Below, piece after piece: positions 1 to 64,000 of a DNA stretch of 64,000 nucleotides. The translations under genes and the position numbers were made by a program. This DNA comes from Planctomycetaceae bacterium. GTDB lineage: Bacteria; Planctomycetota; Planctomycetia; Pirellulales; Pirellulaceae. The notes beneath the pieces were generated by a model. The model was not told where the DNA came from. It saw nothing but the letters and a program-made list of their open reading frames with translations, and did not search any database. The stretch is taken from positions 31,093 through 95,092 of the forward strand of contig PBNZ01000043.1 of the NCBI GenBank assembly GCA_002723275.1, read 5' to 3'. Positions within the stretch are counted from its first letter, which is position 1; every line of letters begins with the position of its first letter.

Positions 1-1025
1 TTGATAAACCCGAATTCGACCGCGTCATTCTGACCAAACAGACCGATCCGACCACTGTCCATGGACTCCGGATTGATAATCCCCATCATCGTGAACTCAG
101 CAACGCCACTCATCAAGGAATCAGATACCTGGACAGCATCATTGCGACCGTCGAACTTGGTCGCCGAATTAGAATCATCAAATTCAAACAGAACGTCGGC
201 AGAACCCGGTCCTGAGGTATTTCGCGTCGGTCGATTGTCATACTCACCGTTCAGGTTTTCACCTGCGGAACCACTGTTGGCGGCAACCGTTCCGTCTCGC
301 TCTTCAAATCTCCAGTAGCCTACAGGATCAAGACTCAAAATCCCCTCAACCATCGGCGGCAATTCGGCATCTCCCGTATCGTAGCCAATCCCGGTCGTAC
401 CCGATGACCACGTCGCATCGTTAAAGTCGGATCGTGACCAATCGTCTCGCAACAAATTTGTCGCAGGAACTCGATACTTGAGATTACTGCCTGGCTCCAA
501 CAAGATTGTCGACTTGACGTCCGGCGAAATCCCGAACGCAACATCCGAAACCTGAGGAGGATAGGTCGGTGAGAATTGCTGAACCACCGTTTCGCCGTCG
601 GGCGCAACCAAAGCGAGATATTCGCCGTCCCCATCAAGCTTAAAGTTCGTGTGCAGTTCAGAGCCTGCCAGATCCCGATCTTTCCCCGACGCAAATACAA
701 CCTCGAATCCACCCGGATCCATCGACAACTCAGGAAATCGCCATTGGGTTAAATCCCCAGGATCATCTGTGATCCAGAAACCCTTCAGGTTCGCCACCTC
801 GTCACCTGAGTTATAGATTTCAATCCAGTCGACATAGTCACCGTCTTCATCGGCTAAGGTCGATTCGTTGATCGCCATGAATTCGCTGATGATCGGTGCA
901 CCATCAAGCAACTGACGACTTTCCAAAGACTCTATCTTTGCTCGACGGCGAACTTTTCGCAAACGCTGCTTGCGAGATGATGGCGTCTCACTCAAGGACG
1001 ACGACCTAGTCGGATAAAAATTCAC
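1..1025 (-). CDS. Surface protein with LEPR-XLL leader, lamin-tail and LamG-like domains (3' end outside window)
   Basis: This open frame enters from the left edge on the minus strand and has no stop inside the window, so only about 341 N-terminal residues are visible. A GTG at 1025 preceded by AAGGAG six bases upstream is the best start. The N-terminus is basic and carries SLESRQLLDGA (about residues 30-40), the LEPR-XLL motif of large planctomycete surface proteins. A lamin-tail-type domain follows (ISEFMAINESTLADEDGDY, then DWIEIYNSG), and after about residue 240 a LamG/concanavalin-like domain starts (LDPVGYWRFEE). By family knowledge these proteins are exported and often very long, with a CotH-like or dockerin-like part further on, but that part cannot be seen here. 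The domain calls are firm; the role is unknown. Confidence 0.8.
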   Translation of the reverse strand, partial: MNFYPTRSSSLSETPSSRKQRLRKVRRRAKIESLESRQLLDGAPIISEFMAINESTLADEDGDYVDWIEIYNSGDEVANLKGFWITDDPGDLTQWRFPELSMDPGGFEVVFASGKDRDLAGSELHTNFKLDGDGEYLALVAPDGETVVQQFSPTYPPQVSDVAFGISPDVKSTILLEPGSNLKYRVPATNLLRDDWSRSDFNDATWSSGTTGIGYDTGDAELPPMVEGILSLDPVGYWRFEERDGTVAANSGSAGENLNGEYDNRPTRNTSGPGSADVLFEFDDSNSATKFDGRNDAVQVSDSLMSGVAEFTMMGIINPESMDSGRIGLFGQNDAVEFGFI

Positions 1026-1502
1026 ATTACACTCCTTAGGCTCAACTCAGTCTTCTCTAGATGATCAAAGCATGCGGACAAAAAGGTAGTTTCGGTTAGG
1101 CATCATCGATCAGACAATCAGTCTCGAAATCGATCCCTTTGAAGCACCAAGAGGGCTGGTACATTTCGACCGAAATGAATGGTCCATGAACAACGACGAA
1201 TGTCGGGGATGAAGTCAACGGTCATTCGCAAAAGGGCCGGTGTTGTTGCAGCCATTTATTCCCGCACATCAGACCGCATAGGTCAAGCTATTTCTGCGAG
1301 ACACTCGCCGATTTTCGGACAGAAACAACTTCCGCACAAAGCACCACGAGCGTCCGATTTGAACGTGGTCGCCATTGTTGATCGATCCGGTTGTCCAATC
1401 CAACGGAATCGATGCGTCCGACCGTTCTCAGCCAAGATCATTCATTCCGTTGAACTAAATCTCCACGAGGTACCGCAATATTGTTCCCCAATATTGCCCC
1501 CC

Positions 1503-1541
1503 AAAAAATGAGGCCTCTCGGTGTAACCACCGAGAGACCTC
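1503..1541 (-). terminator. Rho-independent terminator of the candidate small RNA
   Basis: On the minus strand a 14-base stem (1541-1528 with 1523-1510, one G-T pair) closes a TAAC-position tetraloop and is followed after one base by six T (1508-1503). No protein gene ends just upstream on this strand, which supports an RNA gene. Confidence 0.8.
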
Positions 1542-1732
1542 TATGTCGTGTCCATTGTTGCTTGCTCGTAGAAATCTTAACCAGAGGACACCACACGCTA
1601 CTGCTTGCGTCGGACCGAACCAGCGGCATCTTGAATTCCGCAATTCAAGCCTGCCTCACGGCAGTCACCCCGACAATCGTATAACCATCTCCGTTCGACG
1701 CACGAACGAAAGCGATTCGTCTGTTCGACAAT
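1503..1732 (-). ncRNA. Candidate stand-alone small RNA, about 230 nt, no known family recognised
   Basis: Read on the minus strand, a sigma70-like promoter (1739-1767) is followed by a stretch without a credible gene. It holds two adjacent perfect hairpins: CTGCC-GTGA-GGCAG (1664-1651, GNRA-type loop) and, one base later, CTTGAATT-GCGG-AATTCAAG (1649-1630). It ends at a strong rho-independent terminator (1541-1503). This is the layout of an independent sRNA gene. I looked for features of 6S RNA, SRP RNA, RNase P RNA and tmRNA and found none. A very short peptide frame (ATG GTT ATA ... TGA) lies just before the first hairpin with a GGAG directly upstream, so a leader peptide cannot be excluded. 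Existence of the transcript is inferred; the promoter, hairpins and terminator are seen. Confidence 0.5.
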
Positions 1733-1738
1733 GACGGT

Positions 1739-1767
1739 AGTTATCGCTCAGTGCAGGTCATTGTCAA
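1739..1767 (-). promoter_or_regulatory. Sigma70-like promoter for the candidate small RNA
   Basis: The minus strand carries a perfect TTGACA at 1767-1762, a 17-base spacer, and ATAACT at 1744-1739 as a -10-like box. The predicted start is near 1732. The -35 match and spacing are ideal; the -10 is weak. Confidence 0.5.
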
Positions 1768-2336
1768 CCATTATTTAATACGCGCTCAGCAAAAATCGAT
1801 CGATGTCCTTGCCCTGTGTTTCATTCCGTTATCCCTCGGATAGTGAAAACTCTGACGCCGCATGGGGATGACGATGGCCGCCCAGTCGGGTTAGAACACA
1901 ACTCTTTCATGATGATTCCGAGTAGAGCTGCTTCGATCTCTCCATAGCCCTCAGATTCGATCACAATCCGATGGTCTTTGGCTTTCGAATCAGCCTCGCT
2001 ATCGCGAGCCTGGATACCTGACGTACGAACGGTGATTCACGAACGGCTTAGCGGCGACTCAAAACGGATTCCTCGCATCGCCGGTGGGAAGCGTCTCGCA
2101 AGATACTTGAAACCACATCGGAAGAAAGATTTTGCCAGCGTTAGATCGCCTGGTGCCGCATCGCTTTACGCCAGATCATCTAAAATGCCTGGCGTTGCAA
2201 CCGACGAAATCCAAAGGCGCAAGCCAAAATACGAGGGGGCCATCTTCGTTCAATCTGGGAAGTGGGATACAATCAAGGCCATATTCAAGTTCAGAGTACA
2301 AGCCCATCACGGCGGGATGTTGTTGAAGGAAAAACC

Positions 2337-2903
2337 ATGGAAAATCAAGGCTCACTATCAAGACGAGGGCGGACCCTCGAGGACGAGTTTTTTCATCGCG
2401 TCGACCAGCAACTGGCGGACGAGATTCGTGCCAAGATGAAAGTCGAGGCCGAGAAGAAGGAACTCGAAAAAACCTGTGGCTTTCATAACTCACAAATGCT
2501 GGACGACATCGTTCGACTCGGCGTGAATACGGAAACCATTGTGGGTTTGTCGCTGGTGCCGCTTGTCCGCGTCGCCTGGGCAGACGGAATCGTGGACACT
2601 CGGGAACGGGCGGCAGTTCTCAAGGCAGCCGAAGAGAGCAACTGCCACGCAGATTCGGCCAGCTATCAACTGCTGTCCGTTTGGCTCGACGCTTCTCCAC
2701 CAACATCGCTATTTGAGGCGTGGAAAGAGTATGTTTCCGCGTTAAGGGATTCGATGTCGGCCGAAGCCTACGAAAGCTTGCGAGACAATCTCGTTCAACG
2801 TGCCCAAGACGTCGCCGCCTCGGCCGGAGGCATTCTTGGCATTGGGTCGATCTCAGAAACCGAAAAGGCTGTGCTCGAAGAGGTCAAGGCTGCCTTTGGT
2901 TAG
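2337..2903 (+). CDS. TerB-like domain protein
   Basis: A 188-residue soluble protein. The ATG at 2337 is preferred because GAAGGA sits 7-8 bases upstream; an in-frame start at 2262 would add 25 unconvincing residues. After a charged helical N-terminus (about residues 10-50), the centre reads VRVAWADGIVDTRERAAVL, the acidic 'aADG-hhs-x-Er' signature of the TerB/DjlA-type all-helical domain named after tellurite-resistance TerB. These domains bind metal or act as scaffolds in stress-related complexes. No ter operon partners (TerC, TerD, TerY) are nearby, so a tellurite role is not supported. The neighbours are intergenic DNA and a minus-strand tRNA, so the gene is probably monocistronic. Confidence 0.75.
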   Translation: MENQGSLSRRGRTLEDEFFHRVDQQLADEIRAKMKVEAEKKELEKTCGFHNSQMLDDIVRLGVNTETIVGLSLVPLVRVAWADGIVDTRERAAVLKAAEESNCHADSASYQLLSVWLDASPPTSLFEAWKEYVSALRDSMSAEAYESLRDNLVQRAQDVAASAGGILGIGSISETEKAVLEEVKAAFG

Positions 2904-3027
2904 TCTCTCAGCTCGGTAATGACACGAACGGCGCAGTGGTGGTTGACGTTTCCAGACGTGCAACTCTCCTGCGCCATTTTGCTGCGCGAGCCGCCCTTCG
3001 CTGCAGGCGAATCGCAAGCTCACTCTG

Positions 3028-3071
3028 CAGGGGCTTAACGAAAACAGGGGCTTAACGAAAACAGGGGCTTA
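3028..3071. repeat. Tandem 17-bp repeat (2.6 copies) beside the tRNA-Leu terminator
   Basis: The unit CAGGGGCTTAACGAAAA occurs at 3028-3044 and 3045-3061 and again as a partial copy at 3062-3071. On the minus strand each unit is the downstream arm plus T-tract of the tRNA terminator, so the repeat duplicates half of that terminator. Confidence 0.85.
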
Positions 3072-3095
3072 CGATCATTCGACCGGAAGCCCCTG
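3062..3095 (-). terminator. Terminator downstream of tRNA-Leu
   Basis: On the minus strand CAGGGGCTT (3095-3087) pairs perfectly with AAGCCCCTG (3070-3062) and is followed by TTTTCG. It starts seven bases after the tRNA 3' end at 3102. Confidence 0.75.
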
Positions 3096-3101
3096 CTGAA
3101 G

Positions 3102-3186
3102 TGCGGGTGAGAGGATTTGAACCTCCACGTCCGTAATGGACACTAGAACCTGAATCTAGCGCGTCTGCCAATTCCGCCACACCCGC
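3102..3186 (-). tRNA. tRNA-Leu (anticodon CAG)
   Basis: An 85-nt minus-strand tRNA with a long variable arm, as expected for a class II leucine tRNA. The acceptor stem is GCGGGTG paired with CACCCGC, with A as discriminator. The D region reads GGCGGAATTGGCAGACGC, the anticodon stem is CTAGA/TCTAG with loop TTCAGGT, giving CAG, and the T arm carries GGTTCAAATCC. No CCA is encoded. A terminator follows at once. The rhodanese gene lies about 90 bases upstream on the same strand and may share the transcript. Confidence 0.97.
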
Positions 3187-3278
3187 ATGTCGGATCAGGC
3201 CAGACAAGATAAGGCGTGATCGTCGTGCGAATCATAATTATGTTTTATAGGTTACGTCGCTAGAGGCTGACAAGTGGA

Positions 3279-3608
3279 CTAGTAGCGTTGCATCGCAGGA
3301 TCAACCTCGACAGCCCACGCATCGATGCCACCGAGCATATTTTGCACCTGAGAGAAACCTTGGCTACGAAGCCATTGGCAAACCATATCACTGCGTCCAC
3401 CGTGATGACAGTAAACGACGATATGTCGGTCTCGATGTGGTTCGAGCTCAGAGACCCGATTCGCCAATTCATTCATGGGAATGAATTCCGATTTTTGGAT
3501 ATGCGCAAACTCTCGCTCATCAGGATTACGGCAATCGAGCAACAGGAATTCTGCCTCCTCATCCAAAAGCTGCCGAACCCCTTTCACATCAATCTCTTCT
3601 TTCATCAT
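3279..3608 (-). CDS. Single-domain rhodanese (sulfurtransferase)
   Basis: A 109-residue cytoplasmic protein made of one rhodanese fold. The early LLLDCRNPDE motif and the active-site loop VVYCHHGGRS, with the catalytic cysteine at about residue 68, are clear, and the GGIDAW near the end is typical. Rhodaneses carry sulfane sulfur as a cysteine persulfide and pass it to acceptors such as cyanide, thioredoxin or sulfur-relay proteins. The start is MM; either ATG (3608 or 3605) would do. Length is normal for GlpE-like stand-alone domains. The acceptor cannot be deduced from the neighbours (tRNA-Leu downstream, DUF1559 gene upstream). Confidence 0.92.
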   Translation of the reverse strand: MMKEEIDVKGVRQLLDEEAEFLLLDCRNPDEREFAHIQKSEFIPMNELANRVSELEPHRDRHIVVYCHHGGRSDMVCQWLRSQGFSQVQNMLGGIDAWAVEVDPAMQRY

Positions 3609-3674
3609 GCCCTCACTGTTCTCAAAACGATCCCTGTCGTTCGAGCATAAGCTCCGATGCTCGCGTCTCTGCCC

Positions 3675-3711
3675 AAAAAAAAAACTGCTGCGTCCGAGCC
3701 GGACGCAGCAG
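3675..3711 (-). terminator. Terminator of the DUF1559 gene
   Basis: On the minus strand an 11-bp perfect stem, CTGCTGCGTCC (3711-3701) with GGACGCAGCAG (3695-3685), encloses a five-base loop and is followed by a run of ten T. It lies about 33 bases after the DUF1559 stop. Confidence 0.92.
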
Positions 3712-3743
3712 TCCTCATTTAACTCAACTCAGATTCAAAACCC

Positions 3744-4880
3744 TTACAGTGCGTCCTGATCAATAGGTTCGCCACCAGCTCGGGTGAGGATTCGGAACCA
3801 GAGGTTGGGATCAACGGTTTCGGACAAGGCTTGAGTGTGTCCATCGGCGTACCCGACGATAATCACACCACCACCATGGTCACTACTCGGACCCCAGTCA
3901 CGAATACCACCATCGATCGTTTCGGCAAACCAAGGTGCCGGATCAGGTCGATCAGGATTCTGAGGATCAACATTCAAGTAGGACTTACCGTAATTCAAAG
4001 CGGTTCGGTTGGCAGGATTTTGGTCGATGCCCATGTAACCATCAGACTGGATGGTCGGAACCAGCTTGTTATCCGGAAGGAAACCAATCGTCCAAGCGGA
4101 TTGACCCGAGTACCAGGAGGAGAAAAGTTCATGCTTCGACTCAGCAATGATCGCCTGCTTAGAGGCACCATCGGTGAGTTCGCGGAACTTCAAACCACGA
4201 AACTTCGGATCGATTTTCGAGATCATGACACCGCCGAGGGTTGGATCATGATCGTCAACCGTCTTCGAGGTATTCGTACCACGCGTTGCAGAAGCGAGGG
4301 CAACATAGTTACCACCGGCAACTTCTACATCGGTCGGCAGATTGTAGTTGGTTTCGGCATTCGAGATCGTGTCGCCAGCAAACGACGGACATCGCAAGAA
4401 ACTAACTTGGGTTGCTGCAAAGTGAGTCGAGGGATCAGCAGGGATCGAACGCATGTTTTCATTGAATGCGCAGACCTTGAAGTTCTGACTTTGACGCGAG
4501 ATTTGGTCATAGAGGTTGTCCTCTTCCAACATAGGAAGAATCCTTACAATCCAGCTATAGCCATCAGCTCGCCAGTTCTGTCGTCCACGATCGGTGACGT
4601 ACAGGTCGCCGGGAGTACCCGGTTCAACGCGGCCGAGGTTACTGCGATTGCCGGGACGCGGCGGTGCAGAGTTGGCCAAAGGGAAGCGTTGAAAAGCGGC
4701 CTCATAGTTAACGCACGCCAAAGCAAGCTGGCGAGTTTGGTTGACGCAGCCATTCCGGCGAGCCGCTTCACGAGCAGCGTTGATAGCCGGTAGCAGCAAC
4801 AACACGAGGATGGCAATGATTGCAATCACCACCAACAGTTCGACGAGGGTAAATCCTCGCCTGCGACTACGCGTCGTCAT
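3744..4880 (-). CDS. DUF1559 prepilin-like protein
   Basis: A 378-residue protein. The ATG at 4880 is chosen because GGAGG lies six bases upstream; an upstream in-frame start (4955) adds 25 residues that do not fit a prepilin leader. The N-terminus is a class III signal: basic MTTRSRRRG, then FTLVELLVVIAIIAIL, a type IV pilin-type hydrophobic helix with processing expected after the glycine. It continues with LLPAINAAREAARR, the hallmark of the DUF1559/SBP_bac_10 family that is expanded in planctomycetes. The C-terminus has the H-X9-DG motif (DHGGGVIIVGYADG). Such proteins are thought to be exported by a type II/IV pilus-like apparatus as pseudopilins; the function is unproven. It is alone, with its own terminator. 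Confidence 0.95.
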   Translation of the reverse strand: MTTRSRRRGFTLVELLVVIAIIAILVLLLLPAINAAREAARRNGCVNQTRQLALACVNYEAAFQRFPLANSAPPRPGNRSNLGRVEPGTPGDLYVTDRGRQNWRADGYSWIVRILPMLEEDNLYDQISRQSQNFKVCAFNENMRSIPADPSTHFAATQVSFLRCPSFAGDTISNAETNYNLPTDVEVAGGNYVALASATRGTNTSKTVDDHDPTLGGVMISKIDPKFRGLKFRELTDGASKQAIIAESKHELFSSWYSGQSAWTIGFLPDNKLVPTIQSDGYMGIDQNPANRTALNYGKSYLNVDPQNPDRPDPAPWFAETIDGGIRDWGPSSDHGGGVIIVGYADGHTQALSETVDPNLWFRILTRAGGEPIDQDAL

Positions 4881-5235
4881 AGGGAACCTCCGTAACAAAA
4901 CAAAATAGAAATGAAAAAATGAGACAACGAGGGATCTCGTTAAGCCCTTTCCCAAATTTAAACAGAGCGATCGCCCCGTTTAAAGAATTCGGGAATTCAC
5001 CGTAATTTGATCCGGAATTCGGTCAGTCGTCAAGAGTTGGGGCTTTCCATCCATCGATGTTTCTCGTTAAGTTTTCTCGATAAGTTTCGACCATTGATCA
5101 AGATATGAAAACTTACGCCCCTTCTTAACGAGCTGTACTTTATTTTGACGCAATGAGTCATCGTGTGCAAATTATTTCACGTCGCAACCGAACCTTCCTG
5201 GGCACCCAACACACCCTCAATCTGAGGGGGCCAAT
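4881..5235. promoter_or_regulatory. Divergent intergenic region with repeated CTCGTTAAG motif
   Basis: This 355-bp region separates the divergently transcribed DUF1559 gene and the CCA/poly(A) polymerase gene. The nonamer CTCGTTAAG occurs at 4936-4944 and 5063-5071, with a one-mismatch copy CTCGATAAG at 5076-5084 and an inverted exact copy CTTAACGAG at 5124-5132. Four sites in under 200 bp look like operators for an unidentified regulator. I could not place a confident -35/-10 pair. Confidence 0.4.
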
Positions 5236-6519
5236 GTGAATTTATCCGCAAATCCCGAAAGAGCCCGAGAATTCGCGGTACGTGTGGTCGCGGATCTGCG
5301 CGCAGCCGGCCACGAAGCCTATTGGGCTGGGGGCTGCGTCCGAGACCAACTGCTGGGCGTCGTTCCTCAGGACTATGACGTCGCCACGGATGCCCATCCA
5401 AAGCAAATCCAGGAGCTTTTCGGCCGCCATCGCACGATTCCAATTGGAGCGGCCTTTGGCGTGATCACCGTCTTGGGGCCACGCGGGGCCGGCCAGATCG
5501 AGGTTGCTACTTTTCGTCGAGACGGCGGTTACAGCGATGGGCGCCACCCGGACCATGTCAAATTCAGCACCGCCGAAGAAGACGCTCAACGACGTGACTT
5601 TACAATCAATGGATTATTTTTCGATCCGAACAGCGGAGAAACGATTGATTTTGTGGGGGGCCGTGCTGACCTGGAGAAGAAAATGGTCCGATGCATCGGG
5701 AATGCCGATGAACGGTTCGACGAGGACAAGTTAAGGATGCTGCGAGCCGTTCGCTTCTCCACCACCCTGGGCTTCTCATTACATCGCTCGACATTGGAAT
5801 CGATTCGATCCCATGCCAGCGAGATTGATTGTGTGAGTCCCGAGCGAATTGCCAGCGAAATGCGCCGACTGCTCAGCCATCCAGATCGCTTGTCGGGCCT
5901 GGAACTTCTCCGTGACAGTCACCTGGCAGCAGAGATCTTTCCCGAAATCGCAAGCTCACTCGAGCCTGAATCGCCCGAGGACACGCGTTGGCAGCTCACT
6001 CGTCAGATTCTGGATCAGCTCGTAACCGATCACTTCACAACGGCCACAGCTGCGTGCGTGTGGGCTGAAAGCCAGAGTGAATCTTTTCGGACCTTAGCAG
6101 CGAATTTGAATTCACGTTGGCGTTTGGCCAACGAGGAACACCGACGGATTGCATGGCTCCTCGAAAACGAGGGCAAGTTGCGCAAGGCCAATCAGTTACC
6201 TTGGCCACAGATTCAACGAATCCTGATCCAGCCGGACATCCGAGAACTGATTCAGTTCAGTCGAGCCGTGGGGATCGCCATCGACGGCGATGCCACGGGT
6301 GTGGATGACGCGGAGGAGCGACTACAATGGCCGACCGAAGAGCTCAATCCTGACCCGTACATTAACGGCAATGATCTGCAACAATTGGGAATTCCTCGTG
6401 GCCCTCAGTATCGGGTGATTCTCGAGAGCGTCCGGGACGCCCAACTGGATGCAAAAATCAGCAGCCGAGAAGAAGCCATCGCTTGGGCCCGAGCGACATG
6501 GAGAGCTGATTCGACGTGA
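5236..6519 (+). CDS. CCA tRNA nucleotidyltransferase / poly(A) polymerase family protein
   Basis: A 427-residue class II nucleotidyltransferase that adds CCA or A residues to RNA 3' ends. The start is GTG 5236, with GAGGGG six bases upstream. Seen in order: the template-anchoring YWAGGCVRDQLLG (about residues 29-41), DYDVATDA with the two catalytic aspartates, a third conserved patch EVATFRRDGGYSDGRHP, the RRDFTINGLFFD motif, and the AP/flexible motif RFDEDKLRMLRAVRFS. The C-terminal helical part is family-like (IPRGPQYRVILESVRDAQL). There is no HD hydrolase domain, so it resembles the shorter bacterial enzymes. CCA addition and polyadenylation cannot be told apart by eye. The genome needs CCA addition, since the tRNA-Leu here does not encode CCA. 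The next gene follows after 74 bases. Confidence 0.92.
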   Translation: MNLSANPERAREFAVRVVADLRAAGHEAYWAGGCVRDQLLGVVPQDYDVATDAHPKQIQELFGRHRTIPIGAAFGVITVLGPRGAGQIEVATFRRDGGYSDGRHPDHVKFSTAEEDAQRRDFTINGLFFDPNSGETIDFVGGRADLEKKMVRCIGNADERFDEDKLRMLRAVRFSTTLGFSLHRSTLESIRSHASEIDCVSPERIASEMRRLLSHPDRLSGLELLRDSHLAAEIFPEIASSLEPESPEDTRWQLTRQILDQLVTDHFTTATAACVWAESQSESFRTLAANLNSRWRLANEEHRRIAWLLENEGKLRKANQLPWPQIQRILIQPDIRELIQFSRAVGIAIDGDATGVDDAEERLQWPTEELNPDPYINGNDLQQLGIPRGPQYRVILESVRDAQLDAKISSREEAIAWARATWRADST

Positions 6520-6593
6520 CCTTCCGTTGAAAATGATGGGGAACCATAGCCAGGGGAAAATAACAAGGGTGCTCAGCGAGCCTTTCAATCGAC

Positions 6594-7109
6594 ATGATTT
6601 TCGAATTACTTTTTCGATGGCTGCATGTCCTGACGGCCATTCTGTTGGTGGGCGGCATTTTTTCACAACGCTTCGCTCTCATTCCCGCCTTGGCGGTACT
6701 CGACGAGAAGCAGCGTGAGAAACTCAAGTCGGCTTATCGCGCGCATTGGTCGAAGATCGTGATATTGGCGACTAGTCTATTGCTCTTCTCGGGGATCGTG
6801 AATTCGATTCGTATTCTGCTCGGCTACGAGTTCGAGACCGACACTTACATGCTGCTGCTCGCGACCAAAATGATGATTTCGCTGGGGATCTTTTGGATCA
6901 CGGCGATGTTGGCCGGACACAGTTTAAGCGTTAGACAGATCCAACAAAACTCAAAGCTGTGGTTGAACCTGAATGTGGCGTTGGCGATCGCCATCATGTG
7001 CATCGCCGGCTTCATGAAGGTCACACGGCGAGCATCAAAATTCAAGCCCCCCCCAACCGACGCGGTCAAACATTGGAACACCGATACAAATGGAGCAAAC
7101 CATGGATAA
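6594..7109 (+). CDS. Four-helix membrane protein, CopD/DUF-like
   Basis: A 171-residue integral membrane protein with four predicted helices at about residues 5-28, 50-72, 83-106 and 115-135. A conserved-looking histidine sits in helix 1 (RWLHVLTAILLVGGIF), and the overall layout resembles small CopD-like or YkvI-type inner-membrane proteins. I do not recognise a specific family and no reaction can be assigned. The C-terminus is cytoplasmic and basic. It lies between the CCA/poly(A) polymerase gene and the coiled-coil peptide gene, whose start overlaps its end by 8 bases, so the two are probably translated from one mRNA. Confidence 0.75.
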   Translation: MIFELLFRWLHVLTAILLVGGIFSQRFALIPALAVLDEKQREKLKSAYRAHWSKIVILATSLLLFSGIVNSIRILLGYEFETDTYMLLLATKMMISLGIFWITAMLAGHSLSVRQIQQNSKLWLNLNVALAIAIMCIAGFMKVTRRASKFKPPPTDAVKHWNTDTNGANHG

Positions 7110-7272
7110 GAAAGCCAAGAAACGTGTAGAAGTTTTGCGCCAACGCATCAAGAAACTCAACCAACAACTGGCAGGTGCTCGTCAACAGGAGGACGAACCG
7201 GGCGAGGTCGATCGGATCGAGCAAGAAATTGCGATTGTAAAAGAAGAGATCGAAAGGCTGAAAGCCAGTTAG
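7102..7272 (+). CDS. Small coiled-coil protein of unknown function
   Basis: A 56-residue, highly charged peptide that is almost entirely one predicted coiled coil: RVEVLRQRIKKLNQQL, then DRIEQEIAIVKEEIERLK. ATG 7102 is preferred because GGAGC sits five bases upstream; ATG 7090 would add four residues. The start overlaps the membrane-protein gene by 8 bases, which suggests translational coupling and perhaps a physical partnership. It ends 13 bases from the convergent end of the large surface-protein gene. I do not recognise a family. Confidence 0.75.
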   Translation: MDKKAKKRVEVLRQRIKKLNQQLAGARQQEDEPGEVDRIEQEIAIVKEEIERLKAS

Positions 7273-7285
7273 CTTTATTGAGCCA

Positions 7286-10200
7286 TCAACGGGGATCGAC
7301 TTCAACGAATCTGATTGACTGTTCCACAACACCAACATCGTCGATGCCGTCGCCATCCCAATCTCCGACTACCGGACGACCGGGTGGCGCGGGAAGTACT
7401 TTGTCTCCATCATCGATACGGAAGTTGCGATTCGTATCAAGAATGAATTGGGTCCCGCGATACACGCCCAATTCATCGATACCATCTCCGTTGAAGTCAC
7501 CGACAACGGGTATATCGCCGACAGCACCAAATGTCTTTTCTTCGTCGACGTCGTTGAATTCTCCATCTCCATCGCTATCAAGGTGCCAACGACCACCCGC
7601 AAAGACGCCAATCGTGGCAACGCCATCACCATTCCAATCGCCCGCCACAGGGCGATCTCCAACCGCACCGAAGTGGAAGACATGATCAATGGAATCGGAC
7701 CGTGTTCGCCCGTGGGCGGAATGCTTAAGCGTCCGCTGCTGCTGCTGGTCTCGTTCCTGCGCGGACGGTAGGTTCTCAGGCTGATCCTTTAACTCTCGAC
7801 CTCGGTCTGGCAATCCTGCCTCACGACCAATCGCACGGGGATCTCCAGGCCACGCCAAACCGTAGATGCCGATATCGTGCTTGCCGTCACCGTCCCAATC
7901 GCCGGTCACGGGCAGATCACCTCGATGCCCCAACTTGGCCCACAAATCGTGGATATCCCATTGGCCGTCGCCATCAAGATCAATGAACCATTGTCCATCG
8001 GCAAAGACGCCAATTTGACTGAAGCCATCCCCGTTGAAGTCGCCTGCGATCGGCAATCCATGAGCGACACCGAAGATCTTTTCCAGGGTTTCTCCGTTGT
8101 CGAGGATAAGCGTCCACTTCAGTTGGTTTGCATCTTCGTTACTCCACGCGATCTCATATCCATCCGCGTCAAACCAAACGGGCCCACGTGCCGCAACCTC
8201 AAGTCCTTTACCACGAGGCATGCCGCCATCAATAATGCTGAGATGCCAGGTATTGGCCCAGGCCCCTTGAATGTTCCCGTAGGACTCGATTTCGTAGGCC
8301 AATAGATCCAAGTCACGTGATTGAATCGGCGGAATAACCGGTAGTTGAATCTGATAACGAGGAAGCGGAGCAACAGGATCGGGACCGTCGAAGGGAACAA
8401 TGACCGGTACGATGTAGGTCGAGTTATTAAAGACCAACTCACTAAAATTATTTTGCTCGGCCAATCGACCCGGCGGGAGTGCGATTCGTACGATCGCATC
8501 AAACTCGGGATCGGCTTTCAAGGACGACATGATAGCCGGATCCACTTCCTCGAATTGATTAATCGCCACCGAGGGCAACGTTCCTTCGGTATCAATTCCG
8601 TCGGTATAGCCTTCAGGCTGAATTTGATAGACGGCATAGTTACCCTTATGTAACGCTTCAAAAACGTAGAAGCCTTGACTGTCGGTCACCGTCGTAATCG
8701 GCCCATCCGGATAATGGCCGGGCAAAGCATATTCAGCAGCCGTGATCGGCAACCCTGTTACGCCATCCCTCAACTCAAGAACGACGCCTTCGATTCGCAG
8801 GTCATCGGAAGTCAACTGACCATCACGAATGGTTGAGATGTCCTCGGGCAGCGACTCACCATATTCCAATTCGATCACAGGTCCGTCCTGGAAGACAAAT
8901 CCGGAAATCGACGAGGGCGGCTCTTCACAGAAAGCGTAATTAAAAAACACATCGCCAGACTCGATTTCGATCTCTGATATCAAGTCTTCCTGGCGATCGT
9001 CGCCTCCGCCTGATCCAGCCCGCTGACCTCCCTGGAAAAAGTCTACGGGTTGAATCTCCCGCAACTGATAAGTGCCGGGAGCAAGATCCTCAAACAAAAA
9101 CCGACCGTCGTTGCCGGTGCTCATCGATTGCAGCAAAATTCCGTCATTCCAAAGTTCGACCTGCACCCCGGCCAACGGCATTTCGTTATCCTGCATCCGG
9201 CAGTCCGCATTCAGATCAGAGTGGACAATCCCGGCGATACTCGCGGAAAGCAATTCCCCGAAATTGTAGTTCACACCCTGCTCACCCCATCGCAATTCAA
9301 CTTCGGAAATCCGGTCGCCAGCGGCATCAGCCACTCCGACATTTCGTCCATCGATGGTCCCCACCGAATCAAGGCCATCATTCCAACCGACGGGTTGCTG
9401 TTCCACCAAAGAATACGTGCCGGCAGCGAGGCCTGTGAATTCGTAGTAGCCTGCCGCATCCGTCGTCGCCGTCGCCACGGCTCGTCCATTCTGATCTCGC
9501 AACTCGATGCGCGCGTTGGCGATCCCTTCTTCGCGCGCCGCATCGCGTTGCCCATCGTTGGACCGATCGTGATAGACAAACCCGGAAATATTGGCGGGAA
9601 GATGTTCGCAAAAATCGTAGTGGAGTCCTTGCTGTCCGGAGCCCAACCGAATATCGATAATCGAACTAGCCGTCGCAACGGCGCCGACCGTCAAACCATC
9701 AACCGCGCCAACATGAGCAGCACCGTCGATCAAGTATGACGGGGTATGCTCCACAATCGAATAGACACCTGGCAACAGGTCTAAGAATTGATAATTGCCA
9801 CGAATGTCAGTGCTTGTTGAATCAACGATGCGGCCTTCTGCATCGAGCAAATCAATGACGACATCGCTCAACCCACGATCTTCGTCCGCCGTTACCACGC
9901 AATCGCCGTTGACATCCGTCAGACGCACGTTGCCCTGGATCGAAACAGGTTCTGCTTCACAAAAATCATAGTCCGTGCCATGCTCACCCGAGGCCAACGT
10001 AATCTGATTAATCTGGCCCGGTCCGCCCACAAAACCTCGCGACAGACCATCGACGTTACCCGTCCGGGCTGCCCCATCGATCAAACCGTCGGGTGTGGTC
10101 TCCACAATGTGGTAGGTGCCGGGCGCAAGATCAACAAACTCATAGCGACCGTTTGCATCCGTGCGTGTCTCAGCAATCACCCGGCCCTGTTCGTCTTCGA

Positions 10201-11392
10201 GTCGCAGAATCGCATTGGCAATCGGTCGATGTTCACTGGAGTTGCCGAAGCAGGTTCCATCACTCGCCGCGAAATGGACTTCACCGGCCAAGGAAACCGG
10301 CAGGATTTCACCGAAATCATAATTCAATCCCACCGCACCATCGACAAGTTCGATCTCGTCGATCAGATCTCCCGGATTGATCGCTTGGCCAACCGTTTCA
10401 CCATCAACCGTACCAGCGCGGTCGCGTCCATCGAGATAGCCATCCGGCTGAGACACCTCGACGAGCTGATAGGAGCCCGGCATCAAGTCGGTGAATTCGT
10501 AGAAACCTTCGGCATTGGTAACCGCGATCACTGCTTCCTGATCGACGATGGTCTGCAGCGGAACCGCGCGGATCAACACTCCTGAGATCGGCTCTTCGCC
10601 GGCATCTCGCAATCCATCCTGATCTTGGTCGTGATAAACATGGCCACTGATCGCGACGGGAATGGGTTGCTGCTCAACTTCCAGAAAGGCACCAGCAGTA
10701 CGATCGCGTTTGCCTTGGTAATTATCGGGCGGCAGATCCAGTGACGATTCATCAAGCTGGTCGTCATATCGATTCTTAAAGATCACAGATCCATCAACAT
10801 CTTCAAACTGCGAAGCCGATAGATAAGCCATTAACGTCGAACCGTGGAACTCAACCCCCGAGGTGATGGGGTCAAAACCTTCGTTGACAATTGCCAGATC
10901 GGTTTCCTGCGGATCAATGAATTCCACTTCGTCGACGTCAATTGAGAATTCCAACAGTTCACCCGCGTGAAATCCTTCAAACTCCAACATCAGCTGCGAC
11001 GTGCCGTCTTCCACCGTCGCGGTAATTCGATCGATCCCCTCATGGCGAAGCAAGGAGAAGGGGAATGGCGTATCCGCACCCAGGCCTTGCGCAGAAGTAT
11101 CAAAGAATACGTCGCCCACGCCGAAACCCGCTTGAGCTTGATCACCGCTAATGACAATCTTGCGCAACTCGGTGCCGTCGACGCCGCCTTCAAAACTGAC
11201 CTGGATGACATCGCCCTGAATGTCGCTCCCAAGATCTTCCTCGATGTAAACCGCGCCTAAGCTCACGGGCGAAACACTCAACAAGAGTCTCGGTTCCATC
11301 AGCTCAATGCCTACCATGGCACGAGAGCTAGTGACGGCGCGTTGCCGTCGCTGCATTGTTCGTAAATGACGACGGATAGAATTGAACAACAT
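7286..11392 (-). CDS. Giant SdrD_B / VCBS-like repeat surface protein with LEPR-XLL leader
   Basis: A 1368-residue predicted extracellular protein. The basic N-terminus carries ELMEPRLLLS (about residues 30-39), the LEPR-XLL motif. After an all-beta region, six SdrD B-type (Cna-B/prealbumin-like) domains run from about residue 245 to 980; each has a G-x-V opening, a 'TDAxGxYEFxxLxPGTYxLVE' core and a 'YDFGE/YDFCE' ending. Four of these joints carry a cysteine (DFCE, AFCE). From about residue 1090 to the end lie FG-GAP/VCBS-like calcium repeats with DFNGDG, DLDGDG, DWDGDG and DSDGDG loops. A hydrophilic insert of about 60 residues, rich in Arg, Gln and Asp, interrupts this part near residue 1200. 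No PEP-CTERM or LPXTG anchor is present. It follows the WD40 gene by 36 bases and probably shares its operon. A structural or adhesive role is inferred. Confidence 0.92.
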   Translation of the reverse strand: MLFNSIRRHLRTMQRRQRAVTSSRAMVGIELMEPRLLLSVSPVSLGAVYIEEDLGSDIQGDVIQVSFEGGVDGTELRKIVISGDQAQAGFGVGDVFFDTSAQGLGADTPFPFSLLRHEGIDRITATVEDGTSQLMLEFEGFHAGELLEFSIDVDEVEFIDPQETDLAIVNEGFDPITSGVEFHGSTLMAYLSASQFEDVDGSVIFKNRYDDQLDESSLDLPPDNYQGKRDRTAGAFLEVEQQPIPVAISGHVYHDQDQDGLRDAGEEPISGVLIRAVPLQTIVDQEAVIAVTNAEGFYEFTDLMPGSYQLVEVSQPDGYLDGRDRAGTVDGETVGQAINPGDLIDEIELVDGAVGLNYDFGEILPVSLAGEVHFAASDGTCFGNSSEHRPIANAILRLEDEQGRVIAETRTDANGRYEFVDLAPGTYHIVETTPDGLIDGAARTGNVDGLSRGFVGGPGQINQITLASGEHGTDYDFCEAEPVSIQGNVRLTDVNGDCVVTADEDRGLSDVVIDLLDAEGRIVDSTSTDIRGNYQFLDLLPGVYSIVEHTPSYLIDGAAHVGAVDGLTVGAVATASSIIDIRLGSGQQGLHYDFCEHLPANISGFVYHDRSNDGQRDAAREEGIANARIELRDQNGRAVATATTDAAGYYEFTGLAAGTYSLVEQQPVGWNDGLDSVGTIDGRNVGVADAAGDRISEVELRWGEQGVNYNFGELLSASIAGIVHSDLNADCRMQDNEMPLAGVQVELWNDGILLQSMSTGNDGRFLFEDLAPGTYQLREIQPVDFFQGGQRAGSGGGDDRQEDLISEIEIESGDVFFNYAFCEEPPSSISGFVFQDGPVIELEYGESLPEDISTIRDGQLTSDDLRIEGVVLELRDGVTGLPITAAEYALPGHYPDGPITTVTDSQGFYVFEALHKGNYAVYQIQPEGYTDGIDTEGTLPSVAINQFEEVDPAIMSSLKADPEFDAIVRIALPPGRLAEQNNFSELVFNNSTYIVPVIVPFDGPDPVAPLPRYQIQLPVIPPIQSRDLDLLAYEIESYGNIQGAWANTWHLSIIDGGMPRGKGLEVAARGPVWFDADGYEIAWSNEDANQLKWTLILDNGETLEKIFGVAHGLPIAGDFNGDGFSQIGVFADGQWFIDLDGDGQWDIHDLWAKLGHRGDLPVTGDWDGDGKHDIGIYGLAWPGDPRAIGREAGLPDRGRELKDQPENLPSAQERDQQQQRTLKHSAHGRTRSDSIDHVFHFGAVGDRPVAGDWNGDGVATIGVFAGGRWHLDSDGDGEFNDVDEEKTFGAVGDIPVVGDFNGDGIDELGVYRGTQFILDTNRNFRIDDGDKVLPAPPGRPVVGDWDGDGIDDVGVVEQSIRFVEVDPR

Positions 11393-11428
11393 ACCGAGCT
11401 ACCTCCCTGTGCTCGATCGAATCGATAA

Positions 11429-12496
11429 TTAGCGGTCAATCGATGTTGACTGTGTCACGTTCTCGAGTGATTGCAGTTCTGAGATGTCTTCTTTCTGAGA
11501 ACGTTGATGAGCAATTTGGTTTTCCAATTCAGCAAGATTCCAGAGCCGCGCCGTCGTATCGTAACTTCCTGAAACAAGCCAGGTATGATTGACGTCTAAG
11601 GATGCAACCGAACCTGTGTGTCCGTCCAAGGTCGTCACCATTTCCTGGTCAACCAGATCCCAAATACGAATCTTGTTATCACTGCAAGCGGCAGCAAGTC
11701 GAGAATTTGGCAAAGCAGCCATCGAATAAATCAGGCCGCCCTTGGCGTTCAGACTGAAAAGCGAGCTTCCGGAATAGATGTCCCACGCACGAATCGTGCG
11801 ATCTTCGCTCGCCGTGAGCAAGTGTTGACCTCGGCGATCGAACGCGATGTCACGAATTCGCCGACGATGGGCTGGCAGCGTTCGCATCTCTTGGCCCTGC
11901 ACGAGATCCCAGATACGAATGCGTCCGTTACGACCGCCAACAGCAAGCCAACGATCATCGGGTGAAAAAGCAACACAGCGAGTATCTTGGCAGGGGGATA
12001 CCAACGACTGTTCGAGTTTCCAAGTTGTTGCATCGTAGACGTTAACCCGATCCGTAAAGCCGACCACGGCAATTCTGTCGCCTTGATGACTGAATTTGAC
12101 AGCGGCAACGGCAGCGGCCAAATCGTTCCAATCGGACAGCATCTCAGCCGAGTTCACATCCCAAACAATCACACGGCGATCATGCCCCCCACTCACCAAC
12201 AGATGACCGTCCTCCGAAAACGCAAGGCTACTGACCCAGTTCCGGTGTCCTTTGAATTCGTGGATGACCCGCTTTTCGACAAGATCCCAAACGCGGACTT
12301 TATGATCATCGCCGGCGAGTGCCAACCAGCGACCATTGGGGTGCCAAGAGACGGCCGTCAGGACAGGCGCATGCTGCCGATCGTCGCCGGCCTTAATCCG
12401 GATAACCCGGCTCTGGACCGCCAACTCTGCCGCCAAAACCGAGCCGACCTGACAAGCGATCAACCCCGTAACCATCAAGCATGTAATTCGACGCAT
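11429..12496 (-). CDS. Exported WD40-repeat protein, seven blades
   Basis: A 355-residue protein. ATG 12496 is chosen because it begins a clean signal peptide (MRRITCLMVTGLIACQVG, cleavage after VLAA) and GAGG lies 8 bases upstream; the longer frame to 12559 would hide it. Seven WD repeats follow, each ending in a WD-like dipeptide: VRVWDL, VIVWDV, VNVYDA, IRIWDL, IRAWDI, IRIWDL and ARLWNL, enough for one closed seven-bladed propeller. A short acidic, Ser/Gln-rich tail ends the chain. Propellers of this type are protein-binding platforms; no enzyme is attached. The large LEPR-XLL protein follows after 36 bases, so the two are likely co-expressed and may meet in the periplasm or at the surface. 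Confidence 0.9.
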   Translation of the reverse strand: MRRITCLMVTGLIACQVGSVLAAELAVQSRVIRIKAGDDRQHAPVLTAVSWHPNGRWLALAGDDHKVRVWDLVEKRVIHEFKGHRNWVSSLAFSEDGHLLVSGGHDRRVIVWDVNSAEMLSDWNDLAAAVAAVKFSHQGDRIAVVGFTDRVNVYDATTWKLEQSLVSPCQDTRCVAFSPDDRWLAVGGRNGRIRIWDLVQGQEMRTLPAHRRRIRDIAFDRRGQHLLTASEDRTIRAWDIYSGSSLFSLNAKGGLIYSMAALPNSRLAAACSDNKIRIWDLVDQEMVTTLDGHTGSVASLDVNHTWLVSGSYDTTARLWNLAELENQIAHQRSQKEDISELQSLENVTQSTSIDR

Positions 12497-12652
12497 CTCT
12501 GAAACCTCGTCTACGTTAGACGTCCTCTGACCACGAATTCCTCCTGGAGTTCCGCGCAACAGAAACCAGGAGCGCAGCGCACTAACTTCTGTATCGGTTA
12601 CGGAGAGCGGAAGGGTAAAACGAAACCCGAATGGTCAAACTTTGACGATTAC

Positions 12653-12683
12653 AAAAAATAGGCCAGGTGAATCACCTGACCTA
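12653..12683 (-). terminator. Terminator of the citrate synthase gene
   Basis: On the minus strand TAGGTCAGGTGA (12683-12672) pairs with TCACCTGGCCTA (12670-12659), with one G-T pair, and is followed by six T. It begins 29 bases after the citrate synthase stop codon. Confidence 0.9.
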
Positions 12684-12712
12684 TGGCTTGGTTTCGAACG
12701 CATCAATGCCTG

Positions 12713-14017
12713 CTAGCGATCATCAAGAGGCACAAATTCGCGGTGAGTGGGCCCCGTATAGATCTGCCGTGGTCGAGCGATCCGTTTATTGGGCGAGCCG
12801 TGCATTTCCATCCAGTGTGCAATCCAACCCGGCAGCCGTCCCATCGCGAACAGAACCGTGAACATTTGCATCGGAATGCCGATCGCTCGATAGATCACGC
12901 CGGAGTAGAAGTCAACGTTCGGATACAGCTTGCGTTCGACAAAGTAAGGATCGTTGAGAGCCACCTCTTCGAGCTTTTGAGCCACCTTAAACAACGGATC
13001 ATCAATGGAAAGCTTAGCAAGCAGTTTGTCGCATTGTTTCTTGATGAGCAGTGCGCGCGGATCGTAATTCTTGTAGACGCGGTGACCGAAGCCCATCAGT
13101 CGGAACTGGTGGGTCTTATCCTTGGCCATGGCGACATAACGTTCAACGTCACCGCCATCGGCAATGATTTGCTCAAGCATCGCCACAACTGCTTCATTCG
13201 CTCCACCATGCAATGGTCCCCAGAGGGCACAAATGCCAGCAGAGATGGAAGCAAATAGATTGGCGTCCGAAGAGCCAACCATCCGCACCGTCGACGTGCT
13301 GCAATTCTGTTCGTGATCGGCATGCACGATCAAGAGCATGTTGAGTGCGTGCACAAAATCTTCGTCCAGCTCGTAAGGTTCACTGGGCACGGAGAACATC
13401 ATCCGCAGAAAGTTCTCACAATACGTGAGGTCGTTCTGAGGATAGACGAACGGCTGTCCGAACGATTTCTTGTAAGCGTAAGCCGCGATCGTCGGTAACT
13501 TGGCGATCAACCGATGGATCGATACCTCGACTTGTTCTGGATCGCGAGGATCAAGTGAATCTTGATAAAAGGTCGAGAGAGCACCGACCACCGACGACAA
13601 GATCGCCATGGGGTGAGCATCACGAGGAAAACCGTTGTAGAACGATCGCATGTCCTCGTGCAGCATCGTGTGGCGTCGAATCGACATACGAAAGCGATGG
13701 AGCTGCTCCGGAGTCGGTAGATCACCGTAAATCAGGAGATAGCTACATTCCACGAAATCGCATTTGGACGCGAGGTCTTCAATGGCGTATCCCCGGTAAC
13801 GGAGGATGCCGTGTTCACCATCCAAAAATGTGATCTCGCTGGTGGTTGAGCCTGTATTGACAAAGCCCTCATCCAGCGTGATGGCTCCGGAGTTTCGTCG
13901 CAGCGTTGAGATATCAATCCCGCGCTCATTCTCCGTACCTTCAACGACAGGAAGCTCGAGCTCCTTACCGTCTAACCTCAGCTTCGCAACTCCTGCTGAG
14001 TTTGCAACTTCTGGCAT
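12713..14017 (-). CDS. gltA: Citrate synthase
   Basis: Condenses acetyl-CoA and oxaloacetate to citrate, the entry step of the TCA cycle. The 434-residue chain matches the length of the type II (E. coli-like) enzyme. The three catalytic residues are visible: His in GPLHGGANEAV, His in MGFGHRVYKNYDPRA and Asp in PNVDFYSGVIY. The substrate-binding HADHEQNCSTSTVR patch and the C-terminal RPRQIYTG are also typical. ATG 14017 is preferred because AAAGGA lies 8 bases upstream; ATG 14026 (three residues longer) is possible. The gene stands alone with its own terminator at 12653-12683. Confidence 0.97.
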   Translation of the reverse strand: MPEVANSAGVAKLRLDGKELELPVVEGTENERGIDISTLRRNSGAITLDEGFVNTGSTTSEITFLDGEHGILRYRGYAIEDLASKCDFVECSYLLIYGDLPTPEQLHRFRMSIRRHTMLHEDMRSFYNGFPRDAHPMAILSSVVGALSTFYQDSLDPRDPEQVEVSIHRLIAKLPTIAAYAYKKSFGQPFVYPQNDLTYCENFLRMMFSVPSEPYELDEDFVHALNMLLIVHADHEQNCSTSTVRMVGSSDANLFASISAGICALWGPLHGGANEAVVAMLEQIIADGGDVERYVAMAKDKTHQFRLMGFGHRVYKNYDPRALLIKKQCDKLLAKLSIDDPLFKVAQKLEEVALNDPYFVERKLYPNVDFYSGVIYRAIGIPMQMFTVLFAMGRLPGWIAHWMEMHGSPNKRIARPRQIYTGPTHREFVPLDDR

Positions 14018-14464
14018 CGACGTCATCCTTTCTCGCAAGATTCAAGATGCGTAGGTTGATTCGATCTAGTGGCGGACCCTCATCAGTGCCCTGCCGTGTT
14101 GTAGCTCCGTACCACGAACCCGTGTATTCGATCTTGACTGCCCCTGAGAGGGCTTCGAGTGATCGAGGGCACTACAACCGTCGGCATTGGAACGCCAACG
14201 GGACCGGCAGATGTCACGTTGATCCTGTGCATCTGAGCCGGGGGACACTGCGCCGCCGTGAGATGCAGTTTACCCGGCACAAGCCTTGGGGGCAATTCAC
14301 CCCCACGTCAAGAGTCGCAACCATTTTTAGATCAATGGGTTACGCAGGAGCTAGACATTGAGCAAAACAAGTAGCCCAGCGAAAAGATAGGGGAGAAAAC
14401 GGGGAAAACCAATCCCCTTTTCGGTGTCACGCTTCAGCATCCCGATTCAGCGTCGCTTTGCAAT
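14018..14464. other. Intergenic region before citrate synthase
   Basis: This 447-bp stretch should contain the citrate synthase promoter (minus strand, near 14040-14150) and the 3' end of the parvulin-like gene's transcript. A weak minus-strand hairpin, GGGG (14417-14414) with CCCC (14404-14401) followed by GTTTTC, may terminate the latter. Frames within it are not gene-like. Confidence 0.4.
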
Positions 14465-15880
14465 TCAGCGCTTCAAGGGGTCGTCCGATCGCCCATTGGC
14501 CATTTCGACGTTCTGCTGTTGTTGCTCGAAGAAATTCCAAACGTAGGTTTTCCCCTTGAGTTCTTGGAGCCATTGCTTGACCCGTTCATCCTGCTTCTGA
14601 AGCTTAAGTTTTTCACGAATTTCGACCTGAGCCTCGGCAAAGGGCACGACCCCCTCCTCCGTCCGCTCGACGACTCGCACGATATGAAAGCCCGTTTCAT
14701 CTTCCAGAATACGGCTCAGCTGATTCGAGGGCAGAGAGAAAATCGCGGACTCGAGCACATTCGAGCGAAGCGAGCCCGGCTCGGTCCAATCGTGAGCTCC
14801 ACCTCGGCTGGCGTTAAAGGTTTCAGATTCTTCACGAGCGACGGCCGTCCAGGATTTTCCTCGCAAAACCATATTGCCCATTCTGGCGACCTGTTTGTAG
14901 CTATCCTGCTTACTTCGTTCATCGCTGAACAAGGCCGATAGCTGTTCCCATTTGACCTTGGAAGGGAAGGCATATTCGTCTCGATGTTCTTGATAGTATT
15001 GCAACAGTTCGTCGTGGGTAATTTCCTCTTCGCGACGAGTTTCTCGTTGGATGATTTCACGGGCAGCCATTTGCTCAAAAAAACGTTGCCTCATTCGATC
15101 GAGCGATGATCCGAACGAGCGTAATCGCGCATCGAGATCACTCAGCGATTCCAAATCGGACTGCTCCAACATTTCCGGGAGTCTTTTTTCATCGAAAGCT
15201 TGAAAGATGTTAGCCCGCACCATCTCGAGCTGTTCAGGCTCTAACGATCTCCGAAACTCGAGGTAGACGGTTTTCTCTTCGATCAATGACGGAAGCATGC
15301 GTTCCATGAACATCAAACGCTGTGCTTCCAACTGTTCTTCACTCGCCCGTGTGGCATGAGGTGCGAGCATTTCGTTGATCCGGCCCAGCATGTCAGCAGC
15401 CAAAATTGGCTCAGATCCCACCATCGCCATGATCTGCGAGGACTTGATGATTTCGTCTTTTCTCTGAACGTTCCGTGAGAGCTGATCTGCTTCGGCGGTA
15501 ACGCCATTGGCTTGTGCTTCTTCGTTCCACCAATTCTGTTGCCCCGCCGCCGCGTCTCCCGCATTCAACGAGGACTGGTTGACTGGAGTTTGTGACGAAA
15601 CAAGACGGGTTGGGGGTTGGGCATTGCCACGATTTGCTGTGGTATTACCATCTGAGGGCAGCAGGCGACTGCGTCCAGGTTCGGTGAGGCGTCCAGCGCC
15701 GGCCTCGGCAGGCCAGGGAATATCTCCTTTTGAGGGCGCACGCTCCTGCGCAGTGGCGAGCGGCGTAAAACACATCAAAATCGCCAATAGCAAGCCACGA
15801 CGGCAGCCGTGAAGGATTGTATTGGGGAGATTCTGTACGTATTGAATGTCATGCAGCGCGTTGAATATCAACGTGACCAC
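14465..15880 (-). CDS. Periplasmic parvulin-like foldase (PpiC/SurA type)
   Basis: A 471-residue exported protein. A hydrophobic segment, RGLLLAILMCFTPLATAQ (about residues 28-45), is the signal peptide, followed by a disordered Pro/Ser/Gln-rich linker to about residue 130, a SurA-N-like helical chaperone part (about 145-290) and a parvulin-like domain (about 300-405) with SRGGAHDWTEPGSL and DETGFHIVRV. Family members assist folding of exported proteins and may isomerise prolyl bonds. The first parvulin strand, normally a 'xHIL' with the active-site histidine, reads WEQLSALF here, so isomerase activity is doubtful. The GTG at 15880 lacks a clear ribosome binding site, so the start is uncertain. 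The gene lies 186 bases downstream of mfd on the same strand. Confidence 0.85.
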   Translation of the reverse strand: MVTLIFNALHDIQYVQNLPNTILHGCRRGLLLAILMCFTPLATAQERAPSKGDIPWPAEAGAGRLTEPGRSRLLPSDGNTTANRGNAQPPTRLVSSQTPVNQSSLNAGDAAAGQQNWWNEEAQANGVTAEADQLSRNVQRKDEIIKSSQIMAMVGSEPILAADMLGRINEMLAPHATRASEEQLEAQRLMFMERMLPSLIEEKTVYLEFRRSLEPEQLEMVRANIFQAFDEKRLPEMLEQSDLESLSDLDARLRSFGSSLDRMRQRFFEQMAAREIIQRETRREEEITHDELLQYYQEHRDEYAFPSKVKWEQLSALFSDERSKQDSYKQVARMGNMVLRGKSWTAVAREESETFNASRGGAHDWTEPGSLRSNVLESAIFSLPSNQLSRILEDETGFHIVRVVERTEEGVVPFAEAQVEIREKLKLQKQDERVKQWLQELKGKTYVWNFFEQQQQNVEMANGRSDDPLKR

Positions 15881-16066
15881 CCTGTCCGTTTGATGCGATT
15901 TCGATTGGAACGACCGGTGCTCTGAGCAAGTCGGCCCCTCATCTCATGGCTTCATGCGAAGCTTTCAACTGCAGGACTCATCGGAGTCCCAACTCGTCCG
16001 TACCCACGAAAACAAGAGCAAGTCGGCGAACGCGGGAGAGCGAGGCGGGGGGATTCTAGAGAGCGT

Positions 16067-19000
16067 TTAAGATGGTCGCAACACTGATTTAACGGTTTCG
16101 ACGATTCGCTCCGGTGCTTGCTCGACGTCCGATAGCGTCATATAGATTGATTGTTCGTCAACGATCCGCAAGCGACCGTTGCTAGCCTTCACAAGCTGTC
16201 GTGCACGTCCCATATCGCTAAACAGCATGACCAGGTATTTCGATTCCATTTGGATCGTATGAACCTGCCAGAAAGCAGCATCGCTTTTGAGCTGAGCGAG
16301 TTCAAGCATTCGCTCGACCGGTTCTGGCGGCGTTCCGAAACGGTCCTCAAACTCCTGCCGCATCCCTTGGACTTCTTGATCACCCACACTTCGTGCAAGC
16401 CGTCGATAGAGATCGATTTTGGTGCGTAGATCCGCCACATATTGGCGAGGAATGTAGGCGGTCCCCGGCAATTCGATGTTGACCTCCGTATTCAATTTGG
16501 GGGGTAGCTTCCGCATACGACGAACTGCTGTCTCCAGTAATTGGCAGTACAGCTCGTAGCCAACCTGCGAGATATGGCCACTCTGTTGTGTCCCCAAGAC
16601 GTTCCCTGCCCCACGAATCTCCAGGTCCCGCATGGCAATCGAAAAGCCGGCTCCCATTTCACTGAATTCTTCGATCGCCCGCAGTCTTCTCGCCGCGTTC
16701 GGGTTCACCGATTTATTGGAGTCGACCAACATGTAGCAGTAAGCACGGTGTTTATAGCGACCGACGCGTCCCCGCAATTGATGCAGGTCAGCGAGACCGT
16801 ACCGATCGGCGTCGTCGATGAAGATGGTATTCGCATTGGGAATATCCAAGCCGCTTTCCACAATCGTGGTCGCCAACAACACGTCGAACCGATGGTTCAC
16901 AAAGTCGACCATGACTTGCTCAAGCTGCCCCTCTGCCATTTGCCCATGACCAATTCGAATCGAAGCTTCTGGCACGATGAACTGAAGTTTTTTCGCGAGT
17001 GCTTCGATATCATGCACTCGATTGTGGACAAAAAAGACCTGACCGTCACGATTCAACTCCCGCATGATCGCATTACGGATCAAATCATGACTCCAGCGAG
17101 TCACTCGAGTTTCAACTGCCACTCGATCTTCAGGAGCGGTTTCGAGATTTGAGATATCACGGATGCCAGTCAGCGACATATGGAGCGTCCGAGGAATGGG
17201 TGTCGCACTCAGGGTCAAGACATCAATCGTACTGCGAAGTGTCTTGAGCCGTTCCTTGACCTCAACTCCAAACCGTTGCTCTTCGTCGATAATCAGCAAA
17301 CCCAGATTGGTGAAATTCACATCTTTCGAGGCGAGTCGATGAGTCCCGATCACGATATCGACGTTGCCCTCTTGAAGCCCCTGCACGGTTTCCTTTTGTT
17401 CCTTGCCCGAACAAAAGCGACTTAACTTCTCGATCGTAAAGGGAAATTCAGACATCCGCTCACGAAACGTTTGATAATGTTGCTCAGCCAGAATGGTTGT
17501 CGGCACCAGAACGGCGACTTGATATCCGTTGTCGACAGCTTTGAAGGCCGCCCGCATTGCCAATTCGGTTTTGCCGAATCCAACGTCACCACAGATCAAA
17601 CGGTCCATCGGTCGAGACTTCTGCATATCGATTTTGATCGCCTCGACCGAGAGGAGCTGATCATCGGTTTCGGTGTAGGGGAACAACGCATCGAATTCCT
17701 GTTGCCATTCAGTATCAACCGTAAAGGCGATTCCCGGACGTGCTTCGCGTTCCGCCTGCAGATCCAGCAAGTCGGCTGCTAAATCTTCAACAGCAGCAGC
17801 GGCTGCCTTTTTCTGCCGGATCCAGTTCTTGCCGCCAATCGTCGCCAAGCGGGGGCGAGTTTTTCGGGCCCCAACATATTTCTGCACTAACTCGATCTTG
17901 GTCGCCGGCACAAAGATCTTGGTGCCGCCGTGAAATTCAATTTCGAGATGCTCTTCGACCTGTTCTTCTTTTCGGATCAACTGCAAACCACGATAACGGC
18001 CGATCCCGTGTGCGAGGTGAACGACCAGGTCGCCTTCGCGCAGATCAAGAAAACTCTCAATCGCCTTGGACGCACGATGACGCGAGGTTCGTCTTAACGG
18101 CGCGCGATGGAATAACTCATTACCGCTTACCACCAACACCTGCTCGTCGCTCAACCGAAAGCCCGACTTGAGTCTGCCGATCACATAGTGGATGCGATCG
18201 GCCGCCGCAATCTCCGTTGGAGCCAGAATTTCCTGCAGGCGACGGATCTCGGCCTGGGTCTCCGCCACCAGGTAGACTTCATACCCTTCCGCAATCGAAT
18301 CCAGTTCGTCGCGTACCCGAGCAATATCACCACTGAATCGCTCCACCGACTCGACCCGAAAACGCTCCATCAAGGATTCGCTTCCACTGGCAATCGCGGC
18401 CGCATAGACACAACCGAATTCACCAATGCGTTTCAATACGTCGTGATAACTGAATAACTCCTCGGGATCCTCTGTACGCTCCAGCAGGTGCTTGGCCTCG
18501 GCTTGAATCTGGTCGGGTTCGACCACCACGCAAAGACTACCCTCGGGCAGAAAATCAGTCAGATAGCCGTGCCCCTGCTGCTGTCCGCCAAGCACGGTAA
18601 TCTCGACCGATTCAAGCGATTCCAGACTGCGTTGCGTCGCCACATCAAAACGCCGAATCGATTCGATTTCGTCATCAAACAATTCGATCCTGACCGGGTC
18701 ATTCCAATCCCAGGCAAAGATGTCCAGAATGCCACCTCGCAGCGAAAACTCACCCGGCAGCTCGACCGCACTGGTCGCGTGGAAACGACTTTTAACCAGC
18801 CATTGAGTCAGCGATTCGACATCCAGATGGTCCCGATCGCGAATCAGGCGTGAATGCTTGAGGACGGTATCACGATCGGGCGACCGCTGCATCAAACTCT
18901 GAATGGAAGCCACGACAAAACCGGTGGGAGTCTCTCGCAGCAGTCGCTTGAGCGTCCGTAACCGATCACCGAAATTATCATCCTGTAAAACGGTTCCGGG

Positions 19001-19324
19001 CCGATTTTCCAACGCAGGGAAGACGGCGACCTGTTGGGTGGAAAAAAGTGCCAGATCATCAACCACATCATCCAATTCCGAAGAACGGGGTAGGACAATG
19101 AGTACAGGAGCAGGCTCAGACGCGTCTGCTAGAGCGGCAGCTGCGAGCGCGCAGGACGAGCCCCAGACTCCGTCGAGTGTCACTGTTTTTCCGGAGGTTA
19201 CTGCCTCCATCACTCGCGAGAAGCCCGCCTCGGCAATCACTCGTTGACGCAGTTGCTGAAGCCGCGCCGCCGTTGGCTCGATCTCTAAATTCGGCATTTT
19301 ATCGCGACTGTATTGTAGCGACAT
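16067..19324 (-). CDS. mfd: Transcription-repair coupling factor
   Basis: Mfd removes RNA polymerase stalled at DNA damage and recruits UvrA. The 1085-residue chain begins at ATG 19324; an upstream frame to 19465 adds 47 residues unlike the family. Seen in order: the UvrB-like N-terminal module with FPALENRP (about residues 95-110), the CarD-like RNA-polymerase interaction domain starting LVVHLAHGIGRYRGL (about 440), the Walker A GDVGFGKTELAMRAA (about 590), IIDEEQRFGVEVKERLK, LSATPIPRTLHMS, the helicase motif LRGRVGRYKHRAYCYML, and the C-terminal TRCF domain. Length is close to the E. coli protein (1148). It is downstream of the oxidoreductase gene (146-bp gap) on the same strand. Confidence 0.97.
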   Translation of the reverse strand: MSLQYSRDKMPNLEIEPTAARLQQLRQRVIAEAGFSRVMEAVTSGKTVTLDGVWGSSCALAAAALADASEPAPVLIVLPRSSELDDVVDDLALFSTQQVAVFPALENRPGTVLQDDNFGDRLRTLKRLLRETPTGFVVASIQSLMQRSPDRDTVLKHSRLIRDRDHLDVESLTQWLVKSRFHATSAVELPGEFSLRGGILDIFAWDWNDPVRIELFDDEIESIRRFDVATQRSLESLESVEITVLGGQQQGHGYLTDFLPEGSLCVVVEPDQIQAEAKHLLERTEDPEELFSYHDVLKRIGEFGCVYAAAIASGSESLMERFRVESVERFSGDIARVRDELDSIAEGYEVYLVAETQAEIRRLQEILAPTEIAAADRIHYVIGRLKSGFRLSDEQVLVVSGNELFHRAPLRRTSRHRASKAIESFLDLREGDLVVHLAHGIGRYRGLQLIRKEEQVEEHLEIEFHGGTKIFVPATKIELVQKYVGARKTRPRLATIGGKNWIRQKKAAAAAVEDLAADLLDLQAEREARPGIAFTVDTEWQQEFDALFPYTETDDQLLSVEAIKIDMQKSRPMDRLICGDVGFGKTELAMRAAFKAVDNGYQVAVLVPTTILAEQHYQTFRERMSEFPFTIEKLSRFCSGKEQKETVQGLQEGNVDIVIGTHRLASKDVNFTNLGLLIIDEEQRFGVEVKERLKTLRSTIDVLTLSATPIPRTLHMSLTGIRDISNLETAPEDRVAVETRVTRWSHDLIRNAIMRELNRDGQVFFVHNRVHDIEALAKKLQFIVPEASIRIGHGQMAEGQLEQVMVDFVNHRFDVLLATTIVESGLDIPNANTIFIDDADRYGLADLHQLRGRVGRYKHRAYCYMLVDSNKSVNPNAARRLRAIEEFSEMGAGFSIAMRDLEIRGAGNVLGTQQSGHISQVGYELYCQLLETAVRRMRKLPPKLNTEVNIELPGTAYIPRQYVADLRTKIDLYRRLARSVGDQEVQGMRQEFEDRFGTPPEPVERMLELAQLKSDAAFWQVHTIQMESKYLVMLFSDMGRARQLVKASNGRLRIVDEQSIYMTLSDVEQAPERIVETVKSVLRPS

Positions 19325-19470
19325 CGGCCCTATCGGTGAGCCCCATTTGGGGCCCCGATCTGCCAAATCAGCCCGCTCCTTTTCATAAAGTTGCCGTTGA
19401 GCTTTGACAACAAGGGTAGAGCAAAAGCAAATCACGGACTCGATTTGAGCTATCAACCGATCCAATTCGG

Positions 19471-20928
19471 CTAACCTTCCTTCATTTCACGTAGCTGCTT
19501 GGCCTGCCGATTTTTAACCAAACGAAGTTCCTTGGCATCTGGGAGACCCTTGTAGTAAAGATCTAAGGGAAAGCAGCCCGACAACAAACCGTTTCTAGGA
19601 GCCGTTGTGCAATCGCTGAAGGTTCTGCAAACCAGCTTTCGTCGCATTTCACCGTCACGGAGCGTATCCAACGGCAACTGCGGATAGGAGAGCACCATTC
19701 GCCCCAATCCGACATAATCGATCCAGCCTTTACGCACGACGGCCTGGGCCACCTGTGGAAGATAATCCTGCAAGTAGGTGTACCCGGTTCCGACCATCGG
19801 CATGTCAGGAACGGCCTGTTTGCACTCTCGAGCGGCGTGGATTTGACGCGCAACTCCAACCAGCGGATCTTCCGGCGGCTGATAACCGTCGGAGGGAGGA
19901 AAAATCGCTGGCCTTTGCACGTGCGGATTATAATAGGGGCTGCCGCAGGTAATATTGACCGCAATGACGCCCGCCTCTTGCAACTCTCGAATCAATTGAA
20001 TTGGCTCGGTCAGATCCTGTTTACTGGGATCGTTCGCATCGACGCCGAATCCGTAGGGATAGGGTTGACCATCTGGCCAGGCCATCGGCTGACCCACCTC
20101 GTGGCTCGTTTGGAAGGGCAACGTATCGAATACACTCAGGCGTACCACAATCGACAGATCGGGGCATTCCTGCTGGACGCGTTGAATGATCGTCTTGAGC
20201 AATCGAGTTCGGCCAGCGAATCCACCCCCAAAATCACCGGGGCGCGTCGTAGCACTCAAAAACTCATGTAACAGATAACCGTGGCAAGCCTTCACATCGA
20301 CGAATTGGTAACCAACCTCCTGCGCCAAGCGAGCCGCGACGACAAAATCATCGATCAGTCGATACAGATCATCATCACTCCAAACCACAGAGTCGTCCTG
20401 CGGATCGATGGAAAACTTTTTGTCGAGGAGTGGATGATGATAGGCAATTCGAGGTTCCAACTGCTTGTCATTGGGGCGGCAAAAGCGGCCTGAATGAGTC
20501 AATTGCAGGCCGATGACAAGATCATCACAGGAATCCGAGACTTCCCGATGTGCCTTCAACAGCTCTTCACGCAACGCAGCCAAGCCGGTCTTGTTCGAGG
20601 GTATCGCCAGGGTTTGCTGCGGATTAGCTCTTCCTGAAGGCTGAACTGCCGCAGCCTCTCCGCCCCAAATTAGTTTCGCTCCACTGAGGCCAAAATTTCG
20701 CCAGCGGCGCAAGGTGTATTCTGAGGGCGAACCATCGCGATTGGCATCCCAACCTTCCATGGGATGGATGACCCATCGATTTCCAACGCGATGGGAACCG
20801 ATCTGTCCCGGTTCAGCGAGTGGAGACTCGTCTGCCATCAAGATTTGATCATCAACCGGCAGATCAATTCCTAATTCTTGCAGCCTGGCACAAAAATCGT
20901 GAACAGATTTCAGTTTAGTAATTTTCAT
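19471..20928 (-). CDS. Old-Yellow-Enzyme-like FMN oxidoreductase
   Basis: A 485-residue TIM-barrel flavoprotein of the NADH:flavin oxidoreductase family. Visible features: WVIHPMEGWDANRDGSPSE (FMN-site start, about residues 52-70), LIWGGEAAAV, the LQLTHSGRF strand with the His that binds the ligand or flavin, CHGYLLHEFLSATTR after the active-site strand, and a C-terminal half with GTGYTYLQDYLPQ and YVGLGRMVLSYP. A cysteine pair near the end (CRTFSDCTTAPRNGL) resembles the iron-sulfur linker region of 2,4-dienoyl-CoA reductase relatives, but the full four-cysteine cluster and the second NADPH domain are missing. The substrate is not deducible. Its ATG directly abuts the stop codon of the cstA-like gene, so the two are co-transcribed. 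Confidence 0.85.
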   Translation of the reverse strand: MKITKLKSVHDFCARLQELGIDLPVDDQILMADESPLAEPGQIGSHRVGNRWVIHPMEGWDANRDGSPSEYTLRRWRNFGLSGAKLIWGGEAAAVQPSGRANPQQTLAIPSNKTGLAALREELLKAHREVSDSCDDLVIGLQLTHSGRFCRPNDKQLEPRIAYHHPLLDKKFSIDPQDDSVVWSDDDLYRLIDDFVVAARLAQEVGYQFVDVKACHGYLLHEFLSATTRPGDFGGGFAGRTRLLKTIIQRVQQECPDLSIVVRLSVFDTLPFQTSHEVGQPMAWPDGQPYPYGFGVDANDPSKQDLTEPIQLIRELQEAGVIAVNITCGSPYYNPHVQRPAIFPPSDGYQPPEDPLVGVARQIHAARECKQAVPDMPMVGTGYTYLQDYLPQVAQAVVRKGWIDYVGLGRMVLSYPQLPLDTLRDGEMRRKLVCRTFSDCTTAPRNGLLSGCFPLDLYYKGLPDAKELRLVKNRQAKQLREMKEG

Positions 20929-22815
20929 CTATCGACCAGGCGAAGAAGATGCGGATTCTTGAGAGCTGGCAGTCGCAGGCTTCGTGGGGGGCGGTAACGC
21001 TTCTTCTAACACACCTTTAACTTTCGGCCATAGCAGAATAGCTTCGACAAAAATCCAAATCTGTAAACCCATGATCGATACACCAAAGGCGACCAACAGA
21101 TAATTGGACGGCGCGGCGCCCAACCCCAGCCAGCCTGTTTGCGAGTTGAACAGATTCCACAACATGGCCCAGGCGGGCATGACCATCATCAACAACATCG
21201 GCACAGCGGCGAACCAGACCGGCTTGCCGCGGCGCCACAGATAAAAGACCGTCACCAAGAGTGCCAGTCCTGCCAAGACTTGGTTCGTCGCGCCGAACAG
21301 CGGCCACAGAATCAGGCCTCCTGTCCCGATCCCTTTAGGACCGGGAATCATCGCAACGACAAAAGCCAGAATCAATGCTGTCGCGGTGGCGACATACTTG
21401 TTCTGAAGAGCCTCAATGCCCATGGTGGCCCCCAGTTCCTGAACGACATAGCGTTGCAGTCGGGTGGCAGTATCCAACGTCGTTGCGGCAAAACTTGCCA
21501 CCAGCACCGCTACAATTCCAACTCCGAAGGGTAAGGCAATGCCAATCGCCGACAGAAAGTTTGCACCACCTTGGACAAATGCACTGACCTTATCGGCAAG
21601 GCCATAATTCGCCCATCCGCCAACGGTCAACTCTTCGCCTGACGCATCCACGGTCGTCACGATTTGGCTTTGGTACTTGCTCTCCCAGGCCGCTCGCCCT
21701 GTGAGTAATCCATCAGAACCACTTTCCGGAACGCCCATCCCGAGTCCAGCACAACAGGCCAAGATCACAATCACCGCTAACGCGCCTTCCAACAACATCG
21801 CTCCATAACCAACATATTGAGCGTCCGTCTCGCGTTCGATTTGCTTGCTACTGGTACCGCTACTGACCAGGCAATGAAAACCACTGATCGCGCCGCAGGC
21901 AATCGTGATGAACAAGAAGGGCATGATTGGTGGCGCGTCGAGAGGTCTCTCATCGACCGGTACAACGGCAGGGGCACTTGCGACCAGATCAGCCGTCCCG
22001 GTAAAGCTGGCAACCATGAGCCCCAAGACCAGCAGACTCAGCGCCAACACCAGTTGATGGCTGTTGATGTAATCACGAGGCTGCATCAATACCCAAACCG
22101 GTAGGACAGAAGCGAAGAAGCAATAGATCAATAGAATCACCGTCCAAGCGACCACCGGCGAGACGGGCAAACTAGCAGGCAGGTGAATGGGCAGATAGAA
22201 GGTACCGATGTAGATCGCAGCATACATCAATGCGAGAGCTACCAGAGAAGGAATCAAAAGACTGCCACTACGACGATGCACCAAAAAGGCGATGACGATG
22301 GCAATCGGAATCTCGATCCATACCGACAGGACGGATTCAGGATAGATACTGAAAATGGAGGCGATGACGAGCCCAAAAATGGCGAGCACGATCGTTAATG
22401 CAAAGAACAGAATGATGAGAAACAGCAGTTTCGCTCGAGGAGAAATCAGCCGGCCGGCAACTTCACCCACCGTCTGCCCTCGATTTCGCAGACTGACCAT
22501 CAGCGCACCGAAGTCATGCACCGCGCCGATGAAGATGGAGCCAAAGACAACCCACAGCAGAGCGGGCAACCAGCCCCAAAATACGGCAATTGCGGGTCCG
22601 ACGATCGGCCCAGTACCCGCGATACTCGTAAAATGATGCCCAAAAATAACTTCGCGTTTCGTAGGGACGAAATCGACGTCATCCTGGAGCTGGCAACTTG
22701 GCACTTCTGCATCTGCGGAGACGTTGAAAATCCGTCGCGAAAGCCAACGACCGTAGGTATTATAAGCGATGATGAAACCGGCGAACGACGCCAGGGCAAC
22801 CAATAGCGTACTCAT
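20929..22815 (-). CDS. cstA: Carbon-starvation protein CstA family transporter
   Basis: A 628-residue inner-membrane protein with about 16 predicted helices. The family signatures are clear: YNTYGRWLSRRIF near the N-terminus, FGHHFTSIAGTGPIVGPAIA (about residues 59-78), FWGWLPALLWVVFGSIFIGA, HDFGALMVSLRNRG, and FHCLVSSGTSSKQIERE. In E. coli CstA and BtsT import peptides or pyruvate, induced by carbon starvation. The E. coli proteins are about 700 residues; this one is shorter at the C-terminus and ends in a Ser/Pro-rich tail. The oxidoreductase gene follows with no gap, an uncommon partner. Confidence 0.93.
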   Translation of the reverse strand: MSTLLVALASFAGFIIAYNTYGRWLSRRIFNVSADAEVPSCQLQDDVDFVPTKREVIFGHHFTSIAGTGPIVGPAIAVFWGWLPALLWVVFGSIFIGAVHDFGALMVSLRNRGQTVGEVAGRLISPRAKLLFLIILFFALTIVLAIFGLVIASIFSIYPESVLSVWIEIPIAIVIAFLVHRRSGSLLIPSLVALALMYAAIYIGTFYLPIHLPASLPVSPVVAWTVILLIYCFFASVLPVWVLMQPRDYINSHQLVLALSLLVLGLMVASFTGTADLVASAPAVVPVDERPLDAPPIMPFLFITIACGAISGFHCLVSSGTSSKQIERETDAQYVGYGAMLLEGALAVIVILACCAGLGMGVPESGSDGLLTGRAAWESKYQSQIVTTVDASGEELTVGGWANYGLADKVSAFVQGGANFLSAIGIALPFGVGIVAVLVASFAATTLDTATRLQRYVVQELGATMGIEALQNKYVATATALILAFVVAMIPGPKGIGTGGLILWPLFGATNQVLAGLALLVTVFYLWRRGKPVWFAAVPMLLMMVMPAWAMLWNLFNSQTGWLGLGAAPSNYLLVAFGVSIMGLQIWIFVEAILLWPKVKGVLEEALPPPTKPATASSQESASSSPGR

Positions 22816-23074
22816 AGATTCTCCCGCAGCTAAAACCTACAATCTACTTTCATAATAACACGCTGCGAAAGCGAGAGACAGCGTCCCACGGAGCCGGATT
22901 CCTCGCGAGCTCCCAGTCGGGAAAGCTTCAGAAGGGCTGGAGGCCCTGACAGGCATCCGCTCGGTTCACACTGGGGGCCCCCCATGGATCCGGATGCCAG
23001 AGTCGGGATGCAGGGTCGGGACCTACCGTCGGCGACTGGCTGATCTATAATGTTCGCTCCAGATCGTCGCAGAT
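22816..23074. promoter_or_regulatory. Divergent intergenic region; -10 box for thioredoxin reductase gene
   Basis: On the plus strand a perfect TATAAT lies at 23046-23051, which would give a 5' leader of about 17 bases before the ATG at 23075. I see no matching -35. A GC-rich palindromic patch (GGGGGCCCCCC) lies at about 22975-22985. Confidence 0.45.
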
Positions 23075-24151
23075 ATGAAAGGAACCCTGCAGTTGCCAGA
23101 ACATGTAGTCATCATCGGCAGCGGACCCGCTGGTTGGTCGGCCGCCATCTACGCCGCCCGTGCAAATCTCAAACCCTTGCTATTCGAGGGAACTTTACAT
23201 CCAGAAATGATTCCTTTGGGGCAACTCGCCTTCACGACCGAAGTTGAGAATTTCGCGGGCTTTCCCGCCGGGAACGTACGAGCCTTCGTCGAGAGTGCGG
23301 TGGACAAGGAACGGCATTACAATCTGCCGCCGGCACCGGAGGGACATACCAAGGATGGCCAACCGCATTATGCAGTCCAGGGCGTCGAATTGATGGAGCT
23401 CATGAAACAGCAGGCTCTAAATTTTGGCACACGCGTAGTCGGTGACGATATCGTGGATGTCGACTTTTCGTCACGCCCGCTGAAAGTAAACCCAGCGAGC
23501 AATGAACCGGTGGAAACCGAAACCGTGATTATTGCGACGGGTGCTCGAGCCAATTACCTGGGCTTACCCTCGGAAGAGGCATTCAAGAATCGTGGCGTCA
23601 GTGCTTGTGCCGTTTGCGATGGAGCTCTTCCTCGTTTCCGTAATGTTCCAGTTGTCGTGGTGGGCGGTGGTGATTCCGCCATCGAGGAAGCCAGCTACCT
23701 GGCTAAATATGCCTCCGTCGTCCATCTCATCCATCGCCGTGACGAACTTCGCGCGTCAAAAATCATGCAGCAACGAGCCTTTGACGATCCCAAAATCGAC
23801 ATCGTCTGGAATAGCCAAGTCGATGAGGTTCTTGGTAATGACACCGATGGGTTGACCGCGGTAAAGCTCAAAGATACCCAAGACGGATCATTTCGGGAAC
23901 TCGAAGCGCAGGGCATGTTTCTCGCCATTGGACACACGCCCAACACCGAATTCCTGCACGGCAAACTGGAAATGAACGAGAGTGGCTATATCAAATGGAC
24001 AGAGCCTTTCCGCACGATCACAAGTGTTGAAGGCGTTTACGCAGCAGGTGACGTCGCCGACGATTATTACCGGCAGGCGATTACGTCTGCAGGAACCGGC
24101 TGCATGGCTGCGTTGGATGCAGAGCGTTATCTCGCATCGAAAGGTTTGTAA
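23075..24151 (+). CDS. trxB: Thioredoxin reductase
   Basis: A 358-residue FAD/NADPH enzyme that reduces thioredoxin. It shows the FAD motif [20 protein letters not shown] (about residues 11-30), the redox pair CAVC (residues 178-181) in the NADPH domain, [20 protein letters not shown] for NADPH, the HRRDELRAS phosphate-binding patch, and the C-terminal [26 protein letters not shown] split by its usual spacing. It is about 35 residues longer than the E. coli enzyme; the extra part is mainly an insertion at about residues 78-98 ([17 protein letters not shown]). Start ATG 23075 is supported by the TATAAT 24 bases upstream, leaving little room for a ribosome binding site. The transporter gene follows 109 bases later. 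Confidence 0.95.
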
Positions 24152-24260
24152 AATCATTTTCGAGTGGGATCGCAAGCCGAAATATCGTATCGTACGCACC
24201 AACCAGGTCGGATCGAAAATCCACAAAACAGGCAACACCCCATAAGGCGGCGAGGAATTT

Positions 24261-26036
24261 ATGACTCACTCGGACTCGAAGGTCGAAACCGATCGCAGGA
24301 TGCTCGAAGAGGCACAATTCAAAGGCTCGGTCGGCAAGATCAGCGCCTACGCAAAACTATCCGGCCCGGGTTGGTTGCAGAGCGCAATCACGCTTGGAGG
24401 TGGTTCGCTGGCCAGCAGTCTTTTCCTGGGGATTCTCGGGGGCTACACGTTGTTGTGGGTTCAGCCGTTCGCCATGATTCTGGGAATCATTATGTTGAGT
24501 GCGATTGGCTATGTCACGCTCTCAACCGGCAAGCGACCGTTTCACGCGATACGAGACCATGTGAATCCCGCTCTCGCCTGGGGTTGGGCTTTGGCTGTGG
24601 CGGCTGCCAACATTGTGTGGTGCATGCCTCAATTCTCACTCGCCTACGGCGTTGTTAGCCAGAATCTACTGCCCGGCATGTTCGGTTCTGAAGGAGCGAT
24701 CACGCAAGCGGGCGGCGAGAACGGTAACTACCTGAGTATGGCCATTGTTTCTGGCTCGTTGCTCGTCATTTGCACCGCGATTACGTGGAGCTATGACCGT
24801 GGCGGCTGGGGCATCAAGATGTACGAACGACTTTTGAAGATTCTCGTCGCCTTGATCGTCTTATGTTTCTTCGGGGTGGTCGGTGTCTTAACTGCCCAAG
24901 GCGTGATTGATTGGGGTGCTGTATCGCGAGGTATTATTCCCGACTTCGGCCAATTCTGGCGACCGGCAGCCAGTTTCACACCCTTGTTGGAGCAACTGGA
25001 CGAATCGTCTCGGGAATACTGGAGCAAGCTAATTGTTTCGAAACAACAAGATGTCTTGTTTAGTGCCGCGGCCACGGCGGTTGGCATCAACATGACCTTC
25101 CTCTTCCCCTACACGCTTCTCAAGAAAGGCTGGACACGCGAGTTTCGTGGTTTAACGACCTTCGACCTCTCGACCGGCATGTTCATTCCTTACGTCCTGG
25201 CAACGGGATGCGTTGTCATCGCAGCAGCCGCCCAATTCCACACAAACGTTACGGAAGATTTCTCAGTTGTCGACGGCAAACTTGTTGCCCCAGCAGATTT
25301 GGCAGGTGCCTACGATGGATTGCTGATGGATCGCCTCCATGCGAAAGATCCATCTACGAAAGATTCGCTCAACAATGCAGCCCCGGCAGACGCTGCTAAC
25401 GTGAAGGCAGAGATGCTGAACACATTTTTGGCCGAGAGTGGTATGCCCGAGCAACATATTGCGGCGGCATTGGTCAATCGCAAGGCCAAACATCTCTCCG
25501 GTGCCTTGGCGCCTTTGACCGGCCCCTTTATCGCAGACATCGTCTTTGGTCTAGGTGTTCTCGCTATGGCGCTTTCGACCATTTCGTTGCTGATGCTCAT
25601 CTCAGGTTTTGTATTCTGTGAGATGTTCGGCTTCGAGCTGGGCGGTACGGCCCATCGCTGTGGAACATTGATTGCGGGAATCTTTGGTGCCTTCGGACCC
25701 TATCTTTGGAGCGGCGCATCGTTTTACCTCGCAGTCCCAACCTCCGTCTTTGGCTTGGCCCTGTTGCCGTTTGCCTACATCACGTTCTTCCTGCTCATGA
25801 ACCAAAAGTCCTTGTTAGGCGACGATATCCCCAAGGGCGGTTCGCGATTAGTCTGGAACGCTCTGATGTTGTTGGCAGCTTCCACCGCAACCGCAGCCAG
25901 TCTCTACGTGGTCTACAGCAAGACGCAAGGATATTTTGGTTCCGGTTGGTTTGGGCTCGGTGGCATCGCAGCTCTGTTGCTGCTGATTATCGTCGTGCAT
26001 TTCGGCAAAAGCAAAACAAAGGACGCAGTGGCTTAA
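24261..26036 (+). CDS. Nramp-fold membrane transporter with altered metal site
   Basis: A 591-residue inner-membrane protein with about 11-12 helices. The first helix reads SGPGWLQSAITLGGGSLASS (about residues 33-52), which aligns with the Nramp helix-1 pattern GPG...DPGN but has LGGGS where DPGN should be. Helix 6 reads GINMTFLFPYTLLKKGW where Nramp proteins have the metal-binding MPH motif. So the fold is Nramp-like, but the canonical Asp/Asn/Met/His metal ligands are absent. A long loop of about 100 residues (about 340-410) rich in Ala and Asp separates two helices. ATG 24261 is preceded by AGGCGGCGAGGA. Substrate unknown; a divalent-metal role should not be assumed. Annotated relatives may be called 'divalent metal cation transporter'. 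Confidence 0.8.
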   Translation: MTHSDSKVETDRRMLEEAQFKGSVGKISAYAKLSGPGWLQSAITLGGGSLASSLFLGILGGYTLLWVQPFAMILGIIMLSAIGYVTLSTGKRPFHAIRDHVNPALAWGWALAVAAANIVWCMPQFSLAYGVVSQNLLPGMFGSEGAITQAGGENGNYLSMAIVSGSLLVICTAITWSYDRGGWGIKMYERLLKILVALIVLCFFGVVGVLTAQGVIDWGAVSRGIIPDFGQFWRPAASFTPLLEQLDESSREYWSKLIVSKQQDVLFSAAATAVGINMTFLFPYTLLKKGWTREFRGLTTFDLSTGMFIPYVLATGCVVIAAAAQFHTNVTEDFSVVDGKLVAPADLAGAYDGLLMDRLHAKDPSTKDSLNNAAPADAANVKAEMLNTFLAESGMPEQHIAAALVNRKAKHLSGALAPLTGPFIADIVFGLGVLAMALSTISLLMLISGFVFCEMFGFELGGTAHRCGTLIAGIFGAFGPYLWSGASFYLAVPTSVFGLALLPFAYITFFLLMNQKSLLGDDIPKGGSRLVWNALMLLAASTATAASLYVVYSKTQGYFGSGWFGLGGIAALLLLIIVVHFGKSKTKDAVA

Positions 26037-26108
26037 TGACGACCCGTTCAGGTGCATCGTTAACCGATGCACCGACGTCTCGTCTAAACCCTACGATCAA
26101 GGAATTGC

Positions 26109-27500
26109 ATGGATACGATTTCTGTCGCAGCTGCTCGTGACCCACAAACCGTGGGTCAACGAGTTAAGTTGCAGGGCTGGGTACGAACTCGCCGAGATTC
26201 CAAGGCGGGCTTCAGTTTTGTCGAAATCAACGATGGCTCCTGCATGGCCAACATCCAGGCAATCTGTGATGCTGACTTGGCGAATTATGAGTCGGAAGTC
26301 AAAAAGCTCTCGGCCGGCTGTAGCGTTACCATTGCCGGCGAGATCAAGGAATCAGGCGGAAAGGGTCAGGCCACGGAAGTCCACGCCGAATCGGTAACGG
26401 TTCACGGCTGGGCCGATCCGCAGGAATACCCACTGCAAAAGAAACGTCACTCCTTCGAAAAACTGCGTGAGTGGGCTCATCTTCGACCACGAACCAATAC
26501 GTTTGGCGCCGTATCCCGCGTGCGTAATTGCATCTGCAATTCGATTCACCAGTTCTTCCAGGAGCGAGAATTCCTCTACGTCCACACTCCAATCATCACC
26601 GCCAGCGACTGCGAAGGCGCGGGGGAAATGTTCAAGGTCACGACACTGGACCTCGAACAACCACCTCGTGAAAACGGCCGCGTCGACTATGCCCAGGATT
26701 TCTTTGACCGGCCCAGTTATCTGACCGTCAGCGGTCAGCTCGAGGCAGAAATCTACGCGACTGCACTGGGCAAGGTGTACACGTTCGGTCCAACCTTTCG
26801 AGCAGAAAACTCGAACACCTCACGCCACTTGGCTGAGTTCTGGATGATTGAACCGGAGATGGCGTTCTATGAACTGGATGACAACATGTCTCTGGCGGAG
26901 GAATTCCTCAAACGCATTGCCAGCGATGTGCTAGTTAAATGCGGAGAAGACATGGAATTCTTCAATCAGCGCATCGACGACACCGTCCTGGCGACGTTGG
27001 AAAAGATCGTCGACAGCGAGTTTGTTCGCTTACCGTATACCGAAGCGGTCGAAGTGCTTGAAAAAAGCGGAAAGACGTTTGAGTATCCGGTGAATTGGGG
27101 TACCGACCTGCAATCCGAGCATGAGCGTTATTTGACGGAAGAACATTTCGAAGGGCCGGTGATCCTGTTCGATTACCCAAAAACCATCAAACCGTTCTAC
27201 ATGAAGCTCAATGATGATGACCGCACCGTTCGCGCGATGGATGTGCTGGTCCCGCGCGTGGGTGAAATCATCGGTGGAAGCCAGCGTGAAGATCGGCTCG
27301 ATGTGCTAGAAGCGAGAATGAAAGAACAGGAATTAAACCCTGACGACTATTGGTGGTACCTGGATCTTCGTCGCTTCGGCACCGTCCCCCACTCAGGATT
27401 TGGACTTGGTTTGGAGCGAGTTATTCAATTCGCAACGGGCATGACCAATATCCGTGACGTGATCCCGTTCCCGCGGACACCCGGCAGCGCAGAATTCTAG
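26109..27500 (+). CDS. asnS: Asparaginyl-tRNA synthetase
   Basis: Charges tRNA-Asn with asparagine. The 463-residue length is as in E. coli (466). An N-terminal OB-fold anticodon-binding domain ([19 protein letters not shown], about residues 18-36) is followed by the class IIb catalytic core: [20 protein letters not shown] (motif 1 region), [20 protein letters not shown] (motif 2) and [20 protein letters not shown] (motif 3). The asparagine-type rather than aspartate-type core is shown by the [18 protein letters not shown] stretch and the [15 protein letters not shown] end. Its stop is 8 bases from the convergent stop of the next gene. Confidence 0.97.
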
Positions 27501-27508
27501 ATCGTTCG

Positions 27509-28387
27509 CTAAATGAAGGCGATCATTTTGGCACGCAGAAAGCTGACGCTTTCTCGCAATTCTTCCATTCCATTGATTCCGTCTTCGATGCTGATCCAAC
27601 CGTCGAAGCCAACTCCAACCAACGTTGAGAAGATAGCATCGTAATCGTTCAATCCTTGACCGATCACACCGTGCGATAATCGCTTGGCATATCCGACCGA
27701 ATCCTCTTCACGCCTCAGATCCTCGATGGTGCCCTCGACCAAATAGCGATCACTGGCATGCATCGTCACCACTCGCTGTTTAACACGCTCCAACAGTTCG
27801 AGCGGATCTTCACCGGCCAGAATAGTATTACTCGGATCGTAATTGACGCCAAAATTATCCGCTTGAATGCGATCAACAAGCTCGCAGAAGACATCCATGT
27901 GCTGGGCGAATTCTGGATACTGCCAATAGTTGTCCTTATAGTGGTTTTCGATCACGAGCGTGATACCACGACGTTCGGCGTAGGGCAGACAGGCCTCGAT
28001 GCATTCGGTGGCATAATCGAGGCCGTCTTCCCGAGAAACCTCCGGTCGACGCTGTCCGGAAAGGACTCTGCAAAAACGAACGCCCAAGGAGTCCGCCATC
28101 TCAATCCACGCCTTCTCCTGTTTGATCTGCTCCTTACGAAAGTCACGGTCTGGATGCGTAAAGTCGGGGGAGCAACAGAGCATGGGGATGGCCAGCCCCT
28201 TTTCTTCAACGATCTTTCTCGTCTTTTTCCATGACTTGCGATCTTGTAGATCAAGAAAACCGCTGTAGAACTCGAGACCATCGACATCTAATTCAGACGC
28301 CATATCGATCCAAGAGCGGAGCGACATCTCGCCCGTGACACACAGTTCGTCCATAAACGCCTTAGGAAAGACTGCAAGTTCCGCCAT
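27509..28387 (-). CDS. Sugar phosphate isomerase/epimerase-like TIM barrel
   Basis: A 292-residue soluble protein of the AP-endonuclease-2/xylose-isomerase-like TIM-barrel superfamily. The four metal ligands are recognisable: Glu in TLVIENHY, Asp in GVNYDPSNT, His in VTMHASDR, and Glu in GWISIEDG. Members isomerise or epimerise sugars or inositol derivatives using a divalent metal. The N-terminus (MAELAVFPKAFMDELC) is typical of planctomycete paralogues. The hexulose-phosphate-synthase-like gene lies 86 bases upstream on the same strand, so both may act in one sugar pathway. The substrate is not deducible. Confidence 0.85.
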   Translation of the reverse strand: MAELAVFPKAFMDELCVTGEMSLRSWIDMASELDVDGLEFYSGFLDLQDRKSWKKTRKIVEEKGLAIPMLCCSPDFTHPDRDFRKEQIKQEKAWIEMADSLGVRFCRVLSGQRRPEVSREDGLDYATECIEACLPYAERRGITLVIENHYKDNYWQYPEFAQHMDVFCELVDRIQADNFGVNYDPSNTILAGEDPLELLERVKQRVVTMHASDRYLVEGTIEDLRREEDSVGYAKRLSHGVIGQGLNDYDAIFSTLVGVGFDGWISIEDGINGMEELRESVSFLRAKMIAFI

Positions 28388-28473
28388 CGTTTCTCACTAC
28401 CCTCTATCGAAATAGTTTTTTTCAGTCAAATACGAGCCCACGATCGATTCATGATATCGACCTGTGGCCGCGA

Positions 28474-29163
28474 TCAATTTGCATCACCATGAATCGCATC
28501 ACAAATCCGTTTCAGGGATCGCTCAAGATCGCCATCCGCGGTTTGGAAACGTTCACTATCGATCACTAACGGCGCTCCAAGCACGACGAGAGGAGCTCCA
28601 TAGCTAGGCGTCTCGATCGCCTGCTCTAATGACAGTCCGCCGACCGCTTGTACGGGTACATCAACGGCATCGACAACCTCACGCAATTGATCGAGGGGAT
28701 TGGGAGCGCGTTCACCGCGAGCTGCGATCCCGCGTCTTTCATCGTATCCGATGTGATGGATAACAAAGTTGCAGCCGAGTTCTTCTAGACGTTTCGCGCC
28801 CGCGACCATATCGGCAGAGCCCAGGTTGTCTCCCATCACGCCAACGTTGTAATCACGTCCGGCCTTCACGACACAGCGAATTGTTTCCTCATGAGCCTGC
28901 GACATGACAACAACGTGCGAGGCACCAGCTTTGGCCATCATCTCTGCTTCCAGATAACCGCCATCCATGGTTTTCAAATCCGCTACGATAGGAACCTCTG
29001 GAAACTCCTCTCGCAAACGCGTCACAGCATCGAGTCCCTTGGCCAGGATCAATGGGGTTCCGGCCTCTAACCAATCGACACCAGCGCGACGTGCCATATG
29101 AGCCGTTTCGATCGCCTCATCGAGATCAATGAGATCCAAAGAGATTTGTACGATGGGTTTCAT
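28474..29163 (-). CDS. 3-hexulose-6-phosphate synthase-like protein (OMPDC superfamily)
   Basis: A 229-residue TIM barrel of the orotidine-phosphate-decarboxylase superfamily. ATG 29163 is preferred (GGTGATGAG upstream, and the first strand IVQISLDLIDLDEA starts at once); the longer frame to 29241 adds 26 unrelated residues. The active-site strand reads VADLKTMDGGYLEAEMMAKA, the signature of hexulose-phosphate synthase and keto-gulonate-phosphate decarboxylase, followed by ASHVVVMSQA and VQAVGGLSLEQA. HPS joins formaldehyde and ribulose 5-phosphate. The partner isomerase (HPI, hxlB) is not nearby, so formaldehyde fixation is only one possibility. The alpha-CTD-like gene is 107 bases upstream and the isomerase-like gene 86 bases downstream on the same strand. 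Confidence 0.8.
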   Translation of the reverse strand: MKPIVQISLDLIDLDEAIETAHMARRAGVDWLEAGTPLILAKGLDAVTRLREEFPEVPIVADLKTMDGGYLEAEMMAKAGASHVVVMSQAHEETIRCVVKAGRDYNVGVMGDNLGSADMVAGAKRLEELGCNFVIHHIGYDERRGIAARGERAPNPLDQLREVVDAVDVPVQAVGGLSLEQAIETPSYGAPLVVLGAPLVIDSERFQTADGDLERSLKRICDAIHGDAN

Positions 29164-29270
29164 ATTCTCATCACCATTTAAAAAAGGAAGCCACAGCTTC
29201 GGTCGCGTGAGGCGTCCGATCTGCCACTTCCCCAATTCCAAACGAGGTCGTTCGAGATATTCTTCGTGCT

Positions 29271-29537
29271 CTAGCGAGGACGACGATTGTTGCGGAAGAA
29301 TCCAATCGATTCCAGCGCCAAGTAAACCTCGTCGAGTGTTTTCTCACCAAAATTCGAAATGCTGAGCAAATCTTCGCGAGTGCAGTTCAACAGATCCTGC
29401 ACGGTAAAGATGCCACGTTCTTCGAGGCAGTTGGTGGTACGAACCGACAAACCAATTTCGGCCGTGCTCATCTCGAGGCGTTCGGTCAAACTTCGATTCT
29501 GTTCGTCGGCAGAAATCAGAGGAATGCGAGTCGACAT
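29271..29537 (-). CDS. Stand-alone RNA polymerase alpha C-terminal-domain-like protein
   Basis: An 88-residue protein. Residues about 24-80 read as a helix-hairpin-helix unit like the alpha-subunit C-terminal domain: STAEIGLSVRTTNCLEERGI, then TVQDLLNCTREDLLSISNFG and EKTLDEVYLALESIGF. In RpoA this domain binds UP-element DNA and activators through the same 'LS-R--NCL', 'E-DLL-I-NFG-KSL-E' pattern. Here the N-terminal assembly domain is absent and the gene is far from ribosomal protein genes, so this is not the normal rpoA. The ribosome binding site AGGGAGGG, seven bases before the ATG at 29537, is unusually strong. It may be a DNA- or regulator-binding module; function inferred only by fold. 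Confidence 0.85.
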   Translation of the reverse strand: MSTRIPLISADEQNRSLTERLEMSTAEIGLSVRTTNCLEERGIFTVQDLLNCTREDLLSISNFGEKTLDEVYLALESIGFFRNNRRPR

Positions 29538-29801
29538 AGGGGGTCCCTCCCTTCAGCAGATTGATAAGATCTGATGGAACGCCATACTTATAGCGTCACA
29601 ATCCGTTGGGGGTCAGTATAACAACCTTGAAGCCAGATCCAAGACGTTGATGATGGACGGACGCTAGCGTTTCTATAAAAAGCGGAGCTTTGGCCGGCTT
29701 CGCAGACCCGTGACGCGAGCGTCGTTCGCCCTTTATAATGCATTGAGAAACAGTTTTGCTGATAGCGCGAACGGCCTCACGGCATCTTGGAACCACGGAC
29801 G

Positions 29802-32108
29802 ATGAACTCAGTCGGATCAGAAGTACTCACCGAAGCACAACGCTCGGCGGTTGAACACGTAGACGGTCCGCTCTTGATTTTAGCGGGTCCTGGCAGTGGC
29901 AAAACACGAGTCGTGACTCACCGGATCGCCCATTTGATCGAGCAGGGCATCCATCCTCGCTCGATCCTGGCGCTCACCTTCACGAATAAGGCGGCGGACG
30001 AGATGAGCCGTCGAGTCGAGCGTTTGACATCTAGCAGTTCGGTGTGGATCGGCACCTTCCACCGATTTTGCTCACGACTCCTGCGTCGCTATGCCGACCA
30101 GGTCGGACTTTCTTCGAATTTCACGATTTACGATACGTCCGACAGCTTACGTGCATTGAAGTCGGCGATTGAAAACAGCAGTATCAAATTATCGTTGACG
30201 ACGCCCGAACAGATCGCCCGTCAGATCAGCTGGACCAAAAACAACCTGATCACGCATGACCAGTACGAGCCGCCCAGCGGCAGCGAAATGGGCGCCATCC
30301 TCAAGGAAGTCTACCCGGCCTATCAGCAACAGTTATTGAAATCGAATGCGGTTGATTTTGATGACCTGTTAGTCCACGTGGCGACCATGTTGCGAAATTC
30401 GGAGGAACTCCGACTGACGTTGGACGAGAGCTACCGCTATATCATGGTCGACGAATATCAGGACACCAATCTCGCTCAATACGCGATCGCCCGCTCGCTT
30501 TCGATTAACCATCCGAACCTGGCCGTGACGGGTGATCCGGACCAATCGATCTATGGCTGGCGAGGAGCAAACCTGCAGAACATTTTGGGATTCGAAAGGG
30601 ACTATCCGACCGTTTCCGTCGTCCGTCTCGAACAGAACTATCGCAGCACGCCGAGTATTCTCCGCGTGGCCGACGCGTTGATTGTGAACAATACAAAACG
30701 GAAACACAAAGAGCTGTTCACGGAAAACTCAGACGGTACCCCAGTCCGACTGATCAGTTATCCCACTCAAAAGGAAGAGGCGGACGAGATCGTCGCGCAG
30801 ATTTCCAATCTCGTTGACAGTGGACAGAGGCAACTAAAAGACTTTGCCATCTTCTTCCGAATCAATGCCCTGTCACGTGCTTTCGAGCACGCCTTGCGCG
30901 ACTATGGAGTGCCATTTCAGATCGTCAACGGCGTCGAGTTTTATCAGCGCAAGGAAATCAAGGATCTACTGGCTTACTTACAACTGATCAACAATCCGCA
31001 GGATGACGTTGCCGTCCGCCGCATCATCAACGTCCCCCCGCGCCGCATCGGCAAAACAACTTTGCAACGCCTCGGACAATTCGCGTTTGCAAACGGCATC
31101 TCCATCATGGATGCCGTTCGACACTGCGAATCCATTCCAACGATTAGCAAAGCGATTCGCGGACGCTTGCTGGAATTTATGAAACTTGTGGATCGCATCA
31201 GTGGGAATCCCGAATGGCCTGTGGCTCCTCAGTTGGAAAGAATTCTGGCGGAGACGAAATACCTCGAACCTCTCCAACAATCGGAAGCTCCAGAAGACCA
31301 CGATCGCATCGCCAACATTGAGGAATTACTCACGGCGGCCAGTGAATTCGACGAGGGCGCCGATGAAGGTGTGGCCTTGGAAACGTTCCTGGAACAGGCG
31401 TCGCTCGTCAACGACACGGATGCCTGGAGTGACGAAACCGATCGAGTCACGCTCATGACATTGCACGCGGCAAAAGGGCTTGAATTCCCAGTCGTCTTCA
31501 TTGCTGCTGTCGAACAGAATCTATTGCCACACGAACGGAGTATGAATTCAGAGGACCAGCTGGAAGAGGAGCGGCGTCTATTATTCGTGGGTATCACTCG
31601 AGCTCAACAGGAACTGAATCTCAGCTATGTCCGTTTCCGCTCGCACCGTGGCAGCATGACGCGGTGCGTCCCAAGTTGCTTCTTGATGGAACTCCCTCGG
31701 GATGAAATGGAGGTATCCGACCGGGGCGACTTCATGATGCGGCCTGGCGTTCAGGAAGAGTTCGACGAGTACGCCAAATATGATGACATCTGCCAGGATG
31801 AGGAATTCGCTCTGTCGCAAACTCAAGAATCTTCGCCATCACTGCCCTCAACGCCGCTTCAGACCGCGGCAGACATGGTTGTGGACGACTCAACGGATGC
31901 CGCTTCGGGATCTGACGCAACGAACAGCTCAGTGGACCCGAATCAGTTCCAACTAGGGATGACGGTGATGCATCCCGAGTACGGCCCAGGTAAGGTTGCA
32001 GCGTTGAGTGGTTCGGGCAATAAACGAACGGGGACAATTAACTTCGCAACGGCTGGCTCCAAGAAATTTGTGCTGATCTATAGCGGTCTCATTCCCATCG
32101 GCTCGTAA
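29802..32108 (+). CDS. UvrD/PcrA-type DNA helicase
   Basis: A 768-residue superfamily 1A 3'-5' helicase for nucleotide-excision and replication-linked repair. ATG 29802 is taken over a TTG at 29787. The motifs appear in order: AVEHVDGPLLILAGPGSGKT (Q motif and Walker A, about residues 15-35), LALTFTNKAADEM (Ia), VDEYQDTN (Walker B, about 215), GDPDQSIYGWRGA (III), QNYRST (IV), VTLMTLHAAKGLEFPVVF (V) and EEERRLLFVGITRAQ (VI). The acidic linker at about 640-710 leads to a C-terminal tudor-like domain (MTVMHPEYGPGKVAAL) that in PcrA and UvrD contacts RNA polymerase. PcrA and UvrD cannot be told apart here. The gene is convergent with fliM. Confidence 0.95.
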   Translation: MNSVGSEVLTEAQRSAVEHVDGPLLILAGPGSGKTRVVTHRIAHLIEQGIHPRSILALTFTNKAADEMSRRVERLTSSSSVWIGTFHRFCSRLLRRYADQVGLSSNFTIYDTSDSLRALKSAIENSSIKLSLTTPEQIARQISWTKNNLITHDQYEPPSGSEMGAILKEVYPAYQQQLLKSNAVDFDDLLVHVATMLRNSEELRLTLDESYRYIMVDEYQDTNLAQYAIARSLSINHPNLAVTGDPDQSIYGWRGANLQNILGFERDYPTVSVVRLEQNYRSTPSILRVADALIVNNTKRKHKELFTENSDGTPVRLISYPTQKEEADEIVAQISNLVDSGQRQLKDFAIFFRINALSRAFEHALRDYGVPFQIVNGVEFYQRKEIKDLLAYLQLINNPQDDVAVRRIINVPPRRIGKTTLQRLGQFAFANGISIMDAVRHCESIPTISKAIRGRLLEFMKLVDRISGNPEWPVAPQLERILAETKYLEPLQQSEAPEDHDRIANIEELLTAASEFDEGADEGVALETFLEQASLVNDTDAWSDETDRVTLMTLHAAKGLEFPVVFIAAVEQNLLPHERSMNSEDQLEEERRLLFVGITRAQQELNLSYVRFRSHRGSMTRCVPSCFLMELPRDEMEVSDRGDFMMRPGVQEEFDEYAKYDDICQDEEFALSQTQESSPSLPSTPLQTAADMVVDDSTDAASGSDATNSSVDPNQFQLGMTVMHPEYGPGKVAALSGSGNKRTGTINFATAGSKKFVLIYSGLIPIGS

Positions 32109-32120
32109 CAAGATGGCCGA

Positions 32121-33053
32121 TCAGGTGACTGTCTCTTTGATTTCGACCGCGCGATGCTGATCGACGGCGCCTGGCCTACCAAGGAAACGGAGCTCGCCGT
32201 CAACGAGAACGTCGACCATTCCATCCGCGGAAAGATCAGTCATGATGACGTCTCCCACCTTCAGTTCACTCCATTCGGCCGACGACATCGGTCTGGTGGG
32301 AATCCGAGCGGAGAGCACGACCGATTTGGTGAAAGGCGTCTTCGCGGAAATCGTTGGTTCAGCACCGGCGTATTCTCCGCCGACCAGCTTATCGACCATC
32401 TTACGAATCGCTCGAGCAGGCAGACAGAGCGTAATTTCGCCAGTCTGGTCAGCCACCCGTGCTCGAAAGGTAAGGACGAATACCGCATCGCTGGGTGAAA
32501 CAAGCCGCACTTTTTGCGCGTTGGCCTCAATTCGGTCGACCGTCAATTGCACGGCTAATAACGTCTCCCAGCAGTCTCGCAACTCATTCAACAAGAGCTT
32601 CGTTAGACGAAGTGCGAGCCGTTGTTCAAGTTCGGTCGGAGGGCGATCGGGAATGGAGCAAGCTTGTTTACCACCGCCCAGCAGACAATCCAGCATCGGG
32701 TAAAGAATGGGCGGACTTAAATCAAGGGCCAATGGCGTTGGGAGCGGCGTCGCCTCCAGGACAACAAAGCAGGTAGGCTTCGGCCGAGAAAAGGCGAATT
32801 GGCTGTAGGTCATAGCCGCAACATCATGCAGCTTCAGGTCGACAAGCTGCTGCAATCCACTGGAGAGCGCGTCTTCAAACCGTCGTGCCAGTTCCTTGTG
32901 AAAGGAACGAATAGCATCGATCTGGCCCCTGACATCATTTAGCTCAGCACTGTCACTCCCAGGAACAAGTTCCTTTTCCTCTTGGCGGTCGACTTCGATC
33001 ATTCCCGAAGAAAGCATTTCACGTTCTTCAGAAGTCAAACTTTCGTTTTGCAT
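32121..33053 (-). CDS. fliM: Flagellar motor switch protein FliM
   Basis: A 310-residue cytoplasmic component of the flagellar C-ring that sets rotation direction. The N-terminal segment LTSEEREMLSSG stands where FliM has its CheY-P-binding LSQxEIDxLL motif, but it is degenerate. The middle CheC-like domain spans about residues 50-220, with LPTPLALDLSPPILYPMLDC and LLGGG as family landmarks, and the SpoA/FliN-like C-terminal domain (about 235-310) contains LKVGDVIMTDLSADGMVDV and LVDGELRFLGRPG. Length is close to the usual 330. No other flagellar gene is in view. The gene runs convergent to the helicase and 100 bases upstream of the proA stop. Confidence 0.9.
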   Translation of the reverse strand: MQNESLTSEEREMLSSGMIEVDRQEEKELVPGSDSAELNDVRGQIDAIRSFHKELARRFEDALSSGLQQLVDLKLHDVAAMTYSQFAFSRPKPTCFVVLEATPLPTPLALDLSPPILYPMLDCLLGGGKQACSIPDRPPTELEQRLALRLTKLLLNELRDCWETLLAVQLTVDRIEANAQKVRLVSPSDAVFVLTFRARVADQTGEITLCLPARAIRKMVDKLVGGEYAGAEPTISAKTPFTKSVVLSARIPTRPMSSAEWSELKVGDVIMTDLSADGMVDVLVDGELRFLGRPGAVDQHRAVEIKETVT

Positions 33054-33153
33054 CCATGCACCTCAGAAAGTTCTTCGTTAGATGTTTTGATCGGCAGCGT
33101 TCTGGGGAGCCCTCTCATTGGACTTTACCCCGCAGGACAGCCAGCCGAAATGA

Positions 33154-34425
33154 TTATTTGATTTGCCCCTGTCCTTCGGCGATGAATTTGTAGCTCGTGA
33201 GTTCCCGTAACCCACAAGGACCACGAGCATGAAAGCGATCAGTACTAATACCGATTTCAGCCCCCAACCCAAATTCCGCTCCGTCATTAAAGCGAGTACT
33301 CGCGTTGACCATCACTGCGGCACTATCAACCTGGCTTGTGAATTGATTGGCATTGGCAAGTTCACGCGTCACAATCGCATCGGTATGGCCGGATCCATAT
33401 TGATTGATATGGTCGATCGCTTGTTGCAGGGAGTCGACCACACGAATCGAAACAACCGGTCCCAAAAACTCTGTGGCATAATCCTCTTCAGTCACGGGCT
33501 TGGCAGTCGACACATGACCTTGAGTTGCTTTGTCACCACGAATCTCAACGTCAAACTCAGCTAACCGAGCCGCGAGTTCCGGTAAGACCTTTGCAGCCAT
33601 TTCCTGGTGAATGAGAATTGACTCAGCGGCATTACACACCCCCATGCGCTGACACTTTGAATTCACAGCGATGTCCAGAGCCATCGGAATATCCGTATCG
33701 CCGTCAATGTAGACGTGACAGTTCCCGTGGAAATGCTTAATGACTGGCATCGTTGCCTCTGCGGCAACACGACGAATCAGCCCTTCCCCGCCGCGAGGAA
33801 TAGCGAGGTCAATGTACTCGGACATCTTCAAAAAATGTCCAACCGCTTCTCGATCTAACGTCCCGACCAGTTGGACGGCATCAGCCGGCAAACCGAACTG
33901 AACGGCGACCTCCCGAATAAGGTCAACAATGGCAGCGCTGGAATGAGCAGCCTCTTTTCCGCCTCGTAGAATCACAGCGTTACCGCTCTTTACGCAAATC
34001 GCAGCCGCATCGGCCGTGACGTTAGGACGCGACTCGTAGATAAAGAACACCACGCCCAACGGTACCCGCACCCGACTCACCCGTAAACCATTGGGGCGAA
34101 TGTTGGATTCGATCACTTCACCGATCGGATCCGCCAGCATCGCGACTTCTTCCATGCCGGAAGCGATCGCATCGATGCGGTCTGCGTCGAGACGCAATCG
34201 ATCGGTTTGGGCATCGGTCAAGCCGAAGCCAGGAGCGGCGGCGACATCTTTCGCATTTGCCGCCAGAATCGTCTCGGTCTGTTCTCGGAGAACGGCTGCT
34301 GACTTTCGCAACCAATCGTTCTTTTGCTTGCCTGTCACAACAGCTAGCTGAGCGGAAGCGGCTTTGGCCTTCTTCGCAACGTCTTCACAGTAAGCTCTCA
34401 GATCCTGGTTCTCAACAATGGCCAT
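33154..34425 (-). CDS. proA: Gamma-glutamyl phosphate reductase
   Basis: Second step of proline synthesis: reduces gamma-glutamyl phosphate to glutamate semialdehyde with NADPH. The 423-residue aldehyde-dehydrogenase fold shows FIYESRPNVTADAAAICVKS (about residues 130-150), NAVILRGGKEAAHSS, the catalytic cysteine in KCQRMGVCNAAESI (about residue 260), and the C-terminal FGLGAEIGISTDRFHARGPCG. ATG 34425 has GAGG five bases upstream. proB is not adjacent, as is common in planctomycetes. The gap to fliM downstream is 100 bases. Confidence 0.97.
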   Translation of the reverse strand: MAIVENQDLRAYCEDVAKKAKAASAQLAVVTGKQKNDWLRKSAAVLREQTETILAANAKDVAAAPGFGLTDAQTDRLRLDADRIDAIASGMEEVAMLADPIGEVIESNIRPNGLRVSRVRVPLGVVFFIYESRPNVTADAAAICVKSGNAVILRGGKEAAHSSAAIVDLIREVAVQFGLPADAVQLVGTLDREAVGHFLKMSEYIDLAIPRGGEGLIRRVAAEATMPVIKHFHGNCHVYIDGDTDIPMALDIAVNSKCQRMGVCNAAESILIHQEMAAKVLPELAARLAEFDVEIRGDKATQGHVSTAKPVTEEDYATEFLGPVVSIRVVDSLQQAIDHINQYGSGHTDAIVTRELANANQFTSQVDSAAVMVNASTRFNDGAEFGLGAEIGISTDRFHARGPCGLRELTSYKFIAEGQGQIK

Positions 34426-34721
34426 CGAAACCTCTTCGTACGAAATGGGCGAGTCTCTGGAATGCTTCCCTCTATATTACCGATTGAGCTGCCAGCTTGC
34501 TCGACCGTCAGCTTCCCCGAACGTCAACTTCCCCGGCGGTCTTGCGACATGCCAGCGGGATCCGCGCGAAGTATCCGAGATGCTGAAATGTCGGTCAATG
34601 CGAGAATTGGCTCCCCTCCGAAGTTGGCCCCAAGACGCTGACATTGACCTAAGTCATGGGTTTACCTATAGTTGCCGTCGATATCAGTGACTGAACAGGA
34701 GCCCCAGCGAGCCTCGACAAG

Positions 34722-35213
34722 ATGAGTACGGGTGATGGAATCATCGACGATTTAGAAACGATACGGGGCCGTAACTATCCTACGATTCGTCAATTCACCG
34801 TGTTCCTTGAGAACCGGGTTGGACAATTATTGGATGTTGTTCGGCGGTTTGAGGGTAGTAAGGTTCAGATCGTCTCGCTCTCCATCCATGACTCCACGGA
34901 ATGCTCGTTCGTCCGTTTTCTCTTGAGTCATCCCGAGCAAGGCCGAGAGATTTTGGAACGCGCAGGCTTGGCTTTGATCGAAACGGATCTGATCGGGATC
35001 GAATTACCGGAGGGATCCCAGCCCCTGTTGCAAGTCTGCACGGCTTTACTGCAAGCCGAGGTCAATATCGTCCAAGCCTACCCATTGCTCATGCGACCTC
35101 ATGACAAGCCAGCGGTGGCATTGATGGTCGACAATATTGAGATGGGGCAGGAGACGCTCGCCGCCAAGAACTTCGCCATGATCACCGAACGTGATCTCAG
35201 CGACGTCGATTGA
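34722..35213 (+). CDS. Double ACT-domain protein
   Basis: A 163-residue soluble protein with two ACT-like beta-alpha-beta units. The first begins QFTVFLENRVGQLLDVVRRF (about residues 25-44), with the NRxGxL-type ligand loop, and the second is LLQVCTALLQAEVNIVQAYPL (about 104-124). Tandem ACT proteins without a catalytic domain act as amino-acid-sensing regulators or as UPF0735/ACR-like regulatory subunits. ATG 34722 is used; the upstream bases show no strong ribosome binding site. It reads away from proA (divergent, 296 bases apart) and is followed after 39 bases by the membrane protein gene. No ligand can be named. Confidence 0.85.
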   Translation: MSTGDGIIDDLETIRGRNYPTIRQFTVFLENRVGQLLDVVRRFEGSKVQIVSLSIHDSTECSFVRFLLSHPEQGREILERAGLALIETDLIGIELPEGSQPLLQVCTALLQAEVNIVQAYPLLMRPHDKPAVALMVDNIEMGQETLAAKNFAMITERDLSDVD

Positions 35214-35252
35214 AGCTGCTTCGCTTTTGCGAACCAGGCGGTAAGATAGGGT

Positions 35253-35795
35253 GTGAATTCAACCAATCCCTACCGCAGCCCGAATCTTGATAGCGACGAC
35301 ACCGCATCGCCGCCTTCTCGCACGTCATTGATTTGGACGGGATTATTTGGAGGGGTTTTAATCGGTGCCACGTACGGCGCTGCCGGCGGTGGGCTATATG
35401 GCTTAATCGTGGGCCTGATCTTGATCAACGGATTTTCAGAATTCACCGTCGGATTCGTGATCCTACTCACCATTTCCGGAGCCATCATTGGAACGATTTG
35501 GGCAGCCATCTTGGGGGCACTCTTTGGAATGCCGATCGGCTGGTTGGCTAATCGTCTGGCCGCCGATCGCATGCAGCATTTTCCGATCATCTCTGCGCTA
35601 TTGAGTGCCCTTTCTGGATTAGCGTTGACCGCATTGGTCATTGAAACCTTCAAATGGACAAGCGGCTCAGGCGAATTCAATCTCTTCCAGGCGCTCGCCC
35701 TGGCGTTGACGACCGTCGCGGGAGGATGGAGCGGACTGGTCCTCGGACGTAGTTTGAAAAACATCCGACAGGAGAGTTCAGAATCTCCTCTGTAG
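35253..35795 (+). CDS. Glycine-rich membrane protein with NPYRSP leader
   Basis: A 180-residue inner-membrane protein with four predicted helices at about residues 28-52, 55-75, 80-105 and 115-138, plus a fifth near 145-165. The N-terminus MNSTNPYRSPNLD is a cytoplasmic tag of the NPYxSP type seen on many small planctomycete membrane proteins. The first helices are glycine-rich zippers (GGVLIGATYGAAGGGLYGLI). The start is GTG 35253 with a weak AGATAGG two bases away. No function is known. It follows the ACT gene by 39 bases and ends 6 bases from the convergent TPR-gene stop. Confidence 0.7.
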   Translation: MNSTNPYRSPNLDSDDTASPPSRTSLIWTGLFGGVLIGATYGAAGGGLYGLIVGLILINGFSEFTVGFVILLTISGAIIGTIWAAILGALFGMPIGWLANRLAADRMQHFPIISALLSALSGLALTALVIETFKWTSGSGEFNLFQALALALTTVAGGWSGLVLGRSLKNIRQESSESPL

Positions 35796-35800
35796 GTCAC

Positions 35801-37594
35801 TTATTCCGCGCGTTGTCGGTGGTGACCTGCTTGTTCAGCGAATCCAAGCTGCTCATAAGCGTCGGCCAGCGTGGCATGAATATCAGGCCGATCTCCGAAA
35901 CCATTCAGAGCGAAAATCAGATCATCAATCGCGTCTTGCGTCTGGCCAAGACGCAGTCGGATTTGCCCACGTGTCTCGCGAAAGGCCGGTTCCATCGGAC
36001 GTTGGGCAATCGCTCGATCGATCAAATCCAAAGCGCGTGCATGGTGTTCAGACGCATGGTGTTCAGAATCGAGCTGTGACAAAACATAGGCGAGGTTGTT
36101 GAGCGTCGAAGGATTTTCGGGCATTAAATCCAGTGCACGTTCCAGGTACTGTTGAGCTTGCTGAAGCTCGCCCTGAGCTCCAACCAACGGCCCCATAATG
36201 CTGAACAATTGGGGAGGAGGATCATTGGCTTCAAGTAAGTCATTCACAGCTGCGGTTGCTGCTAAGCCAATGGAGCCATCACGTCGCGTGAGTTTTGCGA
36301 GACGGAGCAGAGGCAAAATCGAATCGGGTTTCAGCCGATGTGCCATGAGCAGATAATCGCAGGCTTGCTGGCCCTGATCCGTTCGTGTCACCGCCATAAA
36401 TTCCGCTCGATCCAAACATGCCTGGAACAGCTCCTTCGATAGATCCTCATGCTCGGGAAAAATCTCATGGCCAGTCTGTAGAGTCTTAAGAGTCGCTTGT
36501 GTATCCCCCAGATTGCGATGCGCCAGGGCCAGCCCGAGGTAATCTGTGGGATCAGGGAGAGGTGCTTGACTCGCAAGATTCTCAAGTCGTTGAATGACTC
36601 GTTCGAGTTCTCGTTGTGCCTCATTCCAACGTCCCTGCCTTGCATAAACGCTGGCCAGATTCAATCCTTGTTCCGGGCGCAGACGCACGACCGACTGCAA
36701 CTCGGCAATGGCTTGATCGAAACGCCCACTGCGACGATAGAGTCGAGCCATCATCGTTCTTGCGTCGAGATTATTGGGTTCTAGTCGCATCGCGTGCTCA
36801 AGATGGCGCCGCACCAGTTCCATCGAAACGGAACTGGCATCCGGATCTTGATTGAGATACCACTGTGCCATCCACAGATGGGCTGGAACAAATACCGCGC
36901 GATCATCTGGAGCCAGTGTTTTCATTTTTGCCAGTGCACTGGCAACATCACCAGCCTCATACATCTTCACTGCTGACTGAAATTCGACACCATCGTTGAC
37001 GGCACCGAGTTGATTCAACTTTCGATAGAAGAGTGCCGCCGACTCAAGTTCATTCGCAGACAATGCCTCCGATACAGCAGCACGATAGTGTCGAGCGGTG
37101 GCGACGGGAGTTCGCAACGGAATTTGGACCAGAAAATAGATGATCGGTACAGCGATCAAAATGGCAGGCAGCCCCCCTAACAACATCTTGTAATGCCTGG
37201 TCTGAAACCAGCGTCCCAAGAATTCGAACAACGTTAAAAAACACCGACCGAAAAAGAACGGTATTCCCACCAGCAGGCGTCGCACCGGACGTGGTGTCAG
37301 AGCAGCAGCAACCCGTGCAGTCTTCTCACCGACCCGCAACAAGCTTGCGAAAACACCGACCTCCAACCGCCGCCCGCGTCGGGCCATGACTTTCGCTCGT
37401 GATGCGACCTCGGATTCAGTCAAAGAGTTCGTCAGATGACGGTGTGACCGAAACAGGCTGCGCCGAATCTCTCGAGAGACCTGCTGAACCAGCTCGGCAA
37501 CATACCTGACACCGCGCAGGTTTTGGCACCGGTGGAACAGGCTTCCCACCCAAAGCTGAACTCGACTGAAAAATGATCGTTTAAATCTGGACAT
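35801..37594 (-). CDS. Membrane-anchored TPR-repeat protein
   Basis: A 597-residue protein with one strong transmembrane helix (LPAILIAVPIIYFLVQIPL, about residues 140-160) preceded by a basic, amphipathic cytoplasmic part of about 130 residues (RRLLVGIPFFFGRCFLTLFE may form a second membrane segment). About eight tetratricopeptide units fill residues about 170-590; clear ones read HAMRLEPNNLDARTMMARLY, VVRLRPEQGLNLASVYARQG, ALDLMPENPSTLNNLAYVLS and AIAQRPMEPAFRETRGQIRL. Such proteins scaffold complexes at the membrane; in exopolysaccharide/exosortase loci related TPR proteins (PrsT-like) are common. It lies next to the PEP-CTERM/exosortase region. ATG 37594 is taken rather than the TTG at 37597. 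Confidence 0.85.
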   Translation of the reverse strand: MSRFKRSFFSRVQLWVGSLFHRCQNLRGVRYVAELVQQVSREIRRSLFRSHRHLTNSLTESEVASRAKVMARRGRRLEVGVFASLLRVGEKTARVAAALTPRPVRRLLVGIPFFFGRCFLTLFEFLGRWFQTRHYKMLLGGLPAILIAVPIIYFLVQIPLRTPVATARHYRAAVSEALSANELESAALFYRKLNQLGAVNDGVEFQSAVKMYEAGDVASALAKMKTLAPDDRAVFVPAHLWMAQWYLNQDPDASSVSMELVRRHLEHAMRLEPNNLDARTMMARLYRRSGRFDQAIAELQSVVRLRPEQGLNLASVYARQGRWNEAQRELERVIQRLENLASQAPLPDPTDYLGLALAHRNLGDTQATLKTLQTGHEIFPEHEDLSKELFQACLDRAEFMAVTRTDQGQQACDYLLMAHRLKPDSILPLLRLAKLTRRDGSIGLAATAAVNDLLEANDPPPQLFSIMGPLVGAQGELQQAQQYLERALDLMPENPSTLNNLAYVLSQLDSEHHASEHHARALDLIDRAIAQRPMEPAFRETRGQIRLRLGQTQDAIDDLIFALNGFGDRPDIHATLADAYEQLGFAEQAGHHRQRAE

Positions 37595-37597
37595 CAA

Positions 37598-37967
37598 ATC
37601 GTGGTGGTTACACCAAGGTGCATCGAACTCTCATGATTCTTTGTACTACGCACACAACTCAGGCAGAATCCTCTCGTCACTTCAAGGGCCAAGATAAGGG
37701 ACAAGCGATGCCTTTCCCAGCGATTCGGATACGGATTTCGGTAACTCTCTCTGCAACTCGCCGATCCCGCGTCAGGCAGGCTTCCTGCAGGACGTGCGGT
37801 CGTACCAACCGTTCCATCGCTCATCGCAAATCTCCCGGCCTGCGAGGTCGATGTCGGTGCGGGATCCGCCCCCGCGCCGACTTTTCCAAATGGCAAACGC
37901 GGCACCCAATTCGTCGCGCCTCTCTCTAATCTATTCAACGTCACCAAAAATGTCGAAGGAGCGCAAA
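37598..37967. other. Divergent intergenic region between TPR and PEP-CTERM genes
   Basis: The region should hold promoters for both flanking genes. No good -35/-10 pair, palindrome or small gene was found; a frame continuing upstream of 37968 (to 37794) has no family features. Confidence 0.35.
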
Positions 37968-38744
37968 ATGTTCTATTCCCCGCTTTGGTTCTCCCGTGTA
38001 TCGGAAAGTTTGCCTCAGTCATTCGAGCAACCGACGTGGCTGCCAAAGCTAAAATCGGCGTTAATCCCTCGCGCAGCCGCCTGGAAAAATCACGGATTAG
38101 CCAGTGCCAGCCTGTTGCTCATCTCATTCGTTACAACGACGGTCACCGGCGAGGTCATTGTGGGATACGAGGCGTTGAATTCTCCGGATGAATCGGCCGT
38201 CAGTGATGTGATGGAAAATGTCATGGCTTTCGAGCTCTCACGAGGTCTCGGATTAATGACCGGCAGTGGCTCAACCTTTAACTCAGCTGGCTGGAATGAA
38301 GAATCCAATGACTACCTGGAATGGGGCTGGAGCTCTTCAGATCCACTCGACTTAACCGACCTTGACCTTCGCTATGATCGCTCCAACTCAGGACCGGCAG
38401 AAATCGAGATATTGCTGGCGGTCAACGATGGTAATTTTGAATCGATTTTTGTCGACTCTGATGTATCCGTCGCGGGAGAGGACAATCTCGACATCGATCT
38501 GTCGGCCTTCAGCAACGTCACGTCGGCAACGTTCCGACTGTTGGGCGCCCATGCGGATGCATTTACCGGAACGTTCGATATCGAACCGATGACGGATGTC
38601 AGCCCGCCTCGTGGCATCGTCGTGAACGGGATCACGGCCGTTCCTGAACCGGAGGGCTTAACATTGGTGCTAATCGCCAGTCTTTCAGGTGTGTTCCTGT
38701 TTGCAGAGGCGAGGAGAAGGAGTTCAATTCCCCGTGCCGTGTGA
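37968..38744 (+). CDS. PEP-CTERM sorting-domain protein
   Basis: A 258-residue predicted exported protein. ATG 37968 has GAAGGAG six bases upstream, which is far better than the in-frame start 174 bases earlier. After a long basic N-region a signal-type helix (LASASLLLISFVTTTVTG, about residues 42-60) is followed by a beta-rich domain of unknown family (about 61-225). The C-terminus is a classic PEP-CTERM tag: AVPEPEGLTLVLIASLSGVF, then a cluster of arginines (EARRRSS). Exosortases recognise the PEP motif, cleave near it and pass the protein to the cell surface. An exosortase gene (XrtU type) sits 1.6 kb away. A DUF-like or lectin-like role for the main domain cannot be assigned. Confidence 0.88.
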   Translation: MFYSPLWFSRVSESLPQSFEQPTWLPKLKSALIPRAAAWKNHGLASASLLLISFVTTTVTGEVIVGYEALNSPDESAVSDVMENVMAFELSRGLGLMTGSGSTFNSAGWNEESNDYLEWGWSSSDPLDLTDLDLRYDRSNSGPAEIEILLAVNDGNFESIFVDSDVSVAGEDNLDIDLSAFSNVTSATFRLLGAHADAFTGTFDIEPMTDVSPPRGIVVNGITAVPEPEGLTLVLIASLSGVFLFAEARRRSSIPRAV

Positions 38745-39003
38745 GGACGAGCGTCGACGTGTCGAGCGTGGTAACGGAGACCATTCACGATGCGTCCGCT
38801 CGTTCTCTTTTTCCTCTTGGTACCTCGAAGAGGCAGATCCGTTTCCAAGAATTCAAAAGGGCCAAACTCCGTGGGGTGTCAGGCACGACCTCTTCCCGTC
38901 TGGGAAGAGGTTCAATAGCGGGAGCAAGCCGTTTGCAAAGGAAAACCTGATGATAGCCTGGTGCCCGTTTGTCGACCCGTTAACCAATCTCAGGAACAAC
39001 AAC

Positions 39004-40038
39004 TCAGCCATCAAGATCGGCGCGAACCATCATCGAAACAAGCTCAGGAAAACTGACGGTCGGCTTCCAACCAAGTTCATTCCGGGCTTTGGTGGCATCC
39101 CCCAACAACAGGTCGACCTCTGCAGGTCGAAAGAACCGAGAATCGATTTCGATCAATACTTCTCCGTTGGGACCAATCCCCTGTTCATCCATACCTTCAC
39201 CACGCCAGGAAATAGGCCTGTCGATCTCCGCGAAGGCAAGCTCACAAAATTCGCGAACCGAATGGGTCTCGCCCGTTGCAATCACAAAATCGTCAGGTTT
39301 CTCAGCCTGAAGAATTCGCCACATGGCGTCAACATAATCGCCGGCAAACCCCCAGTCGCGTTGAGCGTCGAGATTTCCTAGCAACAACACGTCGCTTTCA
39401 CCACGTGCGGCTGCGGCAACACCTCGAGTAATCTTGCGCGTCACGAATGTATCACCACGTCGAGGCGATTCGTGATTAAAGAAGATGCCGTTGGAGGCAA
39501 ACATTCCATAGGACTCACGATAGTTCTTCGTGATGTTACAAGCAAAAACCTTGGCACAAGCATAGGGACTGCGAGGATAGAATCTAGTCAGTTCGTTTTG
39601 CGGAGTTTCTGCAACCTTTCCAAATTGTTCGGACGATCCAGCATGAAAGAAACTCGCTTCGGATCCGACATCTCTCATCGCCTGCAACAAGCGTAAAGTT
39701 CCCAACCCGGTCACGTCACAAGTGTATTCAGGAACTTCGAAGGAAACCTTGACGTGAGATTGGGAAGCCAGCGCATAAATCTCATCCGGCTTCGCCTCCT
39801 CGATCACGGCCTGAATCGACCCCACGTCGGTGATGTCACCGTGTCTCAGATGAAGTCGCGGAAAATCCGGGTGTATTCTTTGCCGCAAATGAGCGATCCG
39901 CTGGAGATTTGTCGTTGAGGAACGACGCAACATCCCCCAAACTTCGTAACCCTTGCCCAGCAACAATTCAGCCAGGTAGGATCCGTCTTGTCCCGTGATG
40001 CCGGTAATCAGGGCTCGCTTGGTAGGTGAATCGGCCAT
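39004..40038 (-). CDS. gmd: GDP-mannose 4,6-dehydratase
   Basis: Converts GDP-D-mannose to GDP-4-keto-6-deoxy-D-mannose, the precursor of GDP-fucose, rhamnose or perosamine. The 344-residue extended SDR fold shows [20 protein letters not shown] (NADP site, residues 9-28), [13 protein letters not shown], the dehydratase signature [35 protein letters not shown] with the catalytic Ser/Glu, [13 protein letters not shown] (Tyr/Lys) and [19 protein letters not shown]. No GDP-fucose synthase (fcl/wcaG) is beside it. Same strand as the exosortase gene but 286 bases apart, so it is a likely second unit of the polysaccharide locus. Confidence 0.95.
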
Positions 40039-40324
40039 TCTAAAGGTGTGCTCTGTTTCAACTCGAAAACCGCTCGCAATGCGGCGGCAAATCAGCGTCG
40101 TTCATGAAAACGAATTCAATTGAATATGAATATCAGATTAAACCCGTTTCGGAAACGTGGGAGCGACCATCTTGCGTCAATTCCGGCCAAGATTCCCGAG
40201 CATTCACTGTCCTGAAAACATCTGGAAAGACGAAAAGTCAATCATTTCGCCAATCCCCAGCAACCATGTGGAAAGTACGGACTCCAACGTTACTTGAGTT
40301 ACAGACTAACCAATCACCCTGTCT

Positions 40325-42028
40325 TTAGTACGATTGAAATCGAGCACGAAAACGCTCACGGACAACGAGAAGCAGATCGTCGGCCATCTCTTCATTCTGC
40401 TCAGTCAGCGGTTGGTCATTCGAAACCCAGACCTGCACCTGGAAGACTCGGCTGGAAACTGTCTTCAACATACGCCGGCGCAATCTTCGCCATGGTCGCC
40501 AAAAAATCAGATCGTTGGGTGGGGAGAGACTGTCTCCATCAGCGTTGAAATTACTAAACGCGACATAACCAAATTCATGATTTCGTTTAAATCCTCCCGT
40601 CACGATCGGCCACTCAACATCCTCGGCAACCGACGGGAATCGCGCATTGCGTTTTTGCAAGTTCCATCCGGTATTCTTGTAGCAGACACATAATTCGTGC
40701 CATCCACCCGAGAAGGGAAAGTCAATCGAGACGAAGTATTTCAATCCGCTGTCAGGATCAGTGTACTGATAAACCTTTGAATACTCGCCAAGTTCATGTT
40801 GTGCCGGCCGATGCATTTGCTCGAAGTCGGTTAGGACGAGCCCATTTAACTGGACGGGTAAGAAATCCTCGCCAAAACTATTCGCTGTCTGCATTGAGCC
40901 CACTGCTGTTTGCGTTGCAAAAAAGATTGGCACGACAGAAATCGCACCCATCATGGCAAAGGTAACCGGAAGTCCAAGGCGGCGTTGACCAAAGCGAGTT
41001 TTTGACGGAAGTGATTTTGTCATAGATGACTGAGATATCCTAGTCGACGGATGGGATGGATCCCCAAAACGAATCACTACATTCCACAGAGCCACCAGTC
41101 GGTTAACCTCATTCCTGCGTTCCTCCCCGTCGGAAACCGGAATAGGATTCAACAGAAAGGCGAGTATGCGATCGGTACTGACCAGTGCCACGAATGTCAT
41201 AACGAACAAGAACAATCCCAACATCTCATGGGGGCGTCCGGTCGACAGATCGGCGTTCCACCAGGCATGTGCAATGGCAACCCAACAAATGCGAGCAACG
41301 TTCAACGAAATCGCCCACACGGCACCTGCGGCGATTAGCAGCAATAAATGAATCGGGGAACGGTTGAGCCACACACCGTAAATCGCTCCACAAGCGATAA
41401 CAGCCAAGATGGATACAATGCCGCTACATGCTTCATCAACAAAAAACTGTTGGCCAGGTAATTGCAGAACATTCCCGAACATCAGGTGATCGACACTGAG
41501 CATATCGAGTATCTCGCTGCTGAGATACGAACTAAATATTTGGAGTCGGACAATCACACGCGTGTCGACCCCCAGCGGAAGTGGAATCAGCAGCCACAGC
41601 AAAAACCAGATGCCCCAAAGATTTTTGACATGCCTCACCTGAGCGATTGAGGCGAGTACAGTAGCCAATAAGCAGTTGAGAGAAACGGCTGCTAACCACG
41701 CCGATTGAAACAGGGTCGCCGTTGCCAACAGGATCCAAGCAAGGATGATTCCGTAACGACCCACCAGAGACGTTCCGCGAGTGGGCACCGGAGGATTTCC
41801 CTGTTGAAATCGCGTATACAGCAGGTAGACAAAGGCAGCGATCACAAAAGGAAAATATTGATATTGTTCTTTCGACCAGAGATTCCAAAAGTGCATCAAG
41901 ATCGCAGGCGCATACCCCAACGTGATCAATAACAGACCGATTCGGGAGAAAGGCACCGCGTCTAGAAACGTCGGTGTATCGCTCGGCGGTTGAGTTGTTT
42001 TAGCGACCGTGCCAGCCACGCTGGACAT
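40325..42028 (-). CDS. xrtU: Exosortase with fused EpsI-like domain (XrtU type)
   Basis: A 567-residue inner-membrane enzyme. Eight to ten helices at about residues 25-300 hold the exosortase catalytic triad: Cys in FVDEACSGIVSILAV, Arg in ISLNVARICWV and His in GRPHEMLGLFLF. The C-terminal half, after one further helix (about residue 350), is an EpsI-like periplasmic domain (NGLVLTDFEQMHRP; FPFSGGWHELCVCYKNTGW, the 'WH-x-x-C-Y--GW' pattern). Exosortases process PEP-CTERM proteins for surface display, coupled to exopolysaccharide secretion. The fusion of exosortase and EpsI in one chain is typical of the planctomycete-type exosortase U. It is the last gene of the minus-strand polysaccharide run, 95 bases after the GT4 gene. 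The three PEP-CTERM proteins in the window are natural substrates. Confidence 0.92.
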   Translation of the reverse strand: MSSVAGTVAKTTQPPSDTPTFLDAVPFSRIGLLLITLGYAPAILMHFWNLWSKEQYQYFPFVIAAFVYLLYTRFQQGNPPVPTRGTSLVGRYGIILAWILLATATLFQSAWLAAVSLNCLLATVLASIAQVRHVKNLWGIWFLLWLLIPLPLGVDTRVIVRLQIFSSYLSSEILDMLSVDHLMFGNVLQLPGQQFFVDEACSGIVSILAVIACGAIYGVWLNRSPIHLLLLIAAGAVWAISLNVARICWVAIAHAWWNADLSTGRPHEMLGLFLFVMTFVALVSTDRILAFLLNPIPVSDGEERRNEVNRLVALWNVVIRFGDPSHPSTRISQSSMTKSLPSKTRFGQRRLGLPVTFAMMGAISVVPIFFATQTAVGSMQTANSFGEDFLPVQLNGLVLTDFEQMHRPAQHELGEYSKVYQYTDPDSGLKYFVSIDFPFSGGWHELCVCYKNTGWNLQKRNARFPSVAEDVEWPIVTGGFKRNHEFGYVAFSNFNADGDSLSPPNDLIFWRPWRRLRRRMLKTVSSRVFQVQVWVSNDQPLTEQNEEMADDLLLVVRERFRARFQSY

Positions 42029-42123
42029 TCGGCATTTCCTTTACGCGATGTTGATCTCTACAACGACAAGCCCAGGGGCCTACGCCAAACTCGGCGTTGA
42101 ATTGGCAGTCCTTCAAAATGACT

Positions 42124-43446
42124 TTACGATTCATCGATTGACGGCAACTCGGATTCAACGTGGCGACTGGTGTCGAGGGATTGGGAGCTCTGTGGTTCTC
42201 CGGAATCGATCCCCGCAACACGCTGAAGTAATTCCAAATAATCGCGAGCAAGCACATCACGATTGAATTCAACCGCAACGTACTGTCTCCCGGCCTCACT
42301 CAATTCGGAAGCAATTTCAGGATTGTCCGCAAGCAACTCAACAATTCGCACAAGATCGGCTTCTCTTTCGGGTTTCATCGGCATACCCGCGTGCGCTTCT
42401 TCGACGATCTCATAGGCTTCACCTGCAACCCCCATAATGATTGGTCGTTGCATCGCCATAATTTCAAAAATCTTGGAGGGAATCACCGTTTCAAACAGGT
42501 CACAGGCTTGCAAATGAACAAGCAAAACGTTGGAACTTGCCAGAGCTCGAGGAACATCCGTCTTGGGCAACAGCCCCAAGAAATGAACCCATTCGCTAAC
42601 ACCGAGGTGCTTCGACATCGTTTCGAGTCGTGCGCGACGAGCTCCTTCTCCGATCAAGCAAAAACAAATGTCATTTCTTCCCTTCGCCTTCAAGATTTCC
42701 GCCGCTCGTAAAACGACATCCAGGCCGTGAGCCATCCCGATGGTTCCGATGTAGGAACAGACGAACTTACCGGCCAGATCGTGTTTCTTCAGGAATTCTT
42801 CACTCGGCGCACTCGGACGGTAGCGACTGAGATCGACACCATTGGTAATCACCGAAACCTTTTCTTGGTGACGCCCGCCCATCCGGCCCACGATATGCCG
42901 TCGATAACCTTCACCAACAGTCACGATATGAGTCGCAGCCCGATACATGAGTTGTTCAAGAGTGACAAGAAACCGCAACAACGGCTGGCTGCGCATGGCG
43001 CCAACGGCCGCAATCGAAGCAGGCCATACATCGCGAATCTCCAAAACCACAGGCACGCGGCGAATCAGACCCACAATCACCCCTGCCCAACCACAAAAAA
43101 ACTGAGGCGACGTCGCGACAATGACGTCGGGTTTTCGTCCAAACAATCCCGTCAGGATCGCGAACACCATGTACGTCATGTAATTCAGGGTGCGTCGAAT
43201 CATCCCTGCATTGGCAGCTAGATAAGACCACACCCGAATGACTCGTATACCATCGACAAAATCTTTTTCAGGAATTAATCGGTTGCTGTAACCAGTAAAG
43301 ACGACTCCTGTTGGACAGTTTGGTTGACAGGTAATCACCTTCACTTCATGCCCAGCGCGGCGCCAGCGCACACAGTGCTCGGAAGTGCGACTGGCGGGTG
43401 CATTCACTTCGGGAGGAAAATAATGTGAAAAGAACTGAATACGCAT
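42124..43446 (-). CDS. Group 4 glycosyltransferase (WbuB-like)
   Basis: A 440-residue retaining GT-B glycosyltransferase. The N-terminal acceptor domain begins RIQFFSHYFPPEVNAPASRT, the WbuB-like pattern; a hydrophobic stretch at about residues 85-105 may attach to the membrane. The C-terminal donor domain shows VSVITNGVDLSRYRP, VCSYIGTIGMAHGLDVVL, FCLIGEGARRARL and the E-x7-E region SKIFEIMAMQRPIIMGVAGE. Donor sugar unknown. It follows the fusion gene by 10 bases and precedes the exosortase gene, so it builds the surface polysaccharide of this operon. Confidence 0.92.
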   Translation of the reverse strand: MRIQFFSHYFPPEVNAPASRTSEHCVRWRRAGHEVKVITCQPNCPTGVVFTGYSNRLIPEKDFVDGIRVIRVWSYLAANAGMIRRTLNYMTYMVFAILTGLFGRKPDVIVATSPQFFCGWAGVIVGLIRRVPVVLEIRDVWPASIAAVGAMRSQPLLRFLVTLEQLMYRAATHIVTVGEGYRRHIVGRMGGRHQEKVSVITNGVDLSRYRPSAPSEEFLKKHDLAGKFVCSYIGTIGMAHGLDVVLRAAEILKAKGRNDICFCLIGEGARRARLETMSKHLGVSEWVHFLGLLPKTDVPRALASSNVLLVHLQACDLFETVIPSKIFEIMAMQRPIIMGVAGEAYEIVEEAHAGMPMKPEREADLVRIVELLADNPEIASELSEAGRQYVAVEFNRDVLARDYLELLQRVAGIDSGEPQSSQSLDTSRHVESELPSIDES

Positions 43447-43456
43447 CGCGATTGAA

Positions 43457-45805
43457 TTATGGCGTTCGTAGATCCTTCATCTTGTCGGTAGAACTTCCAT
43501 CCGTGGTCCTTCCAGAGATGAGATCCGTCAACGATTTCATTTCATGCTTGACGTCAAAGGTCGCCGACGAACATCCCTCATTCATCATATCCTTAATTGA
43601 CAAAGTAAGCAGACTCGACAGGACCACCTCATTCCAATCGCGTACGTTCGGCAAAATCGGCTGCAAAACAGAATCTCGATGCCCAACATCCTTAGGCCAA
43701 AAGCGTCTTCGCATCAGCTTTTCGCCCTGTCGCAATTGCAGCGTCCGGAAGTCATCAATTTTCGCAATCGCCTGATGGTGATTGATATTGACGGTCTCGT
43801 TGATACCCTCAAATGGTTCGCACCGAGAAGTTAGCGTGATCGTCACCAGATCATTCAAATCCGAAACCAGATTAATGGTCAAATTGTCATCCGGTTCTTC
43901 GCGATTACTGGAAATCAACGAAATCTCAAAACGACCAGGAATGGATCGCCATGCCAGAACGTGCACGGCCAGGTCAATCCAATGACCGAGATTCCCACAG
44001 ATTCGAGTTCCCTCTTGGGGATCGCGATACCAATGCTCTGCCTTAATCTCGTGGCCAGTCACATGACAAGCAATACTCCAGGGCTGCTGCATGACCGATA
44101 CACGATCTCGCAGAATACGAATCGCTTTGGCGTAGGGTCGATTGTATCCGGCAAACACACGAGTGCTGCCGTGGTTTAAGGCAGCTATCAATTGAGCTAA
44201 TTGCTCGCGCTCGACAGCAATCGGCTTTTCAATAAAGACGTTCGGAACACCACGGCGAATCGCTTCCACTGCATATTCGGTGTGGGTCGCATGATTAGAG
44301 GCGACATAAAGGTACTTGAGTTGCGGATTCTGAATTAGCTCAGTGGCTGAATTCGTGACACGACATCCATATTCACCGGCAAAGGACGAGGCCCGCAAAT
44401 CATCGACATCGAAACAATCAAGAAAACAATCGCCACGACGTTTCTTCAAGAAATAGCCAATCGTACTGTATGCGAATTGACCACAGCCAATGAATGATGT
44501 GTCGCCGACCGATGCGGAACGACTCTTGTTCGCAAGTTTGCGACGGCGCCCTCGAATTTTTGTCCAAGTGCGCGAAAGTCCGTAGATTTGTGCGTACCGC
44601 AGCGCTTTGCGCCAACCCTGATTGGACTTGACCTCACGAACTTCCAAACTGTCTTGATCCGTATTTTGCGGATTGGAAACCGTCTCGGATCGATTCAAGT
44701 CACCGATCGCGGTCCAGGTGCGTTCCGCACACTCATTCCAATCGAATCGGAGGGCACGCTCCCTTGCTTGTTTCGAAAGTGCTTCACGCAAGTCACGATC
44801 TGAATCAAGTCGTTCAAGGACCGAGGCAATATCGTCTACATCTCTTGGATTAAAGTAAACCGCCGCACCTCGAGCGATCTCCGGCATGGGCGACCGACGA
44901 GAACTGGCGATAGGACATCCGCTCGCCAACATCTCAAGCACGATAAACGGACAATTCTCACACTCTGATGGGTAAACACAGAATTCGGCGGAACGATAGA
45001 TGGCCGGCAATTCAGTTCTAGCCACTTCATTCTGAACGATGACTGAATCTCGAAGTCCGAGTCGCTCAATTTCACGATCGACCTTTGCTCTTTGAGTTCC
45101 GCGATCCTGGCCGACAAGAACGAGCGGCGTCTTGAGAGCTCCACGCTGCCGAGCAACCGCGTAACCACGCAGCAACTCCAAATGCGACTTGTAACAATCG
45201 AAAGCCGATACGTACAAAATGTAACCGGTGGCCGGCAGACGATGAGGCGGTTCGGAAACCTGGGTCTCCCGAAACATCTCGTCGACGCCGTGATAAATCT
45301 GCACCGACTTCCCGAAATCGCGCAAACGCAAATCCCGAATCACTTCTTCTCCATACTTGGAAATGAAGATCACCAGGTCGGATCGCTTGATCCCTTTTGC
45401 GAGCGAATGTCTCAACAGTGCCCATTTCGTCCGCATGAATCCCAGTGGAAAGCGACGTCGCTGTTCCAAATCGAACGGCAACATATTCTGAAAGGTAACC
45501 GCAGTTCGAATCGCGGGATCAAAGTAAGGAACGGTACCACCAGGACAAAAAAGTGTATCGATACCTAGCTTTCGAATCAGGCGTGGTAGAGCGATCTTCT
45601 CCCAGACCGCTCGAGTGCACAGGTTATCGAGCGACGGAGTCGTCACCCGCCGCAGGTGCTCATGGGCTTCGTCGAACTCTAGGTCCGCAGGCGCAATCAC
45701 ATAGCCACTGATTTCCCCGTGCCCAGGAAACCGAGACAACAGGTTTTGCAGGTAGGTAATTCCTCCACCTTCACGAGCTGACGGAGCATAAATCAATAGT
45801 TTCAT
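43457..45805 (-). CDS. Fusion: GT4 glycosyltransferase + Gfo/Idh/MocA oxidoreductase
   Basis: A 782-residue two-enzyme protein. Residues about 1-375 form a GT-B glycosyltransferase: LLIYAPSAREGGGITYLQNL, ISKYGEEVIRDLR, VQIYHGVDEMF, YILYVSAFDCYKSHLELL and the donor-site EFCVYPSECENCPFIVLEML. After a basic linker, residues about 440-782 are a Gfo/Idh/MocA dehydrogenase: dinucleotide motif FIGCGQFAYSTI, the catalytic-lysine motif NVFIEKPIAVE, and NLGHWIDLAVH as substrate/His region. ATG 45805 overlaps the TGA of the sulfotransferase gene (ATGA), supporting this start. The frame is continuous with no sign of frameshift. Known Gfo/Idh enzymes in such loci oxidise nucleotide sugars (WlbA-like); the substrate here is inferred. 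I know of no standard family with this architecture. Confidence 0.9.
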   Translation of the reverse strand: MKLLIYAPSAREGGGITYLQNLLSRFPGHGEISGYVIAPADLEFDEAHEHLRRVTTPSLDNLCTRAVWEKIALPRLIRKLGIDTLFCPGGTVPYFDPAIRTAVTFQNMLPFDLEQRRRFPLGFMRTKWALLRHSLAKGIKRSDLVIFISKYGEEVIRDLRLRDFGKSVQIYHGVDEMFRETQVSEPPHRLPATGYILYVSAFDCYKSHLELLRGYAVARQRGALKTPLVLVGQDRGTQRAKVDREIERLGLRDSVIVQNEVARTELPAIYRSAEFCVYPSECENCPFIVLEMLASGCPIASSRRSPMPEIARGAAVYFNPRDVDDIASVLERLDSDRDLREALSKQARERALRFDWNECAERTWTAIGDLNRSETVSNPQNTDQDSLEVREVKSNQGWRKALRYAQIYGLSRTWTKIRGRRRKLANKSRSASVGDTSFIGCGQFAYSTIGYFLKKRRGDCFLDCFDVDDLRASSFAGEYGCRVTNSATELIQNPQLKYLYVASNHATHTEYAVEAIRRGVPNVFIEKPIAVEREQLAQLIAALNHGSTRVFAGYNRPYAKAIRILRDRVSVMQQPWSIACHVTGHEIKAEHWYRDPQEGTRICGNLGHWIDLAVHVLAWRSIPGRFEISLISSNREEPDDNLTINLVSDLNDLVTITLTSRCEPFEGINETVNINHHQAIAKIDDFRTLQLRQGEKLMRRRFWPKDVGHRDSVLQPILPNVRDWNEVVLSSLLTLSIKDMMNEGCSSATFDVKHEMKSLTDLISGRTTDGSSTDKMKDLRTP

Positions 45806-46653
45806 GCCCGCACCGACGTTGAGTTTGAGGTGGCATCGACCCACGACCGATTTGATTCGTAGCCTAACAGAATCAACTCCTCACCAGCCAACTCGTCAAA
45901 AACTCTCCGGGCCTCGATCGAAAAGTTATTTTGCCAATCCCCGGCCACGCCCTTACGGAGAAAACTATTGCGATTTTCGACACCGGGTTGACGCGACGCC
46001 TGCCTGGCGAAAGAGAACTCGTCGACAATTTCCTGCAACCGGTTCGAATTGATCGGCTTGGCCGCGATCCGTTCCACCGTTTTTCGAAGCACTCCTAGCG
46101 TATCGTGAATGAGTTCTTCATATTTCACGAAGCCAACGTCTCTGCCCGACCAACTGCGAACAAATTGCGGCCAAGTAAACTGAAATGGACTGCGACTCTT
46201 ACGCTGCCTATCGAAAACATACTCGATAAACTTCGGTAAGTTCTCCGACACATCCTCGCAATCCTGGAACGCCAACGCTGAGCGAGTTCGTCGCACAACG
46301 TGCGCAGAGGTTCTTTCATTTTCGAAGAGGGAATGAAAATAGAGCGAGACCATGATGTCGCGACCATCACGAATCATGCAAATCGCGTGACTCGGCTGTT
46401 TCGAAAACAGTCCCTCCGAATACAAATAGTGTCCGTGAACGATACACGAGGCGTAACGAATACGACGATTCCGGGGAAACGGAACCTCGAGAGCCGCAGC
46501 CAACATCTGACAGAGCCATGTCCCCCCTGACTTTGGGTATTCTGCAACGACGTATAAGGGCAACCATTTCGACAGAGTGCGACAGACCAAGTAACGTTCC
46601 GTCGCATCCAACCAAATCGCAAGTTGACTTCTTTGGTCCATCATTGAATTCAT
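45802..46653 (-). CDS. Sulfotransferase, PAPS-dependent (first)
   Basis: A 283-residue cytosolic or membrane-associated enzyme that transfers sulfate from PAPS. The 5'-phosphosulfate loop is YVVAEYPKSGGTWLCQML (about residues 30-47) and the 3'-phosphate site is in ICMIRDGRDIMVSLYFHSL (about 92-110), with a helical middle and the C-terminal FLRKGVAGDWQNNFS, the classic RKGxxGDWKNxFT motif. ATG 46653 overlaps the stop of the GT2 gene by ATGA, and its own stop overlaps the next ATG in the same way, so translation is coupled through three genes. A target on the nascent polysaccharide is likely from the neighbourhood. Confidence 0.92.
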   Translation of the reverse strand: MNSMMDQRSQLAIWLDATERYLVCRTLSKWLPLYVVAEYPKSGGTWLCQMLAAALEVPFPRNRRIRYASCIVHGHYLYSEGLFSKQPSHAICMIRDGRDIMVSLYFHSLFENERTSAHVVRRTRSALAFQDCEDVSENLPKFIEYVFDRQRKSRSPFQFTWPQFVRSWSGRDVGFVKYEELIHDTLGVLRKTVERIAAKPINSNRLQEIVDEFSFARQASRQPGVENRNSFLRKGVAGDWQNNFSIEARRVFDELAGEELILLGYESNRSWVDATSNSTSVRA

Positions 46654-47570
46654 TCGACTGAAGCCACCTGATTTCGACCGACTCGCGAAAAACATCCCTG
46701 AGCCGCCCTCAAGACCAGCGCCGCATATCTTTTCGGAGGCAAACAGGGATTCCAGCGCAGACAATGAAAGGCTGCTGCGAACCCTTGCGAAAACCGCCCG
46801 GTGGAAAACTCTTGTTCAGCCTGCAAACACCACTGCAAGGCATGAACGTACCGTGACCAAAAGGGGCCGAGTTCTTCGATTCGATTCTCGTGTTTTTCCA
46901 AAAAGGCTAGTCGACCACGGCGTGCGTCCACGACATTTCGGCTTAAGGTGTCCGAATAGACATTCACCAGTGGTTCAGACACCACCGTCGTTTGATAGCG
47001 ATCAAAAAACCGCACAAAAAAATCGCGATCCTGGCAACGAATGAGACTTTCGTCCATCATGCCAATTTCATCGAGGCACGCTCGTCGGAACAAAAAAGTT
47101 GGCGTCCACACGATAAAACGACTCATCAAATAATTGTTGAGCACATTTCCTGAGTGGGTTGGTCGATAGACTCGTCTCCGATGGGTCCTGACATCGATGA
47201 CATTTGCCCCACCATAGCAACATCCCCAACTGGCGTCGCACGATTGCAGGGAACCCACCTGGCATTCAAGCTTATGGTTCAGCCATTCATCATCGCTATC
47301 GAGGAAAGCGATGTATTCACCGCGGGCGGCCTGCATTCCCGTATTTCGCGCAGCGGCTGCGAAACGATTCTTTGAGTGCCGCAGGTAACGCACTCGATCG
47401 TCATGAAACTGTTGCACGACGGCTTCGGTCCCATCCGTCGAAGCGTCATCGACAACGATCAATTCCAGGTCATCGAAACTCTGCTTCAAGACACTGTCGA
47501 TCGCTCTCGGCAACGTCGCCGCACGATTAAAGCTTGGAATAATGACAGTTACAGCGGGCGATTTAGCCAT
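46650..47570 (-). CDS. Family 2 glycosyltransferase
   Basis: A 306-residue GT-A inverting glycosyltransferase. ATG 47570 has GGAGG eight bases upstream, making it better than the in-frame start 18 bases earlier. Motifs: VTVIIPSFNRAATLPRAIDS (residues 6-25), DDLELIVVDDASTDGTEAVV, the donor-binding EYIAFLDSDDEWL (DxD, about 85-97) and a C-terminal helical half. It overlaps the preceding polymerase gene by 8 bases and the following sulfotransferase by 4. It adds one sugar to the exopolysaccharide repeat; donor unknown. Confidence 0.94.
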   Translation of the reverse strand: MAKSPAVTVIIPSFNRAATLPRAIDSVLKQSFDDLELIVVDDASTDGTEAVVQQFHDDRVRYLRHSKNRFAAAARNTGMQAARGEYIAFLDSDDEWLNHKLECQVGSLQSCDASWGCCYGGANVIDVRTHRRRVYRPTHSGNVLNNYLMSRFIVWTPTFLFRRACLDEIGMMDESLIRCQDRDFFVRFFDRYQTTVVSEPLVNVYSDTLSRNVVDARRGRLAFLEKHENRIEELGPFWSRYVHALQWCLQAEQEFSTGRFSQGFAAAFHCLRWNPCLPPKRYAALVLRAAQGCFSRVGRNQVASVE

Positions 47571-48891
47571 TTCCGACGCCTCCTGCAACTGCCATCGAAC
47601 GTATCACGGCAGGCCGTCTTTCAATGCGACGGCATGAATCCTGCGTCGCCAGGTAACCAACGATGGCAACGAACGGCAAGAGAAATTGATACGACATCGC
47701 TGATTCATAGAGATTTGACTCAACCACCAGATAAACCAGAATCTTGATCGACCAGAAAACACCCCACGTGTAGTTCCACACGTGCCATGGCGTCCGCAAT
47801 AAACGCCTCGCCATTTTGACACACTCGATCATGATCATCACAAAAAAGACGAGCACAAACACACCATTTTCGACGATCATCTTCAGCCAGACATTGTGAA
47901 TCCCGGTGCGAGTATTTTGCATACGAACGCTCAATCGATTCTTGAGCCCCGCTTGATCGCGTGTGACGGCTGAAAAATTTCCACTGCCCGTTCCAAACAG
48001 CAAGATATTGTGATCTGAAAGCAATTCCACTCCGATTCGATTCAGCTCCCAACGCTCATTATTTTCGAGCTGGAAACGAGCCGTCAAAACCTGCACCTGC
48101 CGGCGAATATCGACCGTGTCATTGAGCATCACGTAAACAGGACTGAGAACAATCAGCAGGACGATCGCCCCAATCACGACCTTGCCAGATTTCTGAAAGG
48201 TAAACAGCATCAGCGCGAGAATGGAAGCTGCGTACGCAACAATGGCACCGCGAGTCAACGTCCCGAGTAATGAAACGGGAACCAACAGAGCCAACACGGC
48301 AAACCATATTTTGTGACGGTGGCTCAACGCGTAAATCATCGCAAAAACGCAATACAGGTTCAGCCACAAACCGTAAACAATTGGATTGGAAGTGGTTCCA
48401 CTGATGCGAACATTCGTGCCGTGCCCTTGCACCGTCGCCGAGCTCGATTGATCAAGGTTGGTCCCAAAGTAATTGTTTACCAGTCCAATTGGCGTGCCGG
48501 TCACTAACTGCAAGAGACCGACTCCCAGCAAACCCACTCCCAACCCAATTAGTAGCCGCTCCCAAAGCTTATCGCTGATTTCGGCCACAAAGAGCCGCCG
48601 CACAACAAAATAAAAGACAACGATGCGAATCCAATCCATCCACCCAACAACACTCACGCTTCGGTCATAGCTAAACAGGAACGAAACCGTCGCGGCGCCA
48701 AGAAATCCAAGGAAGAGATTATCCAGAGGATGCTTTTGGTTGACAAAGCCCCGGGGACGATTCGTAAGGAAAGCCACCACGCACAGAGGCACAAACGCAA
48801 GATCGAAGGCGTAGACCCGAAAGGGCGGAACCTCTTTCACCAGAGTCATGGTCGAGGCAACGAAACAGAGGCAGAAGAGCAGTCGAATCAC
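47563..48891 (-). CDS. O-antigen ligase / Wzy-like polysaccharide polymerase
   Basis: A 442-residue membrane protein with about 11-12 predicted helices and a large periplasmic loop at about residues 270-345. Loop residues NIRLFGTG-type are read here as NILLFGTGSGNFSAVTRD, followed by TGIHNVWLKMIVENGVFVLV, the conserved HNxxL/ENG pair of the Wzy_C/WaaL family. It joins repeat units or ligates chains at the outer face of the inner membrane. Start is GTG 48891. It precedes the GT2 gene by overlap. A second member of the family is at 59691. Confidence 0.88.
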   Translation of the reverse strand: MIRLLFCLCFVASTMTLVKEVPPFRVYAFDLAFVPLCVVAFLTNRPRGFVNQKHPLDNLFLGFLGAATVSFLFSYDRSVSVVGWMDWIRIVVFYFVVRRLFVAEISDKLWERLLIGLGVGLLGVGLLQLVTGTPIGLVNNYFGTNLDQSSSATVQGHGTNVRISGTTSNPIVYGLWLNLYCVFAMIYALSHRHKIWFAVLALLVPVSLLGTLTRGAIVAYAASILALMLFTFQKSGKVVIGAIVLLIVLSPVYVMLNDTVDIRRQVQVLTARFQLENNERWELNRIGVELLSDHNILLFGTGSGNFSAVTRDQAGLKNRLSVRMQNTRTGIHNVWLKMIVENGVFVLVFFVMIMIECVKMARRLLRTPWHVWNYTWGVFWSIKILVYLVVESNLYESAMSYQFLLPFVAIVGYLATQDSCRRIERRPAVIRSMAVAGGVGNG

Positions 48892-48945
48892 TTACAATCA
48901 GGCTCGTTCAAGACTCAAGTCAAGCATCCTATTGATGGCTTCTCG

Positions 48946-49986
48946 TCAAACATTCCTGGCACCCTCGAGTCGCCGTCGGTAGTGACGCCAATGCAAACGG
49001 AATTGAGTCGGTGAAGAACAGGCATGCAACAGTGTCTTGAAGCGAATGCTCGCGGTTATGACAGACGACTTTGCTAATGCGACCACCAACTGCAGTTTAC
49101 TGAGAACGTTTCCGTCAGAACCGATCACCGCATATCCGTGCCTTTTCATTTCCGCAGCTGCAATGGACTCGACAATCGCCACATCGCTTCCGGACAATTC
49201 GCGACGCCACGCATCCGCGCGTGATGCAATCACCTGTTCATCGATGTTTTCATGAATTTCCTGAGCATCAGCCGACACGACACTTTCGCTGCAACGGCGA
49301 CTCTGTCTGGAGGCGAAGGGAACATTCAGGAAGCCAGCACAGCGTTGCAATTCGGCGGGCAGATCTCGGCAGAGCTGCTCATACCGGATCTCGAGGACGC
49401 GGGCCGCAGGATGGGTGTCCAACTTTCCCACATTCTGGACATAACGATTCCAGGCTTTGGCGATCCCGGCCGCGTCACACCTTCCGATTCTGCGGCGATC
49501 ATAGTGCGTTGTTTGCCGGCGACGAACGTTTTGAATCGAGTTCAAGCAACCACGGGGATCCCGGAAGAGATGAATAAAACGGGTTGGCATTTCTGACGAT
49601 GGGCAAAGCTGATCGGCAACGCTCAGAATATTGCCTCGCTGGTACATCGCGAACCTTGCTGCAGGTTTCCCACAACGCCCGGCGTACACCTGCCCAATGG
49701 CTGAGAGCAAGTCGATAACTTGATGCGATCCACGTGCTTCGATTTGGTCCTGCAGTTCCTTCGTTGCAACGCCGAGCTGTTTGAATCGTTCATCAAGTTC
49801 AACGAATTGTGCAATCTCGCGGCTCGACATCGCTTGCAACTGATCATCACCGACATCGCAGAGTAAATTCACGACATCCAACTCAGGTAACACAACAACA
49901 TCAGAAGATCGTCGCGCAAGTTGGCTCGCGAAAAAGGTCGATCCCGACCGGGAAACATACAGGAGGAAAATGGGGTGAATACCCAT
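48946..49986 (-). CDS. Sulfotransferase family protein (second)
   Basis: A 346-residue protein. A much longer frame (to 50217) exists, but its first 77 codons overlap the BY-kinase gene; ATG 49986 is the natural start because the phosphosulfate loop FLLYVSRSGSTFFASQLARR begins at once (residues 6-25). The 3'-phosphate region is IHLFRDPRGCLNSIQNVRRR (about 148-167), typical of sulfotransfer_3-like enzymes. No strong ribosome binding site precedes it. It lies 34 bases after the BY-kinase gene and 54 before the polymerase gene, so it sits in the polysaccharide operon. Its residue pattern differs from the first sulfotransferase, so two different sulfation positions are possible. Confidence 0.85.
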   Translation of the reverse strand: MGIHPIFLLYVSRSGSTFFASQLARRSSDVVVLPELDVVNLLCDVGDDQLQAMSSREIAQFVELDERFKQLGVATKELQDQIEARGSHQVIDLLSAIGQVYAGRCGKPAARFAMYQRGNILSVADQLCPSSEMPTRFIHLFRDPRGCLNSIQNVRRRQTTHYDRRRIGRCDAAGIAKAWNRYVQNVGKLDTHPAARVLEIRYEQLCRDLPAELQRCAGFLNVPFASRQSRRCSESVVSADAQEIHENIDEQVIASRADAWRRELSGSDVAIVESIAAAEMKRHGYAVIGSDGNVLSKLQLVVALAKSSVITASIRFKTLLHACSSPTQFRLHWRHYRRRLEGARNV

Positions 49987-50020
49987 TGATGGGCAGCGGC
50001 TGTCAGGTCTGGGGCGAACC

Positions 50021-52360
50021 CTAAGACTGATAAGGGGACTCGTGCTGTAATGTCTGTGACGATTCATCGTCGTAATATTTACTAATCGCTTTTTGTTCTT
50101 GAGCGTCACTACTATATTCGCCATAGCGAGAGTTGTAGCCATAGCGATAGCCAGCGTAACCGTATTTGTATTCACTGTAGTAGCTGCTTGTTTCATGGTC
50201 GACGCCATTAACGACAACGCCGATCACATTCGCTCCGGTAGTAACCAGAGCATCGCGGGCACGGAGTGCCAGCGGTCGTGCTCGCTTGTGTATTCGGAAC
50301 GTCAGGATCACGCCATCAACACGAGCCGCTACTGCCATCGGATCGGAAACGGCCAACACAGGGGGCGTATCGACAATCACAAAGTCGAATTGATCGCGCA
50401 AAAGTTGCAGAACGTTGGCGAAGCTCTCCGACGACAACAACTCGGAAGGATTCTCGGGGCGTGGACCACAAGCCATGATCCGCAAGTTCGGCACGAAGGG
50501 GATTTCCTGCCAGGCATCGGCTGGTTCTGCATCGCCGGCAACGACTGATGCTAAACCGATTTCCGGTGCTTCCATCGCGAACACTTCATGTTGAGTCGGA
50601 CGTCGGAAATCAGCATCAAGCAACAATACGGACTTACCAGATTGAGCGATCGTCACAGCCAGGTTCGAAGCCAACGTGGATTTCCCATCACCCGGCATCG
50701 GACTTGTGACTTGAATCACCTGATGACGTTCCCCGCGGCTATTGAAATACAATGCAGTGCGAACAGCCCGATAAGATTCGGCCTGTGGTGACTTGGGCTT
50801 GTGAACCGTGCACATAATCGGTTCGATGTTGCAGCCGGGCAACTTCGGAATCTTTTCGGGATCGATAAGCGGGACGTGGCCGATCACCGGCAATCTCATC
50901 AACGAAGCCACCTCATCAGGTGTGCGGAAGGCTTTGTCCGCCACATCAACCAGATACGCGATGCCAAAACCCACGACGACGCCAAACAGTGCCGCGATCG
51001 GCATGACCTTTAGCAACAGCGGAGCGACTTTGTCTCCGACGGTAGGCTTTGCCAGAGTTTGATAATTGTATCCCTCATAGTCAGAAACCAGGCTAATCTC
51101 TTCGAGGCTTTTGACGACAACCTCAAACAGCTGTTGAGTTCTTGCGATCTCGTTTTGAAACTGTTCGTCTTTCGCCTGTAGTATTTGCAATTCCTTGGCT
51201 GCATCTTCCTCCTGATTGAAGAGGCCGGTCAGACTCTCATACTGCCCCTTCAGTTGGATTTGCTTTTGCTTCAACGACGCCAGGTAGCGGGTGACGTAGT
51301 CAAACAATTCCTGGCGAGATGGCTTGATCGTGCCATTGACAAGTTCTGGATATGTCGTTTCGTAACGCTCCAGCTGCCGACGCACGGTCAAGACGTCAGG
51401 ATGGTCCTTACCATAACGCCCTTCAAGTTCCTCCTGCTGCAAGACCAACGCCATGTATCGATCTTGCATCAGAGCCAGGCGACTCGAGAATTTTTCCTTC
51501 AGTCCTTGATGACCATCTTTCTCCGCAAGCAGGAGAATCGACTCAAGATTGTCATCTCTCTCCAAGGCTTCTTCAACCGACTTGATTTGAGCCCCCAACT
51601 CGGTCATCTGTTTCTGCAAACTCACTCGCTCGTTTTCGTAATCCGCCTGTCTCTGAGCGTGCACATTGATCGATTCTTGACCGTTATACATCAGCGGTGT
51701 TGACGCTTTGAATTCTCCGTATTCTCGTTCAAGCATCTGCCACTTCTTGAGCAGGTCGTCCTTGGCCTTGACGATCAAGTCACGCGTTTCCGTCCCTGAA
51801 TCCTCATAAGCCTCTTGAAGAAATTGCTGATAGGTGTGCAAGACCGCATTCACAACCTTCTGAGTGTCCTCGGGATACGGTCCAATAAATCGTATGTTGA
51901 GAACGTTTGTACCGTCCTCCACCAATTCAACCTTCAAGTTTTCACTCAGCTTGAGTAGTGGATCCGGATCGTCTTTGAAGGTCGGTAGTCTGAATAGATT
52001 GAAATTGTCAAAGGCCTGCGTAAGGATGCGTGGGCTAACGATTACGATCGCGTGCTTCGCTTCGGCCGATGTCGTGATGTACTGGCTTTCAACGCCCGTC
52101 AATGGGATCGTCGGTGGCTGCTTGTCCTCAATCAAGATCTGCGCAACGGATTCATAGCGCGGAGTGGCCTGCAACATATAGACGTAACCGAGGCCCAGCC
52201 CGAGCATGAATCCCAGAATCACCAGCCACTTCCGTCGCGAGAGAATCCCTCCCACATCGACACCCTGGGATGAAACGGTATCCATCGAAGTCGCTCCCCA
52301 ATGTGCGGGTGAATCGGTCGATGATTGATTAGGCTGATGGAGCTCAGTCTGATGACGCAT
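50021..52360 (-). CDS. Polysaccharide biosynthesis tyrosine autokinase (Wzc/BY-kinase)
   Basis: A 779-residue inner-membrane co-polymerase and bacterial tyrosine kinase that controls exopolysaccharide chain length and export. The Wzz-type N-terminal part has helices at about residues 45-65 (RRKWLVILGFMLGLGLGYVY) and about 450-475, with a long periplasmic coiled coil between (about 190-400). The kinase shows Walker A SPMPGDGKSTLASNLAVTI (about 556-574), Walker A' VLLLDADFRRPTQ and Walker B FVIVDTPPVLAVSDP. The C-terminus is a tyrosine-rich tail with about 14 Tyr in 45 residues (EYKYGYAGYRYGYNSRYGEY), the autophosphorylation cluster. ATG 52360 is chosen over a frame 25 residues longer. First gene of the locus. 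Confidence 0.95.
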   Translation of the reverse strand: MRHQTELHQPNQSSTDSPAHWGATSMDTVSSQGVDVGGILSRRKWLVILGFMLGLGLGYVYMLQATPRYESVAQILIEDKQPPTIPLTGVESQYITTSAEAKHAIVIVSPRILTQAFDNFNLFRLPTFKDDPDPLLKLSENLKVELVEDGTNVLNIRFIGPYPEDTQKVVNAVLHTYQQFLQEAYEDSGTETRDLIVKAKDDLLKKWQMLEREYGEFKASTPLMYNGQESINVHAQRQADYENERVSLQKQMTELGAQIKSVEEALERDDNLESILLLAEKDGHQGLKEKFSSRLALMQDRYMALVLQQEELEGRYGKDHPDVLTVRRQLERYETTYPELVNGTIKPSRQELFDYVTRYLASLKQKQIQLKGQYESLTGLFNQEEDAAKELQILQAKDEQFQNEIARTQQLFEVVVKSLEEISLVSDYEGYNYQTLAKPTVGDKVAPLLLKVMPIAALFGVVVGFGIAYLVDVADKAFRTPDEVASLMRLPVIGHVPLIDPEKIPKLPGCNIEPIMCTVHKPKSPQAESYRAVRTALYFNSRGERHQVIQVTSPMPGDGKSTLASNLAVTIAQSGKSVLLLDADFRRPTQHEVFAMEAPEIGLASVVAGDAEPADAWQEIPFVPNLRIMACGPRPENPSELLSSESFANVLQLLRDQFDFVIVDTPPVLAVSDPMAVAARVDGVILTFRIHKRARPLALRARDALVTTGANVIGVVVNGVDHETSSYYSEYKYGYAGYRYGYNSRYGEYSSDAQEQKAISKYYDDESSQTLQHESPYQS

Positions 52361-53089
52361 GTTGTTGATCCGTGAAAACGGCGAATCAGATATCCGCAAT
52401 ACGATTTGTTTAGGCAAGAGTCGCCGTGCGCGCACTCCGTCCTCTTGGGTTGCAAGAACCCCTTAAACTTTTGTTACTACAAGTATTTAGGACCTGAATG
52501 GCGTCCATGCGTTGCCAGAACGTTGATTGGGTCTTGCTCACAAATTCAATTGGCCCCACCCCTTTCGCACTTCCTGACCGTACCGTCCTATTCGTACAGA
52601 CCAATCGGTCGTCACAATACGTATAGACACGGATTATCCGGGTTGCCATTTGGCAACATTCCCCGTGCTCGCTCCCTATCCGATCTCGATCGACCTGCCA
52701 GACCAAGCCGACTACGATTCAGGTGCAAACCATCGTGACTCGGTCGTCAGACCTTTCAGAAATGCAGGGAAATGAACGGACGGTCATCAGCGCGCGAACC
52801 AAGCGTCCCTTCCGTACGTTCCGATATTCCGCTTCGTTCACCGGCACATGGCCAAGGCCGCTGCAGTCCAACGAAACCATCATCGTTCATGTTGTCTGAC
52901 ATTTTCACTTAGGCAGGCTGATAGCTCGCATGGCGAATGCCCCGCTTTCGCGGCTCCACCTCCATCCTAGCGAGCTTCGCAAAAAGTGTCACGGAGTCGG
53001 AACATGACTGCGCGATCGCTGGTAAGAACGTCTAATTCTGACGACTATACTGACTTAGAACACGCCGTCAAAAGGGAAGAAGAAGGGCT
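52361..53089. promoter_or_regulatory. Intergenic region upstream of the polysaccharide operon
   Basis: A 729-bp stretch that should contain the promoter of the BY-kinase operon (minus strand). A small hairpin GGGTT-CTTGC-AACCC lies at about 52446-52460 on the minus strand in the presumed leader. Frames of up to 110 codons on either strand lack ribosome binding sites and family features. No clear -35/-10 was seen. Confidence 0.4.
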
Positions 53090-53818
53090 TTACGGGGTGG
53101 AGCGAGGGCCAAAAAGGGCTAGACGTGTGAGAATCTTCAGTGCGGCAACAGCCTCACTACGATCAATCTTTGAATTCCCGTGCTCACGATCAACGAAGAT
53201 GATCGGAATTTCGACGAAACGAACCCCAAGTCGCTTGAGATGGTAAAGAATCTCTTCGAAAAAGGAGTACCCCCTCGATTCGATCTGGCGAAAGTCCAAT
53301 CTTTCGAGAGTTTTGCAGCGATAACAGCGGAAAGCTCCACTGTTATCGTGGGTTCGCAATCTTAAAACCCACCGAACATAAGTGTTCAACGCGCGGCTCA
53401 TGATGCGACGATTGAGCGGCCAGCCTTCGACTCCTCCGCCCGGTACATAACGAGAGCCGATCGCAACACTGACGGGTTCACCGCCATCATTCGGCGACAT
53501 GCTCTGTACCAACGATGGCAAATATCGAGGCGGATGGCTTAGATCCGCATCCATCGTGATGACATACTCATAACCGTTTTGAACGGCATATTCCAAACCT
53601 GCAACGGTTGCGGAGCCTAAGCCGAGCTTGCCCTTCCGGTGCAAACAGCGAACTCGATCGTCCCGTTCCGCCAAATCATCGCACCACTTTCCCGTACCAT
53701 CCGGAGAATTGTCATCAACGACCAACAGATGACAGTCGGGTAAAAGGGCAAAAATACCTTCCACAAGCGTGGGAAGGTTCTCGATTTCGTTATACGTTGC
53801 AACTGCGACAAGAATCAT
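53090..53818 (-). CDS. Polyprenol-phosphate mannosyltransferase-like GT2
   Basis: A 242-residue family 2 glycosyltransferase of the dolichol/polyprenol-phosphate mannose synthase type. ATG 53818 starts the sheet directly (MILVAVATYNEIENLPTLVE); the frame to 53884 adds 22 unlikely residues. Motifs: LLVVDDNSPDGTGKWCDDLA (about residues 34-53), GSATVAGLEYA, the DxD VITMDADLSHPPRYLP (about 86-101), and GYSFFEEILYHLKRLG typical of Dpm1-like enzymes. There is no membrane anchor, as in the soluble Dpm1 group. It likely provides a lipid-linked sugar for glycans or protein glycosylation. It is next to, but separated from, the polysaccharide operon (729-bp gap, same strand). Confidence 0.9.
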   Translation of the reverse strand: MILVAVATYNEIENLPTLVEGIFALLPDCHLLVVDDNSPDGTGKWCDDLAERDDRVRCLHRKGKLGLGSATVAGLEYAVQNGYEYVITMDADLSHPPRYLPSLVQSMSPNDGGEPVSVAIGSRYVPGGGVEGWPLNRRIMSRALNTYVRWVLRLRTHDNSGAFRCYRCKTLERLDFRQIESRGYSFFEEILYHLKRLGVRFVEIPIIFVDREHGNSKIDRSEAVAALKILTRLALFGPRSTP

Positions 53819-54074
53819 ATTCGGCAGAATACCGCAAATAAGGAGCGACCGGCAGGTGGCATACGAACAGTTTGCGGAGCACAAGAAGAGGATACATCGC
53901 GCTGAATCTAGCCATGGAGTGCACGAAAGCGTGTGAAAAAGCTATGTTATCCGAAAGCGTGTCATGGTGCTGTGCCCGTATGTTGCGGCGCCATCTTGCG
54001 CTACGGATCGGATCCGTTACTGGAATGGGCTCACATTTTTAGGTGAGTCACATTCACGAGACTCGAGGATCATC

Positions 54075-55031
54075 ATGAAACATTATCTTGTCACCGGCGG
54101 CGCCGGATTCATTGGCTCCAATATTGCCCAAGCGCTTGTCCAGCGCGGTGACTCGGTTCGAATCCTCGACAATTTCAGCACGGGATACCGCGAGAACCTA
54201 GCCGACTTCTCAGACAAGATCGAGATCATCGAAGCGGACATCACAGATTCGGCGGCAGTCGCAGAGGCGATGGAAGACGTGGATTGCGTCTTTCATCAGG
54301 CAGCCCTGGCATCAGTACCGCGAAGCGTTGAGAAACCTCTGGATACCCACGAGGCTTGCGTCACTGGAACGCTTAAGATTCTTGATCAAGCGCGTCGATC
54401 AGGTGTCCGTCGAGTGATTTATGCGGCTTCGAGCAGTGCCTATGGAGATCAACCCCACAGCTCCAAACGAGAAAGCGATCTACCAAGCCCCCGCTCACCG
54501 TACGCCGTGGCCAAACTTGCAGGCGAGTATTATTGCCAAGCTTTCTATCACACCTACGGTCTAGAAACCGTTTGTATTCGCTATTTCAACGTCTTCGGCC
54601 CGCGACAGGATCCGAATAGTCCCTACTCCGCTGTCATTCCAAAATTCATTACCAGCTTACTGGCCGGGAATTCGCCGACGATCTACGGCGATGGCGAACA
54701 AAGTCGCGACTTCACCTTCATCGAGAATGTGGTTCACGGTAACCTTCTGGCCGCTGAGGCCGAGGGAATAGGCGGACGATCATTCAATGTTGCGAATGGA
54801 AAATCGACGAGTCTCAACAACCTACTAAATCAATTGAACAAACTCCTCGATACCGATGTTTCTGCCACCTACGTCGATCCTCGTGTCGGAGACGTCAAAC
54901 ACAGTCTGGCGGACATCACCCTCGCCCAAAAATGGCTCGACTACGAACCTCCTATCTCCTTTGAAGAAGGCCTCCGCAGATCGATCGACTACTATCGTTC
55001 GCTGCGTGAAGTCCAAACGGGCAGCCACTAG
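54075..55031 (+). CDS. UDP-glucose 4-epimerase-like NAD-dependent epimerase
   Basis: A 318-residue extended SDR protein. ATG 54075 with GAGG six bases upstream begins with the NAD site YLVTGGAGFIGSNIAQALVQ (residues 4-23). The catalytic Ser/Tyr/Lys are in ASSSAYGDQPHSSKRE and SPYAVAKLAGEYYCQAF; substrate-binding FNVFGPRQDPNSPYSAVIPK and the DGEQSRDFTFIENVV stretch match UDP-GlcNAc/UDP-GalNAc or UDP-glucuronate 4-epimerases. It supplies an activated sugar for the nearby glycan genes; the exact sugar is not clear. It is divergent from the mannosyltransferase-like gene. Confidence 0.92.
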   Translation: MKHYLVTGGAGFIGSNIAQALVQRGDSVRILDNFSTGYRENLADFSDKIEIIEADITDSAAVAEAMEDVDCVFHQAALASVPRSVEKPLDTHEACVTGTLKILDQARRSGVRRVIYAASSSAYGDQPHSSKRESDLPSPRSPYAVAKLAGEYYCQAFYHTYGLETVCIRYFNVFGPRQDPNSPYSAVIPKFITSLLAGNSPTIYGDGEQSRDFTFIENVVHGNLLAAEAEGIGGRSFNVANGKSTSLNNLLNQLNKLLDTDVSATYVDPRVGDVKHSLADITLAQKWLDYEPPISFEEGLRRSIDYYRSLREVQTGSH

Positions 55032-55532
55032 TTCGACGAACGTCTCCCGTTCGGTGATCTGCTATCCGCGAAAAGACATCCTGGATATGGGTGATTTGCA
55101 CCATTACTCCGTCGGGAACCCGACAAATGGAAAGTTTCTTTCAGCCATTTCAGGCCAACTCCAGTTCCCCTTGTCGCCAACCTTGCTCCAAAGCCAAGCT
55201 CTGCGGCGTGATCTGCGACGGTAACGTACCGTCAACTTCTCCGCAGAGGACGATGAATCCCGTCTGAATCCAAAATTTTCTTCTCGAAAAAACTGACTGA
55301 ACCCCTCTTAAGAGCAGGTTCATCTCAAATTTTTCCACAGCATCAAATCCTCGCCAGGAATTCTCTGATCAACAGCCAAGATTTTGCAAACATCCCAAAA
55401 ACCACGGTAAAGGTATCATTTTTTAGGCTGCCCTATTCGAAAGACCGTAAAGCAGGGAAAACATGCAGAAGCCATGCAGTCTTGGTAATCTGGAATACCG
55501 TGACAATTCAGAAAAAAAGGGCAGGTAGAATG

Positions 55533-55560
55533 TTGACAGTAACGATTCTTCCAGTAATGT
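55533..55560 (+). promoter_or_regulatory. Possible sigma70-type promoter for the candidate RNA
   Basis: A perfect TTGACA at 55533-55538 and TAATGT at 55555-55560 are separated by 16 bases. The -10 match is poor (first two and last base), so the call is tentative. Confidence 0.35.
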
Positions 55561-55563
55561 AGA

Positions 55564-55743
55564 GGCAGTTGGAGATGGAAACCAAGGACTGCCCGTGACG
55601 AATTTAACCGCCGAATCAGAAGACAATCGTTCGGCACTGAAATAACCCTGAAAGGGAAGCTAACGAAGGCACTCGTATTCTCGACTCTATCTAACGCTCA
55701 AAGAGCGTTGCGTATGGAGTGAGGATTCGGGTGCCTTTTTTTT
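55564..55743 (+). ncRNA. Candidate structured RNA or leader upstream of PEP-CTERM gene
   Basis: Hairpins seen in order: GGCAGT (55564-55569) with ACTGCC (55588-55593), extended by TGG/CCA; GCCGAA with TTCGGC at about 55610-55635; a short CCCT-GAA-AGGG near 55647-55657; and the terminator at 55668-55743. A longer alternative stem pairs GGGCAG at about 55519 with CTGCCC at about 55588, so the RNA could begin earlier. A promoter-like TTGACA (55533-55538), 16-base spacer, TAATGT (55555-55560) lies before it. The PEP-CTERM gene starts 65 bases after the T-run, so this is either an independent RNA or a terminator-controlled leader. I compared it with TPP, SAM, cobalamin and c-di-GMP riboswitch patterns by eye and saw no fit. 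Confidence 0.45.
55668..55743 (+). terminator. Long hairpin terminator before the small PEP-CTERM gene
   Basis: GGCACTCGTATTCTC (55668-55682) pairs with GAGGATTCGGGTGCC (55721-55735) with three wobble or mismatch positions, enclosing an inner hairpin AACGCTC-AAA-GAGCGTT (55693-55709). Eight T (55736-55743) follow at once. The position 65 bases before the next start codon makes attenuation possible. Confidence 0.8.
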
Positions 55744-55807
55744 GTTTTCGACTTTTAACTAGCTATCAACGCTTCGACTTTTTCAACTTTGGTGGAGGGA
55801 GACTTAT

Positions 55808-56296
55808 ATGAGAATTGCCCGTTATACTGCATTTGCTGTAGCAGCCTTGATTTTTGCCAGTTCCTCGATTGTAAACGCTAGTCCTGTTAGCGTTATCTAT
55901 GATCCCGCGAGTGGTAACCTGAGCCTGGACAGCCCATCCCGTTCGGTGACGACTTTCGAAGCAAAGTCCGCTGGTAACCTTTTCATTCCAGCTAACGTTG
56001 CTCCTGGCGTAATCGCACCGCCTTTCGATCTCATCACCCCCGCGAAGCTCTTCAAGCTTTCCGCTGGTGCTGGTGCTTACAATAGCATCGACTTCGGCAA
56101 CGTTCTGCCCGGCGGTTTGGGTGGAGACGCAATCGCAGCAGACATGTCGATCTCCGGATCGTTGACTCCCGATGGCTCGGGAAACAACGCACTTGACGCC
56201 GGTGGCTTGGACATCGTTGTAGTGCCCGAACCCTCCTCGATCCTCTTGGTTGGATTCGGCCTGATGGCTCTGCTCGGTCTGCGACGTCGATCGTAA
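55808..56296 (+). CDS. Small PEP-CTERM protein
   Basis: A 162-residue exported protein. GGAGGGAG six bases before ATG 55808 is an unusually strong ribosome binding site. A signal peptide (FAVAALIFASSSIVNA, cleaved at about residue 24) is followed by one domain of about 105 residues that opens VSVIYDPASGNLSLDS and contains PAKLFKLSAGAGAYNSI and AADMSISGSL. The tag VVPEPSSILLVGFGLMALLG plus RRRS is a textbook PEP-CTERM. The same domain recurs as the C-terminal part of the next gene (see findings). It is probably sorted by the exosortase at 40325. Function unknown; a strong terminator follows at 56336-56366. Confidence 0.9.
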   Translation: MRIARYTAFAVAALIFASSSIVNASPVSVIYDPASGNLSLDSPSRSVTTFEAKSAGNLFIPANVAPGVIAPPFDLITPAKLFKLSAGAGAYNSIDFGNVLPGGLGGDAIAADMSISGSLTPDGSGNNALDAGGLDIVVVPEPSSILLVGFGLMALLGLRRRS

Positions 56297-56335
56297 GCCA
56301 GAAAAATACGACGGGTCATCCGACCCATCAAAGTG

Positions 56336-56366
56336 AAAAACGGAGCGTTTTTACGCTCCGTTTTTT
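56336..56366 (+). terminator. Terminator of the small PEP-CTERM gene
   Basis: CGGAGCG (56341-56347) and CGCTCCG (56354-56360) form a 7-bp stem, extended by A/T pairs from the five A before it, with a six-base loop; six T (56361-56366) follow. Confidence 0.93.
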
Positions 56367-56538
56367 CGTGCGCTAGCCGAGAATCCGTTGAATCGGGAAA
56401 ACCCGAACATTCGGCAACTTCTTCGTAGAGAATCAGGGGAGCAATTGCGCCCCTTTTTCTCATTCATTGATATGCTGAAGGGATGACAACTTCATTTGCC
56501 TGAAAGTGTCTCTCCCTGAAACCCCTTCGCTCTGGTCA

Positions 56539-58002
56539 ATGAATCGCAACATTCTACTAGCGCTGACGTGTCTTCTAGCAGCTCCCATCACTTCTTATGC
56601 AGGGCTGATCTTTGACTTCGATTACCGTTACGACTCATATGGTTTTTTTGACGATCCTGATCGACGCGAGGCGTTAGAGACGGCGGGTCGCTTGGTGAAT
56701 TGGTATGTCGACGACCTGGATTCGATTATTCCGGAGGGCGACAACGGTTGGAGTTCATTTTTCACCTTACCGGACGGAACGCAGACGATCATCTTGTCGG
56801 ACCTACCGATTCCCGCAGACACGATGCAAATATTTGTCGCTGGCCGACCGCTCCCAGGGCGTTTGGCTCAGGCCGAGGATACGGGGCCACTTGGGATCGG
56901 AACTGAGGAATGGGCGAACCGAGTCAGATACCGTGGTGAACTGGGAGCTATGGATGATCCGGCAACCGACTTTGGACCGATGGGCGGTCGTCTCAGCTTC
57001 AACAATGACCCCGAAGAGGTTCCTTGGCATTTCGATCTTTCCACCGATAATTTGGATTCAGACGAATTCGATTTCATTACCGTTGCGATGCACGAGATCA
57101 TTCACTTGTTAGGAATTGGGATCTCTGTTTCATTCAATGATCACGTCGATTCCCAGAATCGTTTTGTTGGCCCCCGGGCTGTGGCCGTCGGCAGCCCGAC
57201 CAATCCGAATTTAGAATTAGACGAGTTCGAAGCTCATTTCATCAGCGACACGAAAAGTCCTTGGAATGGTGAGCTTCAAGAGGCACTACTGGCTCCGGGA
57301 ATTTACCCAGGCGAACGTGCCTTTCCGACTCGACTGGATCGTGCCGTGCTTCGAGACATCGGCTGGGAAGAAGCGATCCCTGGCGATGCAAACCGCGACC
57401 GAGAATTCAACTCAACCGATCTCTTAACCGTGTTTCAAGTTGGCAATTATGAACTTGGAATCGTATCTGGTTGGAGTGACGGTGACTGGAACGACAATGC
57501 GCTTTTTGAAAGCGGTGATTTGGTCGAGGCCTTGCAAACTGGAACTTATGAACAAGGTCCTCAAGCCGCAATCTTTACCGCCGCGGCCCCAAGTGAAGGG
57601 GAAATCGTTCTAGAATACGATCCCCAAACAGGCGATATTGTGGTGGACAGTGAAAATCAGATCCTGACCTCCTTCCAGCTGACCTCTGAGGAAAACATTT
57701 TCACGACGGGTCACGGAGAATCCCTGAACGGCATCTTTGACGTCGATCGCGCCGATAAGATTTTCAAACTGAATGTCGACGGCTTTTCGGAACTCCGATT
57801 GGAATCGCTTGCTCCGGCAGGACTTTCGGAAGATTTTCTCCTCACCGATTTGAGCATCGACGGATCCCTGTTAGGCGGAGGAGGGCTGGAAAACGTTCGC
57901 CTCTCGATGGTTCCGGAGCCATCCGGCCTGCTAATCCTGCTCATCGGTCTCGTTTTGTTGCGTCCCTTGTTCGGGCGGATCCGACGACGACTAGATCACT
58001 GA
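56539..58002 (+). CDS. PEP-CTERM protein with zinc-protease-like and dockerin-like domains
   Basis: A 487-residue exported protein. ATG 56539 begins a signal peptide (NILLALTCLLAAPITSYA, cut near residue 20); a GTG at 56506 is an alternative. Domain 1 (about residues 20-270) carries FITVAMHEIIHLLGIGIS, an HExxHxxGxG zinc signature of metzincin-like peptidases, with the third ligand position G-I-G unusual because the expected His or Asp is not evident. Domain 2 (about 280-345) has two EF-hand-like dockerin repeats: GDANRDREFNSTDLLTVFQ and GDWNDNALFESGDLVEALQ. Domain 3 (about 355-455) starts GEIVLEYDPQTGDIVVDS and matches the small PEP-CTERM protein upstream. The tag is MVPEPSGLLILLIGLVLL with an Arg-rich end. 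It runs into the convergent transglutaminase gene by 7 bases. Confidence 0.88.
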   Translation: MNRNILLALTCLLAAPITSYAGLIFDFDYRYDSYGFFDDPDRREALETAGRLVNWYVDDLDSIIPEGDNGWSSFFTLPDGTQTIILSDLPIPADTMQIFVAGRPLPGRLAQAEDTGPLGIGTEEWANRVRYRGELGAMDDPATDFGPMGGRLSFNNDPEEVPWHFDLSTDNLDSDEFDFITVAMHEIIHLLGIGISVSFNDHVDSQNRFVGPRAVAVGSPTNPNLELDEFEAHFISDTKSPWNGELQEALLAPGIYPGERAFPTRLDRAVLRDIGWEEAIPGDANRDREFNSTDLLTVFQVGNYELGIVSGWSDGDWNDNALFESGDLVEALQTGTYEQGPQAAIFTAAAPSEGEIVLEYDPQTGDIVVDSENQILTSFQLTSEENIFTTGHGESLNGIFDVDRADKIFKLNVDGFSELRLESLAPAGLSEDFLLTDLSIDGSLLGGGGLENVRLSMVPEPSGLLILLIGLVLLRPLFGRIRRRLDH

Positions 58003-59525
58003 GCGGGCGGCTGGCAATCGACGATTTCGATTTCGAGTCGATCCGTTAGGAAAAGAACGGGTGCAACCAGTTCATAGGCTGACTCTTCCGCCAGGTTACT
58101 CTCGCGTATTTTAAGGTGGGCAGCACCAATTCCCCCTCGTCCCAGCGTTGCATCCAAGGGAATCCAGCGATCTTCGATCCAAACCTCATTCCACATGTGG
58201 TAAAGGAAACCTCCTTCCGGAACCGAATAAACGAGCCCGATGATGACACGTGCCGGAATCCCACGTGCTCGACAGGTTGCAGCCAGCAACACAGCATGCT
58301 CACTGCAATCACCCTCCCGGCTTTTCGCGACCTCCGCAGCACTGGCAAAGACGTGACTGAAGTTCTTCTTAGCAAGTTGGCGAAACAGATATTGTTCTAA
58401 CGCGACCGACGCCTGAAAAGGATCTTCAATCGAATCAGCTACAGCATCCGCGATTGCCCTCACCTGTCGATCATCGCTTTGAATCAACGCATTGGGACGG
58501 GTATCTTCCGCTGTAGGCAGAAGTATTTCCTCACTGGAACGGAGCATCGATTCAGGAGTTATCTGCTGCACGGTTAACAGCGTCCCATCTGCAGGATTCG
58601 ATGAAGGAGCGACTTGCTGCGACGGCCCGGAGGCAAAAACGTCTACAGGATTGATGCCCTGCAGACGAATTCGATAGATCGCCTGATGACATTCATGAGG
58701 ATTGAAGCTGGGATTGGCCAGTGGCACGCCAACATCCAACCCTAAATCAAGCCGAGCGAGATCATTCAGTCCCATCGCGCCCTGTTTCGTCGATCGAACC
58801 GTGATGCGATCCAACAAACCCTCGTGGGTTCTCAATACCTGGCCTTCTCCATCGGCCCATAACAACGTCGGCAAAGACCATTCGCTCGGCATGGCATCGG
58901 TAACGATGATTTTCAAGAGATCGAGTGCCTGTCCATCGATCTTCACGGACTCAATTTCTTTCGCGAACAATCGCCACTGGACGATTCGATTAAGAACGGG
59001 AACAAAACCCTCAACAACTCGCGATTCTCCGGGTTCCATCGGCTGCATTCTCAAAGAACGCTCAATCGCAAAGGGACCTCCGTTTTGAGGTGACCAGAGC
59101 ATCTCTTCTACCAATCCTCCTGCTGCAATGACCGTCTCACCGCTCCGCAGCTCGTAAGCAAATCCCAGCAGCTGTCCCTCATTCGCTTCCCAACTGACGG
59201 TCTTCAATTGTTGTTCGACAACTTCCCCGAATCGTTTCGTTTCCAGGACATCCATGGCCTCGATACGTTGACCATTCTGAGAATCCGATTGGCAATCAAA
59301 GACACGTGTATGTCGGTGACCGACTTTGGCACCACGCACCGTGTGAATCTCCCAGACCTCCTGAACCAACTCACCCGAGTCATCCGTTAGCAGGGTTCTC
59401 CAATCGGTCACCTTGCTCTCCTGCGACACAGCGGCGCGGTCAGCCGGCCGACAGCCCAATGCCAAACCTCCAAGGAGACCGAGGCAAGCTAAAAACAGCG
59501 TGTTTTGGATGAGATTGAGTTGCAT
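57996..59525 (-). CDS. Transglutaminase-like lipoprotein
   Basis: A 509-residue protein. The N-terminus is a lipoprotein signal (LFLACLGLLGGLALGCRPAD; lipobox LALGC, lipidated Cys near residue 25). The transglutaminase-like core near the C-terminus shows a catalytic Cys in REGDCSEHAVLLAATCRARG (about residues 400-419), His in FLYHMWNEVWI and Asp in WIPLDATLGRGG. The preceding 370 residues are beta-rich and unassigned. These enzymes can be peptidases or crosslinkers; the substrate is unknown. Convergent 7-bp overlap with the zinc-protease-like gene. Confidence 0.88.
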   Translation of the reverse strand: MQLNLIQNTLFLACLGLLGGLALGCRPADRAAVSQESKVTDWRTLLTDDSGELVQEVWEIHTVRGAKVGHRHTRVFDCQSDSQNGQRIEAMDVLETKRFGEVVEQQLKTVSWEANEGQLLGFAYELRSGETVIAAGGLVEEMLWSPQNGGPFAIERSLRMQPMEPGESRVVEGFVPVLNRIVQWRLFAKEIESVKIDGQALDLLKIIVTDAMPSEWSLPTLLWADGEGQVLRTHEGLLDRITVRSTKQGAMGLNDLARLDLGLDVGVPLANPSFNPHECHQAIYRIRLQGINPVDVFASGPSQQVAPSSNPADGTLLTVQQITPESMLRSSEEILLPTAEDTRPNALIQSDDRQVRAIADAVADSIEDPFQASVALEQYLFRQLAKKNFSHVFASAAEVAKSREGDCSEHAVLLAATCRARGIPARVIIGLVYSVPEGGFLYHMWNEVWIEDRWIPLDATLGRGGIGAAHLKIRESNLAEESAYELVAPVLFLTDRLEIEIVDCQPPAQ

Positions 59526-59690
59526 AAAAAATCACCGTAAGTCCGATCATCGAATTGTAGCCCGATCCCAAGCGGGGGGCGGTTTTGAGTCGAGGTTGAC
59601 CCTTAATGTCGTCAAACACCGTTTGATCGCGCGCGGTCAAAGACTCTTTTCGGATGAATCTGTACCGACCGAGGCAGTGGCAACGTTAAA

Positions 59691-62486
59691 ATGAAGGAAC
59701 ACCCCCAGCCATTCAACGATATGAACTCATTGGCCAATACGATTCGCATCACACTTCTGATCGCGTTAGTGATAACGCCGTGGTTTTTTGGCGGTGTTTG
59801 GGCCGACGTGCAATGGCTCCTCTTACTCGCGGTTGCGATCCTGTTAGGCTTGGAACTGGTAGTTCGATATCGTCCGTCGAATCGCCCTTCATTCATGCCC
59901 ACCGCTTGGTTACCGTTACTGTTGGGAATCTTACTTGGAGTCCTGCAATTGATTCCCTGGACACCGTCGCTCGGCAAATGGTTTGCGGGGGAATCGGTCG
60001 AGTATCAACGGGAGTTTGCCTCCCCCCCTGTCGGCGACATGCAGACAGAGGAATCCGTTTTACCAAGCCACATATCACGAACACTGTATGCAGCAGCCAC
60101 CCGTGAGCAGGTCGCATTGCTGACGCTCGGAACGTCCGTCTTCATCCTGGCATCACTGTGCTTCGTTGAACGGCGTGCGATTTTCTGGCTGTGCGTTAGT
60201 ACCGCGGTTGGAGGTGCAGCATTATCTTTTTTCGGCGTCGTCCAAAGATTGACGTGGAATGGAAAATTCTATTGGTTCTTTGAACCCCTTTACGGTGGAG
60301 TGGAGTCTTTTGGCCCCTTTGTCAATCGCAACAATGCCGGCGGTTTCCTCAATCTGTGTCTCGCCGCCGGCCTTGGCTTATGGATCTGGATCCACCCTCA
60401 GAGTAACGATCTGAGTAAACGCATCGCTTCGCTGCGTGAACAGGTCAGCGATTACGTGGGCAGTCTTAACGCACCTCGATTGTCCATCATCATCCTGGTC
60501 ATCTCAATCTCGGGGGGCGTCTTATGCACGGCTTCACGGGGTTCGATTTTGGCGATGTTTGTGGCCTTCGGTGTCACCGCTTTTGCCTTGGCGCTCAAAA
60601 GCCAACATCGCAGGGCGGCCGCGGGGATGGCTTTGGTATTGGTCGCCGGCGCAGCCTTAATGAGTTGGGCCGGTCAAACCGAATTCGTCGCAAATCGTTT
60701 CGATCGGCTTGAGCGTGATGCGGCTCTAGAATCAGGTCGATTTCCAAATTGGCTGGATGCCTTGCAAACCGTGCCGGACTTTTGGGGCACCGGCACTGGC
60801 CTCGGAACCTATCGCTATGTTTATGAGCGATTTCAGACACGGTATTTGCGTGACATCGCGCATTTCCATGCAGAGAACCAATATATCCAAGCCCTCGTCG
60901 AAGGAGGCCTCGTCGCTCTCTCCTTGTTGTTGATCAGTATCCTTTTCACAACCTTGGCATTGATACGACTTTTCCAGGTGGGTGGTACGACGAACACGAT
61001 GCTGGCGGTGACAGGCACCTTTGCATTGACCAGTCAAGTTGTGGGAGCATGTTTTGATTTCGGCTTGTACATTCCTGCGAATATGCTCCTGATGGCAACG
61101 ATCTGCGGAGCAGTGGTGGGTCGAGTTGCATGCGTTTCTCTTTCAGCAGACGCAAAGGCCGGCGGTTCATCAACACGCTCATCGGACGACGTACCCGCAA
61201 CAAAACAAAGCAACAAAAAGACAAATTTTTACCAGAGCGACATCCTGTTACAACCAGACTCGGATGCGGCGCACCTCTCACGATCCTCCTTGTTCATTCT
61301 GACGCCCCCCTCTTTGCTGACATCCTTGGTTCTTGGCATGCTACTCCTGGGCTGTCTGTTCGGTTGCATTGAGTTGCGTCGCACGGCTGAGATTGCGAGT
61401 GCGTTGCGGAAGGCACCTCTCGATCGCGTTGCGGAAATGGATTCACCAGAAGAGCTTGCAATCCTCATCAAAGAAATCGAAGACACTCTCCCAAAACGAT
61501 GGGACGACGCTCACGCCCACCAGCATCTCGCTGCCTTACTCACGCAACGGTACCGAGCAGAAACATATCGCAGTTTGACAACGGAACTCAACGGTTTCTC
61601 ATCGGCTGCTAAATCACCAACTTCCTCCGAACGCAATCCCAAGCTTTGGAGTCAATCCTCGGTCTGGCATCTCCACAAGACGATCAACGCATTGCGACAG
61701 CAGGGCGATCAAGAAGCGGTATCTCGCCTGCTGTCACAACCCAGCATCCGCCATTTGGCACGAGCAGAACTACATGCGATTGCTGCTCGCATTGCCGCTC
61801 CTACGATTCCTCAAGTCCATTACCTGCTCGCAGAATTGAGCGCGATTAAGTCCCCCCAAGCTGACAATCAGATCCATCTGGAACGGGCACGGACCCTAGC
61901 GCCGGGCGATGCGTCACAATGGTATTGGACCGGCCTGCTCGATCTCCATCAGGGACGCGTCGAACAAGCTTGTCGGAGCTGGCGTCGCAGCTTGGAGCTT
62001 TCTTCTGAACATCTCGACGACATTGTGATCTATGCGCGTCAACAACTATCGGTTGAACAACTCATCGATCAGATCTTGCCACCGCGATCCGAGCTGCTAC
62101 TGACCGTTGCGCGTCGCAACTTCAATGCTCCGGAAGAGCTCAAAACGTATAAGCTTTTGCTTGCTCGAGCTGACGAAATACTCTCTGGGTCAGAACTGCC
62201 CGCAGACAAACTGGCCTACGTAACCGGAACACTCCACCGACTCCAAGGACGCCCTGGGCAAGCAGTAATCTTTCTTGAAAAAGCGGTCAGTCAGAATCGT
62301 TCTCGCGGAGATTGGCGATTCGAACTGGCGGTTCTACTGACGGAGTTACAGCGTTACGAGGAAGCACTCCAGCATCTTCTGCTCCTGCAAAGGGAACGTC
62401 CCGAGAAAAATCGCTACCAGCGACTTTACGAGCGGATCAATCGGGAACGACATCGTGCAGGAGCTCCTGCCAACGCTGCGGGTTAA
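59691..62486 (+). CDS. O-antigen-ligase-like membrane protein with TPR tail
   Basis: A 931-residue protein in two parts. Residues about 10-470 hold about 11 helices in the Wzy_C/O-antigen ligase pattern: ITPWFFGGVWADVQWLLLLA, FGPFVNRNNAGGFLNLCLAA, TGLGTYRYVYERFQTRYLRD and AHFHAENQYIQALVEGGLVA (H-x4-N-x-Y-x-ALVEGG, the periplasmic catalytic-loop region). A helix at about 545-565 follows, then a mainly helical region of tetratricopeptide units (about 700-920), with KLAYVTGTLHRLQGRPGQAV and ELAVLLTELQRYEEALQHLL. Start ATG 59691; ATG 59721 is possible. This links chain ligation or polymerisation to a protein-interaction tail. It is the second ligase-like gene in the window. Confidence 0.9.
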   Translation: MKEHPQPFNDMNSLANTIRITLLIALVITPWFFGGVWADVQWLLLLAVAILLGLELVVRYRPSNRPSFMPTAWLPLLLGILLGVLQLIPWTPSLGKWFAGESVEYQREFASPPVGDMQTEESVLPSHISRTLYAAATREQVALLTLGTSVFILASLCFVERRAIFWLCVSTAVGGAALSFFGVVQRLTWNGKFYWFFEPLYGGVESFGPFVNRNNAGGFLNLCLAAGLGLWIWIHPQSNDLSKRIASLREQVSDYVGSLNAPRLSIIILVISISGGVLCTASRGSILAMFVAFGVTAFALALKSQHRRAAAGMALVLVAGAALMSWAGQTEFVANRFDRLERDAALESGRFPNWLDALQTVPDFWGTGTGLGTYRYVYERFQTRYLRDIAHFHAENQYIQALVEGGLVALSLLLISILFTTLALIRLFQVGGTTNTMLAVTGTFALTSQVVGACFDFGLYIPANMLLMATICGAVVGRVACVSLSADAKAGGSSTRSSDDVPATKQSNKKTNFYQSDILLQPDSDAAHLSRSSLFILTPPSLLTSLVLGMLLLGCLFGCIELRRTAEIASALRKAPLDRVAEMDSPEELAILIKEIEDTLPKRWDDAHAHQHLAALLTQRYRAETYRSLTTELNGFSSAAKSPTSSERNPKLWSQSSVWHLHKTINALRQQGDQEAVSRLLSQPSIRHLARAELHAIAARIAAPTIPQVHYLLAELSAIKSPQADNQIHLERARTLAPGDASQWYWTGLLDLHQGRVEQACRSWRRSLELSSEHLDDIVIYARQQLSVEQLIDQILPPRSELLLTVARRNFNAPEELKTYKLLLARADEILSGSELPADKLAYVTGTLHRLQGRPGQAVIFLEKAVSQNRSRGDWRFELAVLLTELQRYEEALQHLLLLQRERPEKNRYQRLYERINRERHRAGAPANAAG

Positions 62487-62694
62487 AAGCTTCCGCCCCC
62501 CCTAACGGCGCAATGGACACTCAGCTCACTTAAGCCAGGGAATGGCGAAAGCCGATTGGACAGCTTCCCCGGCGAACGAATTCTCCGCCGGAAATTTAAG
62601 GCAATCCAGCCGCCTTGTCTGTTGTTTTCACAGATTGTGTCCTTTACGATGCATGCCTCCATTCGAAAAATTCCCTCCGACCAGAATATCGACT

Positions 62695-63972
62695 ATGAAT
62701 TCCATTCTTAGACTTATCATTCTGCTGATGCTCATACAATCTTCCAGCGTCTTGGTGCCCGCGATCACTTCGGTGGCGCCGGCAGCTGAGCAATTCCGGG
62801 TCGAGATTCAGGCCGGCCCTGAAAGTCATGAACAGGTACCGATCACGGTTCCAATTCGTCTTCCAAATTCACTCCAAACGGTGGATAGGGTCGAGCTTGT
62901 TGGCCCTGACCAAGAAAAATTGGTCGGTCAAATCACTCGCCCTTCCCTGCTCGCAACGGATTCGTCTCCGGAAGCTCGCGAACTAGTTTTCATCGTACCA
63001 ACTTTGAAAGCGAACGAGACACGTCTCTACAAGATCCAGCTCGCACCATCCGAACCAGAATCGAAGGGGCATTTCAGTTGGGACGATAACGAAGGAGTTT
63101 TCTCCCAACTCAGCTATGCCGACCGGCCCATCCTGCGATACATGTATGCAGCACCCGACACGTCCTCTCCGGAGGCTCTGGAGAAAACTGTGAAGGTCTT
63201 CCATCACGTGTTTGACCCGAAGGGTGAACAGATCGTGACGAAGGGTCCGGGAGGAAAATTCTCTCATCACCGCGGACTGTTTTATGGCTTTAACCGCATC
63301 AGTTATGGAGACAAGCAAGCGGATACTTGGCACTGCCGCAAGGGAGAGTCACAACAACACGTAAAAACACTCGGCATTGAGGCTGGACCCGTTTTGGGCC
63401 GTCACCGCGTTGCCATCAACTGGCATGGTCGAGATGGAGAAGTGTTTGCGAAGGAGCTGCGTGAGATGACGGTTTATCATCTGCCGGGCGGGCATCTGAT
63501 CGAATTCGCCTCTCAACTCACCAGTACCAAAGGTCCCGTGCGACTTGACGGCGATCCTCAGCATGCGGGATTTCAGTTTCGGGCATCTCAAGAAGTTGCT
63601 GGCGAAACGAAAGCACAAACTTATTACCTTCGTCCCGACGGTCGCGGCCAACCAGGTGAGACTCGAAACTGGAGTCCGGACAAACCTGAGCACCGCAACT
63701 TGCCTTGGAACGCTCAATCTTTTGTTCTGGGCGATCAACGTTTTACCTGCTGTTATCTGGATCATCCCGGCAATCCCAAGCCTGCGCGTTATAGCGAGCG
63801 GGATTACGGTCGATTCGGTTCCTATTTTGAATACGATCTCAATGATGGTCATTCATTACCTTTGAATTATCGCGTCTGGCTTCAATCCGGAGAAATGGAC
63901 GTTCCGTCAGTCGCTGCTCACCAACACAACTTTGTGTCTCCTCCTCAGGCGAAGATTATCACTCGTCCGTAG
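62695..63972 (+). CDS. Secreted DUF6807 (PmoA-like) protein
   Basis: A 425-residue exported protein. ATG 62695 begins a signal peptide (LRLIILLMLIQSSSVLVPA); the frame reaches back to 62542 but without signal features. The DUF6807 landmark SHHRGLFYGFNRISYGD lies at about residues 193-209, along with the conserved DGDPQHAGFQFRASQEVA and ERDYGRFGSYFEYDLND. The family is named for a misleading 'methane oxygenase PmoA' label and occurs widely in planctomycetes next to sugar-degrading genes; its reaction is unknown. Its gene starts 208 bases after the ligase-TPR gene. The window ends 28 bases after its stop. Confidence 0.88.
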   Translation: MNSILRLIILLMLIQSSSVLVPAITSVAPAAEQFRVEIQAGPESHEQVPITVPIRLPNSLQTVDRVELVGPDQEKLVGQITRPSLLATDSSPEARELVFIVPTLKANETRLYKIQLAPSEPESKGHFSWDDNEGVFSQLSYADRPILRYMYAAPDTSSPEALEKTVKVFHHVFDPKGEQIVTKGPGGKFSHHRGLFYGFNRISYGDKQADTWHCRKGESQQHVKTLGIEAGPVLGRHRVAINWHGRDGEVFAKELREMTVYHLPGGHLIEFASQLTSTKGPVRLDGDPQHAGFQFRASQEVAGETKAQTYYLRPDGRGQPGETRNWSPDKPEHRNLPWNAQSFVLGDQRFTCCYLDHPGNPKPARYSERDYGRFGSYFEYDLNDGHSLPLNYRVWLQSGEMDVPSVAAHQHNFVSPPQAKIITRP

Positions 63973-64000
63973 GCACGCAATTGTTCTGTCGGTGTCCCCG

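Follow-up and report, generated by a model that had tools for sequence, protein, structure and literature searches.

A candidate noncoding transcription unit ending at an intrinsic terminator in a planctomycete intergenic gap

The intergenic gap and its terminator

The window analysed here, a stretch of 64 kb (bases 31093-95092 of contig 43) from the 6.8-Mb draft genome of a Planctomycetaceae bacterium, includes a 1.3-kb intergenic gap (1026-2336) that carries no coding signal in the host and has no relative elsewhere. One flank of the gap is formed by a minus-strand gene that begins with GTG at 1025; its product of 2143 aa contains a lamin-tail domain and weakly matches the planctomycete extracellular motif. 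The other flank is a plus-strand gene for a TerB-like protein, for which ATG 2337 is the best start because the protein of a sister species aligns from there. No Pfam matches were obtained for the ORFs of the gap, and no transposon-like repeats were found, as the gap has no second copy in the host genome and contains only weak inverted repeats. The names USP, FG-GAP, CotH and PAC2 used for genes below come from reading the sequences and not from a family search. Further into the window, a minus-strand gene at 3744-4955 encodes a product with a prepilin-like N-terminus, and a very strong intrinsic terminator of 17 pairs (3680-3716) lies directly behind it.

Sequence, folding and genome calibration identified an intrinsic terminator on the minus strand of the gap, consisting of a stem-loop (1541-1510) with 14 pairs and a 4-nt loop, followed by ATTTTTT to position 1503. 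The stem includes 13 Watson-Crick pairs and one G-U pair, the hairpin alone folds at -27.7 kcal/mol, and its pairs have a probability of about 1.0 in the predicted ensemble. The signal is readable as a terminator on the minus strand only, and no minus-strand ORF of at least 30 codons ends ahead of it.

For calibration, 384 kb of host DNA (320 kb of stretches together with the window) was scanned for similar structures. Stems of at least 12 pairs with a T tail were found six times, and the same class occurred 1, 0, 0 and 1 times in first-order simulations with the dinucleotide make-up of the host. Lowering the limit to at least 10 pairs gave 12 stems with a T tail, nine of them intergenic. As judged by a simple gene caller, four of the nine lie no more than 150 nt behind a gene on the same strand, and a recheck of the five that were flagged, made to find genes missed by the caller, revealed in three cases a same-strand open frame of at least 110 codons that ends 40-68 nt upstream. 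Of the remaining two, one (L046) is ambiguous and the other, the terminator at 1541-1510, has no such frame. The intergenic stems are thus nearly all located behind open frames, and such hairpins therefore mark transcript ends in the host. As no frame lies ahead of the hairpin at 1541-1510, it would mark the end of a transcript without a protein gene. Well above chance, this terminator is the firmest feature of the element, and it provides the intrinsic terminator of its own by which an intergenic small RNA (sRNA) gene is recognised.

The ambiguous case (L046 11862-11889) is a strong minus-strand terminator of 11 pairs and seven T, situated in an intergenic stretch with a plus-strand gene on either side, and is possibly a second orphan transcript end.

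Promoter-like boxes, coding content and predicted fold

On the same strand, a -35-like hexamer TTGACA that matches at six of six positions (1767-1762) is followed at a distance of 17 nt by a -10-like hexamer GATAAC (1745-1740) that matches at four of six and lacks the final T; both boxes were read in the sequence. The TTGACA, the 17-base spacing, two stems between the boxes and the terminator, and the 14-bp terminator stem with six T had been described in an earlier note on this DNA, and all of them are present where that note placed them. TTGACA alone was counted 138 times on both strands of the 384 kb of host DNA. In combination with a -10 box that matches at four or more of six positions and lies 16-18 nt away it was found in 11 cases in 768 kb of strand, which corresponds to a chance of 0.36% per given 250-nt stretch. 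The promoter that an sRNA gene should have of its own would be represented here by TTGACA-17-GATAAC, a pair absent from a strict promoter scan, which did not list GATAAC because the conserved last T is missing. With its poor -10 box, the promoter-like pair is weaker evidence than the terminator, and its position suggests a transcript start near 1733.

Signals of this kind accompany known RNA genes of the host. The SRP RNA has TTGACG-17-TACAAA upstream, and a similar terminator of 11 bp (TTCTTTTT) is found at the end of the tmRNA; hence, the host uses such signals for RNA genes.

A 14-nt inverted repeat with 86% identity (GTCATTGTC/GACAATGAC) is located at 1722-1770, and its arms span the -35 box and the predicted transcript start. 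This repeat could be an operator; inverted repeats of equal quality also occur elsewhere in the gap.

The coincidence of the two signals bears on the possibility that both, the terminator-like hairpin as well as the promoter-like boxes, are fortuitous. The element shows no conservation (see below), and up to one such hairpin per 384 kb arises in the simulations, as a chance origin would allow. However, a chance origin is very improbable for a 14-pair hairpin that is followed by the appropriate T tail, does not lie in a gene and has an uncommon promoter-like pair upstream of it.

Together, the promoter-like boxes and the terminator would delimit a noncoding minus-strand transcript of about 190-230 nt (1733-1503). 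Inside the element, no complete minus-strand ORF of at least 30 codons was found. The complete ORFs present have 28, 16 and 12 codons, and the longest of these begins with TTG and has no Shine-Dalgarno sequence. The view that no protein gene fits between the signals is borne out by this 28-codon maximum and by the lack of a Pfam match, and the element is noncoding, as is required of an intergenic sRNA gene. A gene for a small protein is accordingly the least probable of the readings considered: beyond the existence of the three short complete ORFs nothing positive was found for it, whereas the ORFs are not preceded by a Shine-Dalgarno sequence, the longer frames (62-63 aa) extend across the terminator, and there is no match in Pfam.

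The predicted fold of the element was compared with that of shuffled sequences. With the terminator included the folding z score is -5.0, whereas without it the value is -1.27 and the stability does not exceed that of the shuffles; unusual stability is therefore confined to the terminator. The two stems upstream of the terminator had been put forward as tandem tetraloop hairpins. Both stems are present in the sequence, and the 8-bp hairpin CTTGAATT-GCGG-AATTCAAG (1649-1630) is predicted to form, with pair probabilities of 0.96-1.0, and to cap a more extended hairpin at about 1674-1610. The 5-bp hairpin CTGCC-GTGA-GGCAG (1664-1651), however, hardly forms (~1% of the predicted ensemble), because the longer hairpin around the CTTGAATT stem uses its letters and is 3.2 kcal/mol better, and a designed structure of two adjacent hairpins is not supported. 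Perfect 5-bp tetraloop stems number 93 in the 64-kb window, and a stem of this type is ordinary for it; perfect tetraloop stems of at least 8 bp are less common than the 5-bp kind, with five in the 64 kb. Another perfect stem of the window, with 13 bp and a loop of 4 nt, is located at 56336-56365.

The sister species and the search for relatives

The locus was compared with that of one sister species of the same genus (G001). The neighbouring genes are kept there: identity is 63% for the TerB-like protein and 79% for the PAC2-like gene, and the downstream LTD/CotH-type gene can be aligned. Between the TerB and LTD genes, the sister species has a universal-stress-protein-like (USP-like) gene and a 1242-aa gene in place of the gap, and neither a terminator nor any such element was found at that place. 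No remnants of the USP and FG-GAP genes of the sister species were found in the gap of the host. Given the two protein genes at this place in the sister species, the gap appears to be a recently remodelled junction. The interval from the TerB-like to the PAC2-like gene in the sister species (L070 1148-17903) includes the USP-like gene, the 1242-aa gene and two tandem giant genes of the LTD/CotH type; in the host (window 1-2336) it includes one giant gene and the 1.3-kb gap.

The earlier note had named loss of the hairpins beside conserved flanking genes as evidence against its proposal. This is the situation in the one sister species, and it refutes conservation of the element but not its transcription.

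The comparison also bears on whether the element is a regulatory leader. The suggestion of a leader whose downstream gene has been lost finds no support, as the 2143-aa gene is present on the same strand and the sister ortholog of that gene lacks such a leader. As a 5' leader or an attenuator for the gene that starts at GTG 1025, the element would terminate transcription conditionally at 1541-1510 and permit read-through into the gene. The common strand, the lack of an intervening gene and a terminator ~485 nt ahead of the start codon are consistent with such an arrangement. Nevertheless, this distance is long, a competing anti-terminator is not predicted and the terminator pairs have probabilities of ~1.0, no Rfam riboswitch was detected at the locus, and in the sister species the gene orthologous to the downstream one lacks such a leader and lies directly behind another gene. 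A known aptamer or an anti-terminator before a conserved gene, by which a riboswitch or attenuator would be recognised, was not found, and a leader function is considered improbable.

Searches for relatives were extended beyond the genus. DNA searches in which the element and the complete 1.3-kb gap served as queries gave only self-matches among 60 relatives, 241 genomes of the family and 392 genomes of the phylum. When matches with E up to 1 were considered in the family search, many matches of 17-50 nt at chance level were obtained, and the best of them (7e-4) falls short of significance for a search of 241 genomes. Phage and plasmid records gave no match in a DNA search, pattern scans of viral and genome contigs were likewise negative, and a protein scan of genome contigs with the TerB-like neighbour as the query produced no confirmed case. 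A covariance search, which the earlier note had recommended for finding planctomycete relatives, was carried out with a model built from the single sequence and its predicted fold; in 149 family genomes it recovered the element itself and one chance match (G123). The latter, with E 0.003 over 149 genomes, was attributed to chance because it lies inside a same-strand ORF of 601 codons. Hence, with no relative at the level of sequence or structure, the proposal of a new planctomycete RNA family is not upheld. Conservation of the sequence, or covariation in its structure, is usual among relatives of an sRNA, though not required; neither was found here, and the element would be species- or lineage-restricted, as far as this can be tested.

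These data are the background for the main rival interpretation, in which the terminator is real but the RNA has no function. The hairpin would stop stray or divergent transcription before the 2143-aa lamin-tail/CotH-type gene, and the transcript, if there is any, would be a by-product. The lack of conservation and of unusual stability in the RNA body favours an insulating role, as does the location of the terminator in a recently remodelled junction that is occupied by two protein genes in the sister species. The perfect -35 box with a fair -10 box at 17 nt close upstream speaks against such a role, as this combination is expected by chance in only 0.36% of 250-nt stretches. On balance, an insulating terminator is regarded as a real though minority possibility.

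Interpretation and comparison with known RNAs

The sequence features of the locus give good support to an orphan transcription unit that would end at a genuine terminator. The chances appear about even that the element is a noncoding, lineage-restricted minus-strand transcription unit of ~190-230 nt that would be, if functional, an ordinary trans-acting sRNA. In this preferred interpretation, transcription by RNA polymerase and the primary sigma factor would begin near 1733 and end in the hairpin with its T run (1541-1503), and the RNA, if functional, would pair with mRNAs as a trans-acting small RNA without Hfq. Transcription, the RNA ends and any function are predicted here from the letters of the locus. 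That the unit is a functional, species-specific and Hfq-independent regulatory RNA, born in a gap whose place is taken by two protein genes in the sister species, is a tentative and rather doubtful proposal. A rough scan for pairing with 235 translation starts detected nothing beyond the level of a shuffled RNA and did not indicate the neighbouring genes as targets.

If transcribed, the element would add one more sRNA for a poorly covered phylum; a review tally of 2022 lists 8 sRNAs in the whole PVC group versus 345 in Proteobacteria (PMC9029176). In that case it would also be a modest example of a young RNA gene, confined as it is to one species and to a host without an Hfq match.

The locus has no Rfam match at the gathering score, and the sub-threshold matches are far below the cut-off. 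The known RNAs of the host are encoded elsewhere: RNase P RNA (300.9 bits), SRP RNA (46.1 bits) and tmRNA (156.1 bits) are all on other contigs. A 6S-like RNA was found at G000:C29:137283-137482 (L002 1501-1700), covering the full model length with 36.2 bits against a cut-off of 46.4. A run of seven T is present just past its end, and planctomycete 6S RNA may be under-scored by the Rfam model. With own copies elsewhere and no family-model match at the locus, identity of the element with 6S, RNase P, SRP RNA or tmRNA was ruled out, in agreement with the earlier note. The element is similar to 6S RNA (RF00013) in length and in the one long hairpin of its fold, but differs in having no Rfam match at the locus, and the better 6S candidate is that at C29. 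The best sub-threshold Rfam match on the strand is the 23S-methyl motif (RF01065), whose terminator-like half fits. This match was rejected as chance, since it scores 18.9 bits against a cut-off of 50 with E 4.9 and the terminator hairpin alone aligns well.

No match to Hfq (PF17209) was found in the host genome, which is 96.6% complete, in a search whose controls were positive. The host-encoded Hfq on which an Hfq-dependent sRNA relies was therefore not detected, and the RNA as a regulator would act without it. Terminators of Hfq-binding sRNAs have been described, in one account, with seven or more T (PMC5558911). In comparison with trans-encoded intergenic bacterial sRNAs, the candidate differs in its T run of six, in a host that has no Hfq match and in being known here from sequence alone, on which basis it is of an ordinary kind. 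It resembles these sRNAs in its orphan promoter-like and terminator signals, its predicted length of 190-230 nt and its noncoding character.
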